A DNA stretch of 64,000 bases from contig JAJDYI010000004.1 in the NCBI GenBank assembly GCA_022825235.1, forward strand, positions 62,001 through 126,000, written 5' to 3'. How positions within the stretch are numbered: position 1 is the first letter of the stretch; every line of letters begins with the position of its first letter. Below the pieces are notes generated by a model that saw only the letters and a list, made by a program, of their open reading frames with translations, did no database searches and was not told the origin of the DNA. This stretch comes from Alphaproteobacteria bacterium (GTDB lineage: Bacteria; Pseudomonadota; Alphaproteobacteria; TMED109). The translations under genes and the position numbers were made by a program. This document shows positions 1 through 64,000 of the stretch, one piece after another.

Positions 1-20
1 AAGCACGGACCACCGGACCC

Positions 21-1340
21 TTGGCCGGAGACACGATTGTCGCCCCGGCGAGCGGACCGCCACCAAGCGCCATCTGCGTGATCCGGATTTCGGGGCCAGC
101 TACCAAGGAAGCGCTATACCGACTATGCGGAACGGAACTCCGCCCGCGCCGCCTGGCCCGTGTCACACTGCGCGAAATGGAACGGGCCGTCCCTCTCGAT
201 GAGGGGCTGGCGGTGTATTTTCCCGGCCCCGACAGCTTTACCGGCGAGGATGTCGGCGAACTGCACGTGCACGGGAGCCGGGCTGTCATCGATGGTGTGA
301 TCGATGAGCTCTGCCGGCTTCCCGACGTCCGTCCGTCCGACCCGGGTGAATTTTCCCGGCGGGCCTTTGCCAACGGGAAACTCGATCTCGTCCAGGCCGA
401 GGGCATTGCTGATCTTGTGGCGGCGGAGACACGTCTCCAGCGCATTCAGGCCATCCGGCAGCTGCAGGGCGGCCTCAGTGAACTCTACGACTCGTGGCGT
501 TCCCGAGCCATCACATGTTTGGCCGAGGCCGAGGCTTCGCTCGACTTCATCGACGAAGCCGACGTAGGCTCAGTCGCGCTGGATCCGGCGAAACCTCGGT
601 TGCTGGCCAGTGATATCGCCGCACATCTCGACGACGACCAGCGCGGCGAGCGATTGCGTGAAGGGTTTCGCGTCGCCGTGCTGGGCCCCCCCAACTCGGG
701 GAAATCCAGCTTGGTGAACCTGCTGGCACGACGGGAAGCAGCCATCGTCTCGTCCACTGCCGGGACGACGCGCGACATCATCGAAGTGCATCTGAACTTG
801 GAGGGGTGGCCGGTCACGCTCGCCGACACCGCAGGAATCCGGGAATCCGGGGACTCGATCGAGCGCGAAGGCATCCGCCGGGCATTGAACTGGGCCAAGC
901 AGGCGGACGTAACGGTGTTCTTGGGCGACCTTTCCACCGACGAGGACGCGGCTGTCAGTGCGACAACTGCGCGGACGCTACGGGCCTGGAACAAGTCTGA
1001 CCTCGGCTCGCCGGCAAGGGATCCGCGCGTCACGAACGATGATGTCGTGATTTCCTGCCGGACCGGCGAGGGCATCGACGAGCTTCTCGAAGCCCTGCGA
1101 TCCGCAATCGCATCGGTTGGCGGTCACCCGGAAGATGGATTGGCCCTGACGCGGGTACGGCACCGGCAAGCACTGAAGCGCGCCGCAGAGGCGCTACGAA
1201 GCGCAGCCCAGGTCGAGTCAACTGAGCTGGCCGCTGAAGAGTTGCGGGCCGCGGTCCATGCGCTGGGCCGGATCACGGGCCGCGTCGACGTGGAGGACGT
1301 GCTGAACCGGGTATTTTCCACCTTCTGCATCGGGAAATGA
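21..1340 (+). CDS. mnmE: tRNA uridine-5-carboxymethylaminomethyl modification GTPase MnmE
   Basis: With MnmG, this GTPase installs the carboxymethylaminomethyl group at C5 of the wobble uridine of certain tRNAs. The 439-residue product shows the N-terminal folate-binding motif (DTIVA...AICVIRISGP), an inserted G domain with P-loop GPPNSGKSS, switch STAGTTRD, DTAG and NKSD, and the invariant C-terminal FCIGK. The start used is a TTG with no visible ribosome site. The frame is open back to the window edge, so the true start may lie a few codons further left. The partner mnmG lies 8 kb away instead of next door. Assignment is secure; only the start is uncertain. Confidence 0.95.
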   Translation: MAGDTIVAPASGPPPSAICVIRISGPATKEALYRLCGTELRPRRLARVTLREMERAVPLDEGLAVYFPGPDSFTGEDVGELHVHGSRAVIDGVIDELCRLPDVRPSDPGEFSRRAFANGKLDLVQAEGIADLVAAETRLQRIQAIRQLQGGLSELYDSWRSRAITCLAEAEASLDFIDEADVGSVALDPAKPRLLASDIAAHLDDDQRGERLREGFRVAVLGPPNSGKSSLVNLLARREAAIVSSTAGTTRDIIEVHLNLEGWPVTLADTAGIRESGDSIEREGIRRALNWAKQADVTVFLGDLSTDEDAAVSATTARTLRAWNKSDLGSPARDPRVTNDDVVISCRTGEGIDELLEALRSAIASVGGHPEDGLALTRVRHRQALKRAAEALRSAAQVESTELAAEELRAAVHALGRITGRVDVEDVLNRVFSTFCIGK

Positions 1341-1446
1341 GGAAGCTCTCCGTGACGGTCAAGGCGGTGCGGACGACTGCCAAACAGGACATGGTTCAGC
1401 CAGTGGCGGCCGCATTTCAGAGCAACGGGTCTGCAGCACGGCTACA

Positions 1447-1466
1447 GCACCCAGTCAATCGGGTGC
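1447..1466. repeat. Perfect inverted repeat between mnmE and the ABC importer
   Basis: GCACCC and GGGTGC form a perfect 6-bp stem around an 8-base loop, about 105 bases after the mnmE stop and 70 before the transporter start. No T run follows, so an intrinsic terminator is not demonstrated. It could be a weak terminator or an operator. The rest of the 200-base gap shows nothing recognisable. Confidence 0.35.
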
Positions 1467-1538
1467 GTTGAAGACCCTGTCTGGGTATGGTCTGCTCTGA
1501 TGCTGGCAAGACAGCTTGAACGGTTCAGGAGAACGACC

Positions 1539-2807
1539 ATGGCCGTACTGAAGTGGGTCCGTGCCTTCGGGATCACGTTGCCGATCGTCCTCGCTGCGTT
1601 CTCGGCCCGCGGGGCGGACACGGTCAAGCTCGGGTTGATAGAGCCGTTTTCCGGCCCGATCGCCGCCGTGGGCCGCGACACGCTGGAGATCTTTGAATTC
1701 TTCGCGAACGAGGTGAATCAGAGGGGGGGCGTGCTGGGCGGCCGGCACATCGAGATTGTGCCGCTCGACAATGCGATGAATGCGGAAAAGACCACTCAGC
1801 AGCTCCGCAAGGTCATCGACGATGACATTCGCTTCGTGAGCCAGGGCGTCGGTTCGAACCACGCCCTCAACATCATCAAGTTCCTGACGCGACACAACCG
1901 CCGGAATCCGGATCAGGCGATCCTGTATCTCAATCATTCCGCGGTGACGACGTCGTTCACGAACGAGCTCTGCTCGTTTTGGCATTTTCGATTCGACGCG
2001 AACGTGGACATGAAAGTAGCGGCACTGGTGACGCAGATCGGTCGCGACCCTTCAGTCAGCAAGCTCTACATGCTCAACCAGAACTATGCGTACGGCCAGG
2101 CGTTTCAGGCGGCGGCGCAGCGCCTGCTGGCCGAGCGCGCGCCCGAGGCGGAACTGGTGGGTGACGAACTCATTGTCCCGTTCGGCAAGGTGCTCGATTT
2201 CACCCCGTACATTGCGAAGATCAAGGCTTCCGGCGCCGACACGGTGTTGACGGGTAACTGGGGGCCCGACCTGGTGCGCTTCGTCAAGGCGGCAGCCGAG
2301 GCCAACCTGGACGTCGCCTTCTACACAATCTACGCGGGCATACCGAGTTCGGTCGCCGGCATCGGTGCCAAGGACGGTATCGCGACGCAGCTGAAGCAGG
2401 TCACGGAAATGCACGAGAATGATGCGTTGTACGACCAGCAGCCTGCGGGTCTCTTGGATACGTACGAACGGTGGCGTCAACAGACCGGCAAGAGCCTCTA
2501 TTCCGAGCGCATGCGCTGGACAATCGAGTACTTCGCCGCGGCGCTGGACAAGGCCGGGAGTGACGACCCTGCGCTGGTCGCGGCTGCGATGGAAGGCATG
2601 GAGATGGAGGGGCCGGCTGGCCTCATGGCAATGCGCGCGGCCGATCATCAGATCATCTTCCCGATGGTCATCAGCACAATGACCGAGGATGTCGGACGAC
2701 CGTTTATCTACGACGGCGAAGATTATGGAGTGGCGTTTGCCACGGACGGCTGGATCATGTCTGACGCAATCGAGCTTCCGACCACGTGCGAGATGAAGCG
2801 TCCGTGA
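1539..2807 (+). CDS. Branched-chain amino acid-type ABC transporter substrate-binding protein
   Basis: Periplasmic receptor of the ABC importer encoded by the next four genes. The 422-residue product begins with a Sec signal peptide (basic MAVLKWVRAFG, hydrophobic stretch, cleavage probably after SARG-A), followed by the periplasmic-binding family 6 opening VKLGLIEPFSGPIAAVG. The start at 1539 has AGGAGA seven bases upstream; an in-frame ATG at 1500 has no such site and would bury the signal peptide. The ligand cannot be read from sequence: amino acids, amides, urea or other small acids are all possible in this family. It probably leads a single operon with livHMGF. Confidence 0.9.
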   Translation: MAVLKWVRAFGITLPIVLAAFSARGADTVKLGLIEPFSGPIAAVGRDTLEIFEFFANEVNQRGGVLGGRHIEIVPLDNAMNAEKTTQQLRKVIDDDIRFVSQGVGSNHALNIIKFLTRHNRRNPDQAILYLNHSAVTTSFTNELCSFWHFRFDANVDMKVAALVTQIGRDPSVSKLYMLNQNYAYGQAFQAAAQRLLAERAPEAELVGDELIVPFGKVLDFTPYIAKIKASGADTVLTGNWGPDLVRFVKAAAEANLDVAFYTIYAGIPSSVAGIGAKDGIATQLKQVTEMHENDALYDQQPAGLLDTYERWRQQTGKSLYSERMRWTIEYFAAALDKAGSDDPALVAAAMEGMEMEGPAGLMAMRAADHQIIFPMVISTMTEDVGRPFIYDGEDYGVAFATDGWIMSDAIELPTTCEMKRP

Positions 2808-2869
2808 CCGATTGACTCGCGTCCAGGCAGCTGGCCGGGTGCCAGGTAGCACGGGCGGGGTGATCTCGC

Positions 2870-3817
2870 GTGGAGAGCATCATTTTCGCGGTGTTCAACG
2901 GCGTGCTGTACGGCATGCTGCTGTTCCTGCTCGCGAGCGGGCTCACGCTGATCTTCAGCATGATGGGGGTGCTGAATTTCGCCCATGCCAGTTTCTTCAT
3001 GCTGGGTGCGTACTTTGCGTACCAGATCAGTGAGGGGCTGAACTTCTGGGCGGCACTGTTTATCGCTCCCGTGATCGTTGGTCTGGTGGGAGCGGGAATC
3101 GAACGTTGGGGCTTACGACCCGTACATCGATACGGGCATGTTGCTGAACTCCTCTTTACGTTCGGCGTGGCGTACGTGATCGAAGAACTGGTGCAGATGA
3201 TATGGGGGCGCGTGCCGGTCCCGTACGAAATTCCTGAATTGATGTCGGGCGCCCTGTTTACGTGGCAGGGGTTCGACTACTCGATCTACCGTGTCTTCAT
3301 GCTGGTCGTGTCGGTGGCCATCTTTGTCGCCCTGTTCGCGCTTCTGACGTACACCCGCATCGGCTTGATCATCCGAGCGGCGGTGTCTGATCCGGTCCAC
3401 GTCGCCACGCTCGGGCACGACATTCCCCGCATCTTCATGTGGACGTTCGGTTTTGGCTGTGCTCTGGCCGGCGTGGCCGGAGTGGTTGGTGGGAACGTGT
3501 TGGGCACTGAGCCGGCGATGGCGATTCAGCTTGGGCCGATTGTCTTCGTGGTCATCGTCATCGGCGGCCTGGGATCACTCGGAGGGGCTCTGGTAGCGGC
3601 GCTGCTCATCGGAATCGTCACCAGGCTTGCGATCTTCTACGACTATGGGCTGGGGAGCCTGTTTCTGTCGCTGGGGCTCGAGATCGACACCGCGGGCCTA
3701 CTTCGGGACTTCACACGGATCACGACCGCGCAAGTTGCCCCTGTGCTTCCCTATCTGATGCTCGTGCTGATGCTGATCTTTAAGCCACGCGGCCTGTTCG
3801 GCACCCGAGACGTATGA
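2870..3817 (+). CDS. livH: ABC transporter permease, LivH type
   Basis: Inner-membrane permease of a hydrophobic amino acid uptake family importer. The 315 residues are almost entirely hydrophobic helices and carry the LivH family regions LTLIFSMMGVLNFAHASFF near the N-terminus and VVIVIGGLGSLGGALVAALLIG near residues 225-245, which contact the ATPases. The start is GTG with a weak ribosome site, 62 bases after the receptor gene. The stop overlaps the livM start in ATGA. Transport family is secure; substrate is unknown. Confidence 0.9.
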   Translation: MESIIFAVFNGVLYGMLLFLLASGLTLIFSMMGVLNFAHASFFMLGAYFAYQISEGLNFWAALFIAPVIVGLVGAGIERWGLRPVHRYGHVAELLFTFGVAYVIEELVQMIWGRVPVPYEIPELMSGALFTWQGFDYSIYRVFMLVVSVAIFVALFALLTYTRIGLIIRAAVSDPVHVATLGHDIPRIFMWTFGFGCALAGVAGVVGGNVLGTEPAMAIQLGPIVFVVIVIGGLGSLGGALVAALLIGIVTRLAIFYDYGLGSLFLSLGLEIDTAGLLRDFTRITTAQVAPVLPYLMLVLMLIFKPRGLFGTRDV

Positions 3818-5079
3818 ACACGTTGCTCGGCAGGTTGACCCCGTGGATTGCCGGCGCGGCGGTATTGATCGCCCTGCCGCACGTTTTCACATCTGGCTTC
3901 GCGCTTACCCTGATGAGCCAGATCGGGCTGCTGATCGTTTTTGCACTGGCCTACAACATGCTGCTGGGCCAGGGAGGAATGCTGTCGTTCGGCCACGCGG
4001 TGTATTTCGGGCTCGCGGGCTACTTCACGATTCACTATCTGAACTTCATTTACGAGGAGCAGGTTCCTTACATCCCGGTCACGCTGATTCCGCTCCTCGG
4101 CGGCCTTGTCGGCCTGTTCTTCGGAATCCTCATCGGTTACGTCTCCACCCGTCGCGCCGGGACCACGTTTGCGATGATTTCGCTTGGGTTTGGCGAAATG
4201 GTGACCGCCCTCACGCTGGTGTTGGTAGCCATTTTCAACGGCGAGGACGGGATCCAGACCGATCGGGTGCTCGGAGAAGAGCTGTTCGGGATCACCTACG
4301 GACCCAACATCGAGGTCTACTACCTGATTGCAGGATGGTGTCTGGTCTGCACGCTGGCCATGTTCCTGCTGACGCGAACCCCCTTTGGACGTATCTCGAA
4401 CGCGGTCCGAGACAATCCGGAGCGCGTGGAGTTCATCGGGTATTCCAGCCAGCGCATTCGCTGGCTTGCATTCTCGCTGTCTTCGTTTTTTGCAGGTATC
4501 GCCGGTGCCCTGCACGCCGTGAACATTGAGCATGTCGGTTTCGAGCAGGTCAGCGTCATTCAGTCGGGCTTGGTGCTGTTCATGGTGTACATCGGCGGCA
4601 CGGCCAGCTTTGTGGGCCCGATCATCGGTGCCACCCTCCTCTATTTTCTGCAAAGCACGCTCACCGGCGTCACCGAAGCGTGGGTCCTGTATCTCGGCGT
4701 CCTATTCGTGGGCGTGATCATGTTCTTCCCCGGCGGCCTCGCGGGGTTGATTTCCATGCATCAACCCATTTGGCGTGCACGCGCGCGACTTCTGGCACCT
4801 CTGCTGGTTCCGTATTCGCGGTTTCTCGCCGCCCTGATCGTTTGTGTTCTGGGATGTATCGGCTTGATCGAGATGCTCTATTTCCGTAGCTCGCGGCTCA
4901 GTACGGAAACGGAGTTGGTCATTTACGGCGTTGAAAGTGATCCGTTTTCCGCCGGGCCTTGGCTTATCTTCGCTGCCGCCGCTGCGCTTGGAGCCTTCGC
5001 GATTCGCAAGACCTACCCCGGCGCGGTGTCAGCCTGGAACACCGCCATCGCCGACGCCCGCGCAAGGCCTCTCGGATGA
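3814..5079 (+). CDS. livM: ABC transporter permease, LivM type, with C-terminal extension
   Basis: Second membrane subunit of the importer. Residues 1-315 match the LivM fold, with QGGMLSFGHAVYFGLAGY near 53-70, an EAA-like loop around 190-230 and the usual end FFPGGLAGLI. The protein then continues for about 105 residues, adding two more hydrophobic segments (about 337-357 and 381-397) separated by a charged loop. Ordinary LivM proteins stop near residue 320. It overlaps livH by ATGA at its start and livG by ATGA at its end, so translation is probably coupled. Confidence 0.88.
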   Translation: MNTLLGRLTPWIAGAAVLIALPHVFTSGFALTLMSQIGLLIVFALAYNMLLGQGGMLSFGHAVYFGLAGYFTIHYLNFIYEEQVPYIPVTLIPLLGGLVGLFFGILIGYVSTRRAGTTFAMISLGFGEMVTALTLVLVAIFNGEDGIQTDRVLGEELFGITYGPNIEVYYLIAGWCLVCTLAMFLLTRTPFGRISNAVRDNPERVEFIGYSSQRIRWLAFSLSSFFAGIAGALHAVNIEHVGFEQVSVIQSGLVLFMVYIGGTASFVGPIIGATLLYFLQSTLTGVTEAWVLYLGVLFVGVIMFFPGGLAGLISMHQPIWRARARLLAPLLVPYSRFLAALIVCVLGCIGLIEMLYFRSSRLSTETELVIYGVESDPFSAGPWLIFAAAAALGAFAIRKTYPGAVSAWNTAIADARARPLG

Positions 5080-5825
5080 GCAGCGCGCTTACACTCGCTG
5101 GCCTTCGGAAGAGCTTTGGCGCGGCGGAGATCATTCGCGGGGTCGATCTGGAGGTCGAGGACGGAGAACGGCACGCGATCATCGGGCCCAACGGGGCAGG
5201 CAAGTCGACACTCTACAACCTGATCAGCGGGCGGTTCCCTCCCTCGGCCGGCCGCATCCACTTGTATGACACTGATATCACCGGAAGAAAAGCTTTTGAC
5301 ATCAACCGGTTGGGATTGACCCGATCATTTCAGGTTACGAACATCTTTGCGCGGCTGAGCGTGCTGGACAATGTCCGCTGCGGGTGCCTGTACGCCCTGG
5401 GCCACCGTTACGCGTGGTGGAAACTCGTGGGGCGCCTGCAGGACGTGAACGAGCAGACGGCCTCGATCCTTCGGGATATCGGGCTGTGGGAGAAACGGGA
5501 ACTTCCGGCGGGTCTGTTGTCGTACGCTGATCAGCGCGCCCTCGAGCTCGGGATCGCCATCGCCGGCGGGGCCAACGTGATCCTGCTGGACGAGCCAACG
5601 GCAGGCATGAGCCACTCGGAGGTGGAGCAAGCGGTGTCGCTGATTCGCCGCATATCGGAAGGCAAGACTCTCGTGATCGTGGAGCACGATATGGGGGTGG
5701 TGTTCGATTTGGCGGACCGGATCTCCGTCCTGGTGTATGGGGAGATCATTGCAACCGGGACGCCCGGCGAGATTCGGGCCTCCTCGGCCGTGCAGGAAGC
5801 CTACCTCGGCACGGGAGCAAACTAG
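5076..5825 (+). CDS. livG: ABC transporter ATP-binding protein, LivG type
   Basis: Cytoplasmic ATPase of the importer, 249 residues from the ATG at 5076 that overlaps the livM stop. An in-frame upstream ATG at 4959 would sit inside livM and is rejected. It has Walker A GPNGAGKST, Walker B VILLDEPTAGM and the H-loop VIVEHDM. The signature is LSYADQR where LivG proteins usually have LSYGEQR or similar, so the signature glycine is an alanine. It ends in TAGTG, sharing one base with livF. Confidence 0.9.
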   Translation: MSSALTLAGLRKSFGAAEIIRGVDLEVEDGERHAIIGPNGAGKSTLYNLISGRFPPSAGRIHLYDTDITGRKAFDINRLGLTRSFQVTNIFARLSVLDNVRCGCLYALGHRYAWWKLVGRLQDVNEQTASILRDIGLWEKRELPAGLLSYADQRALELGIAIAGGANVILLDEPTAGMSHSEVEQAVSLIRRISEGKTLVIVEHDMGVVFDLADRISVLVYGEIIATGTPGEIRASSAVQEAYLGTGAN

Positions 5826-6520
5826 TGCTGGAAGTCCGCGACCTGCACGCCTACTATGGAAAGAGCCATATCATACAAGGTGTTAGTTTCGACGTTGGCG
5901 CCGGTGAAATCGTCAGCTTGTTGGGACGCAATGGCGTGGGGAGGTCGACAACGCTGAAGGCCATCACAGGTGAGGTAGAGCCTGTTGGCACCATCAACTT
6001 CAAGGGCGAACCCATCGCGGGCAGGAAGATGCACGAAATCGCCCGCCGGGGAATCGGCTACGTGCCCGAGAACCGGAGTATTTTCCCAACGTTGACGGTT
6101 CGCCAGAACCTGATCCTTGGAATCAAGAACATGCGGGATCAGGGACGATGGTCGATTGGCGATATGTTCGAAATGTTTCCCAATTTGGCGGAACGGGCCG
6201 ATGCACTGGGTTCGGTGATTTCAGGCGGTGAGCAGCAGATGCTGACGATCTGCCGCACTCTCATGGGCGATCCCGATCTCATCATGATTGACGAGCCGAC
6301 GGAAGGGCTGGCGCCGAAGCTCGTCGAGCAGGTGTCGGGTCTGCTCGCAGAGATTGCGAAACGGGGCGTTGCCATCTTGCTGGTTGAACAGAAACTTGAC
6401 ATCGCGCTCGACATTTCTCATCGAGTCCATGTGATGGGGCACGGAAGGATCGTGTTTGAAGGCACGGTCAGCGAATTTCGAGCGAACAGCCAGGTTCGCC
6501 AGGAGTGGCTTGAAGTCTGA
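5825..6520 (+). CDS. livF: ABC transporter ATP-binding protein, LivF type, with variant Walker A
   Basis: Second ATPase of the importer, 231 residues, GTG start at 5825 inside the TAGTG junction with livG. It shows VPENRSIFPTLTV, the signature ISGGEQQML, Walker B LIMIDEPTEGL and the LivF-type LLVEQK in place of the H-loop. Walker A reads GRNGVGRST: the invariant lysine is Arg40 (codon AGG at 5942-5944). That residue normally binds the ATP beta and gamma phosphates, so this site may be weak. A one-base error or a true asymmetric ATPase pair are both possible. Confidence 0.88.
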   Translation: MLEVRDLHAYYGKSHIIQGVSFDVGAGEIVSLLGRNGVGRSTTLKAITGEVEPVGTINFKGEPIAGRKMHEIARRGIGYVPENRSIFPTLTVRQNLILGIKNMRDQGRWSIGDMFEMFPNLAERADALGSVISGGEQQMLTICRTLMGDPDLIMIDEPTEGLAPKLVEQVSGLLAEIAKRGVAILLVEQKLDIALDISHRVHVMGHGRIVFEGTVSEFRANSQVRQEWLEV

Positions 6521-6543
6521 TAATCCGCTTGTTGCCTCGCTGA

Positions 6544-6984
6544 TCAGGGTTGCCGACTGAACATGCCGATGCCTTCCATCGTCATGACGACAACGCCGTC
6601 TTGGTTGCGCATCTCGTAGGCCCACCGGACGATTCCGCGATCAGGCTTGCTGCGAGAAGGCGCCACTTCCTGCACGGTGGCCAGGGCCTGCAGGATGTCG
6701 CCGGGGCGTACCGGGTGTCGCCAACGGACTTTGTCCACGCCGGGTGAGCCAAGGCTTGCTGCGTCACGCAACAAACCTTTCACAAACAGGCGCATGAACA
6801 GCGAGATGGTGTGCCATCCGCTGGCAATGATCCCGCCGTAGATCGAGTCCGCCGCAGCGTGATCATCGAGGTGGAATGGCTGCGGATCGAATTCCCTCGC
6901 GAACGCGACGATTTCCTCTTGAGTGATCCGCGACCGTCCAAGATCAAACTCCTGACCTGGAGCAAAGTCCTCGAGATAGCGCAT
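6544..6984 (-). CDS. MaoC-like hotdog dehydratase
   Basis: Small single-domain hydratase of the MaoC/(R)-enoyl-CoA hydratase family, 146 residues. The catalytic region EFDPQPFHLDDHAA supplies the usual aspartate (33) and histidine (38), followed by the hotdog helix YGGIIASGWHT. Members hydrate enoyl-CoA thioesters or act on mesaconyl-CoA-like substrates; the true substrate here is unknown. It lies 79 bases downstream of the enolase-superfamily gene on the same strand, which suggests a short catabolic operon, and converges with livF across 23 bases. Confidence 0.85.
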   Translation of the reverse strand: MRYLEDFAPGQEFDLGRSRITQEEIVAFAREFDPQPFHLDDHAAADSIYGGIIASGWHTISLFMRLFVKGLLRDAASLGSPGVDKVRWRHPVRPGDILQALATVQEVAPSRSKPDRGIVRWAYEMRNQDGVVVMTMEGIGMFSRQP

Positions 6985-7063
6985 GGGCGGAGTGTCCTGT
7001 GTCGCGTTTGTAGTCGTGCGCTCCGGGAGCGCCAGGCTGGGTTGAACGTGGAGTTGGAGGCTG

Positions 7064-8230
7064 TCAGTTCACGCGATGGCGAGCGACAAATTCCGCATCG
7101 ACGGTGACTCCCAGTCCTGGTCGTTCTGGGATTTCGATCGTTCCGTCCACAACAGTAAAGTCTTCAACCGCGAGCTCGTGCAGGAGCGGATTGGCGCCAA
7201 GTGAGTACTCCAGGATAAAGCCGCTGCTCGCTGCGGCCGCGACATGCAGGCCTGCCGCAAACGTCAGTGCCCCGCCCCACATGTGAGGCGCAAATCGGAT
7301 CTGGTGCGCGCTCGCCAACGCTTCGATGCGCAGCAATTCGGTGATGCCTCCGGCGATGGATGGGTCGGGCTGGAAAATATCGGCCGCCCGAAGCAGGGCC
7401 AGATCGCGAAAGGCGAACCGGGTGAATTCCGACTCTCCTGTTGCAATCGGTATGTCAGTGGTGGCTTTCACCTCTGCGAGCCCGGCTTTGTCATCCGCCG
7501 TTACAGGTTCTTCGAGCCAGTCAATGTGGCAATCTGCCACGGCGCGGCAGAATCGTTTCGCTTCGGCTGACGTCCACGTGCCGTGCGCATCGCACATGAT
7601 GCCGACCGACGGGCCAAGCCCTTCGCGGGCGGCATGTACACGGGCAATTGAGTGGGTGAGGGTGCCGTCGCCGGCGCCGACCCGCATCTTTACTGCGGGG
7701 AAGTTGCCCCGGTCGATAAACCTTTGAAGCTCCGCCGCAATCTGATCCACAGGTGCCCAGCCCCCGGAGGCATAAGCCGGCATCCGCTGCTGGCGCCGCC
7801 CGCCCAGTAAGCGCCAGACTGGTACGCCAAGGGACTTCCCGAGAATGTCCCACAAGGCGAGATCGATCCCGCTGATCGCTGCCATGGTGAGGCCTCTGCG
7901 CCCCATGATCGGAAACACGTGCCCTCGCTCGATGGCGTAGTGGGCGCGCGAACCGTTGTACATGACGTCCCATAGGCGGGAGATGTCGCGGGCATCTTGG
8001 CCAACGAGCAGGGGGCCGAGCTCCGCTTCGACGAGCGAGCACAGAGCCTGGCAATTGGCGACGCTCCCCACTTCCGCTTTGGCTTCCCCAAAACCCGTCA
8101 CACCGTCTTCGGTTTCGACCCTGACAAGGGCGGAATCGAACGAATTCACGGCTCCAAAGTCCGAGCGATGCTGGCGTTCCTTGGCGATCGGCACGTGCAG
8201 CCAGTCAGCGGAAATCTTGGTGATTCTCAT
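7064..8230 (-). CDS. Mandelate racemase/muconate lactonizing enzyme family protein (probable acid-sugar dehydratase)
   Basis: Enolase-superfamily enzyme of 388 residues from the ATG at 8230 (MRITKISADW); a TTG at 8266 in frame is a less likely start. Metal ligands appear as CDAHGTW (Asp), WLEEPV (Glu) and ATGESE (Glu). The His-Asp dyad of the mandelate racemase subgroup is seen in QPDPS and FAPHMWGG. The normally KxK base motif is KMR, so the second lysine is arginine and chemistry probably relies on the His-Asp dyad. Sugar-acid dehydration is the likely role, but the substrate cannot be assigned. It is divergent from a Gfo/Idh/MocA oxidoreductase, consistent with carbohydrate catabolism. Confidence 0.85.
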   Translation of the reverse strand: MRITKISADWLHVPIAKERQHRSDFGAVNSFDSALVRVETEDGVTGFGEAKAEVGSVANCQALCSLVEAELGPLLVGQDARDISRLWDVMYNGSRAHYAIERGHVFPIMGRRGLTMAAISGIDLALWDILGKSLGVPVWRLLGGRRQQRMPAYASGGWAPVDQIAAELQRFIDRGNFPAVKMRVGAGDGTLTHSIARVHAAREGLGPSVGIMCDAHGTWTSAEAKRFCRAVADCHIDWLEEPVTADDKAGLAEVKATTDIPIATGESEFTRFAFRDLALLRAADIFQPDPSIAGGITELLRIEALASAHQIRFAPHMWGGALTFAAGLHVAAAASSGFILEYSLGANPLLHELAVEDFTVVDGTIEIPERPGLGVTVDAEFVARHRVN

Positions 8231-8325
8231 AAGCCGGCTCGCAAGGTCCAACGGAGGCGCTTCCAACTAGAATCCGGACTGTAACTCTGCCACGCTGCAT
8301 GCGACAGGTTCGGCGGGAGTTGACC

Positions 8326-9336
8326 ATGGCATCGATTCGCTGGGGAGTTCTGGGCGTTGCGCGAATCGCGACGGAAAAGGTGATCCCGGCCATGCAGCAG
8401 GGGGAGCATTGTTCGGTCGAGGCCATTGCCTCGCGCGATCCTGCCCGGGCGCAGGCAGCGGCTGCCTCTTTGGGTATTCCGCGGAGCTACGGGAGCTATC
8501 AGGAGCTTCTCGAGGATCGAGCAATTGATGCGGTGTACAACCCCCTGCCGAATCATCTGCACGTGCCATGGACCATCCGGGCGCTTGAAGCTGGCAAGCA
8601 CGTTCTTTGTGAAAAACCGATTGCGCTGACGGCAGCCGAGGCGGCAACGCTAATCCAGGTCCGAGACCGTTGCGGCATGCAGGTTCAAGAAGCGTTCATG
8701 GTGCGCCATCATCCACAGTGGCTCCGGGTTCGAGAACTCGTCGCGTCCGGGCGCCTGGGTCAGGTGCGCGCCGTCCAGGGCATCTTCGCGTATTCCAATC
8801 ACGATCCCCTGGACATTCGTAACCAGCGGGAAATCGGCGGCGGGGGCGTCTATGATATTGGATGCTACCCTACTGTTATTTCAAGGTTTGTCTTTGATTC
8901 GGAGCCGACCCGCGTCAATGCTTTGATGGAACATGATCCCACCTTTGGCACGGATCGACTGGCGACCGCGATCTTGGAATTCCCCGACGGCCAAGCCAGC
9001 TTTATCTGCTCCACTCAGGTTGCGCGCCATCAGAGCCTCGCGATTCTTGGCACGGACGCATGGTTACGAGCGGAATTTCCATTTGTCATGGAGCCGGACC
9101 GGGTCTGCCGGCTCTTCATTGGTGGCGGTGATTATCCTGGTCCGGTCCCCGATGAAGTCATCGAGATTCCTCCAGTCGACCAGTACACCTGCCAAGGCGA
9201 GGCAGTTTCCCGTTGTCTGCTGGGCGGGCACCCGGTGCCATATCCGATTGAAAACGCTGTGGCGAACATGAGAGTCTTGGATGCCCTGTTCAAGTCCTCG
9301 CGGACCGGAGCGTGGGAACAGGTCGCCACGGCGTAG
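8326..9336 (+). CDS. Gfo/Idh/MocA family NAD(P)-dependent oxidoreductase
   Basis: Dehydrogenase of 336 residues with an N-terminal Rossmann fold (WGVLGVARIATEKVIPAM), the family motif CEKPIAL near residue 100 and a C-terminal alpha/beta domain containing GGGGVYDIGCYPT. The ATG at 8326 follows GGGAG at suitable distance; the ATG at 8299 lacks one. Close relatives act on sugars, inositols or dihydrodiols (1,5-anhydrofructose reductase and xylose dehydrogenase types). It is divergently placed from the enolase-superfamily dehydratase, so both may serve one sugar-acid pathway. Confidence 0.85.
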   Translation: MASIRWGVLGVARIATEKVIPAMQQGEHCSVEAIASRDPARAQAAAASLGIPRSYGSYQELLEDRAIDAVYNPLPNHLHVPWTIRALEAGKHVLCEKPIALTAAEAATLIQVRDRCGMQVQEAFMVRHHPQWLRVRELVASGRLGQVRAVQGIFAYSNHDPLDIRNQREIGGGGVYDIGCYPTVISRFVFDSEPTRVNALMEHDPTFGTDRLATAILEFPDGQASFICSTQVARHQSLAILGTDAWLRAEFPFVMEPDRVCRLFIGGGDYPGPVPDEVIEIPPVDQYTCQGEAVSRCLLGGHPVPYPIENAVANMRVLDALFKSSRTGAWEQVATA

Positions 9337-9457
9337 AATCCGCCCGGCAAGCCGCCGACCGCTCGGTAGATGCCGCCGGACTTCGTCGAAGTGCGAGGTA
9401 CTTGTCCTTTCTGGTGCCGAAGTCCGGGACGCGCGGCTGGCCGACTGACCGTTCAAG

Positions 9458-9473
9458 TGTTTCACGTGAAACA
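9458..9473. other. parS centromere-like site (left of mnmG)
   Basis: TGTTTCACGTGAAACA, a perfect 16-bp palindrome identical to the bacterial chromosomal parS consensus bound by ParB. It lies in the 213-base gap between the oxidoreductase and mnmG, 77 bases before the mnmG start. parS sites cluster near the replication origin in most bacteria. Confidence 0.9.
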
Positions 9474-9549
9474 TCGGCACGACTTGACTTGTGCGGGGAT
9501 TGCGGGAACGGTCGCTTCGGCAGGCGACTGACCGGCAGGTAGGAAGGCG

Positions 9550-11415
9550 ATGGGCACACGAGGCTACGACGTCTTGGTTGTTGGTGGCGGGCACGCAGGT
9601 TGCGAAGCGGCAGCGGCGGCTGCGCGCACGGGAGCCCGAACAGGCTTGGTGACTCACACGTTTTCCACTGTTGGCGCGATGTCCTGTAACCCGGCCTTCG
9701 GCGGCGTCGGAAAAGGCCACCTCATGCGGGAAGTGGATGCATTGGATGGATTGATTGCTCGTGCAGCGGATCAGGCCGGCATGCAATTCCGCGTTCTCAA
9801 TCGCAGTCGCGGGCCGGCCGTGCACGGACCCAGGTGCCAAGCGGACCGGAAGCTTTATCGAATCGCCATGCAGGAACTGCTTCGCGAACAGCCGAATCTC
9901 GAGGTAGTGGAAGGATCGGTGGAAGATCTGCTGCAAGACCGGGACCGGAGGGTGAGCGGGATTGTATTGGGCGATGGCCGTGAGCTCCGGGCGGGCTCCG
10001 TGGTCATTGCGACCGGAACCTTTCTGCGGGGCATGATCCACGTCGGGGAAACGCAAACGCCGGCCGGCCGTGCCGGCGAGGCACCGGCCACCCGGCTGGC
10101 TGAACGGCTGGCCGTATCTGGATTTCGGTTGGGTCGACTGAAGACCGGGACGCCGCCGCGTCTGGACGGCGCGACAATTCGCTGGGGTGAACTCGAGATA
10201 CAGGAGGGTGACCCTGTTCCGGAACCGCTGTCGCTCCTCACGGGGCGGATCGAGCGACCGCAGGTGCCATGCCATATCACCTGGACCAACGAGGCGGTGC
10301 ACCGATTGGTCCGCGCCAACCTGCATCGGACCCCGATGCACGCTGGCCGGATTGAGGGAAGCGGACCCAGGTACTGCCCCTCCATCGAGGACAAGGTCGT
10401 CCGCTTTGCCTCCCGTCCGCGGCACCAAGTCTTCCTCGAGCCCGAAGGCTACGATGATTCCACGGTCTACCCGAACGGAATCTCCACATCGTTGCCGGCC
10501 TCGGTCCAGGAAGACATGCTTTCACTGATCAAGGGGCTTGAGACCGTGCGGATGGTTCGCCCTGGGTACGCAATTGAATACGACTACGTCGACCCCAGAG
10601 AGCTCCTGCCGACGTTGGAGACCAAGCGGCTTCAAGGACTGTTCTTTGCCGGCCAGATCAATGGCACGACGGGTTACGAAGAGGCGGCCGCCCAAGGGGT
10701 GGTCGCGGGCATCAATGCGGCGGGTCAGGTAGGCGGCAAGCCGGCGTTCACGCTTGATAGGGCTGAGGCCTACATCGGGGTCCTGATCGACGATCTCACC
10801 ACTCGGGGCGCGCCCGAGCCCTACCGCATGCTGACATCCCGTTCGGAATACCGTTTGCACTTGCGGGCCGACAACGCCGATGAGCGGTTGACGCCGATGG
10901 GGGAAGCGGCCGGCGTCGTCGGAACCCGGCGAGCACGCGCGTTCGCCGAAAAGTCGGCAAAACTGACGGTAGCGCGTCGGTTGCTGGAGGAAACGCCGGT
11001 GCGTGCATCGTCGGCGCGGCGACACGGCATTGCCGCATCCGACGACGGGGGGCGTCGGTCTGCCATGCAGTACCTCGGATACGCCAATGTTACGCTCCCC
11101 AAGCTCTCGGAAATCTGCCCGCAACTCGATGCAATCGAGGCATCGCTGCACGGTATTCTGGAAGCCGATGCCCTGTACGCTCCCTACAAGGCCCGCCAGG
11201 ACGAAGATATTCGCGCCTACCGCCGCGACGCCGCAGTGCGATTGCCGGATATCATTGACTACGGTTCGGTAGGGGGCCTCTCCGCTGAAGCCACCGAGGC
11301 GTTGGAAGCGAGCCGTCCGTCGACGCTGGCATCAGCTGCCCGCCTGCCCGGAGTGACGCCGGCGGCCTTGACAGCGGTTGTGGCACACCTGAAGAAAATG
11401 CCTGCTCGCGCTTGA
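9550..11415 (+). CDS. mnmG: tRNA uridine-5-carboxymethylaminomethyl modification enzyme MnmG (GidA)
   Basis: FAD- and NADH-dependent partner of MnmE in wobble uridine modification. The 621 residues start with the dinucleotide-binding motif [12 protein letters not shown] and include [15 protein letters not shown], the redox-cysteine region [13 protein letters not shown], the FAD region [13 protein letters not shown] and a C-terminal helical domain that docks MnmE. A motif that usually reads GPAVRGPRAQADR is [13 protein letters not shown] here. The ATG follows GGAAGG. Perfect parS sites flank the gene on both sides. The usual downstream rsmG-parA-parB are absent. Confidence 0.96.
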
Positions 11416-11442
11416 GCGGCGAGACCCTCCTTAGTCGCCGGA

Positions 11443-11458
11443 TGTTTCACGTGAAACA
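11443..11458. other. parS centromere-like site (right of mnmG)
   Basis: Second perfect TGTTTCACGTGAAACA palindrome, 28 bases after the mnmG stop and 1,985 bases from the first site. A weak CGGCGA/TCGCCG hairpin (11417-11440) lies between the mnmG stop and this site. It is placed at the convergent end of mnmG and the metallo-beta-lactamase gene. Confidence 0.9.
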
Positions 11459-11476
11459 TTGACTCGAGACAACGGC

Positions 11477-12277
11477 CTACCGTCGGCTGGGATCAGCGTC
11501 TAGCCGGAAAACGATTCCGTTCAGGGAGTCGCTGTAGGCCGGATAGATCTTGGTCACCAGAGGATCATGGCCCGGAATAATGTGATCGGAGCTGTCGGCG
11601 AGCCTCGCTATCCGATCGTGTCCCGCCAGCATGTCAGCGACGGAAAAGACGATCGGGAAAGGCGCTGAACGTTCCATGTTTTCAAAGAAATGCGCGGCAT
11701 CGGACGCGAGTACGATCCATCCTCTCCGCGTTCGTACTCGAACGCACTGCAGGCCCATCGTGTGGCCGCCAAGCAGGTGCACAGAGACACCAGGGGCGAT
11801 TTCCCGATCGCCGTCATGAAACACGACTCTTCCTTGGAATGCCTTTCGGACCAAGTTGCACACGTGGTCTGGAGTGTATGGCGTAGCGAACGTCCGACGT
11901 GCCATGTGCGGGCCTGTTGCGAAGCGCATTTCGCGCTCCTGCAGGTGGAAGTTGGCCTCGCCGAAATGTTCGATCGTGCCGGCATGATCGTAGTGAAGAT
12001 GCGTGATGATGACGTCGCGAACCTTGGCACTGTCGACCCCGAGCATCGCCAGTCCGTCCCGGGGCGCCCTGTCCACGGTCCGGTGGCGTCGCCTGCCTTC
12101 GGCCTCGTCGAAGCCGACGTCCACCACAATTGAGCGTTCCTCGTTCCGTATGAGCCAGACGAAATAATCGAGGGGCATGTCTCCATCGTGAGGATCCGCC
12201 CCGATGAAGTTCTCGTGGCGTTTCCGTTTTGCATGTGTTCCGTACCGGATCGCGGTGACTTCCCAAGTGTCGCTCAT
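11477..12277 (-). CDS. Metallo-beta-lactamase-fold hydrolase, N-acyl homoserine lactonase-like
   Basis: Zinc hydrolase of 266 residues with the di-metal motif HLHYDHAG (residues 93-100), a later histidine in LLGGHTMG, aspartate in VLASDAAHF and the final histidine in IIPGHDP. This layout and length fit the AiiA/AttM lactonase group. Quorum-signal lactones are one possible substrate; other lactones or esters are equally possible. The ATG at 12277 gives the normal family start; the longer open frame to 12433 adds a low-complexity leader and is rejected. The next upstream gene, DUF2461, ends 34 bases before it on the same strand. Confidence 0.82.
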   Translation of the reverse strand: MSDTWEVTAIRYGTHAKRKRHENFIGADPHDGDMPLDYFVWLIRNEERSIVVDVGFDEAEGRRRHRTVDRAPRDGLAMLGVDSAKVRDVIITHLHYDHAGTIEHFGEANFHLQEREMRFATGPHMARRTFATPYTPDHVCNLVRKAFQGRVVFHDGDREIAPGVSVHLLGGHTMGLQCVRVRTRRGWIVLASDAAHFFENMERSAPFPIVFSVADMLAGHDRIARLADSSDHIIPGHDPLVTKIYPAYSDSLNGIVFRLDADPSRR

Positions 12278-12311
12278 GGTCAATGTTCCCGATAGTTCGG
12301 CTGCCACGCCC

Positions 12312-12998
12312 CTAGTACGGGACGCCGACGGCCCGCGATAGAAATCGAACGAAGTCGGAGCCCGTTTGCACGATAGTGACAAAGCGCTGGAAGAACTCGG
12401 GCTGAACAGCGAAGCTCTCGGTGAAGGTGGCAATCGCCACGAAGTCCTTGCGCTTGATGTCGTCGATCAATGGATGTTCGGGGTCGTAGCCTCGTGGCGG
12501 TCGTTTGAGAGAATGGCCCGAGAGTTCGAAGGTTGCCTGGAAGGAGGCGTCTGCCTTGACGGACATCCAGTCGTCGGTCCGGTCAACGATTGCGTCCCGA
12601 ACGCGACCAAGGGCGCGACTGTCGGGTCGCCAAAGGCCGCCGCCCGCAAAGCACACCCCGGGCTCCAGATGGAGGTAGAAGCCGGGTGCGTGGGCATCCT
12701 TGCCGGCGACGTGACGAAAGTGCGCACCAACATTGGTCTTGTAGGGCGTTTTGTCCTTGGAGAAACGCGTGTCCCGGTAGATCCGGAATAGCGAACCGCC
12801 ATGTGGGCGCGGGTCGGCACGGAAATGCGGGCTGATTTCGGAGAGCGGACCCGCGAACGCACCGATGAACGCGAGCATCGGGTCACGCACTTCGGAGTGG
12901 TAGCGTTCCTTGTTGGCCTCAAACCATGAGCGATCGTTGTTGGCCTTGAGCTCACGCAGGAAATCGAAGAGGGAACGGGGTATCTGGCTCGATGTCAT
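12312..12998 (-). CDS. DUF2461 (TIGR02453) family protein
   Basis: Conserved 228-residue protein of unknown biochemical function. The N-terminus IPRSLFDFLRELKANNDRSWFEANKERY and the internal GSLFRIYRDTRFSKDK...GAHFRH region are diagnostic of the TIGR02453 family. Start ATG at 12998 follows GGAAGAAA. No signal peptide or membrane segment is seen. It lies between the lactonase-like gene and DUF3422 on one strand, and that context does not suggest a pathway. Confidence 0.85.
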   Translation of the reverse strand: MTSSQIPRSLFDFLRELKANNDRSWFEANKERYHSEVRDPMLAFIGAFAGPLSEISPHFRADPRPHGGSLFRIYRDTRFSKDKTPYKTNVGAHFRHVAGKDAHAPGFYLHLEPGVCFAGGGLWRPDSRALGRVRDAIVDRTDDWMSVKADASFQATFELSGHSLKRPPRGYDPEHPLIDDIKRKDFVAIATFTESFAVQPEFFQRFVTIVQTGSDFVRFLSRAVGVPY

Positions 12999-13152
12999 GC
13001 GGTTTCTTCCGGTGGATCGTGCTTGACCGCAGCTGGCCGCGGGCCGCTCGAACGGGCGAGCGCGATGACGGCGTTTCTCGGCCCGTTAGAGTGATCATAG
13101 CATGAACTTATAGGGGCTATAGAGGAACCATCGCGTTTGTGGTCATATTGGG

Positions 13153-14460
13153 TCACCTGCGTTCCGAGACCCGCATTCGTAGTCGCCGGACCATCCACCA
13201 GACAACGCCAATGACCGGGACCGCAACCACCGCCTGAATTAGTGCCTCGTCGGCGTTCAGTTGCCGAGAAATCGGCGCCAGGATGTACCCCAGAAGACTG
13301 ACGGCGTAGTAGCTGATAGCAACAACCGACAGCCCCTCAACCATTTGTTGCAGCCGAAGTTGCAGGGCAGCTCGTCGATTCATGCTTTCGAGAAGCCCAC
13401 GATTTTGTGCTGCGATATTCACCTCGACGCGTGTGCGCAGCAGGGTGGCTGCCCGGGTCGCCCGCTGGGAGAGTTCGTCCAACCGACCTTTTGCGGAGCG
13501 GCAGGTTCGCATCGCCGGGTCGAAGCGCCGCAACATGAACTCCGCGAGAGTTTGCCGCCCCATGACTCGTTCTTCGCGCAGCGCACTGATCCGCTCGTGG
13601 ACGATGGCCGCATAGGCCTCGGCGGCGCCGAAACGAAATGCCGAGGAGGAAGACAGGGCCTCGATTTCTGCGGACATTTCGAGCAGCCGGTCGAGTGTTT
13701 GCGACTCCCCTCCTCCAGACGTCACCATGGTCCGGATCAGTGAGGACATTTCTCCATCGAGTTCGGCCACGCGGGCGGCCACCTGACGCGCCACCGGCAA
13801 GGTCAGCATCGCGATCGACTTGTAGGTCTCGATTTCCACCACGCGCTGGACGATCCGCCCCAAGCGTCGCGGACCAATATCCGATCGCACGAGGAGTGCG
13901 AATCGAACGTGCCCTGCCGGATCGATGCGGAAGTCGCTCGCGGCGATGGCCTGGCCGTCAATGACGCTGGACATGGCGAGGCTTTCGGGCACGAACCAGT
14001 CCCGCATGCGCGCATAGTCCGCTTCCGCCAATGTCGGCACCGTTTCGCCCCGCTCGACCCGGACCAGCACTGACGTGAGCACCTTTCCGGGAGCCTGGTT
14101 GAGCCAGTCAGGCGGAAATGTCGTTGCGACGGAGCCGGTAAACGGCACGCCGGCTACGCCCTCGGCGTAAATGGTGTAGCTCACGAATTCGGTATGTCGT
14201 TCCCACTTCAGCAGGCTGCGACCCAGTCGCCCCGAGAAGTGACTGCCGCCGGGGGGAGGATGGGCCGTGCCGTGGCGATCAAGCAGATCATGGAGATGCG
14301 CGCGGTCTGCTTCCTGGTCCCGATTTTCGGCCTGGTCGGGCTGTTTGATGGCCAGCACGACGGCGTGGCACGGAGCGTGCAATTCGGGGAAAGGACGGGC
14401 GTGCAACTCGTTTGACAGCGCGTAGCGCTGCGGGTGGTCTTCCAGCCTCGCTTCCGTCAT
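13153..14460 (-). CDS. DUF3422 family membrane protein
   Basis: 435-residue protein of the alphaproteobacterial DUF3422 family, recognised by its N-terminus (HPQRYALSNELHARPFPEL) and a central helical region with many arginines. Two C-terminal hydrophobic helices, about residues 380-400 (VVAISYYAVSLLGYIL) and 412-428 (AVVAVPVIGVVWWMV), suggest a cytoplasmic domain tethered to the inner membrane. The role is unknown; the arrangement resembles CorA-like or other tail-anchored helical proteins, but that is only a resemblance. Confidence 0.82.
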   Translation of the reverse strand: MTEARLEDHPQRYALSNELHARPFPELHAPCHAVVLAIKQPDQAENRDQEADRAHLHDLLDRHGTAHPPPGGSHFSGRLGRSLLKWERHTEFVSYTIYAEGVAGVPFTGSVATTFPPDWLNQAPGKVLTSVLVRVERGETVPTLAEADYARMRDWFVPESLAMSSVIDGQAIAASDFRIDPAGHVRFALLVRSDIGPRRLGRIVQRVVEIETYKSIAMLTLPVARQVAARVAELDGEMSSLIRTMVTSGGGESQTLDRLLEMSAEIEALSSSSAFRFGAAEAYAAIVHERISALREERVMGRQTLAEFMLRRFDPAMRTCRSAKGRLDELSQRATRAATLLRTRVEVNIAAQNRGLLESMNRRAALQLRLQQMVEGLSVVAISYYAVSLLGYILAPISRQLNADEALIQAVVAVPVIGVVWWMVRRLRMRVSERR

Positions 14461-14621
14461 CCGGCGTGCCCTTCTTCTGCGTCAGGACACACTACATTGC
14501 CGGGGCCTTCGGACGGAACTCGAACATCAAGACGGTGGAGGCAACCTGACAGGTGCCGCAGATGCTGCCGTGCGGGAGGCTGCCCCCGACACGGAACCCT
14601 CGGCGTGCATGGATGAACCGC

Positions 14622-15929
14622 TTACAGGATGAACCGGTTCAAATCACTCTGGTCGATTTCGTCGCTCAGGGTCTCGAGCACGAACGGCTCGTCGATGGTG
14701 ACCACCTCATCTGACCGATCGGTCGCCGAGAAACTCACGTCTTCAAGCAGCCGCTCGCAGATGGTATGGAGCCGGCGCGCACCAATATTTTCCACGGTGT
14801 GATTGGCTTCAGCCGCCAGTTTTGCCAAGGCTCTGATACCGTCTTCCCGGAACTCCAGTTTGACGCCGTCGGTCCCGAGCAGCGCCTCGTACTGCCGCGT
14901 CAAGCTGTTCTCCGGCTCGGTCAGAATGCGGACCAGATCCGCTTCAGTTAAAGCGTCGAGGCTCACCCGGATGGGGAGGCGGCCCTGCAGTTCGGGCAGC
15001 AGGTCCGACGGCTTGGCAAGGTGAAAGGCCCCGGAGGCGATGAACAGGATGTGGCCGGTTCGCACCTGACCGTGCTTGGTTGGTACCACCGTGCCCTCGA
15101 TCAGGGGCAGGAGATCGCGTTGCACACCTTCGCGGCTCACATCGGCCCCGGCCCGGTCCTCGGCACGCGTAATCTTGTCGATTTCGTCCAGGAACACGAT
15201 GCCGTTCTGTTCGACCGCCTCGATCGCCGTGCGGTGCAATTCATCGTCATCGATCAGGCGGTTGCTTTCTTCCTCGACCAGGACGTGATGGCTCTCGGCC
15301 ACGCTCATGCGACGCTTCTGCTTGACATTGCCGAACGACTTGCCGAGGAGCTCGCCAAGGTTGACCATGCCGACGTGCGTTCCCGGCACGCCGGGCAGTT
15401 CGAACGATGGCAGGTTTCCAGGGCCCTCGCTGACTTCGATTTCAATTTCCTGCTCATCAAGCTGACCGGACCGAAGCTTCTCGCGCATCTTCTGGCGGGT
15501 GTCGCGGGAGGCCGACGATCCGGCAAGCACATCGAGAACGCGCTTCTCGGCCGCCGCTTCGGCCCGCGTCGCGACCTCATGCTGCAGCCGTGTCCGCGTG
15601 ATCATGATCGCGCTTTCAACCAGGTCACGGATGATCGACTCGACATCACGGCCGACGTAACCGACCTCCGTGAACTTCGTCGCTTCCACCTTGATGAACG
15701 GAGCCTGCGCCAGCTTCGCAAGGCGACGCGCGATTTCGGTCTTGCCGACACCGGTCGGCCCCATCATCAGAATGTTCTTGGGCAGGATTTCGTCGCGCAG
15801 CGGTGGTTCAAGCTGCTGCCGGCGCCAGCGGTTCCGCAGCGCAATGGCCACGGACCGCTTGGCCGCGCGTTGCCCGATGATGAAACGGTCCAGTTCAGCG
15901 ACAATCTCGCGTGGTGTGAACGCGGTCAT
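14622..15929 (-). CDS. hslU: ATP-dependent protease ATPase subunit HslU
   Basis: AAA+ unfoldase of the HslUV (ClpYQ) protease; hexameric rings feed substrates to HslV. The 435 residues include the N-terminal [16 protein letters not shown], Walker [10 protein letters not shown], the pore motif GYVGRDVE, a central I domain, Walker [10 protein letters not shown], and the C-terminal tail ...SDLNRFIL that inserts into HslV. ATGA overlaps the hslV stop, so the two are translationally coupled. Confidence 0.96.
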
Positions 15930-16495
15930 TGGCGAATGACTTCGACGGAAATCTGGGCGTTCGTGTAGATGCAGAGATCGGCGGCGACCGCCAGTGACCG
16001 CCGGGCAATGTCCTCGGCGGACAGCCCCTCGATCTGGCTCAGCGCGCGCGCTGCGGCCAAGGCAAAACCTCCCCCCGACCCGATCCCGATCAGACCGTCC
16101 GAAGGTTCCACGACATCACCTACGCCGGATACGAGCAAAGATACTTCCCGGTCCGCAACCGCCATGACGGCTTCGAGGCGGCGAAGGTAACGATCGGTTC
16201 GCCAGTCGCGTGCCAGTTCGACGCATGCCCGCATCAACTGGCTTGGATGCCGCTCGAGCTTCGCGTCCAGACGGTCGAAGAGGGTGAACGCGTCAGCTGT
16301 CGCGCCGGCAAATCCGGCCAGCACTGTCCCTCCCGCGAGGCGTCGCACTTTGCGTGCATTGGCTTTGATGACGGTGTCGCCCTGTGTGACCTGCCCGTCC
16401 CCGGCGATAACCACGGCCCCGGCCCGCCGGACCGACAGCACCGTCGTGCCGTGCCAGGGCGGCCTTTCGTCCGGTGTCCAAGGCATGGGCATCAT
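15926..16495 (-). CDS. hslV: ATP-dependent protease peptidase subunit HslV
   Basis: Threonine peptidase forming the dodecameric core of HslUV. The 189-residue precursor carries a 16-residue propeptide ending WHG, after which Thr17 (TTVLSVRR) becomes the N-terminal nucleophile. GDGQVT and [16 protein letters not shown] follow as expected. The ribosome site before the ATG is poor, so one of the following in-frame ATGs is possible. The gene begins 39 bases after atpF, so hslVU may be read from the F0 ATP synthase operon. Confidence 0.95.
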
Positions 16496-16534
16496 TTGGG
16501 GCAGGGAACGGGCATCGTCAGCACCGCCGTGGCG

Positions 16535-17044
16535 TCATGCTTGCCGCTGCCGTAGTGATTCCCCAATGCCGTCCACGGTCTGCTGGATCAACATGGCCTG
16601 CATTTCTGGGGCGATGCGCTCGCGCAGGAGGCGAGTCGACGCTGCCAGGACCAGGTCGGCCACGCGCTCGCGGTACATCTGCCTCGCGGCCTCCTCCGAC
16701 CGGGCGATTTCTTCCGCGGCACGCGCGCGCATCCGCGACAGATGTGCCTGCAGACGCACATCTGATTCGGCAGCAATTTGCCCGGCAGCTTCTTGCGCCC
16801 GGGCCCGGATCTCGCTGGCTGTCTTCTCGGCGACTGCAGCCTCGTCGGTGTAGCGGTCGCGCAGGGACTGTGCCTCGGCGTGGAGCGCGGCGGCACTGTC
16901 CAATTCGTCACGGACTGCGGTTCGATGGGCATCCAGCACGCCGGCCAGCCTTCGCAGCAGCAGGCGACCGAAGCCACCCACGAACACGACGAAGGAAACC
17001 GCGACCCAAAATGACGGATCCTGCGACAATTCGGACCACGTCAT
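16535..17044 (-). CDS. atpF: F0F1 ATP synthase subunit b
   Basis: Peripheral stalk subunit of 169 residues: one N-terminal transmembrane helix (WVAVSFVVFVGGFGRLLL, about residues 12-30) followed by a long charged alanine-rich coiled coil. ATGA overlap with the preceding b' gene. The gene pair b'/b, instead of two copies of one b, is typical of alphaproteobacteria. Confidence 0.9.
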   Translation of the reverse strand: MTWSELSQDPSFWVAVSFVVFVGGFGRLLLRRLAGVLDAHRTAVRDELDSAAALHAEAQSLRDRYTDEAAVAEKTASEIRARAQEAAGQIAAESDVRLQAHLSRMRARAAEEIARSEEAARQMYRERVADLVLAASTRLLRERIAPEMQAMLIQQTVDGIGESLRQRQA

Positions 17045-17622
17045 GTCGCGTTCTCCCGGGCGGCTTGCGCCACAGCGCCGGACAGTGCGGCGTCGTCAAT
17101 TTGCACAGACGTCAAGGTGGCGGTGAGCGAGCGTGCCAGTTCCACCGCCGCGGCTTCGGCGTCCCGCAGTGCCGCCATGCGACTCGCCTCGATGCGCGCC
17201 TCCGCCTCTATCCGTTCGTTGTCCAGGGCCGTTTGCAGGCGCTGGGTCTCGGCCCTGAATGCGGTCGCCGCCCGATCGTGCGCCTCCCGGAGCAGCCGGT
17301 CATTCTCGGCCCGGGCGCCAGCGAGCGCCTCGCTGGCCCGGAGATGGGCTGCCTCCGCTTCCTTTCGAAGCTCGTCCGCCTGTTCCCGATCGACCCCGAT
17401 GCGCGTTTCCCGGGCTCTCAGGGTGGTCCTTACCTGTGGCAGCACGATCTGGCTGATCACGACGTAGAGAGCAGAGAACGTCACCACTAGCCAAAACACC
17501 TGGGACGCGAACGTCTCTACGCGCAGTTGCGGCATGTTGCTCTCTGCGAACGCCGCCGCGGGAATCAACGCGGTGCTCGCGAAAGCGCAGGCAGTGGAGA
17601 AATGGCGAGCCATGTGCAGCAA
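17041..17622 (-). CDS. atpF2: F0F1 ATP synthase subunit b'
   Basis: Second peripheral stalk subunit, 193 residues. Residues 1-28 look like a signal-type leader (AFASTALIPAAAFAES), as in some alphaproteobacterial b' proteins. MPQLRVETFASQVFWLVVTF then marks the b' transmembrane helix, and a long coiled coil follows. An alternative start at the internal MPQL methionine (17535) is possible. It begins seven bases after atpE. Confidence 0.88.
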   Translation of the reverse strand: MLHMARHFSTACAFASTALIPAAAFAESNMPQLRVETFASQVFWLVVTFSALYVVISQIVLPQVRTTLRARETRIGVDREQADELRKEAEAAHLRASEALAGARAENDRLLREAHDRAATAFRAETQRLQTALDNERIEAEARIEASRMAALRDAEAAAVELARSLTATLTSVQIDDAALSGAVAQAARENAT

Positions 17623-17629
17623 TTCGGAT

Positions 17630-17857
17630 TTAGACCGCGAATAGAATCAGGAACGCAATCAGAAGCGCAAACAGCGCGATTGCCTCCGTCAATGCGAAAC
17701 CCAGCAGCACGTTGCCAAAGACCTTGGGCGCGGCGGAGGGATTCCGGATGGCGGCAGAAACGTAGTTTCCGAAAATATTGCCGATGCCGATACCGGCTCC
17801 GGCGAGTGCGATGGTAGCGAGACCGGCGCCGATCAGCCTGGCAGCTTCTGTTTCCAC
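17630..17857 (-). CDS. atpE: F0F1 ATP synthase subunit c
   Basis: Rotor ring proteolipid of 75 residues with two hydrophobic hairpin helices. The first carries [12 protein letters not shown] and the loop [11 protein letters not shown]. The second carries the proton-binding glutamate in [17 protein letters not shown]. The start is GTG at 17857, with AAGGAT six bases upstream, giving [12 protein letters not shown]; a longer open frame to 17932 has no family support. A proton ring is likely, since the Na+-binding pattern is not evident. Confidence 0.94.
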
Positions 17858-17906
17858 GGGAAGATCCTTTCGGAGGTGAGGGTGAAGATGGAACGAGGCG
17901 AGGAAC

Positions 17907-18680
17907 CTAGTGGTGCAGGTCCAGCGCGTCACTCAGGTACAGGCAGCTCAGAACCGCGAAGACATACGCCTGAATGGCCGCCACCAGAAGTTCGAAGCCG
18001 GTGAGAGCCACGATCAGGATGACGGAGACGGGCGCCAGAAAACCGAGGCCGGCAGACAGCAAGAGGCCGGCAAAGCCTCCGAACACCTTGAGCATCGTGT
18101 GCCCGGCCATCATGTTGGCGAACAGCCGCAGAGACAGACTGACCGGCCGGACGAAATAGCTGATGATTTCGATCGGCACCATCAGGGGGATGAGTACGAC
18201 CGGCACGCCGGACGGGACAAAGAGCGACAGGAACCGGACCCCGTGCCGTGCCAGTCCGATGACGGTGACACCGACGAAGACCACCGCCGCCATGGCGAAC
18301 GTCACGGCGATATGGCTGGTGTAGGTGAAGCTGTATGGGATCATCCCGAGCAGGTTGCCGAACAGGATGAACAGGAACAGCGTGAAAATGAAAGGAAAGT
18401 AGCGGGCGCCCTGCGGCCCGACGTTGTCCTGCAGCATGTTGGCCACGAACTGGTAGGTCAGTTCGACGGCTGCCTGCCAGCGCCCCGGGATAATGGCGCG
18501 ACGGCGCATGCCCCCGCCGAAGACCACCGCGATGGTCGCGACTGCGATCAGCATCCACAGGGCCGAGTTCGTGAATGAGAGGTCTAGCCCCCCGATCTGA
18601 ATGGATTCGAGGGTGACGATCTCGAACTGCTCGAGTGGCCCGTGGGCAGCGCCACCATTCGCACTGTTGTCGGTTGCCAT
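17907..18680 (-). CDS. atpB: F0F1 ATP synthase subunit a
   Basis: Stator membrane subunit of 257 residues forming the proton half channels. It has several hydrophobic helices, the essential arginine in [12 protein letters not shown], and the C-terminal helix region [22 protein letters not shown]. It lies six bases after atpI and 49 before atpE in the usual alphaproteobacterial F0 order. Confidence 0.95.
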
Positions 18681-18686
18681 CGAGCG

Positions 18687-19052
18687 TCAGGTCCCGGAGG
18701 GCGGATCTTGTGGTCGTGAATCGGATTCGGGGTTCGGCCGCCGTCGGCCGAAACCCTGGGCGGTGCGAAATACGTTGCGGAGACCGGCGGCGAACCCGAG
18801 GCCGACGCAGATGATCAACAACGCTGGCGACGTGTCCAGCCACTCATCGAGCAGCCAGCCGGCCCCTCCCCCCACGGCAATACCCGCAATCATTTCGGAA
18901 GATACCTTGAGCGCTCCGCCGAGAGCTTTACCGTGAGCGCCTCGGCGCGACCGAGCCCTGCCGGGCGAAGACGACCTGTCATCGGCCAAGCGATCCGCGA
19001 GACGGGAAAGATCCGGCGGAACCTCGCGGTCGTTGGGCGTGTCGTCCGCCAC
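18687..19052 (-). CDS. atpI: AtpZ/AtpI family ATP synthase assembly protein
   Basis: 121-residue protein with a hydrophilic N-terminal half and two C-terminal hydrophobic helices (MIAGIAVGGGAGWLLDEWL and PALLIICVGLGFAAGLRNVF), the AtpZ/AtpI pattern. Members assist c-ring assembly or cation supply. It heads the F0 gene cluster. Sequence alone does not separate AtpI from AtpZ. Confidence 0.85.
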   Translation of the reverse strand: MADDTPNDREVPPDLSRLADRLADDRSSSPGRARSRRGAHGKALGGALKVSSEMIAGIAVGGGAGWLLDEWLDTSPALLIICVGLGFAAGLRNVFRTAQGFGRRRPNPESDSRPQDPPSGT

Positions 19053-19074
19053 GATCTGCTGATTCCCGCACTAA

Positions 19075-19092
19075 CGCCCGTGGGAACGGGCG
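19075..19092. terminator. Stable GC hairpin between metH and atpI
   Basis: CGCCCGT and ACGGGCG form a perfect 7-bp stem with a 4-base loop about 106 bases past the metH stop and 23 before atpI. There is no T run. It may slow or end transcription of metF-metH, or be part of the atpI leader. Judged by eye only. Confidence 0.35.
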
Positions 19093-19197
19093 CTTCGGAC
19101 GCTAACTGCCTCTCGGGGAATCGTCAAGCCGGAATGCGGCGCACGCACCGGCCTCGACGGTCGCCCGAACCGCGCCTGTCAGCGGCGGCCCTCGCGC

Positions 19198-22100
19198 CTA
19201 GCGGTCATCCGGCGCATAACCGAGGTTGGGGGCAAGGGTCTCCTCGGCCTCCGCCACCGAGAAGCCCTTGCGCCGGGCGTAGTCCTCCACCTGGTCCCGC
19301 CCGACCCTCCCGACTCCGAAGTACCTCGCCTCTTCATGGGCGAAGTAGAACCCGGAGACCGAGGCGGCCGGCATCATCGCGAAGCTGTTGGTGAGGGTGA
19401 TGCCAGCACAGGCGTCGGCCTCCAGAAGCTGAAACAGCGTGCGCTTTTCGCTGTGGTCGGGACAGGCCGGATAGCCCGGAGCCGGGCGGATGCCCTGGTA
19501 GACCTCGTCGATCAGAGCCTTGTTGTCCAGGTTCTCATCCGGCGCATACCCCCAGAACTCCTTGCGAACCCGCTCATGCAAGCGCTCGGCAAACGCTTCG
19601 GCGAGACGGTCGGCCAGCGACTGGAGCAGGATTTCCGCGTATGCGTCCTGGCCTTCCCTCGCGGCCTCGAGGCCAATGCCAGCAGTGACCGCGAAGGCGC
19701 CGATGTGATCGGCGAGACCGGTGGCCTTGGGGGCGACGAAATCGGCCAGGCAGTGGTTCGGCCGGCCGGCGGATTTGTCCATCTGCTGGCGCAGGAAGAC
19801 GAATCGTGCGTGTACGCTTGAGCGGCTGGAATCCGCGTACAGCTCGACGTCGTCATCGACGGAGTTGGCCGGAAACATTCGGGTGACGCCCCGGGCTTCC
19901 AGGATGCGCTCGTCCACGATCCGCCGCAACATGGCCTCAGCGTCCTGGAAGAGATTTTGTGCGGCTTCCCCGACCACCGGGTCATCCAGGATCTGGGGCC
20001 ACGTGCCGGCCAGCTCCCAAGTGTGGAAGAACGGCGTCCAGTCGATTCTCGCCGCGAGTTCTTCGAGATCGTAGGCAGTGAAGCGGAGCAGGTCCGTTTC
20101 ATTTGGGGGCGGGGGGATGCCCTTGCTCCAGTCGATGCGCGTGCGCCGTTTCCGCGCCTCATCCAGCGGCAAACGGCTGGACCGTTCGCCGCGGTCGCCG
20201 TGCCGCTCGCGGATCCGTGCGTAATCCTCCTGAACCTCGGCAAGCAGCATCGGCGCCCGCGCGCTGTTAGCAAGGCTGGAGGCGACGGTCACGGCGCGCG
20301 ACGCGTCGGGCACATGGATGACCGGGCCCGAGTACTCCTCCGAGATCTTCACCGCGGTGTGCGCCTTCGAGGTGGTCGCACCGCCGATCAGGAGCGGAGT
20401 GCGGAGCGAAGCACGCTCCATCTCCGCGGCGACCAGGCACATCTCTCGGAGGGATGGTGTGATCAGGCCGGACAGGCCAATCATGTCTGCGTCATGGTCG
20501 CGGGCCGCTTCCAGGATCGCCGCCGACGGCACCATAACGCCGAGGTCGATCACTTCGAAGTGGTTGCAGCCCAGCACGACGCCGACGATATTCTTGCCGA
20601 TGTCGTGGACGTCGCCCTTCACGGTGGCAAGCACGATGCGTCCCCGGGAACGTCCGCGCCCCCGCTTGCCCGCTTCGATGAACGGCTGCAAGTGGGCGAC
20701 GGCCTGTTTCATGACGCGAGCGCTTTTGACCACCTGGGGCAGGAACATCTGCCCCGACCCGAACAGATCACCTACCCGGCTCATCCCATCCATCAGGGGC
20801 CCCTCGATGACCTCGAGCGGGTCTTCCACCTGCTGGCGGGCGATTTCGACATCTTCGATGATGTATTCGGTCATCCCTTCGACCAGGGCGTGCATCAGGC
20901 GATCCGCGACCGGTTTCCGGCGCCATTCGGGGTCCTGGGTGCCGTCGGTCGCGAGTTCCCGCGCGGGTCCGGCCATTTCGAGCAGGCCCTGCGCAGCATC
21001 GGGCTTCCGGTTGAGGATGACGTCCTCCACCGTGTCCCGCAGGGCCTGCGGCAGGTCGGCGTAAACGGCGAGCTGACCGGCGTTGACAATCGCCATGTCG
21101 AGTCCGGCCGATACGGCGTGATACAGGAACACCGAGTGCATCGCTTTGCGGATGGTTTCGTTGCCGCGGAACGAAAAGGACAGGTTCGAGAGGCCGCCCG
21201 ACACCAGTGCTCCAGGGAGCGTCGCCTTGATCAGGCGGCAGGCTTCGAGAAAGGCGACCGCGTAGTCATCGTGCTCCTCGATTCCGGTCGCCACCGCGAA
21301 GATGTTGGGGTCGAAGATGATGTCCTCGGGAGGGAAGCCGACCCCGTCCACCAGGATCCGGTAGGCGCGGCCGCAGATCTCGACCTTGCGTTGGGCCGTG
21401 TCCGCTTGCCCCTGCTCGTCGAAGGCCATCACCACGACCGCTGCCCCGTGCCGAAGAACGGTTTCCGCCTGCTGCCGGAATTCCGCTTCGCCCTCCTTGA
21501 GACTGATCGAATTCACGACGGGCTTGCCCTGGACGTTCTTGAGCCCGGTCTCGAGCACGGACCAGCTCGAGGAATCCAGCATCAGGGGCACCCGACTGAT
21601 TTCCGGCTCCGCGGCGACGAGACGGAGGAACCTGGTCATTGCGGCTTCCACATCGAGCATGGCCTCGTCGAGGTTGACATCGATGATCTGGGCACCGTTT
21701 CGGACCTGGTCGCGGGCCACCTCGAGGGCGGCGTCGAAGTCACCGTCCAGGACCAGTCTCCGAAAGCGGGCCGAACCCGTGACGTTGGTGCGTTCCCCGA
21801 TATTCACGAAGCCGGTGTCCGGGCTGACGGTGAGCGGCTCGAGACCGGACAGGAAGCAGTACGACATCGGCGCCGCCGCCGTCCGCGGCACCTCCTTCGT
21901 GACGGCGTCGCGGATGGCAGCGATGTGGTCCGGCGTGGTCCCGCAACAGCCGCCTGCGATGTTCAGCCACCCGCTCTGGGCAAAGGCACCGAGGTCGGCG
22001 GCCATGCTTTCCGGAGTCTCGTCGTAGCCTCCGAACGCATTGGGGAGGCCAGCGTTTGGATACAGGCAGACTGGCCGGTCGGCGATGTGGGCGATTTCCT

Positions 22101-22890
22101 CCAGGTGCGGGCGAAGTTCCCGCGCACCCAGCGCACAGTTGAAGCCGATCGAGAAGGGCCGGGCATGGCGCACGGACGCCCAGAACGCCGCTGGTGTCTG
22201 ACCGGTGAGGGTCCGACCTGACGCGTCGGTGATCGTGCCCGAGATCATGACGGGAAGACGGATCCCCGTCTGGTCGAAGGCCTCCGCGATGGCGTGCAGC
22301 GCGGCCTTGCCATTGAGGGTGTCAAAGATCGTCTCGACCAGAAGAATGTCCGCACCACCCTCGATCAGGCCGAGCGCCGCCATCCGGTATGCAACGCAAA
22401 GTTCGTCGTAGGTGACGTTGCGGGCGGCGGGATCCTCAACCACTGGAGACACCGAGGCCGTCCGATTGGTTGGACCAATGGCGCCGGCCACAAAGCGCGG
22501 TCCGCCGTCGGCCTCGTAACGGGCGGCCGTCTCCCGCGCGATACGGGCCGCTGCGTAGTTGATCTCTCGGGCCAGGTCCTTGGTCCCGTAGTCCGTCTGG
22601 GCGATGGATGTCGCGGTGAACGTGCAGGTCTCAATGATGTCGGCACCGACCCGGAGGTAGGCCTCGTGTAAGTCCGCCACCACGTCCGGGCGGGTGAGGC
22701 AGAGAATGTCGAAATTGCCGGCAAGGTCGTACGGATGTTCCCGAAAGCGATCCCCCCGGAAATCGCGCTCCTCTAGGTCGCGCGCCTGCAGCATGGTGCC
22801 GAACGCGCCATCGAGCACCAGAATCCGCTCCCGAAGACGTTGTTCGAGCGCTCGCCGTCGGACGGTTGCATCGGCGGCCGGCGTGCTCAC
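19198..22890 (-). CDS. metH: Cobalamin-dependent methionine synthase
   Basis: Transfers the methyl group of 5-methyltetrahydrofolate to homocysteine through methylcobalamin. The 1,230 residues cover all four modules. The homocysteine domain has zinc cysteines in GFNCALGA (about 251) and [10 protein letters not shown] (about 313-314). The folate domain contains [11 protein letters not shown]. The cobalamin domain has [11 protein letters not shown] (His about 758). The C-terminal reactivation domain ends at GYAPDDR. Length equals that of the E. coli enzyme. ATGA overlaps the metF stop, so its methyl donor enzyme is made in the same operon. No cobalamin riboswitch is recognisable upstream. Confidence 0.97.
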
Positions 22891-23777
22891 GTGCCGGGCC
22901 CCGCAGCCGCCCGCGCAGTTCCCGCCTCAGCGGACCCTCGGAGCCCGAGCCACCAGCAGATGGCGTAACTGAGGCGGGCGCGGTTGAGGGTGTAGAAGTG
23001 GAAGGCGTTCACGCCCTCCCGCCGGAGATCCTCGCACTGCGACACCGCAGCGCCCGCGGCAATCATTTCGCGCGTGCGAGCGTCGGTGTCCAGGGGTTCG
23101 AAGATCGCGGTTATGCGCGCTGGGATCGTCACGCCGCAGCGTCGGCTGAATTCTGCGACCCGCCGAAAGTCGGTGACCGGCAGGATCCCCGGCACGATCG
23201 GTGCCGTAATGCCGGCGGCGCGGCACCGGTCGCGAAAGCGCAAGAAACACGCGTTATCGAAGAAGTACTGCGTGAGAATCCGGTCGGCGCCGGCGTCCAC
23301 CTTGGCTTTCAGGTTGTCGATGTCAGCCGCGGGTGAGGCTGATTCAGGATGCGGTTCCGGATAGCCTGCGACCGAAATCTCGAACGCCGCGGCGGTTCGG
23401 ATCCCGCGCACGAGATCGGCGGCATTGCCGTAGCCGCCGGGTTCGGGGCGATACCGGTCGGCACCCTTCGGCGGGTCTCCGCGAAGTGCCACGATGTGAC
23501 GGATTCCCAAGGCCCACCAGCGTAGGGCCAGGGCATCCGTCTGGGCTCGAGTCGACCCGACGCAGGTGAGGTGGGCGGCCGGCGGCACGGGAAGGTGCTG
23601 GCGAATCCAGCACACGAGCCCTTCGGTTCGCGAGCGCGTGGAGCCGTCGGCTCCGTACGTGACCGAGAAGAACGCGGGCCCAAGCCGGACCAGTCGACAC
23701 ATGACCCGCTGGAGGCGCTGCACGGCCGCTTCATCCGCGGGCGGAAAGAACTCGAAGCTGATGGTCGGCGGCGTCAT
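22887..23777 (-). CDS. metF: 5,10-methylenetetrahydrofolate reductase
   Basis: Flavoprotein that makes the 5-methyltetrahydrofolate used by MetH. The 296-residue TIM barrel begins [12 protein letters not shown] and includes ALRGDPPKG, the flavin region ILTQYFFDN and PGILPV. The start at 23777 overlaps the stop of a 59-codon leader frame in ATGA. The bases just before the metF ATG contain no Shine-Dalgarno, so translation may depend on coupling to that leader. Confidence 0.95.
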
Positions 23778-23953
23778 GGTGACCCGGACGCGATGGCAGC
23801 CGCAGCGGCGTCCGTGGGGAACTGGGCAACGGTGCCCGGTGGGCGGTCACCGACGCACCAGCCAGAGATCGACGGTAGCGCAGTGGGCAAGCCGCGCCGT
23901 CGTGGCGCGGCCAAGCATTCGCCCGGAGAAGTGGACCCGGCACCGTGCGGCAT
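23774..23953 (-). CDS. Candidate 59-codon leader peptide coupled to metF
   Basis: Short open frame starting MPHGAGSTSPGECLAAPRRR, unlike any family I recognise. In its favour: an exact AAGGAGGT ribosome site five bases before the ATG, and a stop that overlaps the metF start as ATGA, while metF itself lacks a ribosome site. Against it: low-complexity Ala/Gly/Pro/Ser composition of the kind random high-GC frames give. It may be a real small protein, or a translated leader whose role is to deliver ribosomes to metF. Confidence 0.4.
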   Translation of the reverse strand: MPHGAGSTSPGECLAAPRRRGLPTALPSISGWCVGDRPPGTVAQFPTDAAAAAIASGSP

Positions 23954-23955
23954 GA

Positions 23956-23991
23956 CAACCTCCTTCGGCGCATGCTGAGGAGGCTGGCGCC
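23956..23991 (-). promoter_or_regulatory. Shine-Dalgarno sequestration switch in the metF leader
   Basis: In the RNA, CAGCCTCCT (23978-23986) is complementary to AGGAGGTTG (23956-23964) over nine positions with one G-U, giving a hairpin with a 13-base loop that hides the ribosome site of the leader frame. A competing 5-bp stem pairs GGCGC (23987-23991) with GCGCC (23967-23971) and would leave the ribosome site free. The two helices cannot form together as a simple fold. This resembles an expression platform; no known riboswitch aptamer was recognised. Confidence 0.4.
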
Positions 23992-24028
23992 CGTGATTGC
24001 CGTTTGGCCACATCTCCCTGCCGGGAAA

Positions 24029-24075
24029 CCACCTTGCACGGGCTGCAGGTTGGTGGGGTGCGTCAACCCCTCAGG
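24029..24075 (-). promoter_or_regulatory. Structured 5' leader hairpins upstream of metF
   Basis: Between the candidate promoter and the ribosome-site switch the RNA can fold a GGGGT/ACCCC hairpin. A second hairpin has outer CCACC/GGTGG (24052-24056 with 24029-24033) and inner TGCA/TGCA around a GCCCG loop. A small TCCC/GGGA hairpin follows. Eye-folded only. It could be the sensing part of a metabolite- or protein-controlled leader. Confidence 0.3.
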
Positions 24076-24086
24076 ATGCAGTGACG

Positions 24087-24115
24087 ACTGTAGAGACGGG
24101 GATTTAGCCGGTCAA
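24087..24115 (-). promoter_or_regulatory. Candidate housekeeping promoter for metF-metH
   Basis: TTGACC (24110-24115) and TACAGT (24087-24092) are separated by exactly 17 bases on the minus strand, a reasonable sigma-70-type match. It would start transcription near 24080, giving an untranslated leader of about 127 bases before the leader frame. Confidence 0.4.
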
Positions 24116-24360
24116 GGCACGGATAGCGGGCCGCGCGCTGTCTGCCCACGGGTCTTTGGCCGCGTGGCAGGGGATGGCGGCACTAGCGCACGACCGAGCG
24201 GTCGGCGCGTGAACGGGCGTGCCCGGTACTCGGAACCGGCCCGCCTGGTCCGGGTTTCGAGCGATCCGGCCGCCTCCGCGCGTTCCCATAGAATGCGTCG
24301 GGGGCCGCCCCGGCGTTCGTGCCCGACGCGTCCCCCGTCTGCACCTGGACCGAGAATCCC
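24116..24360. other. Intergenic region before the gamma-glutamyltransferase-like gene
   Basis: Together with the metF leader this completes a 407-base stretch without a conserved gene (23954-24360). Open frames here are arginine/serine/proline-rich shadows. No promoter, repeat or RNA motif could be identified with confidence for the plus-strand gene. Confidence 0.3.
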
Positions 24361-25950
24361 ATGCGTGACATTCACCTGCCCGGCCGTTCTCCGGTACGCG
24401 GAACCCGCGCCGCCGCGGCGACGTCCCATCCATTGGCCACCTTGGCTGCCATCGACGCGCTGCGCGAGGGCGGCAACGCGGTAGATGCGGCGGTGACCGC
24501 CGCGGCGGTGCTCGCAGTGGTGGAGCCCCATTCGACGGGAATCGGCGGCGACGTGTTCTGCCTGTATGCACCGGCCGGCGGCTCCGAAGTCATCGCCCTC
24601 AACGGTTCGGGTCGGGCACCGGCGTCCGCGTCGGCGGCTGCCCTGCGTGACGACGGCATGGCTTCGATCCCGTTCACCAGTCCGCACGCCGTGAGCGTCC
24701 CCGGCGCCGTGCGCGCCTGGGAGCGCCTGCTGACGGATCATGGCCGGCTGGACCTTGCGCGGGCGCTCGCGCCGGCGATCGCCTATGCCACCGACGGGTA
24801 CCCGGTTGCCGACGTGGTCGCAGACGCCTGGCGCCGCGAGCACGACAAGTTACAGGCGGACCCGGATGCCGCCGCCGTGTTTCTCCCACGGGGAATACCG
24901 CTTGGGGCGGGGCACGTGCACCGCCAGCCGCGCCTCGGAGAGACGATGCAGGCCATTGCAGCTCAGGGGGCGGCCGCCTTCTATGAAGGACCCGTGGCGC
25001 GGGACATCGTCGCCAAGCTGCGCCGGGTGGGCGGCGTGCACACGGAGGACGATTTTGCCGCGGCCACCGTCGAATACGTGACGCCCATCCGTACCCACTA
25101 TCGCGGCGTGGACGTGTACGAGTGCCCGCCCAACGGCCAGGGCATCATCGCCCTCCTGATGCTGAACCTGCTGGCCGGGTTCGATCTCGCGGGACTGGAT
25201 CCCCTAGGCCCGGACCGCTTCCATCTCGAGGCCGAAGCGACGCGCCTCGCGTACGCTGAACGGGCAGCCCGGCTGGCGGACCCGGAGCATGCCGAGGTCC
25301 CCGTGGCGGCACTGCTCAGCGAGCCGCATGCCGAGGCGCTTCGTGCACGGATCGACCGGGAGCGAATGACGCCGGGTCTTGCGCCACCCGCCCTGCCCGA
25401 GCACCGGGACACGGTCTACCTGACCGTGGTGGATGGCGACCGCAACGCGGTGTCGTTCATCAATTCGCTATTCCATTCGTTCGGAAGCGGAATCCTGGCG
25501 CCGGAATCCGGCGTCATGCTTCACAATCGCGGAGCAGGCTTCGTGCTGGACCCGGGTCACCCGAACGAACTCATGCCGGGCAAGCGTCCGATGCACACCA
25601 TTATTCCGGCGATGGCCGTGCGCGACGGTCGAGCCTGGATGCCGTTCGGGGTGATGGGCGGCCACTTCCAGCCGGTTGGGCAAGTACATTTTTTGACCAA
25701 CGTCGTGGACTTTGGCATGGATGTGCAGGAGGCACTCGACTGTCCCCGGGCCTTCCATTTCGACGGCGTGTTGAGTTGCGAGCGGGGCGTTCCCCAACCC
25801 ACGCGAGACGCCCTGGAGCGGCTCGGGCACGCGGTTGCGGTGCCCGACCTGCCGCTTGGCGGCGGCCAGGCCATTGCGATCGATCCCGCCAGCGGGGTGC
25901 TGTCAGCCGGCTCCGATCCTCGCAAGGACGGGTCGGCGATCGGCGCGTAG
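24361..25950 (+). CDS. Gamma-glutamyltransferase family protein (oxamate amidohydrolase-like)
   Basis: N-terminal nucleophile hydrolase of 529 residues, made as one chain and expected to self-cleave before Thr351 (TVYLTVVD), the counterpart of the catalytic threonine of gamma-glutamyltransferases. TSHPLATLAA, GGNAVDAAV, STGIGGD and the late GGGQAI complete the family pattern. There is no signal peptide, so it is probably cytoplasmic, unlike periplasmic glutathione-degrading Ggt and more like HpxW-type amidohydrolases. The ATG at 24361 is preferred to an upstream in-frame GTG at 24319. A glutaredoxin gene follows eight bases later, so a glutathione link is also possible. Confidence 0.85.
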   Translation: MRDIHLPGRSPVRGTRAAAATSHPLATLAAIDALREGGNAVDAAVTAAAVLAVVEPHSTGIGGDVFCLYAPAGGSEVIALNGSGRAPASASAAALRDDGMASIPFTSPHAVSVPGAVRAWERLLTDHGRLDLARALAPAIAYATDGYPVADVVADAWRREHDKLQADPDAAAVFLPRGIPLGAGHVHRQPRLGETMQAIAAQGAAAFYEGPVARDIVAKLRRVGGVHTEDDFAAATVEYVTPIRTHYRGVDVYECPPNGQGIIALLMLNLLAGFDLAGLDPLGPDRFHLEAEATRLAYAERAARLADPEHAEVPVAALLSEPHAEALRARIDRERMTPGLAPPALPEHRDTVYLTVVDGDRNAVSFINSLFHSFGSGILAPESGVMLHNRGAGFVLDPGHPNELMPGKRPMHTIIPAMAVRDGRAWMPFGVMGGHFQPVGQVHFLTNVVDFGMDVQEALDCPRAFHFDGVLSCERGVPQPTRDALERLGHAVAVPDLPLGGGQAIAIDPASGVLSAGSDPRKDGSAIGA

Positions 25951-25958
25951 GAGGTACC

Positions 25959-26228
25959 ATGGGCACGGCTCCCGACGTCGTCGTGTACACGCAGATACTC
26001 TGCGGGTTCTGCTACCGGGCGAAGCGGCTGCTCGAAGGTCGCGGTGTCGCCTTTCGGGAAATCGACGTTACTGGCAATCCGGGTCTCCGGGCGGAAATGG
26101 CATCGGCGGCCGGTGGCGCGCGCACGGTTCCCCAGGTTTTTATCGGCGGAATCCATGTCGGTGGTTCCGACGACCTGGCCGCCGCCGCCGCCTCGGGAGA
26201 GCTTGACCGGCTGCTAGGGGATGACTGA
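25959..26228 (+). CDS. grxC: Glutaredoxin 3 (GrxC type)
   Basis: Dithiol glutaredoxin of 89 residues, reducing disulfides at the expense of glutathione. The active site is CGFC (Cys15-Cys18) in place of the common CPYC. The glutathione-binding TVPQVFIGG and GGSDDL motifs are intact. The ATG has AGGAGG immediately upstream. It overlaps the nitrilase gene by eight bases, and glutaredoxin-nitrilase-DUF1178 order is common in alphaproteobacteria. Confidence 0.92.
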   Translation: MGTAPDVVVYTQILCGFCYRAKRLLEGRGVAFREIDVTGNPGLRAEMASAAGGARTVPQVFIGGIHVGGSDDLAAAAASGELDRLLGDD

Positions 26229-27066
26229 AGGCGCCAGGCGTCTCCGGCTGGCGTGCGCGCAGCTCACCAGCACGCCGGACCTCGACGCGAACCTGCGCAG
26301 AATCAAGCAGCAGATTCACGCAGCCCAGGCCGCTGACGCGGACCTGGTGGCCTTCCCCGAGAACGCACCGCTGCTCGCCCCGGCGAGCGCGATGCAGGCA
26401 GCCGCGGCGCCGGAGGAAATCCATGCCGCGACGCAGGCAGTTTGCGCGGCAGCGCGGGAGGCGGGGATCTGGGTGCTCCTGGGTTCGCTCGCGGTCAAGC
26501 CCGATACGTCGGATGGCAGGCTGGCCAACCGGTCGCTGTTGATTGACGCCGCCGGAACGGTGACCTGCCGGTACGACAAGATTCACATGTTTGACGCCGA
26601 CCCGGGTTCTGGCGAGAGCTACCGGGAGTCGGAACGCTACCGGCCCGGCGCTCAGGCTGTCACCGCCCGGACTCCCTGGGGGCTGCTCGGCATGACGGTT
26701 TGCTACGACCTTCGGTTCCCGGAACTCTATCAGTCGCTGGCAAAGGCCGGCGCGTGGTTTCTCTCCGTTCCGTCGGCGTTCACGCGCCCGACCGGGCAGG
26801 CACACTGGGAGACGTTGCTGCGCGCCCGGGCGATCGAGACGGGGTGCTGGGTCTTCGCGCCGGCGCAGTGCGGCGTCCATTACGGGCGTCGGCAGACGTG
26901 GGGGCATTCGATGGTCGTGACCCCCTGGGGCCGCGTGGTGGCAGAGTCCGGAGACGAACCTGAATTGCTGTTCGCCGACCTGGACCCCGACGCCGTCACC
27001 GAGGCCCGGAACATGGTTCCCAGCCTGGCGGCGCGGCGTCGATGGTGCGAACCGCCCGCCCGCTAG
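26221..27066 (+). CDS. Carbon-nitrogen hydrolase (nitrilase family, probable deaminated glutathione amidase)
   Basis: 281-residue amidase with the Glu-Lys-Cys triad: Glu47 in AFPENAPLL, Lys120 in YDKIHMFD and Cys161 in MTVCYDLRFPELY. The HMFD and YDLRFP context matches the NIT1/Nit2-like group, which removes deaminated glutathione. Overlap with grxC and the nearby gamma-glutamyltransferase-like gene support a glutathione-housekeeping role, though this is inference. Confidence 0.87.
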   Translation: MTEGARRLRLACAQLTSTPDLDANLRRIKQQIHAAQAADADLVAFPENAPLLAPASAMQAAAAPEEIHAATQAVCAAAREAGIWVLLGSLAVKPDTSDGRLANRSLLIDAAGTVTCRYDKIHMFDADPGSGESYRESERYRPGAQAVTARTPWGLLGMTVCYDLRFPELYQSLAKAGAWFLSVPSAFTRPTGQAHWETLLRARAIETGCWVFAPAQCGVHYGRRQTWGHSMVVTPWGRVVAESGDEPELLFADLDPDAVTEARNMVPSLAARRRWCEPPAR

Positions 27067-27106
27067 TCGCGGCCCGGCGGCGACTGGCGGCGGACGCAGG
27101 ACCGGG

Positions 27107-27682
27107 TCAGGGCGGCAGGCCGCGCGCCTTGTTGGCTGGGTCCCGAATTGCGGCGAGGCGCTGAACGCGGGCGGGCCTCGGCGTCTCCAGATCTTCATAC
27201 TCCAGCACGCGCAGCAAGCCGGCGACCGCGGCCAGCAGTTCGCAGCGCCGCAGCAGGAACCGGGGGTTGCGCGGCCGGCCGAACCGCTCGTTGCCCACGG
27301 CAAAGGTCTCGTAGAGCAGACGGCCGCCGGGAGCGACGGCGGACACGACGCGCGGGAGCAGCGGCCGGTGCAGGTAGTTGGTCACGATGACTGCATCGAA
27401 CGTGCGCTGCGCAAGCGGCCAGGGGCTCCCGTCCTCCAGATCCTGCGCGATGAAGTCGAACCGGTCGCTGCCGATGACGGCCCCGGCGCGGGGGTCCCGG
27501 TCGACTCCGGTAACGCGACAGCCCTGATTCAGGAAGTGCCGCACATGGCGACCGCTGCCGCAGGCGACGTCGAGAACCGTACAACCGTCACCGAGGCCTC
27601 GTCCGTGCCGAACGATCCACGGTGAAGGCGCGGCCGCCGGCGGATCAGATTGCGCGCTGCGATTGGGGTCCGCCGCCTGCAT
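27107..27682 (-). CDS. SAM-dependent methyltransferase-like protein
   Basis: 191 residues from the ATG at 27682, with AGGAA upstream. Motif I is CTVLDVACGSGRHVRHF, followed by VTGVDRDP, DLEDGSPWPLAQRTFDAVIVTNYLHR and VAPGGRLLYETFAVGNERFGRPRNP, the layout of small class I methyltransferases of the TehB-like group. Substrate unknown. It is divergent from DUF1178; longer open frames upstream run antisense to DUF1178 and are rejected. Confidence 0.8.
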   Translation of the reverse strand: MQAADPNRSAQSDPPAAAPSPWIVRHGRGLGDGCTVLDVACGSGRHVRHFLNQGCRVTGVDRDPRAGAVIGSDRFDFIAQDLEDGSPWPLAQRTFDAVIVTNYLHRPLLPRVVSAVAPGGRLLYETFAVGNERFGRPRNPRFLLRRCELLAAVAGLLRVLEYEDLETPRPARVQRLAAIRDPANKARGLPP

Positions 27683-27743
27683 GGCCCAGTTCCTGCCAAT
27701 TGGTCTAGAATGCCAGACTCCGGTAACAGGGCGAACACTTCCA

Positions 27744-28160
27744 GTGATCCTTTTCGACCTCGAGTGCGAGAGCGGGCACGTATTCGAAGGCTGGTTTCCG
27801 AGCGGTGCGGAGTACGACCGGCAGGCGACCAAGGGCCAAATCCTCTGTCCGGTGTGCGATACGGCGAATGTGAAGAAGGCGCCGATGGCGCCGCGACCGA
27901 CCCGCGGACAACCTGCAGAGCGGACCCCCAAGCACGAGCAGGCGGCGATGCTTCGAGCCCTGCGGAAGCTCCGCCAAACCGTCGAGAAGAACAGCACCTA
28001 TGTCGGGGACCGGTTTCCGGCTGAGGCGCGGGCCATGCATGCGGGCGAATGCGAAGAGAAGAGCATTTACGGCGAGGCCACCTCCAAGGAGGCGCGGGAA
28101 TTGCGTGAAGAGGGTGTGCCGGTTTGCCCGCTTCCGTGGATCGACCGGGCCGATCACTGA
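27744..28160 (+). CDS. DUF1178 family protein
   Basis: Small conserved protein of 138 residues with an N-terminal zinc-ribbon-like part: FDLECESGHVFEGWFPSGAEYDRQ and ILCPVCDT. The C-terminal YGEATSKEARELREEGVPVCPLPW is the family hallmark. Function is unknown. The GTG start at 27744 places the first residues as in relatives; an ATG at 27681 in frame would overlap the divergent methyltransferase start. It lies downstream of the grxC-nitrilase pair, its usual partners. Confidence 0.85.
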   Translation: MILFDLECESGHVFEGWFPSGAEYDRQATKGQILCPVCDTANVKKAPMAPRPTRGQPAERTPKHEQAAMLRALRKLRQTVEKNSTYVGDRFPAEARAMHAGECEEKSIYGEATSKEARELREEGVPVCPLPWIDRADH

Positions 28161-28238
28161 CCTTCGGGCGGAGCTGGTGCGTGGAACCGGCCCCCAGTGC
28201 TATTTCCGTTCCTGTCCACCCATACCCCGACCCATGCC

Positions 28239-30389
<2,151 letters not shown>

Positions 30390-30402
30390 GAGGCGGGCGG
30401 GG

Positions 30403-31596
30403 GTGGCGCACGACCTGCAGGTGGTAGTCGCCATCTTCGTGCCGCTCGCGCTGGCGTGCGCGATCGGGTGGATCATCTACGGGCGCCGGCTGGCCGCCCG
30501 AGGCGCCGCCGCTGGCCCGGCGGCGAAGCCCGCTGGGAACGGCGCGGCAGCGCGGTCAGAATCAAATGCTTCCTTGCCGGCCGCCGCCGCCCCGTCACCG
30601 GTTCGGGAATTGGCGGACGCTATTCTCAGCGGCCAGCGACGCGCGCTGTCCCGCGGGATCACCCTGGTTGAATCCGGTCATCCACGCGACCGGGCGGCGG
30701 CGGCCGGGTTGGTGCAGGCCGTCTTTGCCGACGCCGGCGGAGCCATCCGGATCGGAATTTCCGGGCCGCCGGGGGTGGGAAAGTCGACCTTTGCCGAGGC
30801 GATTGGGCTTCACGCCATCGCGCAGGGGAAACGGGTCGCGGTGCTCGCGGTGGATCCTTCCAGCACGATTTCCGGGGGCTCCATTCTTGGCGACAAGACC
30901 CGGATGGAACGCCTTGGCCGCTCCGACAGCGCCTACATCCGGCCCAGCCCTTCGGGTGGGCTACACGGCGGGATTGCGCGGGGCGTGCGCGAATCGGTTA
31001 CGCTTTGCGAGGCAGCCGGCTTCGACGTTGTACTGATCGAGACTATGGGGGTCGGCCAGGCAGAACTCGCCGTCCGCGAGGTCGTCGACCTGGTTGCCCT
31101 ATTGGTGCAGCCCGGTGGCGGCGACAACCTGCAGGGCATCAAGCGAGGCATCGTGGAGATTGCGGACTTCGTCCTGGTTAACAAGGCGGACGGCGATCTG
31201 AAACGGCCGGCGGACCTCTCTGTCGGCGAGTACAAGCGGGCCCTGCGGCTGATGTCGCCGCCCTCGGAGAGCTGGCGGCCCGAGGTGTTCGCGTGCTCTG
31301 CCGTCGAAGGAACGGGCATCGACCACGCGTGGGCCCGCATCGCGGCGTTCGATGCTGCGACGACGAAGGACGGGACCCGAGACAGCGCCCGTGCGCGGCA
31401 GGCGGCGGACGCCGTCTGGGGCTACGTGAATCTCGCGCTGCGGGAAGCCCTCCAGGAAGTGCGCGCGGAGCCCCAGTCGCCCGCGGCCGGCTGGGAGGCC
31501 GAAGTTCGCGCGGGCCGCATGGCACCCGCGGCGGCTGCCATCACGCTGCTTGACATGGTGCGCGATGGAAGAAGCCTGAGCGGAACACCGAAGTGA
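30403..31596 (+). CDS. meaB: Methylmalonyl-CoA mutase chaperone GTPase MeaB with N-terminal membrane segment
   Basis: G3E-family GTPase that loads and protects cobalamin in methylmalonyl-CoA mutase. The core shows P-loop GPPGVGKST (121-129), DPSST, ETMGVGQ and NKAD. Before the normal MeaB start (about residue 68) there is an additional region: a hydrophobic helix at residues 7-26 (VVVAIFVPLALACAIGWIIY), then GRRLAAR and an Ala/Pro-rich linker. This looks like a membrane anchor with the GTPase on the cytoplasmic side. The GTG start is supported by open frame and composition only. A later start would give an ordinary soluble MeaB. Confidence 0.88.
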   Translation: MAHDLQVVVAIFVPLALACAIGWIIYGRRLAARGAAAGPAAKPAGNGAAARSESNASLPAAAAPSPVRELADAILSGQRRALSRGITLVESGHPRDRAAAAGLVQAVFADAGGAIRIGISGPPGVGKSTFAEAIGLHAIAQGKRVAVLAVDPSSTISGGSILGDKTRMERLGRSDSAYIRPSPSGGLHGGIARGVRESVTLCEAAGFDVVLIETMGVGQAELAVREVVDLVALLVQPGGGDNLQGIKRGIVEIADFVLVNKADGDLKRPADLSVGEYKRALRLMSPPSESWRPEVFACSAVEGTGIDHAWARIAAFDAATTKDGTRDSARARQAADAVWGYVNLALREALQEVRAEPQSPAAGWEAEVRAGRMAPAAAAITLLDMVRDGRSLSGTPK

Positions 31597-31717
31597 CGTC
31601 GTGTCGGGTGTTCGGCCATCCCCGTCCAGCGCCTGCGATCACCAGACCGGCGGGGGATCCGCCGGCTCGGATTTACCTGCCACGCAGGGGCGGCGGAGCC
31701 CGCAGTCGGCGGACCAC

Positions 31718-33124
31718 GTGCCGCTCGTGATATCCAGCCGTCGCCGGGCGGCAGGACCTGCGCTCCACCGCGCGGGGCGCCTGGGCGCGGCCCTGCTGCT
31801 CGCTTGCGCACTCTCTACCACCGCCTCCCGGGCATCTGCGCAGGGGCTGCCGCTGGTGCGGGACGCGGAAATCGAATTCCATGTCCGTGCCTGGTCAGAC
31901 CCCGTGTTTGCGGCAGCCGGTCTGGACCCGCGCTCGGTCGAGCTCTACCTCGTCAACGAGGCGACCATCAACGCGTTCGTGGCCGCCGGACAGAACATCT
32001 TCATCAACACCGGGCTGATCGTCCGGGCTGGAAGCCCGGACGCCCTGGTGGGCGTCATTGCCCACGAGGCCGGGCACATCGCTGCCGGCCATCTCGTCCG
32101 GACCCGCGAGGCGGCGGAAAAGGCGATGATCACCGGTCTTGCCACCACATTGATCACCATCGGCGCGAGTGCCCTCGGTGGTGGCGACGACGCGCTTTCG
32201 CTGGGGGCCGCCGGCATTTCGCTAGGCGAGAACATCGCCAACAGGGTGTTCCTGCAGCACTCACGGACCGCCGAGTACGCGGCGGATGTCGCAGCCCTGC
32301 AGTACTTGGCGGCGGTGGGGCGACCCGCCCGGCCCCTGGTCGAACTCCTGATGGCGCTGCAGGTGAAGGAGCAGACGCTGGAGAACCTGGATCCGTACGC
32401 CCGCACCCATCCGCTGACCCAGGAGCGAATCCAGCAGATCCTGGACTGGACGCGAGGCGAGCCGGAGCCAGAGTCGGCGGCGCGCGTTGCCGAGCAAGCC
32501 ACCTACGATCGCATCGTCGCCAAGATTGTTGCCTTTACCGACCCGCCCGAACAGACGCTGCGGCGCTACCGGGTCGACGACAGCATCGCCGGGCGGTACG
32601 CGCGCGCCATCGCGCACTACCGCAAGTCCGATCTGCCGGCGGCGCTGGCGGGGCTTGACGGCCTCCTCGCCCAGAGCCCCGATGACCACTACTTCCACGA
32701 GCTGCGTGGCCAGATCCTTCTCGAGAACGGTCGCGTCGCCGAGGCTTCCGACAGCTATCGGCGGGCTGCCGACTTGGCTCCGGAGGCGGCCCTGATTGTC
32801 GTGGGCTTCGCACAGGCTGAACTGGAGACCGGAAACGACTCCAGCCTTGCAGAGGTGACAGCCGTTCTCGAGCGCGTGCTTGACTTGGAACCGGCGAATG
32901 CGAAGGCTTGGCGGCTGCTCGCCGTCGCCCACGGCCGCGCCGGGAAGGACGGACTGGCCATGCTTGCAACGGCGGAACACGCTCTCCTGCGGGGCCGTGC
33001 TGCCGATGCCCGGCGGTTTGCCGAGCGGGCACTCAAGAATTTGCCAACAGGGTCCCCTGCCTTCCAGCGCGCCGAGGACATCGGCCAGTTGCTGCGGGAA
33101 ACCTCGGGTGATGCACGGCGCTAG
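31718..33124 (+). CDS. M48 family metalloprotease with TPR domain (BepA-like)
   Basis: Periplasmic zinc protease of 468 residues. A basic start and hydrophobic stretch (LGAALLLACALSTTASRASAQG) form a Sec signal peptide. The zinc motif is HEAGH (116-120) with the third ligand in EYAADVAAL. Helical TPR-type repeats fill the C-terminal half from about residue 300. BepA proteins assist or degrade outer-membrane proteins such as LptD. The start at GTG 31718 has GGCGGA five bases upstream; GTG 31727 is equally possible, while 31601 gives an untypical leader. Confidence 0.85.
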   Translation: MPLVISSRRRAAGPALHRAGRLGAALLLACALSTTASRASAQGLPLVRDAEIEFHVRAWSDPVFAAAGLDPRSVELYLVNEATINAFVAAGQNIFINTGLIVRAGSPDALVGVIAHEAGHIAAGHLVRTREAAEKAMITGLATTLITIGASALGGGDDALSLGAAGISLGENIANRVFLQHSRTAEYAADVAALQYLAAVGRPARPLVELLMALQVKEQTLENLDPYARTHPLTQERIQQILDWTRGEPEPESAARVAEQATYDRIVAKIVAFTDPPEQTLRRYRVDDSIAGRYARAIAHYRKSDLPAALAGLDGLLAQSPDDHYFHELRGQILLENGRVAEASDSYRRAADLAPEAALIVVGFAQAELETGNDSSLAEVTAVLERVLDLEPANAKAWRLLAVAHGRAGKDGLAMLATAEHALLRGRAADARRFAERALKNLPTGSPAFQRAEDIGQLLRETSGDARR

Positions 33125-33157
33125 ATTGTCGTCCTGGAACTGTTCGGAGAAACACTC

Positions 33158-33883
33158 ATGGTGAAAACTATTGCGACGCTCGGCGCGCTCGTGCTGGCAG
33201 CGCTCCTGGCGGGCCCCGTCGGGGCTGCCGAGCTGGACCGGTCAGACGTGGAGACCATCATCCGCGAGTACCTGAACGAGAATCCCAACGTCATCTACGA
33301 AGCTGTCGAGAAGCACCAGAGGCAGCTGGCGGAGGAGGCCAAGCGCCAACAGGACGCCGCGCTCGCCGCCAACTACGCAGCGCTCGTGGAGGGGGCTCCG
33401 ACGGTCGGCGCCACTGAGGCGGACGCCATCACCGTGGTGGAGTTCTTCGACTACAACTGCGGCTACTGCAAGCGCTCGATGGATGCCATCCTCCAGGTTC
33501 TGGAAAGCGAGGCCGACGTGCGTTTTGTCTTCGTGGAGTTTCCGATCCTGGCCCCGAGCTCCCGAACCGCCGCGCTGGCGGCCCTGGCTGCGGACCGGCA
33601 GGGTGCCTACTTCGCATTCCACCGCGCGTTGATGCAGCATCGCGGCGCGCTGACGGACACCCGGGTCATGGAGATCGCCCGGGAAATCGACCTGGACATG
33701 GCACAGCTCGCACGGGACATGGAAGACGCCGAAGTCGTGGCCGCGCTCGAACGCAATGCCGTGGTCGGCGAGGCCGTTGGCGTTCAGGGGACGCCGTTCT
33801 TCCTTGTCAACCAGAAAGCCTATCCGGGCTGGCTCGACGAAGAGGCGCTTCGGAGCGCCATCACGGAAGCCCGATCCGGCTGA
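33158..33883 (+). CDS. DsbA family thiol:disulfide oxidoreductase
   Basis: Periplasmic thioredoxin-fold protein of 241 residues: signal peptide ending VGAA, a charged helical N-terminal region (residues 28-75, as in ScsC/Com1-type proteins that oligomerise), catalytic CGYC at 101-104 within FFDYNCGYCKR, and the cis-proline loop QGTPFFLVN. It follows the M48 protease gene by 33 bases, so both may serve envelope protein quality control. Confidence 0.9.
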   Translation: MVKTIATLGALVLAALLAGPVGAAELDRSDVETIIREYLNENPNVIYEAVEKHQRQLAEEAKRQQDAALAANYAALVEGAPTVGATEADAITVVEFFDYNCGYCKRSMDAILQVLESEADVRFVFVEFPILAPSSRTAALAALAADRQGAYFAFHRALMQHRGALTDTRVMEIAREIDLDMAQLARDMEDAEVVAALERNAVVGEAVGVQGTPFFLVNQKAYPGWLDEEALRSAITEARSG

Positions 33884-33929
33884 ACGGCCCCGGCCGCGCG
33901 GCCCCTTGATCGCGGGGAGCAGGGGCCGT
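33884..33929. terminator. Nested inverted repeat at a convergent gene end
   Basis: ACGGCCCC (33884-33891) pairs with GGGGCCGT (33922-33929), with an internal palindrome GGCCGCGCGGCC (33892-33903). It lies directly after the DsbA-like gene, facing the convergent quinone oxidoreductase. A two-way terminator is plausible, although no T run follows on either strand. Confidence 0.4.
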
Positions 33930-33974
33930 CCCCGGAACGCCGTGCGGTACGGACCGGAGGGGAGGCGCCCATCC

Positions 33975-34973
33975 TCATCCGGTCGTCAGCAGGATCTTCC
34001 CGACGCTGCTACCGGCCTCCATTTCCCGGTGGGCAGCCGCTGCCTGATCGAGCGGGAAGGTGCAGGCCGTCACCGGCCGGATGCGCCGCGTGACGAACAA
34101 AGGCCAGACCTGCTCAAGTAGGGCGTCGCGGAGCCTGCCCTTTTCGGCGATACCGCGGGGACGAAGGGTGGAGGCGGTCACGGTAAGGCGCTTCTGCAGG
34201 AGCGGGAGCAGGTTGGCCTCCACCTTGGTGCCGCCGAGAAAGGCAATGATCGCCAGCCGCCCCTCGACTTTGAGCGCATCGAGATTCCGAGCGAAGTATG
34301 AGCCGCCCACCATGTCCAGGATCAGATCGACGCCGGCGCCTCCCGTACTGCCCCGCACGACCGCGACGAAATCCTCCGTCCGGTAGTTGATCCCGCGTTC
34401 GGCGCCCAGCCGCTCGCAGGCCCGTGCTCGGCCGTCGCTGCCGGCGGTCGCGAACACCCGCGCGCCGCGCGCCGTGGCGAGCTGGATGGCGGTGGTGCCG
34501 ATCCCCGAGGCGCCGCCGTGCACCAGCAGCGTCTCACCGGCCCGCAGGCGGCCACGTTCGAAGACATTGGCCCAGACCGTGAAGAAGGTTTCGGGTAGTC
34601 CGGCTGCGTCCAACACCGACACGCCTTCCGGGATCGGCAAGGCCTGTGCGTCGGGGGCCACGCAATACTCGGCGTAGCCGCCGCCCGCGACCAGCGCGGT
34701 GACGGCGTCCCCTTCCGTGAACCGGTCGACACCGGCTCCGGCCCTGACGATCTCGCCGGCGACCTCCAGGCCAGGCAGGTCGCTGGCCCCGGGAGGCGGC
34801 GGATACAGGCCCTGACGCTGCATGACATCGGGGCGGTTGATTCCGGCTGCCCCGACACGGATCAGGATCTCGTCGTGACCGGGTTCAGGGACGGGCCTCT
34901 GGCACGGGACCAGGACCTCCGGGCCTCCGGGCGTGGCGATCTCAATGGCGTGCATTTGGGCGGGAAGCGGCAT
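33975..34973 (-). CDS. NAD(P)H quinone oxidoreductase (PIG3-type zinc-free MDR)
   Basis: 332-residue medium-chain dehydrogenase without zinc ligands. It shows HAIEIATPGGPEVL, GINRPDVMQRQGLYPPPPGAS, GLEVAGEI and the nucleotide motif VHGGASGIGTTAIQLA; the PPPPGAS segment is typical of the PIG3 quinone oxidoreductase subgroup. NADPH is the expected cofactor. It is divergent from the DUF1192 gene. Confidence 0.87.
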   Translation of the reverse strand: MPLPAQMHAIEIATPGGPEVLVPCQRPVPEPGHDEILIRVGAAGINRPDVMQRQGLYPPPPGASDLPGLEVAGEIVRAGAGVDRFTEGDAVTALVAGGGYAEYCVAPDAQALPIPEGVSVLDAAGLPETFFTVWANVFERGRLRAGETLLVHGGASGIGTTAIQLATARGARVFATAGSDGRARACERLGAERGINYRTEDFVAVVRGSTGGAGVDLILDMVGGSYFARNLDALKVEGRLAIIAFLGGTKVEANLLPLLQKRLTVTASTLRPRGIAEKGRLRDALLEQVWPLFVTRRIRPVTACTFPLDQAAAAHREMEAGSSVGKILLTTG

Positions 34974-35076
34974 TCAAATCGTCCGAAACGGCTGATGAAA
35001 CGGGCAGTATGCCAGACGCCCCCACCCTGGTTCCCGCATTCTGGCGGCGATCCGCAGCTGGGGGTAAAGTGCGCCC

Positions 35077-35265
35077 ATGGCGATGGAAGACGACGTCCTG
35101 GTTCCCAAGCCCGCGGCCAATTTCCCGCGCAACCTGGAACCGCTTTCGGTCGACGCACTGCAGCAGTACTTGGTCGAGCTCGACCGGGAACGTGCGCGCA
35201 CGCAGCAAGAGCTGGAGCGAAAACAGCAGGCCACCGCTGCCGCCGAACAGGTGTTCCGGTCCTAA
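35077..35265 (+). CDS. DUF1192 family small protein
   Basis: 62-residue protein: a short N-terminal segment (EDDVLVPKP), the family core LEPLSVDALQQYLVELDRE and a charged helix likely to form a coiled coil. It is widespread in alphaproteobacteria and of unknown role. Start at 35077 or the ATG two codons later. Confidence 0.82.
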   Translation: MAMEDDVLVPKPAANFPRNLEPLSVDALQQYLVELDRERARTQQELERKQQATAAAEQVFRS

Positions 35266-35314
35266 CGGCTGCCGCCTCGGCATGCCCTGCTTCCACTGTT
35301 GACCAGAGTCTTCG

Positions 35315-36610
35315 ATGCCCCGAACCGGTGACTACCATCCGGATACGCTCGCCGTACATGCGGGCCAGCGCCCGGACCCACAGCACGGCGCCCGCGCCCA
35401 GCCGGTCTATCAGACGACCAGCTACGTCTTCGAGGACGCAGACCATGCGGCATCGCTGTTCAATCTGGAACGCGCCGGCCATGTCTACAGCCGGATTTCC
35501 AACCCAACGGTTGCGGCTCTGGAAGAACGCCTCGCGGCCCTCGAAGGAGGCGTGGCCGGCATCTGCACGGCGAGCGGCCAAGCGGCCCTGCACCTCGCCA
35601 TCGCGACGCTGCTGTCCGCCGGCGATCACATCGTCTCGTCTGGTGCCCTCTACGGCGGCAGCCGTAACCTGCTGGACCTGACCCTTCCGCGCTTCGGGAT
35701 CACCACTACCTTCGTCGATCCGCGAGATCACGCCGCGATCCAGAAGGCGATCCGGCCTGACACCCGCCTCCTCTTTGCCGAGACGCTCGGCAACCCGGGC
35801 CTGGAAGTGCTGGACCTGGAGGCAGTGGCGGCGATCGCGCACGGCGCAGGAATACCGTTGCTGGTCGACAACACGTTCGCGACCCCGCACTTGCTGCGTC
35901 CGATCGAGCATGGCGCGGATCTCGTTATGCATTCGGCGACGAAGTTTCTGGGCGGGCACGGCGTGGCCATTGGCGGTGCGCTGATCGACGGCGGAACGTT
36001 CGATTGGGCCGCCAGCGGCCGGTTTCCGACGATGACGGAGCCCTACGCCGGATACCATGGCATCCGTTTCGCCGAGGAGTTCGGTCCTGCCGCTTTTGCC
36101 GCCCGCGCCCGCGCCGAGGGGCTCCGCGACTTCGGAGCCTGCATGAGTCCGCAGCATGCCTTCTACATCATGCTGGGAGTCGAGACGCTGGGACCACGCA
36201 TGGACCGCCACGTCGCGAACGCCCGAGCCGTGGCAGCGATGTTGGAAGCCCGCGAGGATGTGCCGTGGGTCGCGTGGCCGGGTCTCGAATCACATCCCGA
36301 CCACGCGCTGGCGGAGCGGCTGTTACCGCGCGGACCCGGTGCGATCATTTCGTTCGGCGCCCCCGGGGGCCGTGACGGCGGGCGGGCGCTGATCGCCAAG
36401 CTGACCGTCTTCTCGCACCTCGCGAACGTGGGCGACGCAAAGTCGCTGGTCATTCACCCGGCCAGCACTACCCATGCGCAGCTCGACGAGGTGGGTCTTC
36501 GCGAGGCAGGCGTGGACGAGGGGCTGGTGCGGCTGTCCGTGGGCCTCGAGCATGTCGACGACCTGCTGGCCGATCTCAAGCGCGGACTGGAGGCCGCGGC
36601 GCGCGCATGA
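35315..36610 (+). CDS. metY: O-acetylhomoserine sulfhydrylase/aminocarboxypropyltransferase
   Basis: PLP enzyme of 431 residues that makes homocysteine from O-acetylhomoserine and sulfide, feeding MetH. It shows TLAVHAGQRPDP, YQTTSYVF, YSRISNPT and VDNTFATP, with the PLP lysine in HSATKFLGGHG. Length and the AVHAGQRPDP opening favour MetY over MetB/MetC/MetZ. ATGA overlap with the following hydrolase gene. Confidence 0.93.
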   Translation: MPRTGDYHPDTLAVHAGQRPDPQHGARAQPVYQTTSYVFEDADHAASLFNLERAGHVYSRISNPTVAALEERLAALEGGVAGICTASGQAALHLAIATLLSAGDHIVSSGALYGGSRNLLDLTLPRFGITTTFVDPRDHAAIQKAIRPDTRLLFAETLGNPGLEVLDLEAVAAIAHGAGIPLLVDNTFATPHLLRPIEHGADLVMHSATKFLGGHGVAIGGALIDGGTFDWAASGRFPTMTEPYAGYHGIRFAEEFGPAAFAARARAEGLRDFGACMSPQHAFYIMLGVETLGPRMDRHVANARAVAAMLEAREDVPWVAWPGLESHPDHALAERLLPRGPGAIISFGAPGGRDGGRALIAKLTVFSHLANVGDAKSLVIHPASTTHAQLDEVGLREAGVDEGLVRLSVGLEHVDDLLADLKRGLEAAARA

Positions 36611-37407
36611 AGATTCAGGTGGCGGGGCAGGCGGTCTACCTGGCGGACGGCGGGCGCCCATTCGAACCCGATCGGCCGGCCGTCATCCTGTTGCACGGCG
36701 CGGGGATGGATCACAGCGTGTGGACCCTGCCGGCGCGGTGGCTGGCCCATCACGGCCACGCCGTGTGTGCGCCCGACTTTCCTGGTCACGGCCGCAGCGA
36801 CGGGCCGCCGGCGTCGACCGTGGCCGAGCTTGCCGAATGGTCGATGGCTGTCCTGTCGGAACTTGGTGCCGGTCTGGCCTGCGTTGCCGGCCACAGCATG
36901 GGTGCCTTGGTCGGACTTGAATGTGCCCGCCGGTACCCGGAGCGGGTCGGCGCCCTGGCCCTGTTCGGGGCGGCGCCGGAGATGCCTGTGCACCCCAGAC
37001 TCTTGCAGGCCGCTGCCGAGCAGCCGACAGCGGCGGCGGCGATGATGACAGCATGGGGCCACGCCGCCGCCGCGCGCTTGGGCGGTGGCCGCAATCCGGG
37101 AATGTGGATGACGGGCGGTGCGCACCGTCTGCTTGCCCGGGCCCCGGCTGGGACGCTGCACGCGGCACTGGCGTTGTGCAATGAGTACGCCGAAGGGTTG
37201 GATGCCGCGGCCGGTGTTTCGGCACCGACCCGGGTGGTCAGCGGATCGGATGATCGCATGACGCCGGCGCGGGCCGGGCGGAAGCTGAGCCACGCCATCA
37301 CTGGCGCCGTGTTCGAGGAAATCCCGGATTGCGGGCACATGATGATGACGGAGGCGCCCGAGCAGACCCTCCGGGCGCTCCGGGCCGCCTTCGCGGGCCA
37401 ACCATGA
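36607..37407 (+). CDS. Alpha/beta hydrolase
   Basis: 266-residue serine hydrolase with oxyanion motif LLHGAGMD, nucleophile Ser97 in GHSMGA, acid in SGSDDRMTP and His in DCGHMMM. Substrate unknown. It sits between metY and a hotdog thioesterase with ATGA overlaps on both sides. One possibility is cleavage of an acyl ester or thioester related to homoserine activation, but this is only positional inference. Confidence 0.85.
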   Translation: MKIQVAGQAVYLADGGRPFEPDRPAVILLHGAGMDHSVWTLPARWLAHHGHAVCAPDFPGHGRSDGPPASTVAELAEWSMAVLSELGAGLACVAGHSMGALVGLECARRYPERVGALALFGAAPEMPVHPRLLQAAAEQPTAAAAMMTAWGHAAAARLGGGRNPGMWMTGGAHRLLARAPAGTLHAALALCNEYAEGLDAAAGVSAPTRVVSGSDDRMTPARAGRKLSHAITGAVFEEIPDCGHMMMTEAPEQTLRALRAAFAGQP

Positions 37408-37874
37408 ATGGGACCGCGCCGGAACCGCAAGCGTTGCGGACCCACTATCCGTACTGGCGGCAACTACAGACCCGTTGGGGGGACAATGACATCTACGGCC
37501 ACATGAACAATGTGGTTCATTATCAGCTGTTTGATACCGTCGTGAACCGCTTCTACGCGGAGGATGCCGGCTGGGATCCCGCGACGTCAGAGGCGATCGG
37601 CATCACGCCGGAGACGCGGTGCCGGTACTTCAAGCAGCTCCGATACCCGGATCCCGTTGATGCCGGAGTCCGGGCAGCCCATGTCGGGCGGAAGAGCCTC
37701 GTCTTCGACATCGGCCTGTTTCGACAGGGCGATTCCGATCCCGCTGCGGTCGGTCATTTCGTCCACGTGTTTGTGGCCCGTGCGTGTCAGCAGCGGACGG
37801 TGCCGGTGCCTCCCGGCATTCTGGCCGCGGTCCGGCGCATGATGGCCGGAGTCGATGAGCCGGGGAAGGGCTGA
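37404..37874 (+). CDS. Acyl-CoA thioesterase, 4-hydroxybenzoyl-CoA thioesterase-like
   Basis: Hotdog-fold thioesterase of 156 residues with the motif TRWGDNDIYGHMNNVVHY (about 23-40); the aspartates of this loop include the catalytic residue. The start overlaps the hydrolase stop in ATGA; a longer frame to 37329 lies inside the hydrolase and is rejected. Converges with rpmE across nine bases. Confidence 0.87.
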   Translation: MNGTAPEPQALRTHYPYWRQLQTRWGDNDIYGHMNNVVHYQLFDTVVNRFYAEDAGWDPATSEAIGITPETRCRYFKQLRYPDPVDAGVRAAHVGRKSLVFDIGLFRQGDSDPAAVGHFVHVFVARACQQRTVPVPPGILAAVRRMMAGVDEPGKG

Positions 37875-37883
37875 GCGCCGGGC

Positions 37884-38105
37884 CTACAGCTTCAGGCCGG
37901 CAAACCGCCGGTTGAATCGCGCCACCTGACCGCCGCTCTCACGGAGCTGCACCGGGCCGCCGGTCCAGGCGGGGTGGGTCAGGGGGTCCACGTCGAGTTT
38001 GAGGGTGTCCCCGGCCTTGCCCCACGTCGAGCGCGTCACGAACTCGGTCCCGTCGGTCATGACCACCGTGATCTCGTGATAATCGGGGTGGATGTCCTTC
38101 TTCAT
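37884..38105 (-). CDS. rpmE: 50S ribosomal protein L31, zinc-free form
   Basis: 73-residue ribosomal protein starting [20 protein letters not shown], with [18 protein letters not shown] and HPAWTGG. The four zinc cysteines of the C+ form are absent, as in alphaproteobacterial L31. The ATG at 38105 is the family start; upstream extension to 38297 is spurious. Confidence 0.95.
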
Positions 38106-38237
38106 GGTCTCGACCGTCGCGGTTGCGGGCAGGGGAAATCTGGGCCTACATAGCGGATCGGCGCCTCCCCGACAACCCGCACGAGAGCATGGCAGCTGGC
38201 GCCCGCACGGTCGCGGGTTTTGGCGTAGGGTGCGGTC

Positions 38238-39191
38238 GTGGACAGCAATCACAGCCAGCAGACGGACCTCCCGGTCGGTGACGGGCACGTCCTGCACGTG
38301 CGGACATACGGGAATGAACGCGGCATCCCTGCGGTGTATTTACACGGGGGACCCGGCAGCGGGTGCCAGCCGGCGCACGCGCGGCTGTTCGATGCCGCCC
38401 GTTTCCGAATCGTGTTGCTCGACCAGCGCGGCGCCGGCCGGTCGCGCCCGAAACGCGGCCTCTCTGCGAACACCACCGCGCACTTGGTAGCCGACCTGGA
38501 GCGGGTTCGCAGGCATCTGGACATCGATCGATGGCTGGTCGTCGGGGGCTCGTGGGGTAGCACCCTGGCCCTCGCCTATGCCCAGGCCTTTCCCGCGCAG
38601 GTGCGCGGGATCGTGCTTCGCGCTGTCTTCCTGGGAACCCGCAGGGAGTGCGAGTGGGCATTTCGCGGTGCCGCGGAGACGTTCCGCCCCGAATTGTGGG
38701 AGGCGTTTCGCGATCTCTTGCCCGAATCTGAACGGGATGACCCAATTCCGGCCTACGGGCGACGGCTCGAGGATCCGGACCCGCGGATTCACCTGCCGGC
38801 CGCCGAAGCCTGGGCGATGTACGAGGGGACCCTTTCGACGATCGCACCGCCCGAACCGAAGCTGCCGGCCCGGCTTGACCGAGGGCCGCATTCCGATGAC
38901 GGGAAGGGGCCAAATACCCCGTACGTCGAATGGCATTACATCAAGAATGATTTCTTTCTGGAACCGGAGCAGCTGCTGCGGAATGCTGACCGTCTGCGGG
39001 GCATTCCCGGGCGAATCGTGCAGGGCCGGTACGACTTGCTGTGCCCGCCCACCGCCGCTTCCGCCATTGCACGGGCCTGGCCGGATGCACAACTCGCCAT
39101 CGTGCCGGGCACCGGACACGCCGGCACGGAACCGCCGATCCGGAATGCGCTGACGGCGGCCGTCCGGCAGCTTGGAACGGGGCACGAATAA
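38238..39191 (+). CDS. pip: Proline iminopeptidase
   Basis: Releases N-terminal proline from peptides. The 317-residue alpha/beta hydrolase shows [19 protein letters not shown], nucleophile Ser105 in [14 protein letters not shown], acid in [10 protein letters not shown] and histidine in GTGHAG. These match S33 family prolyl iminopeptidases over their full length. GTG start at 38238. A decayed hydrolase follows 12 bases later. Confidence 0.92.
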
Positions 39192-39203
39192 CGGCGATGC
39201 GCT

Positions 39204-39866
39204 CTGACCGATCACTACGACGTCGTGGCGCCCGAACTCCGGGGTTTCGGCCGCAGCTCGAAACCCGACCGCGTGGCGGCGCCGCAGACCTACGCGGAAG
39301 ACTTGCTGGCGCTCGCGGACCTTCTGGGCCGCGGGCCCGAAGGGGTGCGCTGGACCCGCCGGTTCACCCTGGTCGCGCATGATGTCGGGGCGTTTGTGGC
39401 CCAGATTCTGGCAGGTGCACATCCGCGGTTGGTGCGCAGACTCTTTTTCTTCAGTTGTCCGTATGACGAGATCGGCGGACGCCGGGTGCAGCGCGGACAG
39501 TTCCGCGAGACTTGGTACCAAACATTCCATCAGCTTGACCGGGCGGCCGAACTCGTCGGCACCAGCCGCGATACCTGCCGCCTTTGTCTTTCTTCTTTGG
39601 GGCTTGCCCCTGGTACCGCTCGAACGCCGGTGAGCGTGGGCGCGCAATTTCGGGCGAGGCGCCGGAGATCATCCACGCGCCGCCGCATGTCCTCTGGGGA
39701 CGGCACGGTCCCGGCCTGCGGTCCGAGTGGACCGAGGGGCTCGAAGACTATTTCTGGAATCTGACCGTCGAACTTGCCGATGGGGCGGGCAATTCGTGCA
39801 TTACGAGCACCCGGACCTGGCGAATGCACGGATGCTGGCCTTTCTCGCGGGTCTCCGTGCGGGTGC
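39204..39866 (+). pseudogene. Decayed alpha/beta hydrolase (epoxide hydrolase-like)
   Basis: Three reading frames in turn carry one hydrolase. Frame one (from 39204) has HYDVVAPELRGFGRSSKP and FTLVAHDVGAFVAQ with the nucleophile aspartate. Frame two (to about 39785) has HAPPHVLWGRHGPGL and LEDYFWNLTVELADGAG. Frame three has GGQFVHYEHPDLANARMLAFL. The N-terminal oxyanion segment is missing, part of the cap is lost near 39610-39660, and the catalytic acid and histidine appear changed (RHGPGL, GGQF). It cannot be active as read. Confidence 0.8.
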
Positions 39867-40047
39867 TCCGGCAAACCTGTGCTTTCGCATTGGTGCGCAC
39901 ACCAGCGCGTACATCAGGCGGCATCGGGGACCGTTGACACAGCCTCCACGTATTCGCATGATCAATTGGGGCTTTAGACGATAGTTCGGGCTTCCGTCCG
40001 GACTTGCACCGTGCGCCCGTGTTGTTGCTTTCCAGCCCGGGTTCGGC

Positions 40048-42792
40048 ATGCGCATCCAGGTCCTTTTGACGGCGGCTGTTTTTAGTGCTTCTGCACTGGC
40101 CTCGACAGAGACGTTTGCGCGGGAGCCGCTCACCAACATCGACGGCATGGCGGTGCACCAGGATGCGCTGGCACCCGGCGAAACCCTGTCGCGTCTGTTC
40201 ACGCGCGAGGGGATTTCGCGAGAAGAGGGCGAGTTGTTCGTCCGCACCTTGCGGCGCCACCTCAACTTGCGCCGCATGGCTGCCGGCCAAGCCGTGATCC
40301 TGTACCGGTCCGCGCCAGTGGTGGGTGACGTTGCGCTGCGTGCCGTCGCCATTCCGCTTCGTCGCGGCCGCTCGGTGGTCGCGGTCCGGGACGGCGACAG
40401 CGACCGGGTGCGTGGTGGCGTCTACGGCGACGAGGAAGCGGCCGACTGGATCGAGACGGCGATCGGCACGGGCGCTGAAGCCGCGCTGCCAGGGCCACGG
40501 CGGTTCAAGCTCCGAAGAGGCGACAACCTGGTCATGGCGCTGTTGCGGGCGGGTGCCACCCGCGATGACGCCCACCGCGCCGCGACTGGTCTGCGACACC
40601 ACGTCAATTTGCGCCGATTGGCCATCGGCGAACCGATCGACGTGGAGTTTTCGACGCGCGGAGGCAAGGCCGTTCTCGAGGCGGTCGCGTTGCCGAACCG
40701 CGGTCGCAACGCGGACTTGCGCCGAGACGCATTCGGTGTCTTCCGACCGGTGGCGGAGATGGCCGCTGCCGAACTCCAACCACCACCACCGCCGCCGGTC
40801 GAGCAGACGCCGACCGCAACGCCCGGTCAGGCCGATGAGTTCGCCCAGATCGGCGACCACCTGGTCTCCAGGGGGCCGGGCAGCCGCTTCGACGACACCT
40901 TCAAGCGCGGTGACACCTTGGGTTTGCGGTTGCAGCGTGCCGGCATGTCGCTCACTGAGATTCGGGGCGCTGTTCGCGCGTTTGCCAAGGAAATGCGGCC
41001 CACCGCCATTATTGCCGGCCAGCGCTTCTCCTACGGCGTGGACGGCGGCTCGGTGACGTACTTCGCAGTTTCGGACCGGCGCCGGAAGTCGGTTCTGGTT
41101 GCGCGCACTGCAACCGGGGAGTGGACGGCGCAGCGGATCGCCTGGGCGGACATCGGTGTCACGGCCGAACGGCTCGCGAGCCGGGCGTGGCCACGGGACC
41201 TGGAGAACCAGCGGGCTGCGGTCCAGGAGGAACGGCTGCAGAGTGCGCTCGAGCAGACTCACATTCGATCGGGAGACATCCTGCTGTCAGTGCTGGCGGG
41301 CATCGGGGAACGGCGCGCCCATGCGCATGCCGCAGCCGCCGCCTTTGGAAAGGTGGCCCGCGCCGACCGCCTTCAGCCGGGCCAGAAACTGATCTTTCCG
41401 CGCGCGGCAGCGGACCTGCCGCTGACGGGCTTTTTTCTGGAAACCCGGGCCAAACGGAAACGTGGTGTTCTCGTCCTCAGGGACACGCGTGGGCGCTATC
41501 GGGCCGCCTGGGCCGATACCGCCGACGCAGAGGCGCAGCTTGCGGCCCTCGCTCCGGAGCCCCAGCAGGCGCTCGCTCCCGACTTGAGCCTCGACCCGCC
41601 ATCGGATGCCGATCCGGTCCGCTCGGAGTCCAGCCTTCCCGACGGCAGCCACGTGGAGCGCCTCAAGGTCGCGGCCAAATCCGGCGACACTTTGGCGAAG
41701 ATTCTGGTGTCAGCGGGGGCGGATCGGGCGCAGGTCGACAAGGCGGTGCGGGCCATCAGCGCGGAGTTCGATCCGCGCACGCTCGATATCGGACAGGTTC
41801 TTCACATCGCCGTCGGTGCCGGTGACAAGGGAGCACGGCCTCTGGATGGGTTCGCCATTCAGCTCGACCCGCTGCGCAGCGTCGAGGCCGTTCTCGAGGA
41901 TGACGCCTACGTCACCCATCGGGTGGAACGCACATTTCACGTGGTGTTCAATCGTACGGTCGGCGCCATCGACACCAGTTTGTACCAAGCTGCCGACAAC
42001 ATGGGGCTGCCGATCCCGGTGCTGGAACAGCTGGTGCGGATCTTCAGTTTCGAAGTCGACTTCCAGCGCGACCTGCAGCCCGGCGATGAATTCGAAGTCA
42101 TGTACGAGGGCCAGGTGGTCGACGGTGAAATGGTCGACCATGGACGGATCGTGTATGCGGCGATGGTGGTCCGAGGAGAGAAACGGTCGCTGTACTATTT
42201 TGACCCTGTCAGCGCGCCGGCCGGCTACTTCGACGGCGAAGGCCGAAGCGCCGCCAGAGCCCTCATGCGAACGCCGATCGACGGTGCCCGCATCTCCTCC
42301 CGGTTCGGTATGCGACGGCATCCGATCCTGGGCTTCAATCGCATGCACAGGGGCATGGATTTCGCGGCGCCGACCGGCACACCCGTCTATGCCGCAGGGG
42401 ACGGGGTGATCGAACGGATCGGACGGTACGGCGCTTACGGCAAGTACATCCGGATCCGGCACAACAGTGAGTACAAGACGGCCTACGCCCACCTATCCCG
42501 ATACGCCAAGGGCCTTCGCCGGGGAAGCCGTGTGGCGCAGGGGCAAGTGATCGGGCGCGTCGGTTCCACCGGGCGTTCGACGGGCCCGCATCTCCATTAC
42601 GAGGTCCTGTATCGGAACAAGCAGGTCAATCCGCAGACCATCAACCTGCCGAGCCCAGTCTTCCTTGAGGGAGACAACCTCGCGCGGTACCTGAGCGAAC
42701 GCAACCGTTTCGATCAGGCATGGAACGATTTCGGCCCGGGTGTCGCCCGGGTGGCCGTCCGCCCGTCGGATGGAGGGCCCGCCTTCAACTGA
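40048..42792 (+). CDS. M23 family peptidoglycan endopeptidase with five LysM/OapA-like modules
   Basis: Predicted secreted murein hydrolase of 914 residues. A signal peptide (MRIQVLLTAAVFSASALAS) is followed by five related segments at about 41-87, 154-201, 285-331, 405-452 and 541-589. Each runs from a GD/GE-x-L start through an AG/RAG turn and a helix to a GQ/GE ending, followed by a beta-rich stretch. The C-terminal M23 domain has zinc ligands in HRGMDFAAPTGTPVYA (His768) and HLHYEV (about 848-850), with HLSRY between. Ordinary MepM/YebA-like proteins have one or two modules and are about half this length. Confidence 0.88.
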   Translation: MRIQVLLTAAVFSASALASTETFAREPLTNIDGMAVHQDALAPGETLSRLFTREGISREEGELFVRTLRRHLNLRRMAAGQAVILYRSAPVVGDVALRAVAIPLRRGRSVVAVRDGDSDRVRGGVYGDEEAADWIETAIGTGAEAALPGPRRFKLRRGDNLVMALLRAGATRDDAHRAATGLRHHVNLRRLAIGEPIDVEFSTRGGKAVLEAVALPNRGRNADLRRDAFGVFRPVAEMAAAELQPPPPPPVEQTPTATPGQADEFAQIGDHLVSRGPGSRFDDTFKRGDTLGLRLQRAGMSLTEIRGAVRAFAKEMRPTAIIAGQRFSYGVDGGSVTYFAVSDRRRKSVLVARTATGEWTAQRIAWADIGVTAERLASRAWPRDLENQRAAVQEERLQSALEQTHIRSGDILLSVLAGIGERRAHAHAAAAAFGKVARADRLQPGQKLIFPRAAADLPLTGFFLETRAKRKRGVLVLRDTRGRYRAAWADTADAEAQLAALAPEPQQALAPDLSLDPPSDADPVRSESSLPDGSHVERLKVAAKSGDTLAKILVSAGADRAQVDKAVRAISAEFDPRTLDIGQVLHIAVGAGDKGARPLDGFAIQLDPLRSVEAVLEDDAYVTHRVERTFHVVFNRTVGAIDTSLYQAADNMGLPIPVLEQLVRIFSFEVDFQRDLQPGDEFEVMYEGQVVDGEMVDHGRIVYAAMVVRGEKRSLYYFDPVSAPAGYFDGEGRSAARALMRTPIDGARISSRFGMRRHPILGFNRMHRGMDFAAPTGTPVYAAGDGVIERIGRYGAYGKYIRIRHNSEYKTAYAHLSRYAKGLRRGSRVAQGQVIGRVGSTGRSTGPHLHYEVLYRNKQVNPQTINLPSPVFLEGDNLARYLSERNRFDQAWNDFGPGVARVAVRPSDGGPAFN

Positions 42793-42837
42793 GGGTGCCG
42801 CTGCCCGGGGCCGAGGGGCGGGCCCGCGCCGGACCCG

Positions 42838-45399
42838 CTAGTGCAGCCGGAGCGAATCGCCGTCGCAGGACACGCGAACCGGGTCGCCCGCTCGGACGCC
42901 GCCCGCCAGTACGAGTTCCGCCAGCGGATTTTCCACTTCGCGCTGGATGACCCGCTTGAGCGGCCGAGCTCCGTAGGCGGGGTCGTAGCCCCGGTTCGCC
43001 AGCCATGCCCGTGCATCCTCCGTCACGTCGATTGCGAGGTCTTGCCGGGATGCGCGCTTGACGAGGCGATCCAGCTGAATGTTGACGATTCGGGCCATGT
43101 GCTCTGCGGCGAGACTGCGGAACTGAATGATCTCGTCCAGCCGGTTCAGGAATTCTGGCCGGAACCGTGCCCTGACCTCCTCCATCACGGTGTGCCGTTT
43201 GGCCACCTCGTCCATCGTCTCGTTTCCGAGAACCTCGCCACCGATATTCGACGTCAGGATCACGAGGGTGTTGCGGAAGTTGACCACGTGGCCCTGGCTG
43301 TCGGTCAGGCACCCGTCATCGAGCACCTGGAGCAGCACGTTGAAGATGTCCGGGTGGGCCTTCTCGATCTCGTCGAACAGGATGACCTGATAGGGCCGGC
43401 GCCGCACGGCTTCCGTCAGCGTGCCCCCGTCTTCGTAGCCGACGTACCCCGGTGGCGCTCCGAGCATCCGCGCCACGGAGTGCTTCTCCATGTACTCCGA
43501 CATGTCGAAACGGAGCAGTGCCCGCTCGTCGCTGAACAGGAATTCTGCCAGTGCCTTGGCAAGCTCTGTCTTGCCGACACCGGTGGGTCCAAGAAAGAGA
43601 AACGATCCCAGCGGTCGGTTGGGGTCCTGCAGACCGGCCTTGGCGCGCCGGACAGCGCTCGCGACTGCACGCAGCGCGTCGTCCTGTCCCACGACACGGG
43701 ACTCCAGCACCGATTCGAGATGCACCAGCCGTTCGGCCTCGCTTGCCAGCAGGTTCTCCGTCGGGATGCCGGTCCAGCGCGCGACGACTGCAGCGACATC
43801 GGAATCCAGCACTGCGGTTCCGGCGAGTTTGCCGGCGTCTGCCTGATCGGATTCGGTCAGGTTGGCCTCCAGTGTCGGGATCGTCCCGTGCGCCAGTTCC
43901 CCGGCGCGCGCCAGATCGCCGGCCCGCTGGGCCACCAGAAGATCGGAGCGAGCCTGGTCGAGTTGCTCCTTCAGCCTGTGGTTGGCGGCCATGACGTCCT
44001 TGGCAGCTAGCCATTCCGCCTTGCGCGCGGAAGCCTCCTCCTCAAGTACGGCGAGTTCGTCCTCCAGTTTCGTGAGCCGTGTTGCCGCGCCGGCATCGGT
44101 CTCCTTGCGGAGCGCTTCACGCTCGATCTTCAGCTGCACGATCCGCCGGTCGAGCTCGTCCAGGGCTTCGGGCTTGCTGTCGATTTCCATGCGCTTGCGC
44201 GCGGCGGCCTCGTCGATCAGGTCGATGGCCTTGTCCGGCAAGAAGCGGTCGCTGATGTAGCGGTCGGAGAGGGTCGCGGCAGCAACGAGTGCCGCATCGG
44301 AAATCGTCACTCCGTGGTGCAGGTCGTACTTTTCCTTGATGCCGCGCAGGATGGAAACGGTGTCCTCGACGGATGGCGCCGCGACGTACACGGGCTGGAA
44401 TCGGCGCGCGAGCGCCGCGTCCTTTTCCACGTGCTTGCGGTACTCGTCGAGCGTCGTGGCTCCGATACAGTGCAGGACTCCCCTGGCAAGCGCCGGCTTC
44501 AGCAGGTTGGATGCGTCCGTTGAACCGGACGGCGCCCCGGCGCCGATCAGGGTGTGCATCTCATCGATGAACAGGACGATGCCGGTCTCGTGCTCGACTT
44601 CGTTCAGCACGGCCTTGAGTCGTTCCTCGAATTCGCCCTGGTACTTGGCGCCCGCGACGAGCGCTCCGAGGTCGAGTGAGTAGATCCGGGCGTCGCGCAG
44701 CGATTCGGGGACATCACCATTGACCACCCGCATCGCCAGCCCTTCCACGATCGCGGTCTTTCCGACACCGGGCTCGCCGATCAGCACGGGGTTGTTCTTG
44801 GTCCGGCGCGAGAGGATCTGCATCACGCGCCGGATTTCCTCGTCGCGTCCGATGACCGCGTCCACGCGCCCCTCACGGGCCTCGTTCGTCAGGTCCCGGG
44901 TGAACCGGCGAAGTGCGTCGTAGCTGCTTTCCGCGTGGGCGCTGTCGGCAGTACGGCCCTTGCGCAGTTGCGCGATCGCCGCTTCCAGGCGCGAGGCCTC
45001 AAGGCCCGCCGCGTTCAGGATCTGGGCCACCGACGAATTCTTGAGCGCGGCCGCAGCGGCCAGCAGACGTTCCGCCGTGACGAAGCGATCTCCCGCTGCC
45101 CGCGCGGTCTTCCCGGCATGCTCCAACAGCCGCAGCGTCTCCGGGTGCGGCACGAGATGCCCGGCACCGGGTCCCTCCACGACCGGCAGCGCCGCGAGCT
45201 TTTCCTCGCATGCCATCAGCGCGTCTTCCGGGGAAGCACCAGCGCTTCGCATGATGTTGGCGACCAGTCCGTCCGGATCGGCCAGCAGCTCTCTCAGCAC
45301 GTGCTCCGGAATGAACGACTGGTGGCCTGCCGTCCGTGCACGCGTCAGCGCCGACTGCACGAGACCCTGGCAGCGCTCGCTTAGCGACTGGAGATCCAT
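42838..45399 (-). CDS. clpB: ATP-dependent disaggregase ClpB
   Basis: Hsp100 chaperone that with DnaK rescues aggregated proteins. The 853 residues contain an N-terminal Clp_N domain, a first nucleotide domain with GEPGVGKTA and [13 protein letters not shown], the long coiled-coil middle domain (about 400-520), and a second nucleotide domain with [25 protein letters not shown] and [11 protein letters not shown] heat-shock-type promoter candidate lies 65-92 bases upstream. Confidence 0.97.
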
Positions 45400-45463
45400 G
45401 ATGCCTTTCCCTCGGGCGCCGCCACGCGGCGCTTGGTGCAGCCCTCAGTGGGCCGCGCCTTTC

Positions 45464-45491
45464 ATATGGGGAGACTTTGCCCGTTCGCAAC
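45464..45491 (-). promoter_or_regulatory. Candidate sigma-32 (RpoH) promoter for clpB
   Basis: On the minus strand GTTGCGAA (45484-45491) precedes CCCCATAT (45464-45471). The distance between the GTTGCG and CCCCAT hexamers is 14 bases, close to the heat-shock pattern. The -10 is near perfect; the -35 has two mismatches. Its place before clpB, a classic RpoH target, raises confidence. Confidence 0.5.
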
Positions 45492-46081
45492 GCGGGTGGA
45501 TTTGGCCGGTCGGGATGTTCGGCCGACTCCCCAGCCGGACGGTCGCATCGTCGTGAGTCGTGCCTTCGGGCCTCGACCCTGCAAGGAAGGCCTGGGTCTG
45601 GGGCAGTTGCCCGCCGCCGCGTCTGGTGGACGGCACCCGTCGGGTTCGCCCTCCGCCCAGATGCTGCGCCTTTCGGGGGGCCCCGACAAGACACTTGCGG
45701 CCGGCCACGGGGCTGGCTTGAAGCCGCGTCCCGGCCGCGGGGCCGGGCTGACAGACGCGGCAGACCTCGCAATGGCGATGCACCGGCCCCGGACGGAGTC
45801 GGACGCACGTGGAAAGATCAGGCAGGCAAAAGCAGCGTTGTCCTTGCCGGCGCCCGCTTCAGCTTCAGGGTCAGGGCGACTCGGCCTGGCGACCCGGCAG
45901 CTCGCGACGGACGTCGATGGTGCGGGGCGATACCCCGCTTCGCAGCCCACCGGCCCTGTCGGCCGGCGCCGCGACATGCTGGATGAGTACATCGATCGGC
46001 GGCCGTTCACGCCGATCAATTCGATGGGGTCGGTTGCGGACCCGCGCGCCCGTGCGGGCCGGACGGCAGCCTCCCGATCGA
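45492..46081. other. Gene-free region between DUF4167 gene and clpB
   Basis: About 590 bases (680 including the clpB leader) with no frame resembling a protein family. Open frames on both strands are Arg/Pro/Ser/Gly-rich and typical of noncoding high-GC DNA. One perfect hairpin, GCGGGG/CCCCGC with a 5-base loop, lies at 45922-45938. I could not match tmRNA, RNase P RNA, SRP RNA or 6S RNA signatures by eye. Confidence 0.4.
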
Positions 46082-46450
46082 TTAGCGGAACGGGCCCTCG
46101 GCCGGAAGAGGCTCATCGCCGTGCGGCCGTGATTCCCCATCGTGCCGCCGGTCGGCGCGACCGTTGGACCGCATCTGGTTGGTTGGGGCAGGAGCGTTCA
46201 GCGTGGCCTGGATGCGCTGGTAGTGCTCGGCGTGCTGCAGGAAGTTCTCCGCGGCAATGCGGTCCCCGGATGAAAGGGCATCGCGAGCCAGCCCGTGATA
46301 GCGCTCCGCCACCTGGCGGGCGGTTCCCCGGACCTTGATGCCGGGGCCGCCGTTGCTTTCGAAGGTCTGGTTTGGACCGCTGCCGCGTCGAGCCTGAGGT
46401 CGGCCGCGATGGCGGCGGGGGCCGGTAGGGGGTTTAGATCGATCGTACAT
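46082..46450 (-). CDS. DUF4167 domain-containing protein
   Basis: 122 residues from the ATG at 46450. An Arg/Gly-rich N-terminus (PRRHRGRPQARRGSG) is followed by the domain core TFESNGGPGIKVRGTARQVAERY and RDALSSGDRIAAENFLQHAEHY, then an unstructured charged tail. The basic tail suggests nucleic-acid contact, but function is unknown. Its place after prfA-prmC and before clpB is conserved in alphaproteobacteria. Confidence 0.88.
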   Translation of the reverse strand: MYDRSKPPTGPRRHRGRPQARRGSGPNQTFESNGGPGIKVRGTARQVAERYHGLARDALSSGDRIAAENFLQHAEHYQRIQATLNAPAPTNQMRSNGRADRRHDGESRPHGDEPLPAEGPFR

Positions 46451-46657
46451 GTGGGGTCGGGCTTCTCCAGTTGGGTCCGGCGGATGAAGTCTGAAAGCAT
46501 GGTCCGTGCGCGAGGCACATACACTCAGCGAAGACGTGTCGATCGGGGAAACGGGAGGCCGTTCAACAGCAATGCGGCCAGCACCTCTTCGAGGACCAAT
46601 GATCCGCATTATACATGAAGACGTAAGTCCTTGACGGAGGTGACGCTCAAGGCGGCC

Positions 46658-47506
46658 TTACGTACGGGCGCCCGCGAACCGCGCGACCAGGCCACGGCGG
46701 CGGCCTGTCAGGTCCTGGAGACAGGCGATGCCGGTGCCGCCGGATTGACCTACCAGCGCCGCCAGGCCGTTCCACAGGCGCGGGTCGGTTTCGAACACTG
46801 CGCGGGCACCCGGTGCCAGGACCCGGACCAGCCCGGGCAGCAGCGCACGCACTGGATCGAGGCCGTCCGGACCGCCATCCAGAGCCAGACGGGGTTCGTA
46901 GTCGCGCACCTCAGGATCCAGCCCGCAGATCTCGTCGCTCGGGATGTAGGGCGGATTGCAGACCGCGAGGTCGAAGGTGGGGACGGGTCGGAGCGCGCTG
47001 CTCCAGTCGGCAGCCAACATTAACACTCGCTCGCGGAGCCCGAGCGCCTCCGCGTTGCGTCTGGCGACGGCCAGCGCGGCCGGCGAACGGTCCACGCCGA
47101 CCCCACGTGCGCCGCGCCATCGGTCCAGGAGCGACAGCAGCATCGCCCCGGTTCCGGTGCCCAGATCGAGAACGTACTGCGCGGGCTGGTCCTCGAGGAG
47201 CGCTTCGACGAGACTCTCCGTTTCCGGCCTGGGGATGAGGGCGGCTCCGGAAACGGTGAAACGCAGCCCCATGAATTCCTGCTCTTCGGCCAGGTAGGCG
47301 TAGGGCTCCCGCGCCGCCCGCCGCGCGACCAGGGCCGCGAGCCGCCCCTGCGCCTCCGGGGTCATCCGAGCGTCGGCGGCAAGTGAGAGCTCTGCACCCG
47401 TGGCTAGCGCGACCAGCAGTCGGGCCTCGCGCCGTGGACCATCGACACCGGCATTCCGCAGCGAAACCTGTGCCCATTGAATCGCCGCTTCAGCCGTGAG
47501 ATCCAC
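46658..47506 (-). CDS. prmC: Peptide chain release factor N5-glutamine methyltransferase
   Basis: Methylates the GGQ glutamine of release factors. The 282 residues have an N-terminal helical domain, motif I VLDLGTGTGAMLLSLL and the catalytic NPPY (AVCNPPYIPSDEI). GTG start eight bases after the prfA stop, so the enzyme is co-produced with its substrate. Confidence 0.94.
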   Translation of the reverse strand: MDLTAEAAIQWAQVSLRNAGVDGPRREARLLVALATGAELSLAADARMTPEAQGRLAALVARRAAREPYAYLAEEQEFMGLRFTVSGAALIPRPETESLVEALLEDQPAQYVLDLGTGTGAMLLSLLDRWRGARGVGVDRSPAALAVARRNAEALGLRERVLMLAADWSSALRPVPTFDLAVCNPPYIPSDEICGLDPEVRDYEPRLALDGGPDGLDPVRALLPGLVRVLAPGARAVFETDPRLWNGLAALVGQSGGTGIACLQDLTGRRRGLVARFAGART

Positions 47507-47514
47507 CGGACGGT

Positions 47515-48589
<1,075 letters not shown>

Positions 48590-48597
<8 letters not shown>

Positions 48598-49849
48598 TGC
48601 TGGAGATCTCCGACACGTGACCGGGGAGCCGCGCGTACGGGACCTCGGACTGCTGCCCGGTGTCCAGATCCCGGACCAAGGCCAGACCCGCCTCGAGTTC
48701 GCGGTCCCCCAGGAGCACCGCGGCCCGGGCTCCGATCCTGTCCGCGTGACGTAGCTGACGCTTGAGGCTTCCCTGCAATGCGAGTTCGGTGGCCACGCCC
48801 GTGTCGCGCAACGCCTCTGCACACTGAAGCGCCTGTGCCGTAGCGGCGGCGGAGATGCAGGCCACGAGCACGGGACGGGTTGCGGCCGGCAGCGCATCGC
48901 CGGCCAGCAGCGCGAGGCGCTCGATCCCCGCGGCCCAGCCGGTTCCGGCCAGTGGAGGTCCGCCCATCCGTTCGGTGAGGCCGTCGTAGCGGCCGCCGGC
49001 CAGCACGGCCCCCTGAGCCCCGAGCCGATCCGTTACAAACTCGAACGTGGTGTGCATGTAGTAGTCGAGCCCCCGCACCAGCAGCGGATCGATTTCGTAG
49101 CTGATGCCCAGCGCGTCGAGGTGGTGCCGCACCGCTGCGAAGAAACCCGCTGAATCCTGGTCGAGAAAATCAAGCAGGCGAGGGGCTTCTTCTGCAACCT
49201 GCCGATCTTCCGGAGCCTTCGAGTCCAGCACGCGCAAGGGGTTGCGGTCCAGCCGCCGCCGCGAGTCTGCGGACAAGGTGTCCCGCCGCTGGTTAAGGTA
49301 TTCGACGAGCGCGCTCCGGTATCGATCGCGGCTTGCGCCGTTGCCAAGCGTGTGGAGGCGCAACACGACAGAGTCGGTCAGACGCAGTTCCTCCAGCAGG
49401 CGCGCTCCGGCAGCGATCACCTCCACGTCGCCGACCGGCGACGGCTCGCCGATCAGCTCGATGCCGACCTGATGGAACTGGCGCATCCGGCCCTTCTGCG
49501 GCCGTTCACGCCGGAACATCGGCCCGTCGTAGAAGTGTCGCGCCGGCAGTACCTGCAACCGCCCACCCGACACCAAGGCGCGGGCTACCGGAGCCGTGCC
49601 TTCAGGCCGCAACGTCACTTCTTCGCCGGATCCGGAGGCGAAGGTGTACATCTCCTTGGTGACGATGTCGGATGTCTCGCCCAGCGTACGGCGAAATACC
49701 TCGGTGAACTCGAACGCCGGCGTCGCCATCGGCGCATAGCCGTAGGCGGCGGCGACGGATCGGGCAGTGACTACGATCTGGTCAAACCGGCGCTTGTCGT
49801 CTCCGAACAAGTCATGGGTCCCGCGCACCGGCCGCAATGCTCTAGCCAT
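48590..49849 (-). CDS. hisS: Histidyl-tRNA synthetase
   Basis: Class II synthetase of 419 residues: RPVRGTHDLFGDD at the N-terminus, motif 2 region FRRERPQKGRMRQFHQVGIE, histidine-specific RGLDYYMHTTFEF and GGRYDGL, and a C-terminal anticodon domain (PVLVACIS onward). It lies nine bases after ispG and overlaps prfA, in a compact translation operon. Confidence 0.96.
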
Positions 49850-49858
49850 AGCGGTCTC

Positions 49859-50974
49859 TCAGGTTTGCGCGGCATGTTCTTCGAGAATTCGGGCGCGCTC
49901 TTCCACAAGGTGCGCGACGTGCTCAACGAAGTCGTTTCCCCGAAACCGGTCCTGGGTCTCGCCGCCGACGTAGATTTGGTGCACTCCGCGGCCACCCCCG
50001 GTCACGCCGACGTCGGCGGTGCGGGCCTCGCCCGGACCGTTGACCACGCAGCCGATAATGGACACCGTAATCGGCTGCGAGATGTGCTGCAGCCGTTCCT
50101 CGATACGGCGAACCGTGTCGATGACCGGAAACTGCTGGCGGGCGCAGCTCGGGCAGGCGATGACCGTCACGCCACGGTGCCTGAGACCCAGCGACTTGAG
50201 GATCTCGTTGCCGACGCGCACCTCTTCGACCGGATCCGCGGACAGCGAGACGCGGATGGTGTCGCCGATGCCGTCGGCCAGCAGCATGCCGAGGCCGACC
50301 GCGGACCGCACGGCCCCGGCATCGCGGCCCCCGGCCTCGGTGATCCCCAGATGCAGCGGCGCGTCGGTGGCCTTCGCCAGGGCGCGGTAGGCCTCGACCG
50401 CGAGCCGGACGCTCGATGCCTTGACACTGATCTTGTAGTTGAAGAATTGCTGGTCATCCAGCATGGCAGCGTGCCGTATCGCACTTTCCACCATGGCGGG
50501 TGCGGTGGGTTCCCGGTAGCGCTCCAGCAGGTCCCGTTCGAGCGAGCCGGCATTGACGCCGATCCGGATCGAGCACCCGTGATCGCGGGCGGCCTGCACC
50601 ACCTCGGCCACGCGCGCGCGGCCGCCGATGTTTCCGGGATTGACCCGCAGGCACGCTGCCCCCGCCTCCGCCGCCTCGATGGCCCGGCGATAGTGGAAGT
50701 GGATGTCGGCGACGATGGGAACCGGCGATCCACGGACGATGGTGCGGAGTGCTTCCGTCGAAGGCTCGTCGGGGCACGAGATCCGGACTATGTCCGCGCC
50801 GGCGGTCGCGAGTGCCTGTACTTGCGCCAGCGTGGCCTGGGCATCTGCCGTCGGCGTGTTGGTCATCGACTGCACGGAGATCGGCGCATCGCCGCCCACT
50901 GTCACCGAGCCGACTTGGATGGGGCGCGATCGACGACGTTCGGGCGGCGCGCTTCCCTGACCGGGAGAAATCAC
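49859..50974 (-). CDS. ispG: 4-hydroxy-3-methylbut-2-enyl diphosphate synthase (IspG/GcpE)
   Basis: Iron-sulfur enzyme of the MEP isoprenoid pathway. The 371 residues include [28 protein letters not shown] and the cluster cysteines in [10 protein letters not shown] and [10 protein letters not shown]. The N-terminus overlaps the RodZ-like gene by ATGA. Confidence 0.95.
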
Positions 50975-51537
50975 TCGCTGAACTCGCTCTGGGTCCCTAT
51001 CCGCTGCAGCGAGCTCGACGGCACGGTGGCCGTAGGCGATTCGAGGCCGGCGGCCTCGACACCGTCCGCCGGCAAATAGGCTTCTACCGCCGACAGGCGG
51101 TCCCAGGCCATGATCAGGAGGACGAGGATGACCAGCGAGACCCCCATCATCACGTAGGCCAGCGGGTTGCGGCGAGGCGGTGGCGGATAAAGTGGCTCGT
51201 GCTCCGCGGCCGCGTCATCCACCGCACGGCTGTGGACCGCGTCCATGATCGGCTGCAGATCAAGCCCGAGATAGAGCGCGTACGTGCGAACGTGGCCGTC
51301 GCGAAGCGCGGGGACGGTGGAAATCCGCTCGAACTTCCCCGCTTCCATGTAGGCGAGCTGGGTCCGGGAGATTCGCAGGTCCCGGTTCACCTCGACCAGG
51401 GAAAGCCCCAGCTGCTCGCGGGTCGTCCGCAGCAGTTCGCCCGCGTCGGCGAGGGAGTCTTCGGTCGCTGTCGAAGGGGTTCGGGGCAGCCGCAGCTGGA
51501 GCTGATTTGCCACGATGGCAGGGTAGTTTACCGGCAT
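50971..51537 (-). CDS. RodZ-like helix-turn-helix membrane protein
   Basis: 188 residues: an N-terminal HTH_25 domain ([25 protein letters not shown]...[10 protein letters not shown]...[17 protein letters not shown]), a proline-rich linker (PPPPRRNP) and a transmembrane helix near residues 125-145 ([18 protein letters not shown]). Only about 40 residues follow outside, so the periplasmic beta domain of full RodZ is missing. A cytoskeletal role is likely by analogy. Start at ATG 51537 preferred to GTG 51561. Confidence 0.8.
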
Positions 51538-51659
51538 AATGACCGATCGCCGCCCAATCACCCACGTGCACGCGCAGCAGCCGCCGGGAAAAGCGTTCGC
51601 GGCTCTACAGGTCGGCGGTTACCGCCCGTGTCGGGGCACCAGCATACAGCAGCCGCCCA

Positions 51660-53918
51660 CTAGATGCGAACGCCGTGGTCCCGCACAAAATTCTGAAACT
51701 GGGGCCGGAAGTTGCCGGGCGAGGTGCGGATGAGGCGCTCCAGATAGGACTCGGCTCGGCCCATCCGAAAGCTCCGGATGGCGGTCTTCACCGGGCCGAC
51801 CGACGCTGGATTCATGGACAGGCTGCGCACACCGATCGCGATCAGCGCCAGGGCGGCCAATGGCTGGCCGGCCACCTCACCACAGACTGACAACTCGACG
51901 TTGCGGTTGTGCGCGCTCCTGACCAGGGTCCGGAGCGCGGTCAACGGCGGGCCCGAGAGAAACGGATACCGCTGGGTGAGTTCCGGATCGCCACGGTCGC
52001 GGGCGTACAGGAAGGCCGTGAAGTCGTTGGTTCCGACCGAAACGAAATCGACGTCGCGCAGCACGGTTTCCGCCTGCCAGATCAGCGCCGGCACCTCGAT
52101 CATGACCCCGACTTCAACGCGTGTCGGCGGGATGCCGCCGCCGGTTTCGTGGGCTGCCACCGCTTGCTTCAACACGGCCCGTGCCCGATCGAGATCCGTG
52201 CGGTTGGCGACCATCGGGAACATCACCCGCATCGGCCGGCCCCCGTGCGCCCGGAGCAGTGCCCGGAGCTGTTCCTTCAGGAGCTGCGGCTGATCGAAGG
52301 CCGTCCGAACTCCGCGCCAGCCCAGCGCCGGATTGCGGGCCCCCTGCCGGTAGGTTTCGAGGGAATCGATGCGCTTGTCCCCCCCCAGATCGAGTGTGCG
52401 GAACGTCACCGGATGGTTGCCGGCCCGCCGCAGCACTTCGCTGTAAAGCGCTTCCTGCTGGTCCGCATCGAGATGGGTCCGCTGCAGCAGAAACGACAGC
52501 TCGGTGCGGTACAGCCCGATGCCGTCGGCGCCAGTGGTGGCGATCTGGTCCGCGTCCGTGACGAACCCCGCATTGATCAGCAGCGACACCGACACCCCGT
52601 CCAGGGTGGCGGCCGGAAAGGGTCGGATCCGCTCGTGCCACTCGGCGTTGGCGGTGCCAGCGAGGAGCAGGCCGCGGAACTGTTCCAGCACGTCTTCCGG
52701 CGGGTCGATGAACACTTCGCCGGTGTCGCCGTTCAGGGCGAGAAGGGTGGCTTCTTCGCAGTGCAGCGTGGCCTCCCGCACCTGGCCGACGACTGGGATG
52801 CCGAGGCTGCGCGCAAGGATGGAGACGTGCATGGACGGGGACCCGCCCTCGAGTACCAGCCCACGGATCCGCTCGATCCCGTACTCGAGCAGGGCGGCAG
52901 GTCCGATGTCACGGGCCACCACCACCAGATCATCCGGATAGGCTTCGCGCTCGCTCTCGCTCGCCAGCAGGGACCGCAGGCGGTTGGCCAGGTCGTCGAA
53001 GTCGGCGAGTCGTTCGCGCAGGTAGGCGTCCGGCAGGTGCAGCATCCGGGCGCGCGTCTCCTCCTGCACCTGGATGACGGCGCCGTCCGCCGTCAACCCC
53101 GCTTCGACGTGCTCGTGCATGCGCCGGATCCATCCCGAGCTGGCCACGAACAGGCGGAAGGCGTCGAGGATCTCGCGCTCGACGCGCCCTCCGCTCGATT
53201 CGACGGTGGCGGCCATGTGGTCGAGGTCGGCGGTCAGTTCCGCGATCGCGGTCCGCAGGCGCGCCCGCTCGACCTCTGGATCTTCGGCCACCGGGTTCCG
53301 CGACACCGTCGCCGGGCCGTGGTGGACCACCTGGCCGAGGCCGATTCCTCCCGCGAGCGGCGTGCCCTGGAACCGGCGCGGGAGCATGACGTTCCCGCTG
53401 GCCTCCGCCAGCTCGACCGGGTCCACGAGACGCGCGCTCCCCACCAGGTCGGCGAGCACCGTGGCGACGGTCTGCAGCGTTTCGATATCGGCATCGGCGT
53501 ACGTGCGGGTTTCCCGGCTTTGGACGACCAGGACCCCGACCGATCGTCCGCCGCGCAGCAGCGGCACGCCCAGGAACGCATGGAACGGCTCCTCGCTGGT
53601 TTCCGGCCGAAAGGCGAAGCGCGGATGCGCCGGCGCATCCTCGGTCGCCAAGGGCTCCCCGTCTGCCGCTACCGCGCCCACCAGCCCTTCGCCCAGGCGC
53701 AGGCGGGTCCGGTGGACGGCCCGGCGGTTCAGCCCGTGAGTCGCGAAGAGCTCCAGCAGGTTGCCGGCCCGGCGCAGGTAGCAGGAGCACACATCCGAAC
53801 CCATCGCCTCGGCCACTTCCCGCATGACCTGTCGGAGGCGCGCGTTCGCTGACCTGCGGCCGCTCATGATCTTTTGCACGCGCGCCAGGAGGCGGCGCGG
53901 TTCGGGCGGCTTCGGCAT
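51660..53918 (-). CDS. ptsP: Phosphoenolpyruvate-protein phosphotransferase PtsP (enzyme I-Ntr)
   Basis: First enzyme of the nitrogen PTS phosphorelay. The 752 residues comprise an N-terminal GAF domain (about 15-150), the HPr-binding helical domain, the phosphohistidine site in GSPSMHVSILARSLGIPVVG and a C-terminal PEP barrel with LDLGGDKR, RTELSFL and SVGTNDFTAF. The ATG at 53918 follows GGGGAG; the in-frame start at 53990 is less likely. No HPr or EIIA-Ntr gene is in the window. Confidence 0.94.
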   Translation of the reverse strand: MPKPPEPRRLLARVQKIMSGRRSANARLRQVMREVAEAMGSDVCSCYLRRAGNLLELFATHGLNRRAVHRTRLRLGEGLVGAVAADGEPLATEDAPAHPRFAFRPETSEEPFHAFLGVPLLRGGRSVGVLVVQSRETRTYADADIETLQTVATVLADLVGSARLVDPVELAEASGNVMLPRRFQGTPLAGGIGLGQVVHHGPATVSRNPVAEDPEVERARLRTAIAELTADLDHMAATVESSGGRVEREILDAFRLFVASSGWIRRMHEHVEAGLTADGAVIQVQEETRARMLHLPDAYLRERLADFDDLANRLRSLLASESEREAYPDDLVVVARDIGPAALLEYGIERIRGLVLEGGSPSMHVSILARSLGIPVVGQVREATLHCEEATLLALNGDTGEVFIDPPEDVLEQFRGLLLAGTANAEWHERIRPFPAATLDGVSVSLLINAGFVTDADQIATTGADGIGLYRTELSFLLQRTHLDADQQEALYSEVLRRAGNHPVTFRTLDLGGDKRIDSLETYRQGARNPALGWRGVRTAFDQPQLLKEQLRALLRAHGGRPMRVMFPMVANRTDLDRARAVLKQAVAAHETGGGIPPTRVEVGVMIEVPALIWQAETVLRDVDFVSVGTNDFTAFLYARDRGDPELTQRYPFLSGPPLTALRTLVRSAHNRNVELSVCGEVAGQPLAALALIAIGVRSLSMNPASVGPVKTAIRSFRMGRAESYLERLIRTSPGNFRPQFQNFVRDHGVRI

Positions 53919-54014
53919 GGATGGTCTCCCCGACGCGTCGGAGCGCTCGATGCCGGTCACGGCTGGAGCCCTATTCTGCCCTTGATCCACCGGCCGTGCG
54001 CCGGTGGCCGTGCG

Positions 54015-55235
54015 CTACGCCGAATCGAGCCCGTAGGCGGCGTGGAGCGCACGAACGGCTTCCTCGGTTGCGGCTTCGTCGATGAGCACGCTGATCTTGA
54101 GCTCCGAGGTGGAGATCACCTGCAGGTTGATGTTGCGTTCAGCCAGGGTTGCGAACATCGTCTGCGCGACGCCCGGACGCGTGCGCATGCCCAGCCCCAC
54201 GATCGAGACCTTGGCCACGTTCGCGTCCGCCACAATCGATTCGAAGCCGATCTGGTCCCGCGCATCCTTGATGGCGCGCACCGCGCGCTCCATGTCGCGT
54301 TCGACCACGGTGAAGGTGTAGTTGATCCGCTCGCCCCCGTGCGAACCCGACTGTACGATCATGTCGACGTTCACGCCTTCCGCCGCGAGCGGCCCGAAGA
54401 TGCTGGCCGAGACGCCCGGCTTGTCATGAACCCCCGTCAGCGTCAGCTTGGCTTCGTCGCGGCTGTACGTGACGCCGGTGACTGCGTCCTGTTCCATGAT
54501 GTCGTCCTCGTCCACCAGCAATGTACCGGGCGTGTCGTGGAAGCTTGAGCGTACCTGGACACTCACGCCGTTGCGCATCGCCATCTCGACGGCCCGCGTC
54601 TCCAGGACCCGCGCCCCGAGGGAAGCCAGTTCGACCATTTCCTCGTAGGCGATGCGTTCGATTCGCCGCGCCGACGGCACGATTCGCGGGTCTGCGGTGA
54701 AGACCCCCTCGACGTCGGTGTAGATGTCGCACCGGTCAGCGGCGAGCGCGGCAGCAACGGCGACCGCGGAGGTATCCGAACCGCCGCGCCCAAGGGTCGT
54801 GATGCGGCCGGTCGAAGCGACGCCCTGGAACCCCGCCAGCACCGGGATTTCGCGGCGCGCGAGCCGGTCCTCGATCTGGGTCGCGCGGATGCGGCGGATG
54901 CGCGCGCGCGCATGGGCGTCGTCGGTTTCGATCGGCAACTGCCACCCGAGCCACGAGCGGGCCGTCATGCCTTCCGACTGGAGGGCGAGCGCCATCAGTC
55001 CGGCGGTGATCTGCTCCCCGGCGGCGACCACCGTGTCGTACTCGCGGGCATCCATCATGGTGCCGATCTCGCGGGTCCAGTGATCCAGTTGATCGGTCGT
55101 GCCGGCCATCGCCGAGACCACGACCGCGGTCTCGTCGCCGGCGCGGAACGCCCTGGCGACCCGGGCTGCGGCCCGCTGCACGTGCGCCACGTCGGATACT
55201 GAGGTTCCGCCGAACTTGAAGACGATGCGCGCCAT
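54015..55235 (-). CDS. lysC: Aspartate kinase
   Basis: First step of the aspartate family (lysine, threonine, methionine). The 406 residues have KFGGTSV at the N-terminus, TTLGRGGSDTSAVAVAAAL and DIYTDVEGVFTADPR in the kinase domain, and two C-terminal ACT domains (TGVHDKPGVSASIF, VGLGMRTRPGVAQTMF) for feedback control. It precedes ptsP by 96 bases and is divergent from ubiG, a common alphaproteobacterial arrangement. Confidence 0.96.
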   Translation of the reverse strand: MARIVFKFGGTSVSDVAHVQRAAARVARAFRAGDETAVVVSAMAGTTDQLDHWTREIGTMMDAREYDTVVAAGEQITAGLMALALQSEGMTARSWLGWQLPIETDDAHARARIRRIRATQIEDRLARREIPVLAGFQGVASTGRITTLGRGGSDTSAVAVAAALAADRCDIYTDVEGVFTADPRIVPSARRIERIAYEEMVELASLGARVLETRAVEMAMRNGVSVQVRSSFHDTPGTLLVDEDDIMEQDAVTGVTYSRDEAKLTLTGVHDKPGVSASIFGPLAAEGVNVDMIVQSGSHGGERINYTFTVVERDMERAVRAIKDARDQIGFESIVADANVAKVSIVGLGMRTRPGVAQTMFATLAERNINLQVISTSELKISVLIDEAATEEAVRALHAAYGLDSA

Positions 55236-55415
55236 GTACGCAGGCCCCGCCGGACACCGCGGGTCCCGCGGCCCGAACCACTGTTGTCAAAGGGACGGCC
55301 GAGTCCGCTGGCAGGGCCGCGCCAGCAGAAAATGGCATAGTCGGGCGGTGGATTCGACTCCCGCCGGGAGACTGCCCGTCGGCGGGTGCGAAGACAGTTG
55401 CCGGAGGATTCCGTC

Positions 55416-56156
55416 ATGGCGCGCGCCAACGCTTCCCCAGCCGCCGTCGACCCGGACGAAATCGCCCGTTTTGACCGGCTCGCAGCCGAGTGGTGGGACC
55501 CTGCGGGCCCGATGGCGCCGCTCCATGCCATGAACCCCGCGCGGCTGGCCTTCATCCGCGATCAGGCAGCTGCCGACCGCGGCGGGCGCCGCCCCTTCGA
55601 TGGGGTCCGGGCGCTCGACATCGGCTGTGGAGCCGGCCTGGTGGCGGAGCCGCTGGCCCGAATGGGCGCCCGGGTCACGGCGATCGATGCGGCCTTGGCC
55701 CAGCTGGATGCGGCGCGCCGCCATGCCGCCGTGGAGGGGCTTGAGATCGACTACCAGGCCACGGATCTTGCCGATCTCGCCGTCGGCGTGCACCGGTTCG
55801 ATCTGGTGACCGCGCTTGAGGTCGTGGAACATGTCCCGGAGCCGGCAGCGTTCCTGGGCCAGGCGGCGGCCTGCGTGGCGCCCGGCGGCGTGCTGGTCGG
55901 ATCCACGCTGAACCGGACGCTTGCAGCCCTGGCCAAGGCCATCATCGGGGCCGAGTACGTGCTGGGCCTGCTGCCCCGGGGCACGCACCGGTTCTCGAAG
56001 TTTGTCCGTCCCTCCGAGTTTGCAGCCCCGCTGACCGCGGCCGGCCTGCAGGTGACCGCCATCCGGGGACTGCACTACCGCGCGCTAGGCGGCGGATGGG
56101 GACTCGGTGACGACGTGTCGGTGAACTACATCGTCGCTGCAGTCCGTCCGGGCTAA
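55416..56156 (+). CDS. ubiG: Ubiquinone biosynthesis O-methyltransferase UbiG
   Basis: Carries out both O-methylations of ubiquinone synthesis. The 246 residues show [25 protein letters not shown], motif [20 protein letters not shown] and the late [16 protein letters not shown] region. The ATG at 55416 has GGAGGA at proper distance. Its stop overlaps the convergent secA stop by four bases. Confidence 0.95.
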
Positions 56157-58789
56157 GCCCGTCCGTGGCAGTGCTTGTATTTGCGTCCAGAGCCGCAGGG
56201 GCAGGGGTCATTCCGTCCGACCCGGCGGCGGGCGCGGGGCGTGCTGTCGCCGCGCGCCAGGGCCGGGCCTGCCTGGGGAGGGGCCACGGGCGGTGGGGGC
56301 GGCGGTGCCGCGCGCGCCTGCATCTGCTCCACGGGGAACGACAGGAGAATGCGGGTCAGCGTATGCCGCATGGCATTCAGCATGCGGTCGAAGAGTTCGA
56401 AGGCTTCGCGCTTGTACTCGTTCAGCGGGTCACGCTGGCCGTAAGCGCGCAGGCCGATGCCCTGGCGCAGGTGCTCCAGCGCCTGAAGGTGTTCCTTCCA
56501 GAGGCCGTCGAGGATCTGTAGGAGCAGCTGCTTTTCCAGGGTGCGGAAGACATCCGCACCGATCTTGGCCTCCTGGCTAGCCATGTGTGCGTCCAGCGCC
56601 TCGTTGATCCGGGCGCGGAGCGTGTCTTCGTCGGCGCCTTCGGCCGCCGCCCAATCGGCGACCGGTAGCGTCAGACCCGAGAGCGCCCGGAGGGTCCGCG
56701 TCAGGGGCTCGATCTCCCACTGCTCGGCATATGCCTTCGGTGGAACGAACTGCTCCAGAAGTTCCTCGACGATGTCGCGACGCATGTCGACAACGGTGTC
56801 AGAGACATCGCCGCCCTCCATGAGTTCACGCCGCTGTTCGTAGATCACCTTCCGCTGCTCGTTCATGACGTCGTCGAACTTCAGCAGGTTCTTGCGAATC
56901 TCGAAGTTGCGCTGCTCGACCTTCACCTGAGCCTTCTCGATGGCGCGGTTGACCCAGGGGTGGACGATCGCCTCGCCCTCCTCCAGGCCCAAGCGGGACA
57001 GCATGTTGTCCAGCCGCTCGCCGCCAAAGATCCGCATCAGATCATCCTCGAGCGACAGGAAGAACTTCGACATCCCAGGATCGCCCTGACGGCCCGAGCG
57101 GCCCCGGAGCTGGTTGTCGATCCGGCGGCTCTCGTGCCGTTCGGTTCCGAGCACGTACAGGCCGCCGGCGGCCAGCGCCTGCTGCTTGGCCGCCTCGATT
57201 TCCGTCCGGATTGCGCGCGCCCGCGTGTCGTCCGTATGGCCGTCGTCGTCGGCTGCGGCAGCCAAGCGCATCTCCAGGTTGCCGCCGAGCTGGATGTCCG
57301 TCCCCCGACCCGCCATGTTGGTCGCGATGGTCACCGTGCCCGGGACGCCGGCCTGCGCAATGATGGCGGCTTCCCGCTCGTGGTAGCGGGCGTTCAGTAC
57401 CTGGTGCGGGATCTTGGCCTTGTTCAGGCGCTTGGACAGGTCCTCGGACTTCTCGATGCTGGTGGTGCCGACCAAGACCGGCTGTCGGCGGGTTCGGGCG
57501 GCTCGGATCTCGTCAGTGATCGCCTGCCACTTCTCGGCAGCCGTCCGGTACACCTCGTCGTCGCAGTCGTCCCGGATCATGGTCCGGTGGGTCGGAACTT
57601 CGACGACATCCACGCCGTAGATCTGCCCGAATTCGCTGGCCTCGGTCACGGCCGTTCCGGTCATGCCGGAGAGCTTCGGGTACAGGCGGAAATAGTTCTG
57701 GAACGTGACCGAGGCGAAGGTCTGGTTCTCGCGCTTGACCTCGACCCGCTCCTTGGCCTCGATTGCCTGGTGCAGGCCGTCGGAATACCGCCGTCCCTCC
57801 ATCATCCGGCCGGTGAACTCGTCGATGATCACGACCTCGCCATTGCGCACGATGTAGTCGCGGTCGCGCTGGAACAGGAGATGCGCCCGGAGCGCCTGAT
57901 GGAGGTGGTGCAGGACGCTAACGTTGTCGGGGTCGTAGAGGCCCCCTTCCTTCATCAGCCCGGCCGTCCGGGCGAGCTCCTCCACGTGCTGGCTGCCAGC
58001 CTCCGTGAACGACGCGGACCGTGATTTCTCGTCGACGTCATGGTCTTCGGGCCGGAGCTTCGGAATGACCCGGTCGACACCGCGATAGAGTTCGGACGTG
58101 TCTTCGGCCGGGCCGGAAATGATCAGGGGCGTCCTGGCCTCGTCGATCAGGATGCTGTCGACCTCATCCACGATGGCCAGCTGAAACGGCCGCTGAACCA
58201 TGTCAGCCAGCCGGTGTTTCATGTTGTCGCGGAGATAGTCGAACCCGAATTCGTTGTTCGTTCCGTAGGTGATGTCGGCGCGGTAGGCGGATCGGCGTTC
58301 CTCGTCGCTGAGACCCGGCACGATGCAGCCGACCTCGAGACCAAGGAACGCGTAGATCGCTCCCATCCAGCCGGCGTCCCGGCGTGCCAGGTAGTCGTTG
58401 ACGGTCACGATGTGCACGCTGCCGGCGAGCGCGTTGAGGTACGCGGGCAGCGTCGCGACGAGGGTCTTGCCCTCGCCGGTCTTCATTTCGGCAATGCTGC
58501 CCTGGTGGAGCACGATGCCGCCGATGAGTTGTACGTCGAAGGGGCGTTGTCCGAGCGTCCGCTGCGCCGCCTCGCGGACGGTCGCGAAGGCTTCCGGCAG
58601 GAGATCGTCGAGGGTCTCGCCGCCCGCCAGACGCTCGCGGAACTGGTCAGTCCGGGCCCGCAGGGCGTCGTCCGTGCAGGCTTGCGCGTCGGCCTCGAGC
58701 GCATTGATGTGCTCGACGGTCTCGCGGTATTTCCGAAGTGTGCGCTCGTTCGGTGTCCCGAAGATGCGCTGGGCAACAGCACCTAGCAT
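56153..58789 (-). CDS. secA: Preprotein translocase ATPase SecA
   Basis: Motor of Sec-dependent export. The 878 residues include Walker [49 protein letters not shown] and the C-terminal zinc and SecB-binding motif [19 protein letters not shown]. Size is typical. It faces argJ across a 380-base divergent region. Confidence 0.97.
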
Positions 58790-59169
58790 GGCGGCCTTTC
58801 CGGGAGAGCGCGCGCCCCGGCAACAGCTTTCGATGGGGACTTATATATAGGAACGCCCGGTGCGACTTCCGATACCGTTCCGGCGACACGCGAGGGCAGC
58901 GCTCGACTGGCCCTCGGAGCGGCAGCCTGCGTCCTGCCGCCGCCACGAGAGGCGAATGTCTCCGCCCAGTCCCACCCGTGAACGGGCCGAACCGAACCCG
59001 CTGCAGGACGCCGCGATCGTAGCATGTTTCTGACGCGCCCATGCGAAGCCCCTACAATGCGCGCCCGCTCGACGGGCGACGACGGTGGCCGGGAACCCGG
59101 AAGGGAACTCGGACCACAAGCCCGTTGCCGAGCCGGGCTCCCTGTTCCGGCTGCCGCTCGATTGTTGTG
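58790..59169. other. Divergent control region between secA and argJ
   Basis: 380 bases without a convincing gene. An AT-rich core, TTATATATAGG, near 58842-58852 stands out in this high-GC DNA and may belong to a secA promoter on the minus strand. An open plus-strand frame from 59041 only extends argJ upstream with untypical residues. Confidence 0.35.
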
Positions 59170-60402
59170 ATGTCTGATCGCGCCCCGCTTGCCCCGCCCC
59201 GCTTTCCGGACCTGCCGGCCATCTCCGGTCTCGTGCTCGCGTCCGGCCACTGCGGGATCCGCACGCCGGGCCGCCGGGACCTGCTGATTGTCAGCCTGCC
59301 GAACGCGGCCAGCGCCGCCGTCCGGCTAACCCGGTCGCGAACGGCGTCCCCGGCTGTGCTCTGGTGCAAACGCATCCGGCGGCGGCGGCAGGCCCGGGCG
59401 CTCGTGGTCAACTCAGGCAACGCCAACGCCTTTACGGGCCAGCCGGGCCGCGCCGCGGTTCGCGCCACTGCCGAAGCGGTCGCCAGCGTCGTCGGCTGCC
59501 GCGCGCAGGACGTGTACGTCGCCTCGACCGGGGTCATCGGCGAGCCGCTGCCGCTGCCGCAAATCCTGGACGCGATCCCGGCGATCGCATCAGGTGCCGG
59601 CGATTCCGGGTGGGAAGCCGCCGCCGAGGCCATCATGACCACGGACACGTTTCCGAAAGGGGCCGGCGCGGAGACCCAGATCGACGGCCGAACGGTGCGC
59701 ATCGGCGGCATCGCGAAGGGATCCGGGATGATCGCCCCGGACATGGGGACCATGCTCGCCTTCGTGTTCACCGACGCGGATCTTCCGGGCAGTGTCCTCG
59801 ACGAGCTGCTGGGCCCGCTGACCGATCGCACGTTCAACTCCATCACCGTCGACAGCGATACCTCCACCAGCGACACGTGCGCCCTGTTCGCAACTCGGCG
59901 GACGCCGGCCGAGACGCCGGTGGAATCGGCGGACGATCCCCGGCTCGACGCGTTCCGGGGAGCGCTGGAAGGCGTGATGGCGGATCTCGCGCGACAGATT
60001 GTTCGGGACGGGGAGGGGGCCACGAAACTGGTGACCGTGACCGTGCGGAATGCCGCCCGCCCGGCGCACGCTCGGGCGGTGGCGTTTTCGATTGCCAATT
60101 CACCGCTGGTGAAGACGGCCGTGGCCGGCGAGGACGCCAACTGGGGCCGCATCGTGATGGCGGTCGGCAAGGCCGGGGTGCCGGTGAACGCGGAACGCGT
60201 CGGCATCAGCATCGGCGGCATTCCGGTCGCGCACGGTGGGAGTGTCGTGGCCGGCTACGATGAGGCGCCGGTCGCCCGCCACATGCAGGGGCCGGAGATC
60301 TCGCTGGAGGTGTCCCTCGGCGTCGGTACCGAGCAGGCCACGGTGTGGACCTGCGATCTCACGCATGGGTACATCGCGATCAATGCCGACTACCGGAGTT
60401 GA
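59170..60402 (+). CDS. argJ: Glutamate N-acetyltransferase/amino-acid acetyltransferase ArgJ
   Basis: Arginine pathway enzyme that recycles acetyl groups from N-acetylornithine to glutamate. The 410-residue proenzyme should cut itself before Thr194. Usual sequence at this site is ATML; here it is GTML (MGTMLAFVFTDA), so residue 193 is glycine. NSGNANAFTG, STGVIGEPLP, MTTDTFPK and SPLVKTAVAGEDANWGR are intact, and it ends YIAINADYRS. ATG 59170 matches the family N-terminus. mutT starts inside its last codons. Confidence 0.94.
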   Translation: MSDRAPLAPPRFPDLPAISGLVLASGHCGIRTPGRRDLLIVSLPNAASAAVRLTRSRTASPAVLWCKRIRRRRQARALVVNSGNANAFTGQPGRAAVRATAEAVASVVGCRAQDVYVASTGVIGEPLPLPQILDAIPAIASGAGDSGWEAAAEAIMTTDTFPKGAGAETQIDGRTVRIGGIAKGSGMIAPDMGTMLAFVFTDADLPGSVLDELLGPLTDRTFNSITVDSDTSTSDTCALFATRRTPAETPVESADDPRLDAFRGALEGVMADLARQIVRDGEGATKLVTVTVRNAARPAHARAVAFSIANSPLVKTAVAGEDANWGRIVMAVGKAGVPVNAERVGISIGGIPVAHGGSVVAGYDEAPVARHMQGPEISLEVSLGVGTEQATVWTCDLTHGYIAINADYRS

Positions 60403-60808
60403 TCGACCGCTGGTACTGGTTGCTGCCGGCGCGCTGATCAATGCGGACTCGCGGCTGCTGCTGACGCGCCGCCCTCCCGGGAAGCCGATGGCCGGGCTCT
60501 GGGAACTGCCCGGCGGCAAGGTGGAAGCGGGCGAAACGCCGGAAGCCGCGCTGGTGCGCGAGCTGGGCGAGGAGCTGGGACTACTGGCGCAGGCTGCCGA
60601 CCTCGAGCCGCTGACCTTCGCTAGCCACGGGTACGCGGCCATGCACCTTCTGATGCCGGTGTTCGTCCTGCGCCGCTGGGCCGGGGAGCCGAAGGCGCGG
60701 GAGCTGCAGGAGTTGGCCTGGGTGTCGGCGGCGCAGCTTGATTCCCTGGCGATGCCGGCCGCCGACCGGCCACTGGCTCCGCACCTGAAGGTCCTGCTCT
60801 CGGCCTGA
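60383..60808 (+). CDS. mutT: 8-oxo-dGTP diphosphatase MutT
   Basis: Nudix hydrolase of 141 residues with the complete box GGKVEAGETPEAALVRELGE plus the closing EEL (about 45-67), preceded by RRPPGKPMAGLWELP as in MutT. It sanitises oxidised nucleotides. The start at 60383 overlaps argJ by 20 bases and has no ribosome site, so coupled translation is likely. The argJ-mutT pair is common in alphaproteobacteria. Confidence 0.88.
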   Translation: MPTTGVDRPLVLVAAGALINADSRLLLTRRPPGKPMAGLWELPGGKVEAGETPEAALVRELGEELGLLAQAADLEPLTFASHGYAAMHLLMPVFVLRRWAGEPKARELQELAWVSAAQLDSLAMPAADRPLAPHLKVLLSA

Positions 60809-60847
60809 TACCGCCCGTGGCCGCCGGCCGTCGCCCATGCCTGGCGA

Positions 60848-61714
60848 TCACGCCGTCGGGCGCGTGTCCGTTCCTGCCGACTGGGCCGGACCCGGCGGCA
60901 CGCGACCCGTCAACGTCACAAGATCGAACGACGCCGCGATGCCGCCGCCGGCATGCTGATGCCGCGCTTCGTAGAGGCGGCACGCCTGCCTGAATGTCGG
61001 CAGCGTCAGTCGTCCGCTGACCGTCGCTTGCAGGCCGCCGCGCTCGCCGGCGCGGGCCAGCGTCTGCAACAGGCCCCCCACGTTGTCGAACACGAGTTGG
61101 CGCCGGTCGATGTCGGCGACCGGCATGGTGAAGCCAGCGCGGGGCAGCAGGTTGCCCAGCGTCTGAACGTCCGCGAACGGTGGCACCCGGAGAGCGGCCC
61201 CGCCCGTGGCGACCGCTTCGGCCTCGAGCAGAACGTCCCGAAGCTCGCACAGCGTTTCCTCCGCCGGCAACGATGCAAGGAACAGCCCGCCGGGACGGAG
61301 GAGACGGCGGATCTGGACGAGGGAGCCGGGCAGGTCGTTCACCCGGTGCAACGCGAGGGGCGCCAGCACCGTGTCGAAGGCTTCGTCGGCGAAGGGGAGG
61401 AGTTCTTCGTCCCCGACCGCGCCCGGCACGCCGGCCAGGCAGGTCGGATCCGGCGCGAGGACCGTCAGGTCGTTGATGCGCCTCCGCCGCTGGACGAGGC
61501 GGACGATCGCATGGTGGCGCGCGCCGAGCAGGAGACACGCCTCGGATGACTGCTGGAACTCGTCGAACCGTTCGAGGAGCGCTTCGACCAGTTCACCGAG
61601 CAGGCCGGGCGGTTCCCGGCGGGCACACTGCGCCAGCCGCCGCCGGACTGCGCGGCGGTCGAAGAGCTGCGGAACCTCGGACGGGGCGGCCGGCGGGCGA
61701 CCAGCGACCGTCAC
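60848..61714 (-). CDS. Methyltransferase-like protein (BioC/NDUFAF5-like), degenerate motif I
   Basis: 288 residues. The opening PQLFDRRAVRRRLAQCAR and the later DEAFDTVLAPLALHRVNDLPG and RRLLRPGGLFLASLPAEETL match the NDUFAF5/BioC-like group seen next to mutT in alphaproteobacteria. Motif I is CLLLGARHHAIVR, not the glycine-rich SAM loop, so catalysis is uncertain. GTG 61714 overlaps the panE stop as GTGA; ATG 61726 is an alternative start. Converges with mutT. Confidence 0.7.
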   Translation of the reverse strand: MTVAGRPPAAPSEVPQLFDRRAVRRRLAQCARREPPGLLGELVEALLERFDEFQQSSEACLLLGARHHAIVRLVQRRRRINDLTVLAPDPTCLAGVPGAVGDEELLPFADEAFDTVLAPLALHRVNDLPGSLVQIRRLLRPGGLFLASLPAEETLCELRDVLLEAEAVATGGAALRVPPFADVQTLGNLLPRAGFTMPVADIDRRQLVFDNVGGLLQTLARAGERGGLQATVSGRLTLPTFRQACRLYEARHQHAGGGIAASFDLVTLTGRVPPGPAQSAGTDTRPTA

Positions 61715-62697
61715 GCCGGCATGCATCCCTGCGTGACCGCGCGCTGCCGGACCAGCGCATAGACCAGGTCGATCGTCGGCGTGTCGACGCCGACCAGGCG
61801 CCCTACCTCGGAGATCGCGAGCGTGAGGGCGTCGATCTCGAGGGGACGGCCCTGTTCCAGATCCTGCAGCGTCGACGACTTGTGGGCCCCGACCGCGCCT
61901 GCTCCGTTGATCCGGGTTTCGATGTCGAGCGCGAATCGTACGCCGAGCGCATTCGCCACCTGTTCGCCTTCTCGCATCATCGCGCGGATGACCGCTCGCA
62001 CCGGTGGATCGGCGGCCAGTTCCGCGAGGGTTCCGCCGGTGAGTGCGCTCACCGGGTTGAAGGCCAGGTTGCCCCAGAGCTTCATCCAGACGTCGGCGCG
62101 GAGGTTGCGGCGGACGGGCGCCTTGAAGCCCGCCTCGCTCAACATGCGCCCGATGGCACGGGCGCGCTCGCTCACGGTGCCGTCCGGCTCGCCGACCAGC
62201 ATGCGGTTTCCCTCGATATGACGCACGTGACCGGGCGCCGGTAGGTCGGCCGCGGGATACACGACGCAGCCCACCACCCGCTCCGGACCGAGGGCTCGCC
62301 ACTGCGCACCGTCGGGGTCGACCGCCCGGACCTGGTGCCCCTCGTACGGATCACCGAAGCGGTGGAAGTACCACCACGGGAACCCGTTGACGGCTGGCAC
62401 CACCGCGGTGTCGGGCCCCAGGAGCGGAGTCATCGAGTCCGCGACCTCGGCCGCTGAATGCGCCTTCAGGCCCACGAACACGACGTCCTGGACACCAAGT
62501 TCCGCCGGATCGCTGGTCGCCGGCAGCCGCACGGTGAAATCGTCCTCGGGGTCGATGCCGGTGCAGCGCAGTCCCCGTTCGCGCATCGCCGCGAGATGGG
62601 GCCCCCGGGCAATCAGCGAGACGTCGACGCCGTTGCGCGCGAGCCGGGCCCCCACCAGCCCGCCGATGGCGCCGGCTCCGAACACGCAGACCTTCAC
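61711..62697 (-). CDS. panE: 2-dehydropantoate 2-reductase family protein
   Basis: Ketopantoate reductase-type enzyme of 328 residues: Rossmann motif VFGAGAIGGLVGARLARNG, catalytic lysine in the ADVWMKLWGNLAFNPVSALT region, and the C-terminal ...KSSTLQDLEQGRPLEIDAL. It would supply NADPH-dependent pantoate for coenzyme A, although relatives with other ketoacid substrates exist. ATGA overlap with the ligase gene upstream. Confidence 0.85.
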   Translation of the reverse strand: MKVCVFGAGAIGGLVGARLARNGVDVSLIARGPHLAAMRERGLRCTGIDPEDDFTVRLPATSDPAELGVQDVVFVGLKAHSAAEVADSMTPLLGPDTAVVPAVNGFPWWYFHRFGDPYEGHQVRAVDPDGAQWRALGPERVVGCVVYPAADLPAPGHVRHIEGNRMLVGEPDGTVSERARAIGRMLSEAGFKAPVRRNLRADVWMKLWGNLAFNPVSALTGGTLAELAADPPVRAVIRAMMREGEQVANALGVRFALDIETRINGAGAVGAHKSSTLQDLEQGRPLEIDALTLAISEVGRLVGVDTPTIDLVYALVRQRAVTQGCMPA

Positions 62698-64000
62698 GGC
62701 GCAAGCCCCAGCTGCTTGGCGAGTCCGATGCGCTGCAGCTTGCCGGTCGGCCCCTTGGGGATCTCGTCGACGACCAGCACCCGCCTCGGCACCTTGAACG
62801 CCGCCACGCGCTCCGCGACGAACCGCCGCAACTCCTCCGGCGCCGGCGCCGCGCCCTCGGCCGCGACCACCGCGGCGGCGAGGTCCTCGCCGAGTCTGGC
62901 ATGCGGCACCGCGAATGCGACCGCCTGGACCACGTCGGGATGCGCCAGCAGGGCCTCGTCGACTTCGCGCGGACTGATCTTTTCGCCGCCGCGGTTTACG
63001 ATCTCCTTGATTCGTCCAGCAAGGAAGAGGTAGCCGTCGCTGTCGAGGCGCCCGAGGTCACCGGTCCGGAACCAACCGTCGGTAAACGCTTCGGCGTTGG
63101 CTTCGGGACGCTCGAGGTAGCCGGCCGTGACGTTGGGGCCGCGAATCACCACTTCGCCCACGGTTTCGCGCCCCAGCAGGTTGCCGTCCGGGTCCATGAT
63201 GGCGACGTCGGGCCCGGCGGCCGGACCCACCGAGCCCGGTTTCCGGACAGCCGGCGGCAGCGGGTTCGAGGCCATCTGGTGAGCCGCCTCGGTCATCCCG
63301 TAGCTCTCGATGACAGGCACCCGGAAGGTCTCCTCGAGCTCCGCCATCACCGTCGGGGGCAGGGATGCGCTGCTCGAGCGGATGACGCGGAGCGGGCTGG
63401 CGCTGATCACCGCGCGGTTGCGCGCGGCGCGCGCAAGGATCGCTTGGTGCATCGTCGGGACCGCGGAATACCAGGTCGGCGCGGCGTCGGTGAGCCAGCG
63501 AAAGAAGGCGAACGCGTCGAAACCCGGCGGCACCACTACCGAACCACCGGCGGCCAGCGGCGCAGCGAGGCAGGCGACGAGACCGTGAATGTGAAAGAGC
63601 GGCATCACATTCAGGCAGCGGTCCGCGGCCGAGAGTTCGAGGGTGGTCGCGATGTGGCGGGCGGACGCCTGCAGGTTGGCATGCGTCAGGGGCACCAACT
63701 TGGGGCGCGCCGTTGTGCCAGACGTATGCAAGAGCAGCGCGACGTCGTCGATCGTCGCCGGCGCCTCGTCCGAGAGGGCGGCTCCTGCGGGGCCTTCGAC
63801 GCGAAACCCGCCTGCCGTCGCCGGATCGGCGTGCACGCGCAAGACCGGAATGCCGAGCGCCTCCGCAGCGGCGACCGCCGGGCCGTCTGCGTCGGCCTCG
63901 GCCATCAACGCCGCGGCCCGCGTGTCGGCGAGGTAGAAGTCGCATTCCTCCCGGCGGAGCGCGGGGTTGAGAGGTGCTGCGGTCCCGGTGGCGCTGGCGG
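62694..64000 (-). CDS. AMP-dependent acyl-CoA ligase, oxalate-CoA ligase-like (5' end beyond window)
   Basis: Partial ANL-family adenylating enzyme, about 435 codons; the N-terminus lies right of base 64000, as the frame is open to the edge and encodes APLNPALRREECDFYLADTRAAAL. Motifs are LLLHTSGTTARPKLVPLTH, ESYGMTEAAHQMASNPLPP, GWFRTGDLGRLDSDGYLFLAGRIKE and the C-terminal lysine in PKGPTGKL. The TSGTT-x-RPK-x-VPLTH pattern and overall sequence resemble Pcs60/AAE3 oxalate-CoA ligases. The actual acid is unknown. Confidence 0.87.
   Translation of the reverse strand, partial: ASATGTAAPLNPALRREECDFYLADTRAAALMAEADADGPAVAAAEALGIPVLRVHADPATAGGFRVEGPAGAALSDEAPATIDDVALLLHTSGTTARPKLVPLTHANLQASARHIATTLELSAADRCLNVMPLFHIHGLVACLAAPLAAGGSVVVPPGFDAFAFFRWLTDAAPTWYSAVPTMHQAILARAARNRAVISASPLRVIRSSSASLPPTVMAELEETFRVPVIESYGMTEAAHQMASNPLPPAVRKPGSVGPAAGPDVAIMDPDGNLLGRETVGEVVIRGPNVTAGYLERPEANAEAFTDGWFRTGDLGRLDSDGYLFLAGRIKEIVNRGGEKISPREVDEALLAHPDVVQAVAFAVPHARLGEDLAAAVVAAEGAAPAPEELRRFVAERVAAFKVPRRVLVVDEIPKGPTGKLQRIGLAKQLGLAP

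Follow-up and report, generated by a model that had tools for sequence, protein, structure and literature searches.

One of the closest known relatives of the protein studied here is MeaB from Methylobacterium extorquens (PDB 2qm7, 2qm8, 4jyb, and 8dpb), with which it shares the whole core, the P-loop, the gating residues of switches I, II, and III, and a methylmalonyl-CoA mutase as partner (accessible sections of PMC9974510). MeaB is a dimer, the protomers of which rotate by 180 degrees between the inactive and the active state, as described in the accessible text of PMC9974510 and PMC10481361; eight gating residues, namely D92, D105, R108, E154, Q160, D182, Q185, and K188, appear in the accessible part of the former either in the active state or as mutated positions. 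In M. extorquens MeaB nothing corresponds to the anchor and linker reported below, and the anchored MeaB, for its part, displays altered residues near switch II. IcmF is likewise a G-protein chaperone with a related G domain that is tethered through a fused segment; there, however, the chaperone is fused to the mutase (accessible text of PMC10481361), while our locus encodes the mutase separately and joins the chaperone to a hydrophobic helix instead. Human MMAA (2www, 8gju) has the family and the fold in common with the anchored MeaB. Unlike the latter, it is a mitochondrial protein. The segment at its front is a targeting peptide and not an anchor. CooC of Rhodospirillum rubrum is said, in the title of a 2001 paper, to be a membrane-associated nickel-insertion protein; in being an NTPase metallochaperone with a reported membrane location it resembles the anchored MeaB, from which it differs in metal and enzyme.

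A survey of the open-access literature by title and opening of the abstract, a set outside of which most subscription papers lie, yielded no membrane-anchored MeaB among the matches listed, also under the name ArgK. The accessible sections of the papers on MeaB and MMAA structure, including PMC9974510 and PMC10481361, contain the word “membrane” once or never, and never with regard to the chaperone. In the accessible part of the review PMC9164220, the membrane passages concern other proteins, among them CooC, and the MeaB passages in that of PMC7689651 are free of any mention of a membrane. With its predicted anchor, the protein described here is a new architecture in a well-known family, of which the MeaB core and the pairing with a mutase were already known.

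The window, i.e., the whole stretch of 64,000 nucleotides that was analyzed, carries meaB at 30403..31596 on the forward strand. The open reading frame, its profile matches, and the genus alignment define a product of 397 aa with a GTG start, a TGA stop, and a predicted N-terminal membrane anchor. Directly upstream lies scpA (28239..30389, forward strand), encoding a methylmalonyl-CoA mutase with a B12-binding domain (NF006944, 1218 bits; PF01642; PF02310) and hence the likely client; its start was taken to be an ATG inside a GTG-started ORF (28197-30389), and profile searches were run from the second codon. The scpA stop and the GTG of meaB are 13 bases apart, and this spacer includes a GAGG resembling a ribosome-binding site (30390..30393, forward strand) 9 bases 5' of the GTG. 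All seven genomes of the genus, our own included, share the GTG start, show a GAGG 5-9 bases ahead of it, and have a mutase match immediately 5' of meaB on the same strand and contig. In our genome, one MeaB exceeded the family cut-off, two further matches stayed below threshold, and scpA was the sole mutase match. The five neighbors of meaB that were analyzed revealed no B12 transporter and no evident membrane partner.

The seven genomes form a natural comparison, each with a single mutase and a single anchored MeaB; the exception is genome G004, which has a second pair. The second MeaB-like chaperone of G004 (L024/L268, contig C84) belongs to the same family and adjoins its own mutase, but it is only 42% identical over residues 60-336, and its likely ATG start leaves no hydrophobic segment, as judged by eye. 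It lies between a putative CoA-ligase-like gene and the second mutase, an arrangement similar to that of 2-hydroxyisobutyryl-CoA mutase loci.

The MeaB core begins late in the product. NF006958 matched from residue 65, TIGR00750 from residue 77, and PF03308 from residue 82, and residue 9 of M. extorquens MeaB (8dpb) aligned to residue 68, so that about 66 residues precede the core; the first-pass annotation, made from the sequence alone, had counted about 67. They comprise a predicted transmembrane helix at residues 7-25 (VVVAIFVPLALACAIGWII; 30421..30477, forward strand), a positively charged flank at residues 26-33 (YGRRLAAR; 30478..30501, forward strand), and a variable Ala/Pro/Ser-rich linker with in-frame indels at residues 34-66 (30502..30600, forward strand). 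The same three elements had been discerned in that annotation, which described a clean hydrophobic helix of 20 residues, positive residues after it, and an Ala/Pro/Ser linker, and our results agree with it on each. None of the 19 helix residues has a charged or strongly polar side chain, and the mean Kyte-Doolittle value of the helix over 19 residues (KD19) was 2.74, compared with 1.42 for the best stretch of the core; across the seven genomes, the helix reached 2.46-2.75. On the octanol scale, it summed to between -8.2 and -10.3 in the seven proteins. No Lys or Arg stands before the helix in any of them, and two or three follow within the next 15 residues (three in the window protein); the same 15 residues also hold acidic residues, three in L004-L007 and one in L003. 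According to the positive-inside rule, a positively charged flank stays in the cytoplasm, which is where the mutase and GTP are found as well. Since Lys and Arg occur only after the helix, an N-out/C-in orientation with a cytoplasmic core is predicted.

Structure prediction with AlphaFold2 gave a helix at residues 2-35, a segment with a pLDDT under 50 at residues 37-61, and, starting at residue 66, a folded core. The anchor helix was modeled with moderate confidence (block means of 61, 67, and 70 over residues 1-30), and two parts of the core (152-164 and 187-190) also fell below 50. The underlying alignment held 33 sequences, i.e., the window protein, L031, and 31 other loci from the best 80, and two of these carry the anchor. 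Residues 1-70 matched no Pfam family at E-values up to 10, a search in which the HMMER filters drop most weak matches, and in the PDB residues 1-66 found a single match at the same limit, a pilin (E 0.027, residues 5-42). With no Pfam match and only this weak pilin match, the idea that some known small membrane protein had become fused to the core was rejected. A repetition of the anchor elsewhere in our genome (G000) was also dismissed, as only one match appeared at E-values up to 0.01.

The architecture of anchor, linker, and core was found in all seven genomes of the genus, with MeaB matches beginning at query residue 1 or 2, and the helix region follows the consensus M-x-x-D-L-x-x-V-x-A-I-F-x-P-L-A-L-x-C-x-I-G-W-I-x-Y-x-R. 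Among the named records, the MeaB of L031 (JAJDWH010000036.1) was the one to match along the entire protein, at 81% identity to the window protein. Every indel in the linker has a length divisible by three. By contrast, gaps of 2 bases in L003 and 4 bases in L004 occur in the spacer that separates scpA from the GTG, which means that conservation of the frame begins at the GTG. The spacer gaps in these two genomes break the frame 5' of the GTG and rule out a start upstream of 30403, and a frame error or chance ORF was dismissed in view of the conservation in seven of seven genomes and the in-frame indels. The conservation check proposed in the first-pass annotation therefore turned out in favor of the segment, which is kept in frame, with no frameshift, in all seven.

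Between the two subclades of three and four genomes, dN/dS was 0.34 for residues 2-34, 0.41 for residues 35-66, and 0.12 for residues 67-397, so the anchor is constrained, though less than the core, its value being about three times that of the latter. In the close pair L001/L003, pN of the anchor (0.072) equals pS (0.07), the substitutions there being few. Residues 2-34 were also evolved neutrally to 45% divergence in 20,000 simulations, all with one descendant and one assumed base composition. Of these, 38% gained a stop, a KD19 of 1.6 or more survived in 3.7%, and one of 2.46 or more in 0.04%, 2.46 being the lowest helix KD19 among the seven proteins.

Residues 67-397 (30601..31593, forward strand) form a complete MeaB core of the G3E-type GTPases, as evidenced by profiles, PDB alignment, fold, and gating residues. 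The curated cut-offs were exceeded (PF03308, 308.2 vs. 23.1 bits; TIGR00750, 288.1 vs. 240.75 bits; NF006958, 400.4 vs. 329 bits), and the best PDB matches of the predicted model were MeaB chains (E 4.5e-29). The eight gating residues of M. extorquens MeaB are all kept at an offset of 59 (D151, D164, R167, E213, Q219, D241, Q244, and K247); these residues of switches I-III are invariant in 115 of 115 other MeaBs. As they are retained, and as the genome displays a sole MeaB and a sole mutase, the anchored MeaB is most likely its working chaperone.

The core departs from the family at 8 of the 84 positions conserved to at least 95% in 114 other MeaBs, namely I131A, L188H, V191I, T195V, V215M, S220A, M227V, and F231V; when each of the other MeaBs was left out in turn, the median was one departure and the highest number five. 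None of the seven MeaBs of the genus carries, at any of the eight positions, the majority residue of 31 others (position 131 holds A in three of them and S in four), and all but one of the eight positions surround switch II, from residue 188 to residue 231. In switch III, all seven have N at residue 242, which is E or D in 114 of 115 others. On the nucleotide level, the changed near-invariant core residues 131-242 correspond to window positions 30793-31128. An altered working of the core is suggested by these changes at conserved positions in the same genus, although anchor and altered core are, as read from the alignments, tied by co-occurrence and not visibly by cause. ScpA departs as well: of 308 highly conserved positions, 13 are changed, five of them in the B12-binding half (A607S, P619G, S643T, K649L, and Y680H, counted from the second codon); other mutases showed a median of three, and 1 of 21 equaled or exceeded its number, the comparison set being those 21 of 79 loci with a mutase match of at least 600 residues.

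Outside the genus, the most upstream in-frame ATG, GTG, or TTG was allowed as start and a KD19 of 1.6 served as threshold. None of the 79 MeaB loci from other named genomes, which are the best-scoring of at least 590 relatives and not a random sample, reached this value, the highest being 1.52 (L065). Among other alphaproteobacteria, 1 of 135 distinct MeaB genes did so (L155, genome G201, KD19 1.95). This candidate is likely spurious, given that an ATG lies 11 residues ahead of its core and that L202 from the congener G296 fails the test; the hydrophobicity of L155 probably reflects read-through of a non-coding stretch. The class sample comprised 385 genomes, 204 of them with a MeaB match, and loci were drawn from among the matches listed; 136 of 137 could be located (L231 fell out), and L015 is the same as L173, leaving 135 distinct genes. 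Of the 136, 51 could not pass, since their core was preceded by fewer than 19 residues or by no start codon, and 4 extended up to the edge of the sequence taken. A search with residues 1-70 over the 385 genomes found four members of the genus and 11 weak matches in other genera (E 0.0015 to 0.0095), 6 of which contain internal stops. As far as tested, the anchor, as recognized by its hydropathy, thus appears restricted to one genus of uncultured alphaproteobacteria.

Within its own order (28 genomes), a MeaB match was found only in the seven genomes of this genus. The other 21 gave none, and just 3 of these combine a completeness of 90% or more with a contamination of 5% or less. Without a near outgroup carrying MeaB, the order offers no way of tracing where the anchor came from. 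The seven other genera of the order, with no MeaB match, have genomes of 0.8-1.7 Mb, those of this genus measuring 2.5-3.8 Mb.

In our opinion, it is probable that an uncleaved signal anchor tethers the MeaB core to the inner membrane on its cytoplasmic side, where B12 loading and repair of ScpA would then take place. Some other readings of the segment have to be weighed against this. A TTG codon (Leu58; 30574..30576, forward strand), found in all seven genomes, may serve as an alternative start, giving either two products, the anchored one from the GTG at 30403 and a soluble MeaB of 340 residues from 30574, or the soluble form alone. Among 30 invariant Leu columns, that of Leu58 alone is written as TTG throughout the seven genomes, and it sits in the fast-changing linker about where ordinary MeaBs begin. 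A single invariant TTG column out of 30 may be due to chance, however, and six of the seven genomes have no Shine-Dalgarno-like match 5' of this codon (L003 shows AAGG), whereas GAGG precedes the GTG in all of them. A product that is soluble only is harder still to accept than the pair, because the segment upstream of TTG58 is conserved, evolving as in-frame coding sequence and keeping its hydrophobicity. Altogether, a start at this TTG seems quite unlikely. The first-pass annotation had named initiation near 30600 as the case against its reading: the GTG and its GAGG are kept in seven of seven genomes, while the invariant TTG at 30574 leaves room for a second, soluble form.

As for the helix itself, it could serve for docking or oligomerization, packing against the mutase or another MeaB instead of entering the membrane, and residues such as C19, G22, and W23, kept in all seven proteins, go beyond what hydrophobicity requires. 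Docking helices are normally amphipathic, though, and the 19 uncharged residues, the octanol sum, the Arg only on the C-terminal side, and the long variable linker together are what one typically sees in a signal anchor, which renders such a role highly improbable. The kept C19 within the hydrophobic stretch could also recall a lipoprotein or cleaved export signal, but the first six residues contain no Lys or Arg in any of the seven genomes, the A-L-A or A-L-V before C19 misfits the lipobox motif, and hydrophobic residues go on after the cysteine; moreover, an exported MeaB would meet neither GTP nor the mutase, and we regard a signal of this kind as practically out of the question. Finally, the helix may be a real anchor without a specific role that was fixed by chance in the ancestor of the genus, a reading that overlaps with the one we prefer. 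The presence in a single genus, a dN/dS above that of the core, and five neighboring genes without an evident membrane partner fit with this. A useless helix should decay, on the other hand, and hydrophobicity survived in just 0.04% of the simulations; in addition, the core of the same genus departs from the family at conserved positions. We therefore consider a helix without function unlikely.

Returning to a MeaB held at the inner membrane, a single uncleaved N-terminal signal-anchor helix (N-out/C-in) would tether the protein to the cytoplasmic face, and the linker of about 35 residues would give the dimeric GTPase room for its 180-degree rotation. The tethered MeaB would then grip the B12-binding domain of ScpA, the product of the gene just upstream, and both the loading of AdoCbl and the removal of damaged cofactor would occur at the membrane. 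ScpA would have to visit the membrane or be held there, as the sole MeaB found serves the sole mutase found. Membrane anchoring of MeaB, as claimed in the first-pass annotation, is borne out as far as a conserved anchor-like segment that others mostly lack can speak for it, the localization itself being deduced from sequence. Its proposal that mutase repair is placed at the membrane may fairly be inferred from the only MeaB, the only mutase, and the kept gating residues. If the helix is inserted, B12 loading and repair of methylmalonyl-CoA mutase would happen at the inner membrane, and such a chaperone, anchored by nature, would demonstrate that the loading and repair of a cofactor can be confined to one place in the cell.

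Most speculatively, the anchor might shorten the path to the mutase from membrane-bound cobalamin import and, where CobS is present, likewise from membrane-bound cobamide assembly. One could tentatively go further and suppose, as a possibility we rather doubt, that the anchored MeaB with its remodeled switch-II region takes AdoCbl from membrane import or assembly and loads the mutase there, so that activity would be spatially gated. In any case, the protein allows one to ask whether cobalamin passes directly from membrane systems. CobS is a polytopic integral membrane enzyme according to the accessible text of PMC8092220. It was found in four of the seven genomes, our own included, and CbiB in three, our own excluded, in drafts that are 92-97% complete, so that absence is no proof. 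A tie of the anchor to CobS or CbiB was not upheld, as the anchor is present in all seven. A tie to a membrane-bound decarboxylase was ruled out, profile searches for OAD_beta having given no match in any of the seven genomes. Given that CobS, CbiB, and OAD_beta do not track the anchor, a coupling of the anchored chaperone to B12 supply is a conjecture.

The PF01923 adenosyltransferase was detected in six of the seven genomes, including ours, and its reading frames display no hydrophobic N-terminus by eye. Genomes G001, G003, and G005, drafts of 93-96% completeness, gave no CobS match despite having mutase and MeaB, and owing to this lack may rely on imported cobamide. Within the 64-kb window, no cobalamin riboswitch reached the gathering score; a SAM-I/IV riboswitch was recognized at 23983-24084 on the reverse strand, scoring 56.1 bits (gathering score, 41.1).
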